Of a DNA stretch of 22,809 bases, positions 1 to 22,809 are shown piece by piece. The stretch's first letter is position 1; the number at the start of each line of letters is the position of its first letter. The notes under the pieces were generated by a model. It had not been told where the DNA came from. It saw nothing but the letters and a program-made list of their open reading frames with translations, and did no database searches. Both the position numbers and the translations under genes were made by a program. Location: the IMG/VR virus record IMGVR_UViG_3300046370_000366, positions 1 to 22,809 of that record. One strand, 5' to 3'. Source of the stretch: a virus.

Positions 1-26
1 ATGGAAAAATTACTATTAATTGCCAT
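1..26 (-). CDS. 5' end of probable major capsid protein gene (partial)
   Basis: An ATG on the minus strand at 26 opens a frame that starts MAINSNFS and leaves the window after eight codons. It is the next gene after the scaffold gene in the same direction, about 100 bases downstream of its stop. In tailed phages the major capsid gene usually follows portal and scaffold, so that identity is inferred from position only. The upstream leader is A/T rich with no clear Shine-Dalgarno site, like other head genes here. The 27-129 spacer shows no gene I can support. Confidence 0.4.
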
Positions 27-129
27 GTCTTTATAAAAGTTAAATTAAATGTTGGATTATATTTAGCTTTTGGGTCGCTATGACCAGAACATGACAATTA
101 AGGTTTTGCCTAACCATAATAAGATGGAT

Positions 130-873
130 TTACGCTTGTTCAGCCCAACCGCCTGCGGCTCTAGAAGCACCGAATAGCTCCTCAGCCTTAGCACGATCTG
201 CTGGATTAGTCGAGCGTACAAGTCTTTGAAACTCTGCTCGGCTAGGTCTTTCACTAGCTGGAGTACCACCAGTTGCTCCGCCAGCGCCCACTTTCTTGGG
301 CTTTGCAAATTGTTTAGCAAACTCTACGAGAGAGTTTCCTACCGATTTTCTATTGCCTTGAGCATCTAAATCAGGTACACCACCTTTGGTGGCATAAAAC
401 TGACCGTTGCTCTCCTCAATTTCATACTCGTTGTAGAACAGTTGTTCTATGTAATCTTTTCTGAGCGTCAGCTCGTTGTCTTGCTCTAAAGCGCTAAAAG
501 CAGAATTAAACTCAGAGCCTATGCGGCTCTCCATTTGATTCAGTGCTAATTGCTCTTTGGCTGCCTCTGCTTGTTCTTGGTATTGTTGCAACAATTCTCG
601 CAACTTGTCTGCTTCGCCTTTATCCTCTTGCACAGGTTGCATTTTATTTGACAATAAAGAGAACGCATCATCGAGAGTATTGACATTATCACCTAATATT
701 TCAGAGAATTTATTTATCATGTCACGTTCGACTTTGCCCTTACCTTCGTTGTAAGCGCCCCTAAAGAACTTGTCTTTATCGAACTCTGGTTGCTGTGTTT
801 GTACGTTTTGAGAAGTTGTCTCTTCTGTTGTTGACTCAGGAGCGTCAACGGACTCTATGTTTTCTTCACTCAT
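130..873 (-). CDS. capsid scaffold / head assembly protein
   Basis: A 247-aa protein with the composition of a phage scaffold. It has an acidic Ser/Thr/Glu/Gln-rich N-terminus (residues 1-30). A strongly helical, coiled-coil-like Glu/Gln/Lys/Leu stretch follows at about 85-120, where LRELLQQYQEQAEAAKEQ is typical. The tail is low-complexity Gly/Ala and then basic (about 195-247). Scaffolds line the inside of the growing procapsid and are lost before packaging; a basic C-terminus commonly contacts the capsid shell. It lies 16 bases after the portal gene and just before a probable capsid gene, the classic portal-scaffold-capsid order. No protease motif is visible, so it is not an obvious protease-scaffold fusion. 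The assignment comes from composition plus position, not from a conserved catalytic motif. Confidence 0.7.
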   Translation of the reverse strand: MSEENIESVDAPESTTEETTSQNVQTQQPEFDKDKFFRGAYNEGKGKVERDMINKFSEILGDNVNTLDDAFSLLSNKMQPVQEDKGEADKLRELLQQYQEQAEAAKEQLALNQMESRIGSEFNSAFSALEQDNELTLRKDYIEQLFYNEYEIEESNGQFYATKGGVPDLDAQGNRKSVGNSLVEFAKQFAKPKKVGAGGATGGTPASERPSRAEFQRLVRSTNPADRAKAEELFGASRAAGGWAEQA

Positions 874-889
874 AATGGTTATAAGTTAG

Positions 890-2449
890 TTACTGCTCGC
901 TATTTAAATCAATACCAAGTTCTGCTTGGCGTTGAAGCTCTTCCTGTGGTAATATATCAATAAGATTTTTAAGATCACCACTTGTTCTAGGAATACCAAA
1001 CTCATCGAAATGATCCATCACAAGTTGTATGTCTTCTTGTGGCATAGAACGCTTTCTCATGTATTCGCCAGTAAGTTTCTTGAGTAGTGGTAAAGGCAAT
1101 ACGTGATACTGCATACCCTGTGTAATATCTGAAAATATCTCTGCGGCGCTAGACAAGTCGTAGTGTTTTGAGTAGGTAACGTTATAATCCATGGGGTCTT
1201 CGTCACGAACTTTAGCCATTCTTTTGAGGACTTGCATCTCTACCATTTCCATGTCCATAGCCGTAGAGGCTAATAGTCCTTGTTCATCTACGTTATCGAA
1301 TCGCTTAGATGATCCTGATACGTTGCTCTTAACAATGGACTTGTCTCTGACTTGAGCCATTAAGAATATCAAGGACATTAAATCGCCAAAAATAACATCT
1401 CTAAGGTGTTGAAGTCCCTGCATATCTGCTTGATACAACATATTGTTTGGTATTTGTTGGTCATCAGGAATGATGATTGCCATACCTACACCCTCTTTGA
1501 TGGTGCGTGAATCGTATTGATCGTCATCAGCGACCCCTGCTAGAGACCGAACTATGGAGTCTGTAAGAACAGGAATAGGGTGACCAAACAGCTCAGAACC
1601 TTTCTTGAGGTCATAAAAGAGTTCTGAGGCTGCAAGGTACATTCCTTTCAGAGAATATCTACGAGGCTTGCCAACAATAAACGAGCTGTTAGCATCGGTT
1701 TGACCCTTGAGTAGCGTAGCTGGAACCTCACCAAATGGGTTAGGTATCTCAAGCGTCTTCTTTTTAACACCATTTTCTTCGGTGTACACGCAAATGTATT
1801 CAGGAGTATAAGCAGTCCACTTATGCTTTTTTATGTTTTGTATGTCATAATACATTTGACGAGTTACGAGCAGGGTCAGTACCCCTTGCTTTACTTCGAA
1901 ATTCCATATCTCATGAGGTCTAACTACAAAGTTGTAAGGAACCACGTTACCATTTGTATCAGTAACAGGGTTGCCTTCACCATCCATCATAAGGTCAGTG
2001 ACTACCGCCCCAAAACCTAACACCTCTTTTACAAATAAAACCTTGTCTCTATAGAACTCAGTAATGGAACACCCTGCATCATCAAAGTTGGACTCTTTGT
2101 ACATCCAAAAGTCTTTGTTTTGAGGGTAGCTTCTGTTGACGTTGTTTTCGTCATATATCCTTTGTTGAGCAGAGAAGAACTTCTGCTCTAAGGGAAACAG
2201 TTTCATACGAGCAAGTCTTTCCCTGTATTCATCGTCACTCTCAATCGTAGACTGAGCTATGATGTACGACTTGTCGGAAAATACGGTACTGGATATAGCT
2301 GTGTATTCATCGTACTCTGCCTGAAACCAACTATTCATAATTTTAGCCCTGTCCAACACCACACTATAGTATGGGTGACGGCTTTCTTTCATTACGATGT
2401 CTTCAACGACATCCTTTGGTACAGAGTAGAGTTTAGATGAATCAATCAT
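890..2449 (-). CDS. portal (head-tail connector) protein
   Basis: A 519-aa protein of normal portal length, lying downstream of the terminase genes and directly upstream of the scaffold. Portal proteins form the twelve-part ring at one capsid vertex through which the terminase pumps DNA. Features that fit: an N-terminal helical region rich in charged and aromatic residues (1-110), a beta-rich middle with DGEGNPVTDTNGNVVP-type turns (about 155-175), a long helical region (about 270-420) with a segment rich in Met and Leu near the loop that would line the channel, and a Gln/Glu-rich acidic C-terminus. It starts ATG-ATT-GAT with an A/T-only leader. Its start is 2 bases from the stop of the preceding gene, so the two are co-translated. 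Family recognition is by overall character and context; no short diagnostic motif defines portals. Confidence 0.72.
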   Translation of the reverse strand: MIDSSKLYSVPKDVVEDIVMKESRHPYYSVVLDRAKIMNSWFQAEYDEYTAISSTVFSDKSYIIAQSTIESDDEYRERLARMKLFPLEQKFFSAQQRIYDENNVNRSYPQNKDFWMYKESNFDDAGCSITEFYRDKVLFVKEVLGFGAVVTDLMMDGEGNPVTDTNGNVVPYNFVVRPHEIWNFEVKQGVLTLLVTRQMYYDIQNIKKHKWTAYTPEYICVYTEENGVKKKTLEIPNPFGEVPATLLKGQTDANSSFIVGKPRRYSLKGMYLAASELFYDLKKGSELFGHPIPVLTDSIVRSLAGVADDDQYDSRTIKEGVGMAIIIPDDQQIPNNMLYQADMQGLQHLRDVIFGDLMSLIFLMAQVRDKSIVKSNVSGSSKRFDNVDEQGLLASTAMDMEMVEMQVLKRMAKVRDEDPMDYNVTYSKHYDLSSAAEIFSDITQGMQYHVLPLPLLKKLTGEYMRKRSMPQEDIQLVMDHFDEFGIPRTSGDLKNLIDILPQEELQRQAELGIDLNSEQ

Positions 2450-2451
2450 AA

Positions 2452-2727
2452 TTATTTCATTAAGTCCATTAACAGATTAACTAACGTTCCTGAACCTAAT
2501 CCAGCTCCAGTAGCCCACGCAATTATTTTTTGCTTGAACTTTACAAGTTCTTCAATTTGCTTCTCGTTATTCTCGACTTTAAATACGAGACCTTCCTTAT
2601 TGAACTCGTTACCTAACAGTGCTTCTTTCATATCTTGAATGTCTTTGGTTATTAACTCAATGACAGAATGTAACTGTTTTACTTCAAATTTTAAATCTTT
2701 ATTGAGCTGTTCCTGTGAAATTGCCAT
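2452..2727 (-). CDS. small coiled-coil protein with C-terminal membrane-like segment (XhlA/holin-accessory-like)
   Basis: A 91-aa protein. I use the ATG at 2727 (MAISQEQLNKD), 7 bases after the previous stop, rather than the longer frame that would run through the upstream gene. Residues 5-65 form an amphipathic, coiled-coil-like helix with a central LLGNEFNKEGLVFKVENNE segment. Residues 66-91 (KIIAWATGAGLGSGTLVNLLMDL) are hydrophobic and Gly-rich like a single membrane span. This helix, 'GN..~GL' turn, helix, membrane-span layout resembles XhlA/hemolysin-type accessory lysis proteins. That is a resemblance only, and its place between terminase and portal is not a typical lysis position. It could instead be a head-associated or membrane-tethering protein. 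Confidence 0.5.
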   Translation of the reverse strand: MAISQEQLNKDLKFEVKQLHSVIELITKDIQDMKEALLGNEFNKEGLVFKVENNEKQIEELVKFKQKIIAWATGAGLGSGTLVNLLMDLMK

Positions 2728-2734
2728 TATTTGA

Positions 2735-3010
2735 TTACCACTTTTTACACGACCAATAACGTGCGCTAAATTTATCTTTTGCTGTAGAGCAACGATGTCT
2801 AGCTCTGAACGACTTCCTGCGAGCAGGTTCGTTCTTACGTATGGGCATATTAGGGTCACCGTAATGGACAATTTTTACTTTGTCGCCTTTCTTGGCTAAA
2901 ACTACAAACTTTTTGTCATCTCTCCAACTGTTGCGAGGTTTGTTGAAGCCAGCAAAGGTATTACCCCTATATTTAATACGACCACTGCTAAGTCTAGTTA
3001 CTCCTTTCAT
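2735..3010 (-). CDS. small basic phage protein of the 'GDPNM..KK/ARRKSFRARH' type
   Basis: A 91-aa Lys/Arg-rich protein. I choose the ATG at 3010 (MKGVTRLSSGRIKYRG). The frame is open upstream to a TTG at 3052, but that would add 14 unremarkable residues. The C-terminal half carries a pattern I recognise from many marine phage genomes: GDKVKIVHYGDPNMPIRKNE, then ARRKSFRARHRC and a final ARYWSCKKW. Two Cys and one His in that tail (HRC...WSC) could bind metal, but this is unproven. These proteins usually sit near terminase and portal, as here; no function is established that I know of. The reading frame ends 7 bases before the next gene in the same operon. Confidence 0.6.
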   Translation of the reverse strand: MKGVTRLSSGRIKYRGNTFAGFNKPRNSWRDDKKFVVLAKKGDKVKIVHYGDPNMPIRKNEPARRKSFRARHRCSTAKDKFSARYWSCKKW

Positions 3011-3097
3011 GGCGACAAAATACTTACTATTTATGTTTTGATTCAATACCAAATTAAAGTATTGATTTGCAGCGATATTTTCTTTTATTTTTAACCT

Positions 3098-3481
3098 ATG
3101 GCAAACGAACCAGCAAAACCAGCACTATACAGTCGAGTCAAGGCTGCAGCTAAACGAAAGTTTAAGATATTCCCTAGCGCATACGCTTCTGCGTGGATTG
3201 TAAAGGAATATAAGAAAAGGGGCGGAACGTATAAGGGTAAAAAGTCTGGTAAGACAGGTGTAGCTCGATGGATGAAAGAAAAATGGACTACTCAAGATGG
3301 TTCACCTTGTGGATCAGCTAAGTTCAAGGGCGTAAAAAAATGCAGACCCACTGTGCGTGTTTCATCCAAAACGCCTGTCACTTGGAAAGAACTCAAGGCA
3401 AAAGGCAAGGCTTCTGAGGCTGTACGTGAGAAAAAACGTGTAGGAATGGGTAAACGCACTAAATCCATAAAAAGAGACTAG
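3098..3481 (+). CDS. inverted small basic protein (PSAYAS..VKEYKKRGG family), function unknown
   Basis: A 127-aa, very basic protein on the plus strand inside an otherwise minus-strand head operon. The N-terminal part reads KPALYSRVKAAAKRKF then FPSAYASAWIVKEYKKRGG. A YKGKKS segment, a KEKWTTQDGSPCG segment and a Lys/Arg-rich tail follow. I recognise this pattern from marine phage and large algal-virus genomes as a conserved family of unknown function (possibly the one called DUF5872, from memory only). The basic charge suggests nucleic-acid binding. It has its own short leader (3053-3097) and runs tail-to-tail into the terminase nuclease gene: the two stop codons share the four bases CTAG at 3478-3481. 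The inversion suggests separate regulation or a moron-type insertion. Confidence 0.65.
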   Translation: MANEPAKPALYSRVKAAAKRKFKIFPSAYASAWIVKEYKKRGGTYKGKKSGKTGVARWMKEKWTTQDGSPCGSAKFKGVKKCRPTVRVSSKTPVTWKELKAKGKASEAVREKKRVGMGKRTKSIKRD

Positions 3482-4263
3482 CGCAGCACGTACATTGGAG
3501 CGTTACTACCCTTCTCATTACGCCAAATAGCATAATCTGTCGCATCCGACATATGTCCCCTGTCCCCATTATCTATTTTTAGCCCTTTATCATTGACAAT
3601 AGAGTACATATAGTCTTTTATGACGTGATCGCACCTTGTATTGATTAGTAACCTTCGCTCTCCATTGATTCCAGCGTAAATTACGTTGTTTACCTTGTCC
3701 ACACGCACTTTTCTTCGTGGATTTTGGATGTCTAACTCGTTTTTATACGAAATTTGGTGTTCATCAAACACTTCTCGCACGTAATCCCAGTCATTTTTAC
3801 CTACACGACCATAATTACCACTTTTTTGGTTAGAAGTGTTGTCTCCAGACAATAAAACCTTCGAGATGCCCCATTTTTTCAGTAATTCTACCGCTTTTAG
3901 GGCTTGCTCAGTGGTCAAAGCCTCTTTGGAGAAGATTTCGTCAAAGACAACATACTGCCTAAGCCCATTACGAGCCTTTTTAACTTGGAGCAAAGCCCAA
4001 CAATGAGGAGACCTGTTGAAATCAGCACAAAGCCAAACAGGACTACCATTATCGTAGTCGAGAGCCGTAAGATTGCCATCAGGGTAGTGATTATAGCCGT
4101 CAAAGTGCTTGTAAGCCTTTCTCGTTGGGTCATCTGTTTCCTCGCTCATTTCGTACCCCAATTTATACGACAGAAAGTCCATCGCCTCTTCTTGGAGTAG
4201 CCGTTGTTTACTGTGATTGGTTTCCCACAAGGGAATATCCCAAGTCTTGTCAGGTTCTCTCAT
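3478..4263 (-). CDS. terL: terminase large subunit, C-terminal nuclease part (split gene)
   Basis: A 261-aa protein equal to the C-terminal half of a large terminase. The N-terminus (TWDIPLWETNHSKQRLLQEE) matches the linker usually found after the ATPase core ('...PLWP..~s...l'). The RNase-H-like nuclease follows: LCADFNRSPH with Asp81 as first metal ligand, LLSGDNTSN with Asp141, and GHMSDATDYAIW with Asp240/Asp243. These are the three acidic positions expected in terminase nucleases, which cut the phage DNA concatemer. No Walker motifs are present; they are in the separate gene at 4586-5446. Its ATG overlaps the stop of the intervening resolvase-like gene by four bases (ATGA at 4260-4263), so translation is probably coupled. 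The nuclease looks intact, so this is not an obvious pseudogene. Confidence 0.85.
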   Translation of the reverse strand: MREPDKTWDIPLWETNHSKQRLLQEEAMDFLSYKLGYEMSEETDDPTRKAYKHFDGYNHYPDGNLTALDYDNGSPVWLCADFNRSPHCWALLQVKKARNGLRQYVVFDEIFSKEALTTEQALKAVELLKKWGISKVLLSGDNTSNQKSGNYGRVGKNDWDYVREVFDEHQISYKNELDIQNPRRKVRVDKVNNVIYAGINGERRLLINTRCDHVIKDYMYSIVNDKGLKIDNGDRGHMSDATDYAIWRNEKGSNAPMYVLR

Positions 4264-4604
4264 ATAGAAAGTATAGATTTAAACGCACTATCAGAATCAA
4301 CAAAAAAGATGGGGACACCCATTTCGGCACCCTCCTCTACTATATGTAATGCACCTGATCGGTGCTCGTGTAATGTTTTAAGGTCGTAAGTGAGTATGCC
4401 CCATCCATTTTTAATGCAATTATCGAATAAAGAATTAAACTTCTTAGAAGAGACTCCTTTATGGACTATTTCCCAATGTTGTTTTACGACTTTAGCTTCA
4501 AGCATACGTACAAAAGAGTTAATCTTGTTTTTAACTGAGTTTATTTGTTTCTGGTCAACATCTGTTGTAAATCTAGCGTATATAACTACTTTAGGTTGTT
4601 CCAT
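4260..4604 (-). CDS. serine-resolvase-like small protein inserted between the two terminase halves
   Basis: A 114-aa protein resembling only the N-terminal catalytic domain of serine recombinases/resolvases. It has VVIYARFTTDVDQ (residues 6-18) in place of the usual YxRxSTxxQ, a KGVSSKKFNSLFDN segment (49-62) like the 'GxSG...RP.~~~' region, WGILTYDLKTLHEHRSGAL (68-86) like '~vvv~~ldRl~R', and EMGVPIFFVDSDSA (94-107) like the 'GV.~~s' strand. The nucleophilic Ser position is Thr13, and the DNA-binding/zinc part is missing, so it is probably not a working recombinase. It overlaps the ATPase gene by 19 bases and the nuclease gene by 4. A decayed mobile element, a repurposed structural linker or a terminase partner are all possible. 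Confidence 0.6.
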   Translation of the reverse strand: MEQPKVVIYARFTTDVDQKQINSVKNKINSFVRMLEAKVVKQHWEIVHKGVSSKKFNSLFDNCIKNGWGILTYDLKTLHEHRSGALHIVEEGAEMGVPIFFVDSDSAFKSILSI

Positions 4605-5446
4605 TCTTCTACTTTGTAGCCTGTCTTATCTTCCTTTACCGATATTTGTAGTACGTTAAAGATGCCCGACTTCATGAGCCGACTATTAGCATCATTTGGA
4701 TGATAAGGCGTACAAACGCTTAAAACAATACCTTTATCGTGAACACGCTTGATCCATGTATTAGACACCTTGTTCCAAACGGTTTCCCTACGAGCAGTAG
4801 ATATTCTGTCCTCGTCATTGCACACATCATCAAGAATCAAGACACCAGCTCGTTGTCCTGTGGTTTGGGTCAGCACTGCATACGCCTCATAAGTGGGGTT
4901 ACCAGTACGGTTACGACTTTTTACAATTATGCGTTGGGTCGAGCCTGTATCGGTGCGGTCAAACTCAACAGGATTGAAGTTATGTTCCCTACACCAGTAT
5001 CGGTACATATCACTCATGAACAGCGCACGCAAAGACAATATTCTTTTAGTTGAAATACCACCGTCAGCAGATACAATCAAGGTTTCTAGCTCGTGCTTTC
5101 TCGTGGTCATATACGCACTCAGACCAATAGGCACTTGCTGAGACTTACCAGTGTTATAGGGCGCACGAATCAAGCCATTCAAACGAGCGTTCTTAGACAA
5201 GGCTTCTTGCTCCCAATCGTAAATGCCTTGCTGCATTGTTAAATGAATCTGAGCTTGCGTTACTTTTCTACCATCTTGATCGGCTAAACAATTCTCAATA
5301 AATGAGTTCCTAAGTTCCAACGAATCAGGCGGTGGTTCGTGTCCAACCACATTAACCAATAAATCAGACCAATTACTTTTTTGGGGCATACGCTCGCTTA
5401 CATAGGGTGCATTGCGACTTACACTCCCTGTTACCAGAGATGACAC
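4586..5446 (-). CDS. terL: terminase large subunit, N-terminal ATPase part (split gene)
   Basis: A 286-aa protein equal to the ATPase half of a large terminase, the motor that pumps DNA into the head. It has the Walker A-type APYNTGKS (residues 95-102), an adenine-contact/QxxI-like QAQIHLTMQQGIYDW region (65-79), Walker B VLILDD followed by acidic residues (202-212), and the coupling motif SVCTPYHPNDANSRL (243-257). The protein stops 29 residues after that motif, just where one-piece terminases enter the linker to the nuclease. The nuclease is encoded at 3478-4263. The start at 5446 is GTG; an ATG at 5389 (MPQKSNW) is an equally acceptable start and would shorten the protein by 19 residues. 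The 5447-5499 spacer shows nothing further. Confidence 0.85.
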   Translation of the reverse strand: MSSLVTGSVSRNAPYVSERMPQKSNWSDLLVNVVGHEPPPDSLELRNSFIENCLADQDGRKVTQAQIHLTMQQGIYDWEQEALSKNARLNGLIRAPYNTGKSQQVPIGLSAYMTTRKHELETLIVSADGGISTKRILSLRALFMSDMYRYWCREHNFNPVEFDRTDTGSTQRIIVKSRNRTGNPTYEAYAVLTQTTGQRAGVLILDDVCNDEDRISTARRETVWNKVSNTWIKRVHDKGIVLSVCTPYHPNDANSRLMKSGIFNVLQISVKEDKTGYKVEEWNNLK

Positions 5447-5499
5447 CTAAACACTTAAAACGTTCCTTCTTTCGCCAAAGCCTAGAAAAGAAGTTCAGG

Positions 5500-6006
5500 T
5501 TAAACTTTATAGGCATATGCCTCCTCCTTGAGTTCCATCAAGTCCTCCTTCGGTATATACACGAAAATGTCCTTCCTATTGTTCCTGCCCATTAGCGTGT
5601 AAGAAATGTTACTGAACCCATATTTCTTGTGGAGGCTGTTACCTCGTAACACGCCTTTCTTATTGTTTATCTTGGGAATCATCTTTTTCTGCACGTACTT
5701 ATACAACGCCTTATTGTCCACGACTATAAACTCCCCCTGAAACTGAAAGGCTATCTTGTCCGCACCAGTGGGGCTACACCACCCATTTTTACCTTGCACG
5801 TTCCTGAACTCCACCAGGATATACCCCTTACTGTGGCACGCCTTAATACCCTTAACGTCATAGGTCACATCTCCGATACGAGCGTCAATGTGATTGTAGT
5901 CATCTTTCTGGGTACCCTTTACCGCACCAGTAATCTTGCAGAATAACTCTTCCGACTTTTGGGCTTCTTTATATTGTCTTTGTTGTATTCCTTTAAATGA
6001 GTTCAT
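5500..6006 (-). CDS. PD-(D/E)XK-like nuclease in packaging operon
   Basis: A 168-aa protein with the layout of a small PD-(D/E)XK-type endonuclease. NHIDARIGD carries Asp41, TYDVKGIK follows with Asp50 and Lys52, and YILVEFRNVQGKNGWCSPTGADKIAF adds Glu66 and the GADKIAF strand. I have seen the pattern 'D-h-x-V-K-G ... V-E ... G..GW ... AD~IAF' in small phage genes near terminases. The D-x-K arrangement suggests metal-dependent DNA cutting, perhaps of branched DNA or host DNA before packaging; this is inference. Its start overlaps the small terminase gene by 14 bases. Two polar halves, no signal peptide and no membrane span point to a cytoplasmic enzyme. Confidence 0.55.
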   Translation of the reverse strand: MNSFKGIQQRQYKEAQKSEELFCKITGAVKGTQKDDYNHIDARIGDVTYDVKGIKACHSKGYILVEFRNVQGKNGWCSPTGADKIAFQFQGEFIVVDNKALYKYVQKKMIPKINNKKGVLRGNSLHKKYGFSNISYTLMGRNNRKDIFVYIPKEDLMELKEEAYAYKV

Positions 6007-6550
6007 AATCTACCTCTATTGCCTCCATTCTTTTTGCAAACTCTCTAAGCTGATCCATGTTCAGGAAGTCTTGTAGAACTTGCAGTGTTTGCTCTCGCAT
6101 CTTGTTTTTATACTCAATAATGATAGTCGGCTCGTTGCTCAGCTCCTTACGAACGTCATGTAGGTCCTTCATGATTTTACTTAGGTCTTTGGGGTGTATA
6201 TCAACAAGATTAGGATGGGTCTCTAGTATGTTTACGACCTTAACTAAAATATACTCAACCTTAGCAGATAGCTTCTCTTTTCTCTCTTCTAGTGAACCCA
6301 CCCTTGACATCAACTGTTTATACGTTGATATACCCTCTAAAATTTCCTCATCATCTATCAAGCCAGTTCTCCCCTTAACTATCATATCTGACTCTTTAAC
6401 TTCTTTTTCTATCTCTTTTCTCTTCCTCTTCCACTTGTAAATGGTTTGTCGCGCTACCCCCCATTTGTCAGCAGCCTGTGTCACCGACCCTAACATGACA
6501 CAATCGTCTAATATTTCTATTTTTTCTTCGTTAGTAAACTCAGGATTCAT
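5993..6550 (-). CDS. terS: terminase small subunit
   Basis: A 185-aa protein starting at the ATG at 6550 (MNPEFTNEEK), chosen because it overlaps the upstream stop as ATGA; a second ATG lies two codons earlier at 6556. The N-terminus holds a helix-turn-helix (VTQAADKWGVARQTIYKWKRKRKE, about residues 24-47) of the type that binds the packaging site. A long charged helical region (about 70-150), expected to build the oligomeric ring, follows, and the C-terminus is acidic. Small terminases recognise phage DNA and pass it to the large subunit. The position directly before the nuclease and split large terminase supports the call. The length is usual for the family. Confidence 0.72.
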   Translation of the reverse strand: MNPEFTNEEKIEILDDCVMLGSVTQAADKWGVARQTIYKWKRKRKEIEKEVKESDMIVKGRTGLIDDEEILEGISTYKQLMSRVGSLEERKEKLSAKVEYILVKVVNILETHPNLVDIHPKDLSKIMKDLHDVRKELSNEPTIIIEYKNKMREQTLQVLQDFLNMDQLREFAKRMEAIEVDYELI

Positions 6551-6720
6551 AACCACCCATTTTTTCGCACAAAGTCCATTATTGACCCTATACGGTTGTA
6601 AATATAGTTAGGAAGCTTATCAGACATACTAGGTATTTTACTCAAACACTCTATCACAGTCTTCATCTCTTCAAGAAGCTGCTCCTTAGACTCAATCTCC
6701 TCTTTTTTATGCCACGACAT
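6547..6720 (-). CDS. 57-aa charged protein, first gene of packaging operon
   Basis: A short frame starting MSWHKKEEIESKEQLLEE at the ATG at 6720 and ending ...DFVRKNGWL at 6547. Its TGA overlaps the small terminase ATG (ATGA at 6547-6550), good evidence that it is translated and coupled. The N-terminal half is a highly charged helix; the second half has KIPSMSDKLPNYIYNRIGS. I do not recognise a family. As the first gene after a promoter candidate, it may be a packaging accessory protein or part of a small-terminase assembly. No membrane span is seen. Confidence 0.55.
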   Translation of the reverse strand: MSWHKKEEIESKEQLLEEMKTVIECLSKIPSMSDKLPNYIYNRIGSIMDFVRKNGWL

Positions 6721-6746
6721 ATTAATTACTCCGTTTACAGTGTTGA

Positions 6747-6779
6747 CAAAACAACGTAAAAAATAAGCACAATTCCAAA
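6747..6779 (-). promoter_or_regulatory. candidate promoter of the packaging/head operon
   Basis: Read on the minus strand, TTTG (6776-6779) is followed after 21 bases by TTGTTTTG (6747-6754). This is one mismatch from the Bacteroidota consensus TTTG-N19-21-TAnnTTTG. It sits 27 bases upstream of the first packaging gene. The rest of the 6721-7052 spacer holds this site, an A/T-rich repeat cluster and a terminator, and no gene I can support. Confidence 0.35.
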
Positions 6780-6940
6780 TAAGTTACACTTTTTTCTGAA
6801 TTTGGTTCTTTTGCGAAGGGGAGGGTATTTAGGGCGTAGGCAAGTATATTTTAATATGTATACCCCTATATAATATAAGAATATAGTTTTATTATATATA
6901 TAAGAATTCAAGAAAAAGATCCATTATAGTTTGCTGCCGA

Positions 6941-7058
6941 ATTATATATTTTAATTATATATTTTAATTATATAGGTTTAAAGTATAGACAAAAAAATAG
7001 CCCTGCATATAATGCAAGGCTATAAGTTTAAAGTATATTTTAATTATATATTTTAATT
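6941..7058. repeat. A/T-rich 14-base tandem repeats flanking a terminator
   Basis: The 14-mer ATTATATATTTTAA occurs twice head-to-tail at 6941-6968, followed by a partial copy. Nearly two further copies in another phase lie at about 7034-7058, running into the stop of the gene at 7053. The flanking sequence GTTTAAAGTATA also occurs on both sides (about 6977 and 7027). The repeats bracket the minus-strand terminator at 6991-7023. They could be a DNA-unwinding or protein-binding region, or simply slippage products. Confidence 0.5.
6991..7023 (-). terminator. intrinsic terminator after the A/T-rich accessory operon
   Basis: On the minus strand an ATAGCC-TTGCAT / ATGCA-GGGCTAT hairpin is followed by seven T residues. 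The stem has 11 base pairs with one internal mismatch, and arms at 6997-7008 and 7012-7023. It lies 30 bases after the stop at 7053, placed to end transcription of the genes at 7053-8433 before the packaging operon. Confidence 0.7.
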
Positions 7059-7346
7059 GTCAAGGTTTACATAGTTTGAAAGATCAAGTCCAACATCATT
7101 TTGTTTTTCGTGTACTCCTAAAAGTTGATTTATAGATTCACTTATAAGAAAAAATTCACGTATAGTTATTTTATTTTTAAGTTTATTATATGACATATTT
7201 TTTAGGTCACCTATACGATTTTGTGAAACACCTTTTCCATCTTTATCTATAAGTTTAGTTTTAGCAGATATAGATACAGCTGTTATAACTTTTATATTAT
7301 ATAATTCATCTTTAAGTTCTAAATGATATTCTATAAAATTTTTCAT
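7053..7346 (-). CDS. hypothetical protein, 97 aa
   Basis: A 97-aa Lys/Asn/Ile-rich protein. The middle has KTKLIDKDGKGVSQNRIGD and MSYNKLKNKITIREFFLISESINQLL. I do not recognise a family. The frame starts with ATG overlapping the stop of the preceding gene (ATGA at 7343-7346), so it is coupled to that gene. The predicted mix of strand and helix suggests a soluble globular protein. The very A/T-rich codons are shared with its upstream neighbours but not with the head genes. Confidence 0.6.
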   Translation of the reverse strand: MKNFIEYHLELKDELYNIKVITAVSISAKTKLIDKDGKGVSQNRIGDLKNMSYNKLKNKITIREFFLISESINQLLGVHEKQNDVGLDLSNYVNLDN

Positions 7347-8071
7347 GCTACTAACCTTATATTTTTAGATTTTAGTTTTTTAGCTTTTCTATATTCTGAA
7401 CTATATATTTTAGTAGGAACCTTTTTTATACCATGCTTTATATATTTATATCTATCTTTAATTAATAACCATAATGAAGCTTGATATTCATAATAGTTTA
7501 TATTGTATTTTTCAAGATAAGGTATAGAAACTTTTTTAGTTATAGCTTCAAGGTCTTCATATATTCCAACATTAGAAATTTTTGCTTTCCAATCATCAGT
7601 ATTTAATACAAGGCATTTTATATGATGTGTATCTATAGTTATATAAGAATTATCTAGCATAATATTATTATAAAAACTATATGTTTTTTTAGCTTTATTT
7701 CTAGTTATAAATACATCTTTACCTTCAAACAGTGGTAAAGCTTTTTTATAGTTTGCTTTAGATTGGAAAATTCTATGTTTCTCTATATCTAATTTTATAT
7801 CTTTACGTACAATATTACATATATTATGAACTTCAATTAAGTTTCTAGTCCATTCCATATTTGAGGACATTATAGCTATCAATTGAGCAATCTTATCAAC
7901 ATCTAATATACCGTAAAATTCATGTATATTTTTAGCTAAACGATTAGTTTCAAGATACCATGCTTTACCATGGTCAATATAATAATCATTTAAAAATTCA
8001 GAGCAATATATAAGATTGCTACTAATATCTTTTCTATGATTAGGTACAATTATTTCATATTCTTTTTTCAT
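7343..8071 (-). CDS. phage protein with 'W..N ... K..SFY.NI ... TIDTH' pattern (HhH-GPD/DUF7178-like)
   Basis: A 242-aa protein whose ordered motifs match a family I know from many tailed phages: AQLIAIMSSNMEWTRNL (usually 'AalSP...W..N'), FQSKANYKKALPLFEG (ka..~l.g), NKAKKTYSFYNNI (K...Fy.Ni), YITIDTHHIK (vTiD.H), and a C-terminal YEYQASLWLLIKDRY (Q...W). Members are often predicted to have a DNA-glycosylase-like helix-hairpin-helix fold, and the conserved Asp and Lys would fit a base-excision-type active site. No activity is established to my knowledge, so treat this as a family resemblance. It begins with a TAATAAC-ATG leader almost identical to that of the 34-aa gene at 8433. Its codons are very A/T rich. 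Confidence 0.5.
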   Translation of the reverse strand: MKKEYEIIVPNHRKDISSNLIYCSEFLNDYYIDHGKAWYLETNRLAKNIHEFYGILDVDKIAQLIAIMSSNMEWTRNLIEVHNICNIVRKDIKLDIEKHRIFQSKANYKKALPLFEGKDVFITRNKAKKTYSFYNNIMLDNSYITIDTHHIKCLVLNTDDWKAKISNVGIYEDLEAITKKVSIPYLEKYNINYYEYQASLWLLIKDRYKYIKHGIKKVPTKIYSSEYRKAKKLKSKNIRLVA

Positions 8072-8075
8072 GTTA

Positions 8076-8324
8076 TTATATATTTAAAGTTTGATTTATT
8101 AGTTCATGATATTTTTTATTCGTACTATCAATAATTGATATACGATTTAATCTAAATTTACGTATAGCAAAATTTAGTTCGTATAATGTATTACCACATA
8201 TAGGGCAACCTGAAGTCCATTTTATATCGGAAAATATATTTTTTTCTATATCAACTTCTATAGTATCTTCTTCATCTAAATCTATATTACATTCTATACA
8301 GTAGGTTTCATTTTCATTATACAT
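8076..8324 (-). CDS. small zinc-ribbon-like protein
   Basis: An 82-aa protein with two Cys pairs, CIECN (residues 9-13) and CPICG (about 40-44), spaced as in a zinc ribbon. Between them is an acidic EEDTIEVDIEKN segment. The C-terminal half is basic and helical (FAIRKFRLNRISI). Zinc ribbons of this size in phages often bind DNA, RNA or host RNA polymerase, but the partner here is unknown. It lies 5 bases upstream of the 242-aa gene and 4 bases downstream of a 34-aa membrane peptide gene, all in one short operon. Confidence 0.6.
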   Translation of the reverse strand: MYNENETYCIECNIDLDEEDTIEVDIEKNIFSDIKWTSGCPICGNTLYELNFAIRKFRLNRISIIDSTNKKYHELINQTLNI

Positions 8325-8328
8325 AATT

Positions 8329-8433
8329 TTATCTATTTATAACGTGTATTACTATATGCATTCCAAAGTATATCCAAGTAAAAACCATAAATGTAATAAA
8401 AGATATACGGTATAATCGTTCGAATTTTTTCAT
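8329..8433 (-). CDS. 34-aa single-span membrane peptide
   Basis: A short frame from the ATG at 8433, beginning MKKFERLYR and followed by an almost unbroken hydrophobic stretch (ISFITFMVFTWIYFGMHIVI) that would span the membrane once with a basic cytoplasmic N-terminus. Its leader ATATATAATAACATG is nearly identical to that of the gene starting at 8071. The stop lies 4 bases before the next start. Small size, position and the shared initiation site support translation. It may be a superinfection-exclusion or host-takeover peptide; that is a guess. Confidence 0.5.
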   Translation of the reverse strand: MKKFERLYRISFITFMVFTWIYFGMHIVIHVINR

Positions 8434-8520
8434 GTTATTATATATTTTAGTTTATATTATAAGGCCTATTTTTTGCCTTGTTTTTCAGTACTATAATATA
8501 CTATTTATTGATTAAAATAC

Positions 8521-8542
8521 AAAATACTAAATACAGTATTTT
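8521..8542. promoter_or_regulatory. palindromic operator candidate, copy 1
   Basis: AAAATACT-AAATAC-AGTATTTT is a perfect inverted repeat with 8-base arms. It lies 88 bases upstream of the 34-aa gene at 8433. The core (AATACTAAATNNAGTATT) recurs at 8912-8929. A repeated palindrome in front of two transcription units looks like a repressor or activator site. The 8434-8669 spacer holds this and A/T-rich DNA, and no gene I can support. Confidence 0.45.
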
Positions 8543-8669
8543 CAATAATATACATTAAATTGATTGTAAAAATGTACCTTATATTATACAAAAAAGCAGC
8601 TAGCTATATTATATATTAAAATATATTTTTAAAGTATATAATTAGTAAAAATTCATCTTATATAAATAC

Positions 8670-8855
8670 CTAAAAATTCATTCTATAAATGTGATATAGA
8701 TTTTTTAGGAACTGTCTTTCCTGAAAATTGAGCCTATCTGAAAATTTGAAAGATACATATAGTAAATCTTTCATCACTTCATCTGTTATAGACAGTTTAG
8801 ATTGAATGTGTTTTAGCTTTGTCTCTATATCTAGAGAGTAGTTTGTTATTGTCAT
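8670..8855 (-). CDS. hypothetical protein, 61 aa
   Basis: A 61-aa protein, MTITNYSLDIETKLKHIQ then a helical basic segment ending NLYHIYRMNF. It is probably all helical, with heptad-like Leu/Ile spacing, so it may dimerise. No family is recognised. It is a single-gene unit with a palindromic operator candidate 57 bases upstream (8912-8929) and related spacer DNA on both sides, consistent with a small regulator or a moron. The start is ATG with an A/T-rich leader and no clear ribosome binding site. Confidence 0.5.
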   Translation of the reverse strand: MTITNYSLDIETKLKHIQSKLSITDEVMKDLLYVSFKFSDRLNFQERQFLKNLYHIYRMNF

Positions 8856-8911
8856 AATTTAAAAGAACTTTGTTATTGTTTGTATACCTCAATATAAGCA
8901 ATATAATACAG

Positions 8912-8929
8912 AATACTAAATGGAGTATT
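8912..8929. promoter_or_regulatory. palindromic operator candidate, copy 2
   Basis: AATACT-AAATGG-AGTATT is an inverted repeat with 6-base arms. It matches the core of the site at 8521-8542 in 16 of 18 positions. It lies upstream of the 61-aa gene starting at 8855. The similarity continues on the promoter-proximal side (TGTATT and an A/T run), so operator and promoter may have been duplicated together. The 8856-9078 spacer holds this site and the terminator at 9025-9055. Confidence 0.45.
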
Positions 8930-9024
8930 ATTGATTTTGACAAATTGAGTAATTGAGTAAATCAAATTCTGGATATGAGGGTATTAGTAAAAATCCATTT
9001 TAAGGGTACGTAAAAATTTGGCAC

Positions 9025-9055
9025 AAAAAAACCCTACACAACTCAATGTATAGGG
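9025..9055 (-). terminator. intrinsic terminator of the small early gene cluster
   Basis: On the minus strand CCCTA ... TAGGG closes a hairpin (arms 9051-9055 and 9032-9036, with extra ACA/TGT pairing) that runs into seven T residues (9025-9031). It lies 24 bases after the stop at 9079. It is the second terminator bounding the A/T-rich island and resembles the one at 6991-7023 in layout. Confidence 0.6.
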
Positions 9056-9078
9056 CTTATAACTTTAACGGATGATCC

Positions 9079-9468
9079 TTAATTGAAGTAATAGCTTCCT
9101 AGTAAGGATGAATATGTTTTATCTATATAATCAACCATCTCACTAAGTTCACGTAATACAGAATGTATGTATGGGTTAGCGTGTTCAAGTAAAGAAATGT
9201 AATGACCATAGTCATATATCTCATAGGGAAAATTAGACTCTTTAGCCATTGTTGGCTCCTCTTGATGGCTAAAATATTCATTCACTACATAACTCATTTC
9301 ACTTTCAATATAACACATAGCCATGTCCACCATTGTAGCCTTCTCTACTTGTATTATACCGTTTACTTTTATGCTTTCATTCCATTGCTCAAAGTAAGCA
9401 CACTCACAAAATGTATTTTGTGTTCTGATAAACCTTATTGCATAATCATATATTTTATCTTCCATCAT
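9079..9468 (-). CDS. hypothetical protein, 129 aa
   Basis: An acidic, Tyr/Glu-rich protein starting MMEDKIYDYAIRF. I choose the ATG at 9468 because it overlaps the upstream stop (ATGA at 9465-9468) and a GGAGG lies just upstream. An ATG at 9480 would add four residues, and one at 9465 has slightly better spacing. Aromatic motifs such as YEIYDYGHYISLLEHANPYIH and a helical C-terminus suggest a small soluble globular protein. No family is recognised. It is the last gene of the small early-type cluster. Confidence 0.6.
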   Translation of the reverse strand: MMEDKIYDYAIRFIRTQNTFCECAYFEQWNESIKVNGIIQVEKATMVDMAMCYIESEMSYVVNEYFSHQEEPTMAKESNFPYEIYDYGHYISLLEHANPYIHSVLRELSEMVDYIDKTYSSLLGSYYFN

Positions 9469-9761
9469 GCTTCCTCCCATACAATTGATGAACCAAAGTA
9501 GTACAACCCATTTAGTGTTGGCTCAATTGATTTTAGTTCGTTTATGTAGTCTATATCGTCTCCACTAGTTTTACGTGTCCATTCGATAAACTTGTCTCGA
9601 TTAGACTTGTTAAAGTATGGGTTTTGCCAACCATTCCAATGCTTATTGGTTGGGTCATAAAATGCATCGAATATTGGACACCCTTCGTCACCCTCACAAT
9701 CGAGGGTAACTTTGAATGGTTTCAGTATAAAGTGTGATTGTATTTCTGCTAGTATATTCAT
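9465..9761 (-). CDS. hypothetical protein, 98 aa
   Basis: A 98-aa protein with an N-terminus MNILAEIQSHF that resembles the next upstream gene's MNIIAETPSQL, at DNA level too. It has a DCEGDEGCP segment with two Cys, a Trp/Asn-rich NKHWNGWQNPYFNKSNRDKF stretch and an acidic tail. I do not recognise a family. Its start is one base after the previous stop (TAA-C-ATG), and its stop overlaps the next start. Confidence 0.55.
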   Translation of the reverse strand: MNILAEIQSHFILKPFKVTLDCEGDEGCPIFDAFYDPTNKHWNGWQNPYFNKSNRDKFIEWTRKTSGDDIDYINELKSIEPTLNGLYYFGSSIVWEEA

Positions 9762-9762
9762 G

Positions 9763-9984
9763 TTATTCTTCTCCTTCTTTTGCTAATTTTATTATTGATT
9801 CATCAGATACAATCACTCTTATAGAGTCATAATTTATTTCACTAGTTACATCTACAATTATCTTACCATCTCTGTAGATGTATGGCATCTCTAAAAAATT
9901 AAGCCTATTAATAGCTTTTTCTATATCCCTGATTGTTGCAATTTGAGGTGCAAGTTGTGATGGTGTTTCTGCTATTATGTTCAT
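9763..9984 (-). CDS. hypothetical protein, 73 aa
   Basis: A 73-aa protein starting MNIIAETPSQL, then IATIRDIEKAINRLNFLEMPYIYRDGKIIVDV, suggesting a helix followed by a strand-turn-strand and a C-terminal helix. No family is recognised. The first ten codons are closely similar in DNA to those of the gene at 9465-9761, as if the initiation region had been copied. Both borders are TAA-C-ATG. Confidence 0.55.
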   Translation of the reverse strand: MNIIAETPSQLAPQIATIRDIEKAINRLNFLEMPYIYRDGKIIVDVTSEINYDSIRVIVSDESIIKLAKEGEE

Positions 9985-9985
9985 G

Positions 9986-10201
9986 TTATCCTATTCTTTG
10001 AATTAATGTTTTCATGTATCTCTTATATACTTGCTTTGTTAAAGCGAATATTAAAGCCATCTTTTCTTGTTGGCCATCATAGTCTATATCCATATCGATA
10101 AACTCAACCATGTCATCATATGGACATTCATCATTAAGAATTATTTCGACAAAATTATCGAGTGTTTCTACGGTAAACATATAGTCTTGTGGTAGTATCA
10201 T
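9986..10201 (-). CDS. small acidic protein, paralogue-like to its upstream neighbour, 71 aa
   Basis: A 71-aa, very acidic N-terminal part (NDECPYDDMVEFIDMDIDYD) is followed by a basic helix ending KQVYKRYMKTLIQRIG. The pattern '(K/R)(M/L)AL..~..~V(Y/F).(K/R)Y(M/L)' in its C-terminus also appears in the adjacent 103-aa protein, so the two may be diverged tandem copies. Small acidic early phage proteins often bind host enzymes or mimic DNA; nothing here proves that. Both borders are TAA-C-ATG. Confidence 0.55.
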   Translation of the reverse strand: MILPQDYMFTVETLDNFVEIILNDECPYDDMVEFIDMDIDYDGQQEKMALIFALTKQVYKRYMKTLIQRIG

Positions 10202-10202
10202 G

Positions 10203-10514
10203 TTACCTCGCTACTTTAAATTCGTTATACAATGAATTTTCTAGGCGATTCTCTAGGTACTTGCCAAAAACCATTTGACTAAACTTATATGTGAGGGCTA
10301 GCCTTTCAAAAGCTATACCCTCCTCTGTTTCATTATTGATTTTCAATATACCTAATTCAATTGAGTCATCGATATAATTGAGGATATCAAAGAATGGTTC
10401 TTTGTCATTAACCATGTAATCCGAAAAGTGTACCAAGTTATGCTCACGAAAGTTGGTATCTAATGCCTCTACCACGTTATCTATTTCTTTAAGTGCTAAT
10501 TGATTTATATTCAT
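10203..10514 (-). CDS. hypothetical protein, 103 aa
   Basis: A 103-aa acidic, mostly helical protein starting MNINQLALKEIDNVVEALD. The C-terminal ERLALTYKFSQMVFGKYLENR resembles the end of the next gene (9986-10201). Middle segments KEPFFDILNYIDDSIELG and ECPYDDMVEFIDMDIDYD also align loosely. No known family. It starts one base after the stop of the WYL_2-like gene, in the TAA-C-ATG arrangement. Confidence 0.55.
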   Translation of the reverse strand: MNINQLALKEIDNVVEALDTNFREHNLVHFSDYMVNDKEPFFDILNYIDDSIELGILKINNETEEGIAFERLALTYKFSQMVFGKYLENRLENSLYNEFKVAR

Positions 10515-10515
10515 G

Positions 10516-10797
10516 TTATTTCACCAAGTATGTGTTACCGTTTGCCTTTAACGATATTAACGTGTTCGTGTTAATCGTTCTGTATTGTTTTTTCTGCATA
10601 TCAAATGCAACAATATAACCCATTGTTTTTGGGTCATATGCTAATGAACCACCTTTTAAGTGCTTCCTTACATTAAGCCTAGCTACCATATCTCTTTGGC
10701 TGCCATCCTTTTTCGTGAATTGAACACCAAATATTGTGTTCTCTTGGTTCTTGATAAGGTTATAGGCTTGTTTAATATCAATCTTGTTATTCATCAT
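10516..10797 (-). CDS. small SH3-like beta-barrel phage protein (WYL_2 / DUF2693-like)
   Basis: A 93-aa protein with a clear family pattern: VQFTKKDGSQRDMVARLNV, then RKHLKGGSLAYDP, a VAFDMQKKQYRTINTNT segment and a final ISLKANGNTYLV. I recognise this from many phages, Bacteroidota phages among them, as a small Sm/SH3-like beta-barrel (named WYL_2 or DUF2693, from memory). The barrel probably binds nucleic acid or a protein partner; the function is not known to me. The first two codons are both ATG, so the start could be 10797 or 10794. It is the first gene of the minus-strand small early cluster, beside the origin-like region. Confidence 0.65.
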   Translation of the reverse strand: MMNNKIDIKQAYNLIKNQENTIFGVQFTKKDGSQRDMVARLNVRKHLKGGSLAYDPKTMGYIVAFDMQKKQYRTINTNTLISLKANGNTYLVK

Positions 10798-10841
10798 GTC
10801 GTATGTGTTATTGTTATTTTAGAACACGAGTAATATATGAC

Positions 10842-10850
10842 TTATCCACA
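10842..10850 (+). other. DnaA box (consensus)
   Basis: TTATCCACA, an exact match to the bacterial DnaA box TTATNCACA, lies in the 83-base spacer between the small early genes and the Rep-O-like gene. On the minus strand, the spacer also has TTTG-N19-TATATTAC, a weak promoter candidate for the early cluster that overlaps the box. A DnaA-domain-IV protein is encoded at 17536-17880 in the same phage. Confidence 0.6.
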
Positions 10851-10880
10851 TTAAAACAAAAAAAACTTGTCTTGTTGTTA

Positions 10881-11330
10881 TTAATCCTCGTATTCTCTCC
10901 AATCTACCAAACCACCTAATATTGGGGACGTATCTTGTCGTGGTTTGTATGTATTGTTATTGTATTGTTGTGTGTGAAGATTTTTCACTAGTTGGGGTGA
11001 AAATTTCTCACTAGTTTGGTTTGTTTGGGGTGAAAATTTTTCACTAGTTTGATGAAGGTTCAAACGTATCTTAGTAGTTCTATTGTGCCTCTTCTTCGTA
11101 GAAATTATTTTCTTTTGCTCTAACACCCTCAAACAGTCAATAACAGTTCTATTAGATAGGTTTGTTGCAGTACAAATTTGTGACACAGAAATTCTGTCTT
11201 CTTTCTTTCGCCAACCCCAAGTCTTCCTTATGATAGCACAAAGCACTAAAAATTCGGTTGGTTTGAGTTCCCTCATGTATTTATCGAAAATTGAATTTGG
11301 TATTGGTATAAATCCTTCTTGTTCAGTCAT
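10881..11330 (-). CDS. replication initiator, phage Rep-O N-terminal-like winged helix
   Basis: A 149-aa protein matching the N-terminal domain of phage replication protein O. It has FIPIPNSIFDKYMRELKPTEFLVLCAIIRKTWGWRKKEDRISVSQI, where 'R-K-T-~-G-W-~-K-K-~-D-~-I' is diagnostic (residues 35-48), and then a helix-turn-helix-like ATNLSNRTVIDCLRVLEQKKII (55-76). In lambda this domain binds iterons at the origin. The C-terminal third is low complexity and holds repeats (TSEKFSPQ twice) that come from DNA repeats at 10975-11049. There is no helicase-loader domain, so it is shorter than lambda O. It is divergent from the replication operon, with a promoter candidate at 11359-11390. Confidence 0.75.
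   Translation of the reverse strand: MTEQEGFIPIPNSIFDKYMRELKPTEFLVLCAIIRKTWGWRKKEDRISVSQICTATNLSNRTVIDCLRVLEQKKIISTKKRHNRTTKIRLNLHQTSEKFSPQTNQTSEKFSPQLVKNLHTQQYNNNTYKPRQDTSPILGGLVDWREYED
10975..11049. repeat. three iteron-like repeats inside the Rep-O-like gene (candidate origin)
   Basis: Three copies of a 19-base element, consensus TGAAAATTTTTCACTAGTT, lie at 10975-10993, 10998-11016 and 11031-11049, each with at most one change. Each holds a TGAAAA-T-TTTTCA inverted repeat. Spacings are 23 and 33 bases. Because 23 is not a multiple of three, copy one is read in another frame from the other two, so selection is on the DNA. Repeats inside an O-type gene are how the lambda origin is built. 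Confidence 0.65.
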
Positions 11331-11348
11331 GCATAAAAATTAATTTTG
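11318..11348 (+). promoter_or_regulatory. candidate promoter of the replication operon
   Basis: TTG (11319-11321), 19 bases, then TAATTTTG (11341-11348) is an exact match to the Bacteroidota promoter form TTG-N19-TAnnTTTG. It would start transcription near 11355, about 55 bases before the first replication gene at 11412. It overlaps the 5' end of the divergent Rep-O-like gene. Confidence 0.5.
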
Positions 11349-11354
11349 TGATTA

Positions 11355-11363
11355 TGTGGAAAA
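11355..11363 (-). other. DnaA box overlapping divergent promoters
   Basis: TTTTCCACA on the minus strand fits the relaxed DnaA box TTWTNCACA. It overlaps the -7-like element of the minus-strand promoter candidate and the expected start point of the plus-strand one. It is placed for initiator or DnaA-like control of both. Confidence 0.45.
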
Positions 11364-11390
11364 CTACTAAATTGGATTCACTTAAACAAA
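11359..11390 (-). promoter_or_regulatory. candidate promoter of the Rep-O-like gene
   Basis: On the minus strand TTTG (11387-11390), 20 bases, then TAGTTTTC (11359-11366), one mismatch from TAnnTTTG. It is 29 bases upstream of the Rep-O-like ATG at 11330 and faces away from the replication operon promoter. Confidence 0.4.
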
Positions 11391-11411
11391 AATTAATGGA
11401 GGTTGACCAAT

Positions 11412-11672
11412 ATGCCCAAGAATATTTGGAACTATCGAATAATGATAGATGACCATGGTGGTGAAAATCAAGTCACATACAGTATACATGAAGTGTATTA
11501 TGCCAAAGATGGATCACCAGAGGACTACACCAAGATGCCCGAAACAATGCTTTCGGATGACTTGGAGGAAATCTTTTGGTGTCTAGAACACTATATCAAA
11601 GCCTTCGCTTTGCCAATGATAAGTATACCAAACTTTCCTAAAGAGGTACCGTTACATGAAAATTTTCAGTAG
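11412..11672 (+). CDS. conserved phage protein of 'NYR.~ ... IHEVYYAKDG' type
   Basis: An 86-aa protein. I choose the ATG at 11412 (MPKNIWNYRIMIDDHGG) because a GGAGG lies 9 bases upstream (11398-11402); the frame is open to a TTG at 11403. The core pattern WNYRIM...TYSIHEVYYAKDGSPEDYT...SDDLEEIFWCLEHYIKAF is one I recognise from small proteins in phages and bacteria, with no assigned function. It is probably a mixed alpha/beta fold. It is the first gene of the plus-strand replication operon and ends one base before the next start (TAG-C-ATG). Confidence 0.6.
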   Translation: MPKNIWNYRIMIDDHGGENQVTYSIHEVYYAKDGSPEDYTKMPETMLSDDLEEIFWCLEHYIKAFALPMISIPNFPKEVPLHENFQ

Positions 11673-11673
11673 C

Positions 11674-12507
11674 ATGTCTAACCATGACTATCATGAGCAT
11701 GGTTCAGACTATATATCTAGCAGCTTTGTTAAAAGCGTAGCGAAACACTCAATCGCTAAAGCGTTGCAACCAATCGAGGCTAGTCAAGCACTCATATTTG
11801 GTGACGCAATGCATACCTACTTTGAGTCCAAGACAGACTTCCATAGTAGGTTCATTACATTCGATGATAGAGATGTCATATCTTCGATTAGAGAGGCTCG
11901 ACCTGAAATTACGGCTCCTAGTATGACTAAAGAGTACAAGGCATTTAGGAGGGAATTTGAGAAGGGAGTTGAGAGTGACCAAACGATCATTTCGTTGCAT
12001 GACGTTGAGCGTATCGAGCATATGTTTAATAGCGTAAAGAAGAATAAGGCCGTAGCAGAAATTAATGAACTTTACGAGTACAACGCGATTTGGGATGAGT
12101 ATTCATTCTTTAGTGATGAGTCTTTCCAAAAATTTAGGCCATTAAACTTTAGGGTTCGGCCTGACAAGATGCTCGTCCAAGACGAAAATCCAATGGCCAT
12201 CATAGATTGGAAGTCATGTAAGGATGCTAGTAAAAATGCATTTCGTTCTGACTTCTTTCGTTATAGATATGACATACAGGCTACTTTTTATTGTATGGTA
12301 CTGGGCTTGGAATATTCTGACTTTTACTTTGTTGCAATTGAAAAAGAGTATCCATATAATAGTGCCGTATACACGCTCAGCTATGACACGTATACCAAAG
12401 CAGCAAATGACATGACAACTGCCTTAGTGCAGATAGCCGAATGGAAGGATCACCCTAACGACTCTTCTATTGGAATTATAAACCAAAACACAATAACAGA
12501 ACTATGA
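11674..12507 (+). CDS. RecE-like PD-(D/E)XK exonuclease
   Basis: A 277-aa protein of the RecE/exonuclease VIII-like nuclease family. I choose the ATG at 11674 (MSNHDYHEHGSDYISSS), one base after the previous stop and typical for the family N-terminus; an ATG at 11656 would add six residues. Motifs in order: SSSFVKSVAKHSIAKAL (about 15-31), LIFGDAMHTYFE (40-51), VRPDKML with Asp (161-167), MAIIDWKSCKD with the catalytic Asp and Lys (174-184), and RYRYDIQATFYC (196-207). Such enzymes chew 5' strands to leave 3' single strands for annealing. The next gene, overlapping by ATGA, encodes the matching ERF annealing protein, so the pair forms a complete recombination module. Confidence 0.75.
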   Translation: MSNHDYHEHGSDYISSSFVKSVAKHSIAKALQPIEASQALIFGDAMHTYFESKTDFHSRFITFDDRDVISSIREARPEITAPSMTKEYKAFRREFEKGVESDQTIISLHDVERIEHMFNSVKKNKAVAEINELYEYNAIWDEYSFFSDESFQKFRPLNFRVRPDKMLVQDENPMAIIDWKSCKDASKNAFRSDFFRYRYDIQATFYCMVLGLEYSDFYFVAIEKEYPYNSAVYTLSYDTYTKAANDMTTALVQIAEWKDHPNDSSIGIINQNTITEL

Positions 12508-12944
12508 AAAACATATATAGTAAACTACTTAAAGTAACTAGCAAAATTGAGAAGCTAGAGAAGGACAAGAAGAACCCATTCTTCAAGTCATCCTATGTAA
12601 GCCTAGACAAGGTGATAGATGTAGCAAGGCCACACCTACTTGCCGAAAAATTGTTGTTACTACAACCAATCGAGCAAGGCTCTGTAGGCACAAGAATTGT
12701 GGACACAGAATCGGGTGAGTCAATAGACTCGTTTATACCATTACCTGAAAATGTGAAGCCTCAAGACTTAGGTTCTTGTATAACTTACTTTCGTAGATAT
12801 ACCCTCGTCTCACTTTTAGGGCTTGCTCAAGAGGATGACGATGGAAATAAAGCTCATGGCAGGGGTAAACCACCTAAAACAAAAGTACCTGCACGTGCTA
12901 GAGACATGAAGGATGCGATGTTGGACGATAAGTTTCCGTTTTGA
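12504..12944 (+). CDS. erf: ERF-family single-strand annealing protein
   Basis: A 146-aa protein with the ERF pattern: KNPFFKSSYVSLDKVIDVARPHLLAEKL (about 22-49), LLLQPIEQGSVGTRIVDTESGES, then PQDLGSCITYFRRYTLVSLLGLAQEDDDGNKA (about 85-117), the conserved 'GS~~TY~RRY~L~~llgl~~~DDDGN' signature. ERF proteins anneal complementary single strands during phage recombination and genome circularisation. The C-terminus ends MLDDKFPF, like the acidic DDDIPF tail of bacterial SSB that recruits repair proteins. It overlaps the exonuclease gene by ATGA and the following tiny gene by TTGA. It is shorter than P22 Erf, which has an extra C-terminal domain. Confidence 0.82.
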   Translation: MKNIYSKLLKVTSKIEKLEKDKKNPFFKSSYVSLDKVIDVARPHLLAEKLLLLQPIEQGSVGTRIVDTESGESIDSFIPLPENVKPQDLGSCITYFRRYTLVSLLGLAQEDDDGNKAHGRGKPPKTKVPARARDMKDAMLDDKFPF

Positions 12945-13027
12945 TTACCTCCGTAGCAGTAGCCCTCATTATCATTTCGGTGGTATTGGGGGCTTCTTTG
13001 TCTCATGAAAGAGGACAAAAATCATGA
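12941..13027 (+). CDS. 28-aa single-span membrane peptide gene with TTG start
   Basis: A frame starting TTG at 12941 inside the ERF stop (TTGA) and ending in a TGA that overlaps the methyltransferase ATG (ATGA at 13024-13027). It fills the whole gap between two genes. The product would read (M)ITSVAVALIIISVVLGAS followed by LSHERGQKS: a single hydrophobic span with a charged tail. The exact fit to both neighbours by four-base overlaps argues for translation. The rare start codon and lack of a family are the weak points. Role unknown; a small membrane effector or lysis-timing peptide is possible. Confidence 0.4.
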   Translation: MITSVAVALIIISVVLGASLSHERGQKS

Positions 13028-14067
13028 CACATGGATCACTATTTTCAGGGATTGGGGGCTTTGATTTAGCCTCAGAATGGATGGGGTGGGACAACAAGTT
13101 TCACTGTGAATGGGAGGACTTCCCACGTAGAGTTTTAGAGTATCACTTTCCAAACGCAATATCTTATGGAGACATCAAACAGACAGACTTCACTATTTGG
13201 AGGGGGCGAATCGACATCCTCTCAGGGGGATTCCCATGCCAACCCTACTCAAACGCAGGAAAACGACTTGGTAAGCAGGATGAGCGCCACTTGTGGCCTG
13301 AAATGCTTAGAACAATTCGAGAAATTAAACCACGTTGGGTTGTGGGCGAAAACGTTCGCGGCCTCCTTAATTGGAATGGAGGGGTGGTTCTCGATGAAAT
13401 CTACGCTGACTTGGAGAATGAAGGCTACGAAGTCTGGACGTTCGTACTTCCTGCTGCAAGCGTCAACGCTCCGCACAGAAGAGATAGGGCGTGGATTATT
13501 GCCTACTCCGACTGCCGTATCGAGGAGCGCAACCGTAGAGCAAACCATGAAGCGCAAGGAGAAGTATGGGGGCATAAAAAGGTCAATGTACTTAGAGAAT
13601 TACCTAGCACTTGGAATGTTGCCGACACCAGTAGCCTCAGACGTGGAGGGGGGAATATCTCACCCAAGGCAGATAAAGTACAAGGGGACGAGATGGGTCA
13701 GGGTGTCCGACAACACAGGGACAGAGTTTGGGGCGAAGCTGAGGGACGTAGCACAACTACTTCCAACACCAACGGCACGAGACTGGAAGGGCAAACAACA
13801 CAGCGAGTACATTCAGGACAGGGGCGAGAATCCCAAGTTCAAGATGGCGAGCGTTCCTGGCGTAGTAGCAAAACTCACGAATACAGATGGGAAACCTTCC
13901 CAACTAAATCCCCAATTTGTGGAGAACATGATGGGATTCCCCGAAAACTGGACTCTATTACCTTTCCTAAATGGCGAAAAGAGTCAATAAAGGCATATGG
14001 CAACGCAATTGTACCTCAAGTGGCTCATCAAATATTCAAGGCAATAGAACGTTATGAGCAGGGCTAA
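13024..14067 (+). CDS. dcm: cytosine-C5 DNA methyltransferase
   Basis: A 347-aa protein with all main C5-methyltransferase motifs in order: I, LFSGIGGFDLA (6-16), the SAM site; IV, GGFPCQPYSNAGKR (68-81) with catalytic Cys72; VI, GENVRGLL (108-115); VIII, HRRDRAWIIA (151-160); and X, GNAIVPQVA (326-334). It transfers a methyl group from SAM to C5 of cytosine, probably to protect phage DNA from restriction. Residues 190-300, where the target recognition domain should lie, are unusually low in complexity (Arg/Gly/Ser/Thr/Gln), which fits a second gene read in another frame over the same DNA (13166-13990). It overlaps the next gene by 14 bases. Confidence 0.88.
   Translation: MTHGSLFSGIGGFDLASEWMGWDNKFHCEWEDFPRRVLEYHFPNAISYGDIKQTDFTIWRGRIDILSGGFPCQPYSNAGKRLGKQDERHLWPEMLRTIREIKPRWVVGENVRGLLNWNGGVVLDEIYADLENEGYEVWTFVLPAASVNAPHRRDRAWIIAYSDCRIEERNRRANHEAQGEVWGHKKVNVLRELPSTWNVADTSSLRRGGGNISPKADKVQGDEMGQGVRQHRDRVWGEAEGRSTTTSNTNGTRLEGQTTQRVHSGQGRESQVQDGERSWRSSKTHEYRWETFPTKSPICGEHDGIPRKLDSITFPKWRKESIKAYGNAIVPQVAHQIFKAIERYEQG
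13166..13990 (+). CDS. nested protein in an alternative frame of the methyltransferase ('LPTP ... LNP.FVE.MMGFP..WT')
   Basis: A 274-aa open frame read +1 relative to the methyltransferase and lying wholly inside it. The translation has real protein signatures: MSATCGLKCLEQFEKLN, STLTWRMKATKSGRSYFLL (79-97), three LPTP motifs (LLPTPTA at 111, MLPTPVA at 151, LLPTPTARDWKG at 198) and LNPQFVENMMGFPENWT (247-263). I recognise the LPTP and MGFP..WT patterns from phage proteins usually annotated as methyltransferase-associated. In the main frame the same bases give PICGEHDGIPRKLDS, also a conserved methyltransferase stretch, so both frames look selected. The start is ATG with no clear ribosome site. 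Function unknown; perhaps a target-recognition or anti-restriction partner. Confidence 0.6.
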   Translation: METSNRQTSLFGGGESTSSQGDSHANPTQTQENDLVSRMSATCGLKCLEQFEKLNHVGLWAKTFAASLIGMEGWFSMKSTLTWRMKATKSGRSYFLLQASTLRTEEIGRGLLPTPTAVSRSATVEQTMKRKEKYGGIKRSMYLENYLALGMLPTPVASDVEGGISHPRQIKYKGTRWVRVSDNTGTEFGAKLRDVAQLLPTPTARDWKGKQHSEYIQDRGENPKFKMASVPGVVAKLTNTDGKPSQLNPQFVENMMGFPENWTLLPFLNGEKSQ

Positions 14068-14452
14068 GGGTAGAAGAACTATACGCAAAGCTATTGAGCA
14101 CCTAGAGGATCAGGGTATGCTAGTGGATGAGGTTGAGATGGGTGGCCGTTACAACTTGTACAAGGACTTGTTTGCAGGATACTGTACACAGTGTTGGGTT
14201 AAAAATTGTGAACATCAAGACGAGTTTAGGTTTGAGGGTTTTGACCTAATAGCGCTCCAAGAAAACAAGGTTTGGTTTATACAGGTAAAAACTAACACAC
14301 CACCACTCAGAAAAAATTATATTAGTTTTGCTAAGAAGTATGCAACTAGATATATTCACGTTCTTGCAATGACGTGGTATGACCGAAAAGGTTGGGTGCT
14401 TCACCGATTTACCAAGTCAGGAACCGTAAATAGAAAAGATTTAAGAACTTAA
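14054..14452 (+). CDS. Holliday-junction-resolvase-like (PD-(D/E)XK) nuclease with a Cys-rich insert
   Basis: A 132-aa protein with a compact nuclease layout: GRRTIRKAIEHLEDQG (6-21), GGRYNLYKDLF (30-40), then FRFEGFDLIALQENKVWFIQVKTN (58-81), where Asp64 and Gln77-x-Lys79 form the D...(E/Q)xK site. This resembles Hjc/VRR-type nucleases that cut branched DNA. Between the halves is CTQCWVKNCEH (44-54), with three Cys and a His that could bind zinc. In this operon it would resolve replication or recombination intermediates before packaging. It overlaps the methyltransferase by 14 bases and shares TAATG with the next gene. Confidence 0.6.
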   Translation: MSRAKGRRTIRKAIEHLEDQGMLVDEVEMGGRYNLYKDLFAGYCTQCWVKNCEHQDEFRFEGFDLIALQENKVWFIQVKTNTPPLRKNYISFAKKYATRYIHVLAMTWYDRKGWVLHRFTKSGTVNRKDLRT

Positions 14453-14694
14453 TGAGAAAAAAAATGACTACCAACGAACTAAACATAGTAACACTAATAA
14501 AGGCTAGCCCTAAGCCAGTCAAGTTTACTGACATAGAAAAAGTTATGCACTTTGATGCTAGCAAGGACAAGTATTGGTCTGTGTTTTCTACTATAGCTTG
14601 TTTGGTTGAGTCAGGAATAATAACAACAACAAACCATCCTAGCGTATATTCATTAACCAAATATGGTAGGATGAAGTATGATGAAATAACATGA
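14452..14694 (+). CDS. small winged-helix-like protein, 80 aa
   Basis: An 80-aa protein starting at the TAATG junction (14452); MTTNELN five codons in is an alternative start. The pattern NIVTLIKASPKPVKFTDIEKVMHFDASKDKYWSVFSTIACLVESGIITTTN, then YSLTKYGR, reads like a winged helix: helix, HTH ('~sTI~~LvesGII~') and a wing ending 'LT~~G~~~'. It may be a transcription regulator or a helicase-loader-like factor. No specific family is recognised. It overlaps the helicase gene by ATGA. Confidence 0.55.
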   Translation: MRKKMTTNELNIVTLIKASPKPVKFTDIEKVMHFDASKDKYWSVFSTIACLVESGIITTTNHPSVYSLTKYGRMKYDEIT

Positions 14695-15929
14695 ACCACC
14701 TACACTTAGAAGAGTGTCTTATAGGTACTCTGCTAAACCACATTGAATATAGAGACTTAATATTTGACATAACCGACAAAGACCACTTCCCAAACAGATA
14801 CCCTATATACTTAGAGGCGTGTAGACAACACAGTGAGGGAATGCACTTTGATGCTGAAACCATAAGTGCTAATGTCAAGGATTACCCATATACTCAAATA
14901 CTTGAGATGCAGATGTATGGGATACCCAGTGAACAGAAAATTAAGTCTTACGTATTTGCACTCAAGGAGCAAAGGGATCGAAGGTTACTTAAAGATTCTA
15001 TTGCTAAAACATATCATTACTCTCAAAAAGAGGATATAACCACTGATGACTTATTGCTACACATATCCAAGTTATCTGAGGATACCGAAGAGACTGGTGA
15101 TGCAGGAGCCTTGACCCCTATTGAGATATTTGAGAGAGAATCAAACAACCCTATAAAGCAAAAATTATCAACCAATGTAGGAATTATAGACCAAAAACTT
15201 TATAAAGACGTAGGTCTCCATAAGGGTGATATAAATGTTATACTTGCAGACTCTGGTCATGGTAAAACACAGTTTTCGTTATTTTTGGCTTCTCAGTTAT
15301 TGAATAGTGGTCACGTTGGACTGTGGTTTCAGATGGAGGATTATGATGTCAATACGGCTAAACAGATTGCCCTAAACTCTATGGATCATTGTGATAAGAT
15401 GTTTATTGTTGATGATAAAGATGATATAGACGATATAAAGAGGGTATGCAAGTTAGTAAAACAAGAGCATGGTTTAGACTTTGTGGTGATAGATTACATA
15501 CAAGAAGTGTATGCTAAGGGAAGGTTTGATTCTAGAACCTTGGAACTAAATTATGTGACCAAAGTACTCAAACAGATAGCTAAGGAAGTTAATGTGGTAG
15601 TAATCGTGCCTAGTCAAGTAACCATAAATGACCACGTAAGAAATGGTTGGCAATTAGAGCCTAGGTATAAAGACGCACAATGGGCACAAGTTATTAAGAA
15701 TGTGGCTCATTGTATGACCTCAGTATTTAGACCTTCTATGATTCAGTCATTAGTAGTAAATGATGGGCTCACCCAAAAAGTCTCAGGGTGGCATGAGGAT
15801 CAAAGATTCAATTATAATAGTGTATTTGTTAAGTTAGTAAAGTCCAGAAGAGGTGTTATAAGCCATGAACGAATACAACTAAACCATAACGGAGACAAAG
15901 GACTTGAGATAGCTAAACAAATGTTTTAG
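14691..15929 (+). CDS. dnaB: DnaB-type replicative DNA helicase
   Basis: A 412-aa protein with the N-terminal domain of DnaB helicases (EECLIGTLLNHIEYRDLIF, about 7-25, and FPNRYPIYLEACRQHSEG) and a RecA-like motor: Walker A ILADSGHGKTQF (184-195), a middle segment WFQMEDYDVNTAKQIAL (H1a-like 'E' and 'M'), Walker B DFVVIDYIQEV (263-273), and a motif-3-like VVVIVPSQV (302-310, usually 'SQL'). It would unwind DNA at the fork, presumably loaded at the origin by the Rep-O-like protein. It is shorter than bacterial DnaB (about 450-470 aa). No primase gene is visible in the window. The gene ends the overlapped series begun at 11412. Confidence 0.82.
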   Translation: MNHLHLEECLIGTLLNHIEYRDLIFDITDKDHFPNRYPIYLEACRQHSEGMHFDAETISANVKDYPYTQILEMQMYGIPSEQKIKSYVFALKEQRDRRLLKDSIAKTYHYSQKEDITTDDLLLHISKLSEDTEETGDAGALTPIEIFERESNNPIKQKLSTNVGIIDQKLYKDVGLHKGDINVILADSGHGKTQFSLFLASQLLNSGHVGLWFQMEDYDVNTAKQIALNSMDHCDKMFIVDDKDDIDDIKRVCKLVKQEHGLDFVVIDYIQEVYAKGRFDSRTLELNYVTKVLKQIAKEVNVVVIVPSQVTINDHVRNGWQLEPRYKDAQWAQVIKNVAHCMTSVFRPSMIQSLVVNDGLTQKVSGWHEDQRFNYNSVFVKLVKSRRGVISHERIQLNHNGDKGLEIAKQMF

Positions 15930-15930
15930 C

Positions 15931-15961
15931 TTGTTTAAGACGTGTGATGAGCGTATATTTC
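15931..15961 (+). promoter_or_regulatory. candidate promoter of the SSB-like gene
   Basis: TTG (15931-15933), 20 bases, then TATATTTC (15954-15961), one mismatch from TAnnTTTG. It lies at the end of the helicase gene and would give the SSB-like gene at 16001 its own short transcript ending at the terminators at 16386-16516. Confidence 0.35.
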
Positions 15962-16000
15962 ATCGTTCAATAAAACCTGAATTAAATCATATATAATACT

Positions 16001-16315
16001 ATGGCACTTTTATCAGATGTCTATTTAAAATTAGAAACACTAGAAACATTAGTGGCTGGCCTAAAAGCCAAGCAAAGCAAAGACCCTAAAGTAAAGGGTA
16101 TAAATATTACAGTAAGCGTTAATGACGAGGTTGATCGGTACGACAACAACGTTAGCGCATGGGTGGCTCAGTCTCAGGAAGAACGAGCTGCTAAAAAGGA
16201 ACGTTTTTATGTTGGGAACGGTGTATCGTTTTGGACAAACGGAACCGTATCCTTAGCAAGGGATCTAAAGGAAGGCGCACCGTCTGCGGAGGTGGACGCA
16301 CCTGTACCCTTTTAA
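16001..16315 (+). CDS. SSB-like single-strand DNA-binding protein candidate
   Basis: A 104-aa protein. The pattern ITVSVNDEVDRYDNNVSAWVAQSQEERAAKKERFYVGNGVSFWTNGT (about 36-82), with Tyr/Trp/Phe spaced in strands, is like a small family in marine phages; the fold is probably a beta-barrel. The C-terminus reads EVDAPVPF, an acidic tail ending Pro-Phe like bacterial SSB, where that tip recruits other replication proteins. Position after a DnaB helicase and recombination genes supports a single-strand binding role. Not proven: it lacks the length of classical SSB. An alternative is a helicase accessory protein. The leader reads A/T rich (ATATAATACT-ATG) without a Shine-Dalgarno site. Confidence 0.5.
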   Translation: MALLSDVYLKLETLETLVAGLKAKQSKDPKVKGINITVSVNDEVDRYDNNVSAWVAQSQEERAAKKERFYVGNGVSFWTNGTVSLARDLKEGAPSAEVDAPVPF

Positions 16316-16385
16316 TTTCAATGGTGACGAGATTGCTCGTCTCATTTACGAGAAATTAATTTAATTTTTTCATCATGTTATTGTT

Positions 16386-16417
16386 GAATAGGGAGTGTGA
16401 AAGCCCCTATTCTTTTT
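16386..16417 (+). terminator. intrinsic terminator after the replication operon
   Basis: GAATAGGG (16386-16393), an 11-base loop, CCCTATTC (16405-16412), then TTTTT. A perfect 8-base-pair stem. It lies 71 bases after the SSB-like stop. The 16316-16571 spacer holds this, a second terminator at 16483-16516, and no gene I can support. Confidence 0.7.
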
Positions 16418-16482
16418 CAGGACAATCCTGATACACCATGAAACATAACATTAATTTGTTAGTTTCTCGTTACTATGATATG

Positions 16483-16516
16483 AAAGGGGACTTGTGCGAG
16501 CAATGTTCCTTTTTTT
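16483..16516 (+). terminator. second intrinsic terminator before the lysis genes
   Basis: AAAGG-GAC-TTG pairs with CAA-GTTCC-TTT (arms 16483-16494 and 16501-16512, single-base bulges at two points), loop TGCGAG, followed by a run of seven T. It is 66 bases after the first terminator. The short region between could be a small transcript. Confidence 0.5.
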
Positions 16517-16571
16517 ATTGGTATTGATATTTTGGTCGTAACTACCTAGATTTTATCATTTAACTAACAAA

Positions 16572-16994
16572 ATGCGTATGTACTACGATTATTTTAGCAT
16601 TAAAGAATTTTTGGTGGATAGAGTCATGGTTAATGTTCCTATTCATGTAGTAGACAAGATAGAGAAGTGTCATAAGCCTATAATTAACCCTATACGCCAC
16701 AAGATAGGTCAGCCCATACAGGTGTCTCAGAACTCAGGGTATCGCTCGAAAGAATGGGAATTGTCGCATGGTAGAAGCGGAACTAGCGAACATACCTTTA
16801 CTGGGCTTGGGGCGGTAGATTATACGTGCGCAAACTTAGAATTACTACTAGAGGAACTTAGAGCGTCTGAATACAAGCGCATCTGTTATTATCCTGACCA
16901 AAAGTTTATACACTGTGACCACAAAGGAGACAGATACCACGAATTTGAAGCAGATGAGGATGGCAAATGGCAATACAAGGGCGAAAGAAAATAA
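16572..16994 (+). CDS. endolysin, M15-type peptidase
   Basis: A 140-aa cell-wall peptidase of the M15/D-Ala-D-Ala carboxypeptidase-like type. The zinc site is clear: NSGYRSKEW (54-62), SEHTFTGLGAVDYT with His74 and Asp83 (the usual 'S.H..G.A.D'), and KFIHCDHKG with His114 (111-119). Such enzymes cut peptidoglycan cross-bridge or stem peptides to lyse a Gram-negative cell. There is no signal peptide, so a holin is needed; it is the next gene (16967-17359), overlapping by 28 bases. The fold is minimal, with no wall-binding domain, as usual for Gram-negative hosts. Confidence 0.75.
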   Translation: MRMYYDYFSIKEFLVDRVMVNVPIHVVDKIEKCHKPIINPIRHKIGQPIQVSQNSGYRSKEWELSHGRSGTSEHTFTGLGAVDYTCANLELLLEELRASEYKRICYYPDQKFIHCDHKGDRYHEFEADEDGKWQYKGERK

Positions 16995-17359
16995 AAGCGG
17001 TTACGATAGATAACCGTAGCGTACCACAGGGTAATCTCCAAAAGGTTAAAGAAACCAAAGTGCCTAAGGTGATCCGTAGAAAAAAGGTATTGAGTAGAGC
17101 CAAAATCATTGGTATCATGGACTTCACAGTATATTTAATTAACAAAAGAGCCGTAACTATGACTTGGACTTGGTTAAAATCACGATTAAAAGAACCCTCC
17201 ACCTATCAAGGGGTAACCGCCATAGCTGGTGCTATTGGTGTGACCGTACAGCCTGATATGTATGAATCCATTGCAGCGTTAATGCTAGCCATCATTGGTG
17301 TGATCCAGACTATCAAGAAAGAAAAGAAAGATGATAATTTGCACAATGAAAACCCTTAA
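16967..17359 (+). CDS. holin, with uncertain start
   Basis: A 130-aa frame whose second half is a small holin: MTWTWLKSRLKEPSTYQGV then AIAGAIGVTVQPD (first span) and ESIAALMLAIIGVIQTI (second span), ending in a charged KKEKKDDN tail. The 'LKEPSTYQG' opening is a familiar phage holin signature. Three in-frame starts are possible: 16967, 17117 (MDFTVYL) and 17159 (MTWTWLKS), the last giving the usual 66-aa holin. The basic stretch before 17159 has no stops, so a longer form may also be made. Holins form holes in the inner membrane and time lysis. It directly follows the endolysin. Confidence 0.7.
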   Translation: MAIQGRKKIKAVTIDNRSVPQGNLQKVKETKVPKVIRRKKVLSRAKIIGIMDFTVYLINKRAVTMTWTWLKSRLKEPSTYQGVTAIAGAIGVTVQPDMYESIAALMLAIIGVIQTIKKEKKDDNLHNENP

Positions 17360-17405
17360 ATCTGCACAATAAAAGCCTTGACTAATTGATTAGACTTAGT
17401 TAGAT

Positions 17406-17414
17406 TTATCCACA
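17406..17414 (+). other. DnaA box (consensus) upstream of the DnaA-domain gene
   Basis: TTATCCACA, an exact DnaA box, in the 17360-17535 spacer, 122 bases before the DnaA domain IV gene. It may be the binding site of that gene's product, and so a control site or an origin element. Confidence 0.6.
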
Positions 17415-17453
17415 GTCTTAAGGATAGGGTTTTTTAGTAGAATTTTCCCTTAT

Positions 17454-17469
17454 CTGATGCGAGCATCAG
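17454..17469. repeat. 16-base near-palindrome beside terminator
   Basis: CTGATGC-GA-GCATCAG, an inverted repeat with 7-base arms, directly abuts the terminator stem at 17469. Two adjacent hairpins next to a DnaA box are unusual and could be a structural part of an origin. Confidence 0.5.
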
Positions 17470-17508
17470 CCCCCCAGTGCTAGACTGCTTAGTGGGGGGC
17501 ATTTTTTT
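17469..17508 (+). terminator. intrinsic terminator of the lysis operon
   Basis: GCCCCCCA (17469-17476) pairs with TGGGGGGC (17493-17500), an 8-base-pair G/C stem, followed by ATTTTTTT. It ends the endolysin/holin transcript and precedes the DnaA-domain gene, which then needs its own promoter (not recognised by me) or read-through. Confidence 0.7.
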
Positions 17509-17535
17509 ATTAATACAATAACAGAGGAGAACAAA

Positions 17536-17880
17536 ATGATAGCAGAACACATTGTAAGTTCCGTATGTAATAGATTTCAAATTACACGAAACGAATTAAG
17601 GAGTCAAAGTAGGAAGACACACCTAGTAGATGCTAGGCAAACCTGTGCATTTGCATTACGAAAATTTGGTTGTACCTACAAATATATAGGAAATGTTATA
17701 AATCGTAAGGATCATACCACAATAATGCACCTATTGAAGAATAGATTGCATAATATTCACGAGAATCAACGTATAGCTAATGAAGCCGTAAATGCATATA
17801 AAGACATGGCTGTTCCTAGGATAAGCCGTAAGAAGCTAAATATGGAGCAGTTTTTAGAGATGGTTCAAGAGAAAAGGTGA
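17536..17880 (+). CDS. stand-alone DnaA domain IV (DnaA-box-binding) protein
   Basis: A 114-aa protein that looks like the C-terminal DNA-binding domain of the bacterial initiator DnaA and nothing else. It has IVSSVCNRFQITRNELRSQSRK (about 6-27), VDARQTCAFALRKFGCTYKYIG (31-52), and NRKDHTTIMHLLKNRL (56-71), where 'DHTT(V/I)' is the DnaA signature. Domains I-III, including the ATPase, are absent (a full DnaA is about 450 aa). It should bind TTATNCACA boxes, three candidates for which lie in this window. It may steer host DnaA or the phage helicase to the origin, or block host initiation. The start has a good AGAGGAG ribosome site. A basic C-terminal tail follows. Confidence 0.78.
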   Translation: MIAEHIVSSVCNRFQITRNELRSQSRKTHLVDARQTCAFALRKFGCTYKYIGNVINRKDHTTIMHLLKNRLHNIHENQRIANEAVNAYKDMAVPRISRKKLNMEQFLEMVQEKR

Positions 17881-17885
17881 TTTCT

Positions 17886-18086
17886 ATGGAAATTCTAACA
17901 ATTTTATGTTTTGTCTCTAGCATGACCTATGTAGGGTGGCTATTCGGAATCGCCCAAAAGATAGAAGCCTCAGAGAAGTCAACCACTGAGGCATTTAAGG
18001 AAGGATACATAAAAGGGTATCTTGATGGGCACACCAAAAAAGAAAAGCCCTACTATGAGGACTTTCCTGAAATGGGTATAAACTAG
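17886..18086 (+). CDS. small membrane protein, 66 aa
   Basis: A 66-aa protein from the ATG at 17886 (MEILTILCFVSSMTYVGWLFG), chosen over a GTG at 17877 that overlaps the previous stop; both are possible. One N-terminal hydrophobic span is followed by a charged helix (KIEASEKSTTEAFKEGYIKGYLDG) and a polar tail. The layout, a single membrane anchor with a cytoplasmic or periplasmic tail, is common in spanin-like and other small phage membrane proteins, but no family is recognised. Its stop shares CTAG with the convergent gene at 18083. Confidence 0.55.
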   Translation: MEILTILCFVSSMTYVGWLFGIAQKIEASEKSTTEAFKEGYIKGYLDGHTKKEKPYYEDFPEMGIN

Positions 18087-18205
18087 CCTTTCTTGCTGCG
18101 ACCAGTTTTTTTCATAAAAGCCATTCTGCCGTTCTTGGCGTTTGGCTTTTTCTTTTTGTTTTTAGGGTCATCTTTGTGACCCATCTTTCCATAGTGTGAT
18201 GGCAT
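18083..18205 (-). CDS. small basic protein, 40 aa
   Basis: A short frame from the ATG at 18205, beginning MPSHYGKMGHKDDPKN and ending GRMAFMKKTGRSKKG, with about a third Lys/Arg. It starts 6 bases after the stop of the upstream coiled-coil gene in the same direction. Small Lys-rich proteins like this accompany tail and capsid genes in many marine phages. It converges on the gene at 17886-18086 with the stop codons overlapping in CTAG. Confidence 0.5.
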   Translation of the reverse strand: MPSHYGKMGHKDDPKNKKKKPNAKNGRMAFMKKTGRSKKG

Positions 18206-18211
18206 GATTGA

Positions 18212-18397
18212 TTATACCTCCTGTACCTCTGGTTCTTGTTGTTCTTCATTTTCTTCTTCAAGGTTTTTTATAGTATTTTCATATCCCTGAATAAGATAAG
18301 ATACTTGGTTCAACTTTATTGATAGCGACTTATGCTGTTGAAGTAACTCCTGCAATATTGCCTTGTTTTCTTCAATTATGGCTTCTTTATTTTCCAT
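18212..18397 (-). CDS. small coiled-coil protein, 61 aa
   Basis: A 61-aa, acidic, Gln/Glu-rich protein almost entirely helical: MENKEAIIEENKAILQELLQQ then KSLSIKLNQVSYLIQGYENTI and an acidic end EEENEEQQEPEVQEV. Leu/Ile spacing suggests an oligomeric coiled coil. No family recognised. It lies beside tail genes and has its own promoter candidate at 18435-18463. Confidence 0.5.
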   Translation of the reverse strand: MENKEAIIEENKAILQELLQQHKSLSIKLNQVSYLIQGYENTIKNLEEENEEQQEPEVQEV

Positions 18398-18414
18398 TTT
18401 ATATATATAAATTA

Positions 18415-18426
18415 GTTAACGTTAAC
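18415..18426. promoter_or_regulatory. 12-base palindrome near the promoter start point
   Basis: GTTAACGTTAAC is a perfect palindrome 9 bases downstream of the -10-like element, near the expected start of transcription toward 18397. A plausible repressor site. Confidence 0.35.
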
Positions 18427-18434
18427 GTCATGCC

Positions 18435-18463
18435 AATGTACAAATTTTATGCCCATCGGTCAA
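18435..18463 (-). promoter_or_regulatory. candidate sigma70-type promoter
   Basis: On the minus strand TTGACC (18458-18463), 17 bases, TACATT (18435-18440): close to TTGACA-N17-TATAAT. It faces the genes at 18397 and 18205 and lies just after the stop at 18485. Confidence 0.45.
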
Positions 18464-18474
18464 CATAATGACGT

Positions 18475-18488
18475 ATAGTTATAACTAT
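18475..18488. repeat. 14-base perfect palindrome
   Basis: ATAGTTATAACTAT is a perfect palindrome that overlaps the stop of the gene at 18485. It is upstream of the promoter candidate for the 61-aa gene, so it could be a regulator site. Confidence 0.35.
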
Positions 18489-18751
18489 TCGCCACCCTCT
18501 GACTCTTCGACAGGCTCTTCTTCTACTACTGGCTCTTCAATAGCAGGTAACCCTGACCAAAAAGAGTTAATAGCTGACTGATAATGGTCTGGTAGATCCG
18601 TAATCGTAGCATCCCTCTGAAAGTATTGCTTCTCTCTAGCGGTTGCTACTTCTACTTCGTTATCGTCAACAAATATCTTGCTGACTCGTACTGATACTGA
18701 CCCACTAGGGTCAATGCTTACTGTTTCGTATTGGGTTGTTATATGGCTCAT
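18485..18751 (-). CDS. tail-associated small protein, copy 2 (88 aa)
   Basis: An 88-aa protein from the ATG at 18751 (MSHITTQYETV), which overlaps the upstream stop as ATGA; a GTG at 18790 is open but less likely. It is similar to its upstream neighbour: SVSVRVSKIFVDDNEVEVATAREKQYFQRDATITDLPDHYQSAINSFW shares the pattern '~VS~R~...~~DD...~R....~DITDLP...Q..IN.~W'. The tail is acidic (EEPVEESEGGE). Such small proteins follow tail fibre genes in marine phages; a fibre chaperone or decoration role is possible but unproven. Confidence 0.6.
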   Translation of the reverse strand: MSHITTQYETVSIDPSGSVSVRVSKIFVDDNEVEVATAREKQYFQRDATITDLPDHYQSAINSFWSGLPAIEEPVVEEEPVEESEGGE

Positions 18752-19002
18752 TGTGATTCTTCGTTTATTTGTTGTTGTAAAGTGTTCCACGCATCTATGA
18801 CATCTTGAGTCCAGTATGCGTTGATGGTGTCCTGCACGTTTTGTGGCAGGTCTGTAATGTCTTGGTTAGGAACCCTAACCTCTCTGTGATGGCTTTCGGA
18901 TATGACCGTTCCATCGTCAGTTACTCGTGTCGTTTTTCGTAAGGACACCTGTCCAAGTTCTTTTATGTCTATAGACGTATATGATTGTGTTTTTTCTAAC
19001 AT
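18748..19002 (-). CDS. tail-associated small protein, copy 1 (84 aa)
   Basis: An 84-aa protein starting MLEKTQSYTSIDIKELGQV. The core QVSLRKTTRVTDDGTVISESHHREVRVPNQDITDLPQNVQDTINAYW is like many small proteins next to phage fibre genes and like the following gene, so the pair arose by tandem duplication. It begins one base after the fibre stop (TAA-T-ATG) and overlaps the next gene by ATGA, so the three are probably translated together. Confidence 0.6.
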   Translation of the reverse strand: MLEKTQSYTSIDIKELGQVSLRKTTRVTDDGTVISESHHREVRVPNQDITDLPQNVQDTINAYWTQDVIDAWNTLQQQINEESQ

Positions 19003-19003
19003 A

Positions 19004-22000
19004 TTATGTGGTGTGATAAGTTATTTGGAATACAATAGTTGTTGTGTTTCCTAAATCGTTTCCTTTTACGTTGCTTACAGTAAGGCTTGAGTTTTGATAA
19101 TACAAAAAAGCATTGGTTTCTCCATCTCTTATTTGCATCATAGTAGCGGCTTCACCTGCAAACCCACTAGCATAGCCTATGCTACCTGCAATAGCGCCTG
19201 TTCCTGAACCAAGAGGTGTGTCAGAAGCAAATGGAAATCCACCTAGTTCTACGTTAGTGCTAGATGAACCAGCCGTTAAAGAAGTAGCCTGAAATCTGCC
19301 CGAACAGTGTACTATGTTACCAATCTTAGTGTATTTACCATAGTTATTAGAAGCAAGAACAATATTGCTTGCACCTGCGTGAATGGTTGGTGTAAACGTT
19401 CCTTCTTCGTAGTCATCTAGCAGTTCGCTAGTCATGCCCCCACTATTTTGGTTTGCTGAGAAATCAACACCATGACCAGCTGCAAAAACTAAGTTACCAT
19501 CAGCAATGCTTACATTACCGTTTGTATGAATGGTAAGGTCTGTACCCTCATTTGTTCCAATCTCTATGTTTCTTGACGAAGAGTTGTGATATATATGAGC
19601 TGCTTGTGCATCTAAAGCTATACCAAAAGTATATCCGCTACCACCTATGGATAGCTGACCATCTCCAAAACCATTTGCCGCTATATTTTGAGAATCAATT
19701 ACGTGAAGTTTAGAGTTTGGAGAAGTAGTGCCAATACCTACGTTACCGCCTCTTTCAATCAATAAGCGAACATTCCCACCAGCTCCTGAATTTTCATTTC
19801 CTATAACAAAGTCATTAGGATTGCTCCATCCACCTTCTCCAATAACCCACGCTTCGTTTGTACTTGAGTTTGATTTTCCAAAGAACCCGATGGAGACTTC
19901 ACCTTGAGAAGTACTATTTCTATAAATTCTCATAGAACCATAAGAAGAAGAATTAGTCTGTAGATGAAGAGGTCTAGCAGGATTAGTAGTACCAATACCT
20001 ACGTTGCCGTTATTAAGAAGGGTTACCTTTGTTCCGCCACCAGTATTAAAGTAGTAGCCGTATGATTGGTTATTGAAAGTAGAAAAACCTGTTGCTGGGT
20101 TATACAGTTGCATAGTAGCAAAGGAGCTATTACCTGTATTGCCGTATATACTACCTTGTCCTATAACCCCTGTATATCCTATATCTCCATTTACTGTTAA
20201 TTTATTAGCAGGACTAGTAGTACCAATACCTACGTTACCGTCACCTTGTATGGTCATTCTAGTAGATAAAGAACCATTATACGGCTTTGTCTTAAACTGA
20301 AGCTCTCCTGCGGCAGTAACTTGAGTTCCTTCTTTTTGAGCAGTAATACTAGAAACTATTGCGTCACCTGTATCAGCCGCATTGGTAAAGTTTATAGCGC
20401 CAATATCTGCTTGCGTACCAGCTACGCTGTAACCAGTCATTCTTAATATTGCTTGAGACGCAGAATTGGTTACACCTGACACTCTAGCTGTTGTAGTTGA
20501 CCCACCTGAGTTTAAGTCCAGAGTATAATCAGGAGTTGCGTTACCAATGCCCAATCTAGTTTCACTAGAATCAAAATGAAAGTTTTCTACTTGACTAGCG
20601 GTTCTAAAAGCAATATCCCCATTTGAATGGATGCGCATGCGTTCTGAAGCATTAGTAGTAAATGCCATGTAGTTTGAACCATGATTATAAATCAAGCTAC
20701 CTACGTCGGCATCTGCATTGTCTCCAAAATATAAGGACGAGTTACTGCTATTATCTCTGGCTTGTAATTGAATTGCAACTTCTCCTGATGTTCTTTCAAT
20801 ATCAAGAGCGTACGAAGGACTGGTAGTACCAATACCTACGTTACCATTGCCATTTATAACAAATCTATTTTGTGAAACATTAGTTACTCCATCTCTTTTA
20901 TAATATTGATATATACGAAAGTTATCAGCACTCTCATCATAACCAAGCATATAACGTCTATTTGCGGTAGTATTTGCATTACCATTTTCAGTAAATATAA
21001 TACCTGAGTCATAACCACTAGAACCGCCAATATTTATGTAAGCGTATCCACTTGTTGACCTAAACTCTGCAAGGCTTATTTGGTTTCCTGCTTTAGTAAC
21101 TGTTAGTTCACCACCAACATTAAGATTATCCCCTATATAAGCATCACCACTTAAATATAAATCTCTCCAAGCAAGGCTAGTGCTAAATCCTAAATCATTA
21201 GCGTTGTGAGTTGCAGGATATACTTTACCGTTAGTGTCAATAGCCATTTTTGTACTACCACCAACTTGTAAAAATAGATTATTCCCACTTGAATTAATAG
21301 CTATTCTACCAACATCAGAACCAATACTTCCGACTGATGAGCCGTCTTTTGCAAACGATAAGATAGTACCATCTGATGTATTTCTTCTAAGGCTTAAAAC
21401 TGTACCGCTATCTTTAGTAACAAGTACTTCTGTTGGTCGTAATTCTATCCCTTCACTAGCATAGTTACTAGCAGTCTTACCCACCAATACCCTACCGCTT
21501 GAGTCAATGCGCATATCTTCGCCTGTGCCATTTGTGCTGGCTCTAAACGTCATCGCATCATTGGCGAAGTCATAGACTATTGTACCCCTATTTTGATTAT
21601 TATCTGTCCTTCTAAAAAGAATACCTGAAGCGCCATTATCATTAGTATGACTAATAGCTAAAAATGGTGAAGTAGATTGCAAGTGAAGTAACTGGTCAGG
21701 GGTAACCGTACCGATACCTACGTTGCCATTACTACCATTAATAAACATTTTAACAGAATCGGAACCACCAGTAAAGTACACGTTTCCAAGACCACTGTTA
21801 GCTGTAATTCTACTACCTATTCTTAACCCATTATCCTCCCATTGCATGAATTGAGAAGTACCATGATAATTTTTAACATTAATTCCTGAGTTTGTAGCAG
21901 AATTTCCTGAGGTTGTATTTGTATTTTCTACTAGCAGTAATCCATAAGCATCATTTATTCTGGTAGTATGTGAAATATGTGTTTTAGTATTTGGACTAGT

Positions 22001-22809
22001 AGTACCAATACCTACGTTACCATCACCCTTGACTATCATTCTATAACTACCGTTACCGTACACTCCTAAAATACTATCATCATTAGTTGTATCTGATCTA
22101 ACTAGTAGCCCCTGACCGTTAGCATTCGTATTTAAAATTTTAGCAGCCCAAGTTGTAGAAGAATCAGAAAGGTCTAATTTATGTGCAGGACTAGAAGTAC
22201 CAATACCTACTCTTTTATTTAACCCATCAAGTGTCATTACAGAAGAAAATCCACCTAATGCAGGACCACGATAAAATTCTAGTTTACCTGTACTTGTTCC
22301 TCTGTCACTTATGCCCCATCTAATGTTAGCTTCTGTAAATCCATCTCCATATCCTAGAAATATCTCAGAAACATCATTTGTTCCAGTTGAATTTAGATGA
22401 AACTCACCCCTATTAGCAGACCTAAATCCCCTTCCTAATAACGAATAATCTATTGATGCGTTGCCAGCAACATCAAGGTCATAATTAAATGAAGCATTAC
22501 CTGAAGTATCTAAAGCAAATGATGTTATTTGGTTAGTACCATCTGCCTCTAGCTGATAAAACGCAAAGCCACCCCTTGTGCCACCACCTGTTGTGCCTCT
22601 CGACCAGAAACGAGAATCAGCGATGTAAAAGTCCATTAACAGCCCATACGTACCTGACGCTGGTGTCGTTATGTTTCCATACGCATGAATACCACCATTG
22701 ACAACTAGCTTTTGTGCAGGTGAGGTATTCCCAATACCTAAATTGCCATTGGAGAGCCATCTCCCTGCCTCGTATGCCGATCCGTTATTCAACCAAAATC
22801 CAATACCTT
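19004..22809 (-). CDS. giant tail fibre protein with repeated 'NVGIGTTSP' motifs (partial, 5' end outside the window)
   Basis: The frame is open to the right edge, so the start lies beyond 22809; about 1,267 residues are seen. Ten motifs of the type N-V-G-I-G-T-T-S-P..~L.v recur, each after a 'gng~~~~' beta segment. They are typical of beta-helical or triple-stranded phage fibres and some large bacterial adhesins. Between them are Gly/Asn/Ser-rich strands. The C-terminus (LLDDYEEGTFTPTIH...YGKYTKIGNIVHCSGRF) matches the tip domain common at the end of marine phage fibres. No S74 chaperone is visible. It should bind the host surface; length and motif number can change by recombination. Two small follow-on genes overlap or abut it. 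Confidence 0.82.
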   Translation of the reverse strand, partial: GIGFWLNNGSAYEAGRWLSNGNLGIGNTSPAQKLVVNGGIHAYGNITTPASGTYGLLMDFYIADSRFWSRGTTGGGTRGGFAFYQLEADGTNQITSFALDTSGNASFNYDLDVAGNASIDYSLLGRGFRSANRGEFHLNSTGTNDVSEIFLGYGDGFTEANIRWGISDRGTSTGKLEFYRGPALGGFSSVMTLDGLNKRVGIGTSSPAHKLDLSDSSTTWAAKILNTNANGQGLLVRSDTTNDDSILGVYGNGSYRMIVKGDGNVGIGTTSPNTKTHISHTTRINDAYGLLLVENTNTTSGNSATNSGINVKNYHGTSQFMQWEDNGLRIGSRITANSGLGNVYFTGGSDSVKMFINGSNGNVGIGTVTPDQLLHLQSTSPFLAISHTNDNGASGILFRRTDNNQNRGTIVYDFANDAMTFRASTNGTGEDMRIDSSGRVLVGKTASNYASEGIELRPTEVLVTKDSGTVLSLRRNTSDGTILSFAKDGSSVGSIGSDVGRIAINSSGNNLFLQVGGSTKMAIDTNGKVYPATHNANDLGFSTSLAWRDLYLSGDAYIGDNLNVGGELTVTKAGNQISLAEFRSTSGYAYINIGGSSGYDSGIIFTENGNANTTANRRYMLGYDESADNFRIYQYYKRDGVTNVSQNRFVINGNGNVGIGTTSPSYALDIERTSGEVAIQLQARDNSSNSSLYFGDNADADVGSLIYNHGSNYMAFTTNASERMRIHSNGDIAFRTASQVENFHFDSSETRLGIGNATPDYTLDLNSGGSTTTARVSGVTNSASQAILRMTGYSVAGTQADIGAINFTNAADTGDAIVSSITAQKEGTQVTAAGELQFKTKPYNGSLSTRMTIQGDGNVGIGTTSPANKLTVNGDIGYTGVIGQGSIYGNTGNSSFATMQLYNPATGFSTFNNQSYGYYFNTGGGTKVTLLNNGNVGIGTTNPARPLHLQTNSSSYGSMRIYRNSTSQGEVSIGFFGKSNSSTNEAWVIGEGGWSNPNDFVIGNENSGAGGNVRLLIERGGNVGIGTTSPNSKLHVIDSQNIAANGFGDGQLSIGGSGYTFGIALDAQAAHIYHNSSSRNIEIGTNEGTDLTIHTNGNVSIADGNLVFAAGHGVDFSANQNSGGMTSELLDDYEEGTFTPTIHAGASNIVLASNNYGKYTKIGNIVHCSGRFQATSLTAGSSSTNVELGGFPFASDTPLGSGTGAIAGSIGYASGFAGEAATMMQIRDGETNAFLYYQNSSLTVSNVKGNDLGNTTTIVFQITYHTT
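19731..22750. repeat. dispersed ~24-base repeats encoding the fibre motif
   Basis: A near-identical block, GTACCAATACCTACGTTACC on the plus strand, occurs at about 19728, 19989, 20218, 20826, 21708, 22002 and 22198, with a diverged copy at about 22729. Each encodes part of NVGIGTTSP. The DNA identity is higher than in neighbouring segments, so the blocks are good sites for in-frame deletion or duplication of fibre modules. Confidence 0.65.

Follow-up and report, generated by a model that had tools for sequence, protein, structure and literature searches.

Replication origins located inside the O genes of phages have long been known. In lambda, phi80 (gene 15) and Gifsy-2 (O), an initiator of the Rep-O family carries iterons of 18–20 bases with dyad symmetry inside its own gene, just after the part encoding the DNA-binding domain and spaced by 20–24 bases, and in lambda and Gifsy-2 the copies lie in more than one reading frame. 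In the lambda type, a strand-asymmetric A+T-rich tract, 40–49 bp long in lambda, adjoins the array (PMC4488673, PMC5043065). An origin has been called earlier from repeats inside an O-like gene (PMC8508860). We describe a locus of the same kind in a phage from an environmental sample, represented by a 22.8-kb IMG/VR virus record (IMGVR_UViG_3300046370_000366); the window referred to below is the whole of this record, 22,809 nucleotides. Arguing from the sequence, we consider it very probable that the repeat array within the initiator gene of this phage is its replication origin and that the origin is of the lambda type. The features on which the argument turns are the following:

10881..11330, minus strand: initiator gene, Rep-O-like, 149 aa; winged helix followed by a tail predicted to be disordered
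11115..11153, minus strand: recognition-helix codons (residues 60–72); a helix in the model, varying with the iteron type
11030–11049, minus strand: iteron copy 1 in gene order, AACTAGTGAAAAATTTTCAC
10997–11016, minus strand: iteron copy 2, AACTAGTGAGAAATTTTCAC; same reading frame as copy 1
10974–10993, minus strand: iteron copy 3, AACTAGTGAAAAATCTTCAC; frame different from that of copies 1 and 2
10940..10973, minus strand: A+T-rich, G-free tract of 34 bases adjoining iteron copy 3; likely unwinding region

The three copies show no or one mismatch to the consensus AACTAGTGAAAAATTTTCAC and start 33 and then 23 bases apart; all three contain the inner dyad GTGAAAA-A-TTTTCAC, which is exact in copy 1. 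When the whole window was scanned allowing up to three mismatches, we found these three sites and no others, in comparison with 0.01 expected by chance, which confirms the initial annotation of three repeats with an inner palindrome inside a Rep-O-like gene. Its further claim, that the frame of one copy differs and that the likeness of the copies is not due to the protein, was borne out as well: the frames are 2, 2 and 1 in gene order, and when synonymous codons were permuted inside the initiator gene, leaving the protein unchanged, none of the 2,000 shuffles reached the observed array score. The off-frame copy has one and two mismatches to the other two, a likeness equalled in 11 of 20,000 shuffles. 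Judged by sequence, the repeats are demonstrably independent of the protein code. As controls we used lambda O, phi80 gene 15, Gifsy-2 O and the O protein gene of phage Y11. The arrays were recovered in all four (0 of 300 shuffles each), those in lambda O and phi80 gene 15 coinciding with the initiator binding sites annotated in the records. The recovery of these two by the same finder, together with the retention of arrays in relatives, supports the reading of the repeats as an origin.

The initiator is a member of Phage_rep_O (PF04492; E 1.5e-16, 61.2 bits against a cut-off of 28.7) and matches phrog_678, replication initiation O-like (E 2.6e-21). In the AlphaFold2 model, residues 12–90 form a winged helix, with the recognition helix at 60–72 and pLDDT mostly 85–93 over residues 11–80. 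Residues 95–131 and 135–146 have pLDDT below 50 and are, given this low model confidence, probably disordered. The best PDB matches of the model are winged-helix proteins, generic regulators, and a search of solved structures by sequence gave weak MarR-like matches and nothing better. The DNA for the low-confidence linker directly after the winged helix, in the 3' half of the gene, contains the iterons together with the G-free tract. On the gene strand the G-free run extends over 46 nt (10940–10985) and takes in part of copy 3; it is among the longest in the window and is not unique there. The tract is near-identical as DNA in relatives, despite being translated in part in a different frame in one lineage.

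In the mechanism that we propose, the 149-aa initiator would bind the three palindromic iterons through its N-terminal winged helix, probably as one dimer per copy. The bound array would strain and open the adjoining tract at 10940–10973, the phage's DnaB-like helicase would be loaded there, perhaps through the initiator tail SPILGGLxDWREYED, and replication would start at the array. This C-terminal tail has a similar counterpart, EIILGEII, in initiators of the HTH_36 class; that either may contact the helicase is a guess based on the alignments. The helicase is encoded on the other strand:

14691..15929, plus strand: DnaB-like helicase, the probable client of the initiator; PF03796 E 4.8e-19, phrog_19 E 2.3e-35

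Neighbours of the initiator gene, besides the helicase, are an exonuclease and an annealing protein. The window also holds an ORF for a C5 cytosine methyltransferase (13024–14067, plus strand; PF00145 E 1.5e-43) and, inside it and out of frame, a second plus-strand ORF (13166–13990) matching the DNA methyltransferases of phrog_1008 (E 1.4e-22); both look real, and a dual-coding overlap is possible. Elsewhere in the window, the large terminase subunit is seemingly split (3478–5446, minus strand) into an ORF matching the ATPase part (4586–5446) and a reading that resembles the nuclease part and has no family match (3478–4263, minus strand), with a small ORF between them (4260–4604) that by eye resembles a resolvase N-terminus. 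The stretch 6500–9500, with genes of unknown function, has a GC content of 0.22–0.28 in comparison with 0.33–0.49 elsewhere. A search for the host across genome contigs gave only four distant MAG matches. GC skew, which the initial annotation had proposed as a check, has its minimum near 10.5–11 kb, where the genes diverge, and returns to negative values at about 18 kb, at the very point where the genes switch to the minus strand. Because its sign follows gene orientation and flips at about 18 kb, the skew reflects transcription, not replication; it does not discriminate between readings and we rejected it as origin evidence.

Five loci (L002–L006) encode initiators 65–96% identical to that of the window. 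In an alignment with the window, a single position is occupied by three types of iteron, CTAGTGAAAAATTTTCAC (window and L002), GGTAAAGAAATTTTACC (L003) and CTAGTGGAATTTTTACAC (L004–L006), each in three copies and with near-invariant flanks. In L004–L006 the spacing is one base longer and one base is lost downstream, an insertion/deletion pair, and the intervening DNA CACACACAACAATAC is kept in a changed frame (HTQQYNNN versus THTTIHNN). The fact that the same DNA is read in another frame indicates that the DNA is conserved, not the protein. A search baited with the neighbouring exonuclease yielded 56 loci, among which the initiator position is also taken by members of other classes, either O-like proteins of greater length or HTH_36/DnaD-like ones with 130–144 aa. 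The array beat all 60 codon shuffles in 32 of the 35 distinct complete initiator genes beside the exonuclease gene, and 29 of these 32 had at least three iteron copies. The exception is the group of L051, L053 and L055, with 41% identical initiators, where two weak copies are not clearly beyond the shuffles. Significant arrays of at least three copies were found in 53 genes of a wider panel, and in 33 of these the copies are spread over two or more frames. Conservation in relatives had been suggested as a check on the repeats, and with the exception of that one group the array is kept at the same place while its sequence has changed. Six unrelated contigs returned by a flank-pattern scan (L008–L011, L014 and L016) were chance matches and were discarded.

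Two further observations concern single lineages. The initiator of L067 combines an L059-like DNA-binding domain with an L061-like C-terminus, the junction lying at the iteron region, and this mosaic is a case of recombination at the putative origin. L085, L086, L089 and L094 carry several copies of a second repeat family (approximately ATGGGTRRAAAT) outside and downstream of the initiator gene, at the place taken by a DnaA box in other relatives.

In near-identical phages, the iteron sequence and the segment of recognition helix and wing switch together while the flanks remain constant. The HTH_36 class gives examples. Identity between L074 and L087 is 96% upstream of the helix and 97% past the array, and drops to 73% for the helix and 64% for the iterons. 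For L082 and L083 the values are 86% ahead of the helix and 100% for helix and iterons alike, and for L075 and L096 they are 84% ahead of the helix, 100% for the helix and 98% for the iterons. Across an O-type panel (n = 30, including lambda, phi80, Gifsy-2 and Y11), iteron distance followed recognition-helix distance when both neighbouring segments of the DNA-binding domain were controlled (partial Mantel r = 0.41, P = 0.0005), in a test that, like the following ones, reduces and does not fully remove the effect of shared ancestry. The HTH_36-type panel gave r = 0.54 (P = 0.0004) with the N-terminal part and the tail controlled. There the effects of helix and wing are not fully separable: with the wing also controlled, the correlation was not significant when the helix was compared at the DNA level (P = 0.085), and a rerun comparing the helix at the protein level gave r = 0.25 (P = 0.014) over the full panel and r = 0.27 (P = 0.07) minus one subgroup. 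The iterons nearest to those of the window are found in Y11 (94%), L061 (88%) and L165 (82%), and the helices share the pattern SN[RK]xxI[DN]; in L049 and L046 the preceding domain is 82–88% identical to that of the window, yet the helices and iterons differ. This co-change supports the view that the iterons are matched to the DNA-binding segment of the initiator.

The initial annotation had also drawn on DnaA boxes to either side of the gene. The window contains the following elements related to DnaA:

10842..10850, plus strand: perfect DnaA box TTATCCACA, just past the initiator gene; invariant in L002–L006
11355..11363, minus strand: DnaA-box-like TTTTCCACA, one off the pattern used, before the initiator gene; invariant in L002–L006
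17406..17414, plus strand: perfect DnaA box that the initial annotation does not mention, directly following TTGACT-17-TAGATT and ahead of the DnaA-domain-IV gene
17536..17880, plus strand: DnaA-domain-IV (box-binding) module and tail; PF08299 Bac_DnaA_C E 7e-17, DHTT signature kept

If the origin were DnaA-dependent, the flanking boxes would be its core elements and the iterons would assist, as in some iteron plasmids. The invariance of both boxes and their contexts in the five close relatives speaks for this, as does the occurrence of TTATCCACA downstream of the initiator in most relatives of the HTH_36 class. We nevertheless think it unlikely. Class b (L058–L079) has the box on the opposite side of the gene, and L085, L086, L089 and L094 lack it after the gene; HTH_36-class boxes occupy the spacer of a TTGACA-17-TAGATT promoter; and the third box of the window overlaps the promoter of the DnaA-domain-IV gene. 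Relatives of the DnaA-domain-IV protein are encoded at 26 viral loci. The box near the gene is kept in relatives; in L022 and L023 it is reversed and inside the promoter spacer. Boxes with up to one mismatch number 17 in the window in comparison with 36 expected, that is, below chance. Thus the boxes of the initial annotation are present and conserved in close relatives and are weaker as pointers to an origin, being moved or absent elsewhere or in promoter context. They resemble promoter operators at least as much, probably are operators on the simplest reading, and need not belong to the origin, though they may have some part in replication; they may be bound by host DnaA or by the DnaA-domain-IV protein of the phage, tying in early transcription. 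For the window's own box at 10842 the promoter context does not exceed background (8/12 against a background median of 8), and we claim none there. No solved structure matched the DnaA-domain-IV protein in a search by sequence, and a limited literature search found no paper on phage regulators of this kind. The pairing of such a protein, encoded by the phage, with boxes that match it offers another lead open to testing.

Quite improbable, in our judgment, is a role of the repeats solely as operators for the initiator's own transcription, with replication starting elsewhere. The generic regulators among the model matches and the location of the repeats at a divergent transcription switch would suit such a role; against it, the repeats of all close relatives whose array is significant lie about 280–360 bases into the gene, away from the promoter, the family and position match those of lambda O and phi80 gene 15 with their annotated initiator sites, and genes for a helicase, an exonuclease and an annealing protein are nearby. 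The repeats might also be a by-product of repeated peptide motifs in the initiator tail, and in class b all copies are indeed in one frame and encode a motif such as TSVVSTP. That explanation is barely credible as a general one, since the copies are in differing frames in the window, in L046 and in the HTH_36 class, codon shuffles fall short of the real array in class b too, and the tail is predicted to be disordered.

Returning to the array as a lambda-type origin, we tentatively extend this reading. The recognition segment and the three iterons might have been exchanged repeatedly as a cassette, with origin specificity under diversifying selection and the DnaA-domain-IV protein also controlling early promoters through its boxes; we regard the proposal as possible and somewhat doubtful. 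Candidate examples of such exchange in otherwise near-identical genomes are L074/L082/L087, L075/L096 and L082/L083. If it is true, the selecting agents could be, for instance, co-infecting relatives, satellites or origin-targeting nucleases. For PLE and ICP1, the origin-cutting nuclease Odn is thought to drive diversification (PMC8263062); none is known for the group of the window. The PLE RepA origins likewise have three semi-palindromic iterons and an initiator module swapped among close relatives, and differ in belonging to a satellite and lying in non-coding DNA (PMC8263062).

In comparison with lambda, the window has three iterons instead of four, an initiator of 149 aa instead of 299 and a dissimilar iteron sequence. 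Its phage also encodes its own helicase, and no P-like partner or DnaC relative was recognised among the proteins scanned, a subset of the ORFs on a contig that is probably incomplete. The O protein of the cultured Shewanella phage vB_SbaS_Y11 (OQ927986) is 346 aa long and followed by an annotated replication protein P, and the rest of its domain is about 37% identical to that of the window; its recognition helix is nevertheless similar (SNKNVIDSL versus SNRTVIDCL), and its iterons AACTGGTGAAAAATTTT, in five copies spaced by 33, 36, 21 and 23, are nearly the same. The proposed origin is of a textbook type; the unusual feature is that matched specificities form a natural series while their backgrounds stay nearly constant. 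With about ten initiator/iteron specificities among the relatives, the recognition code should be readable and can be tested using natural proteins, as can the questions of how an initiator and its multiple sites change together and what selects for this co-change.
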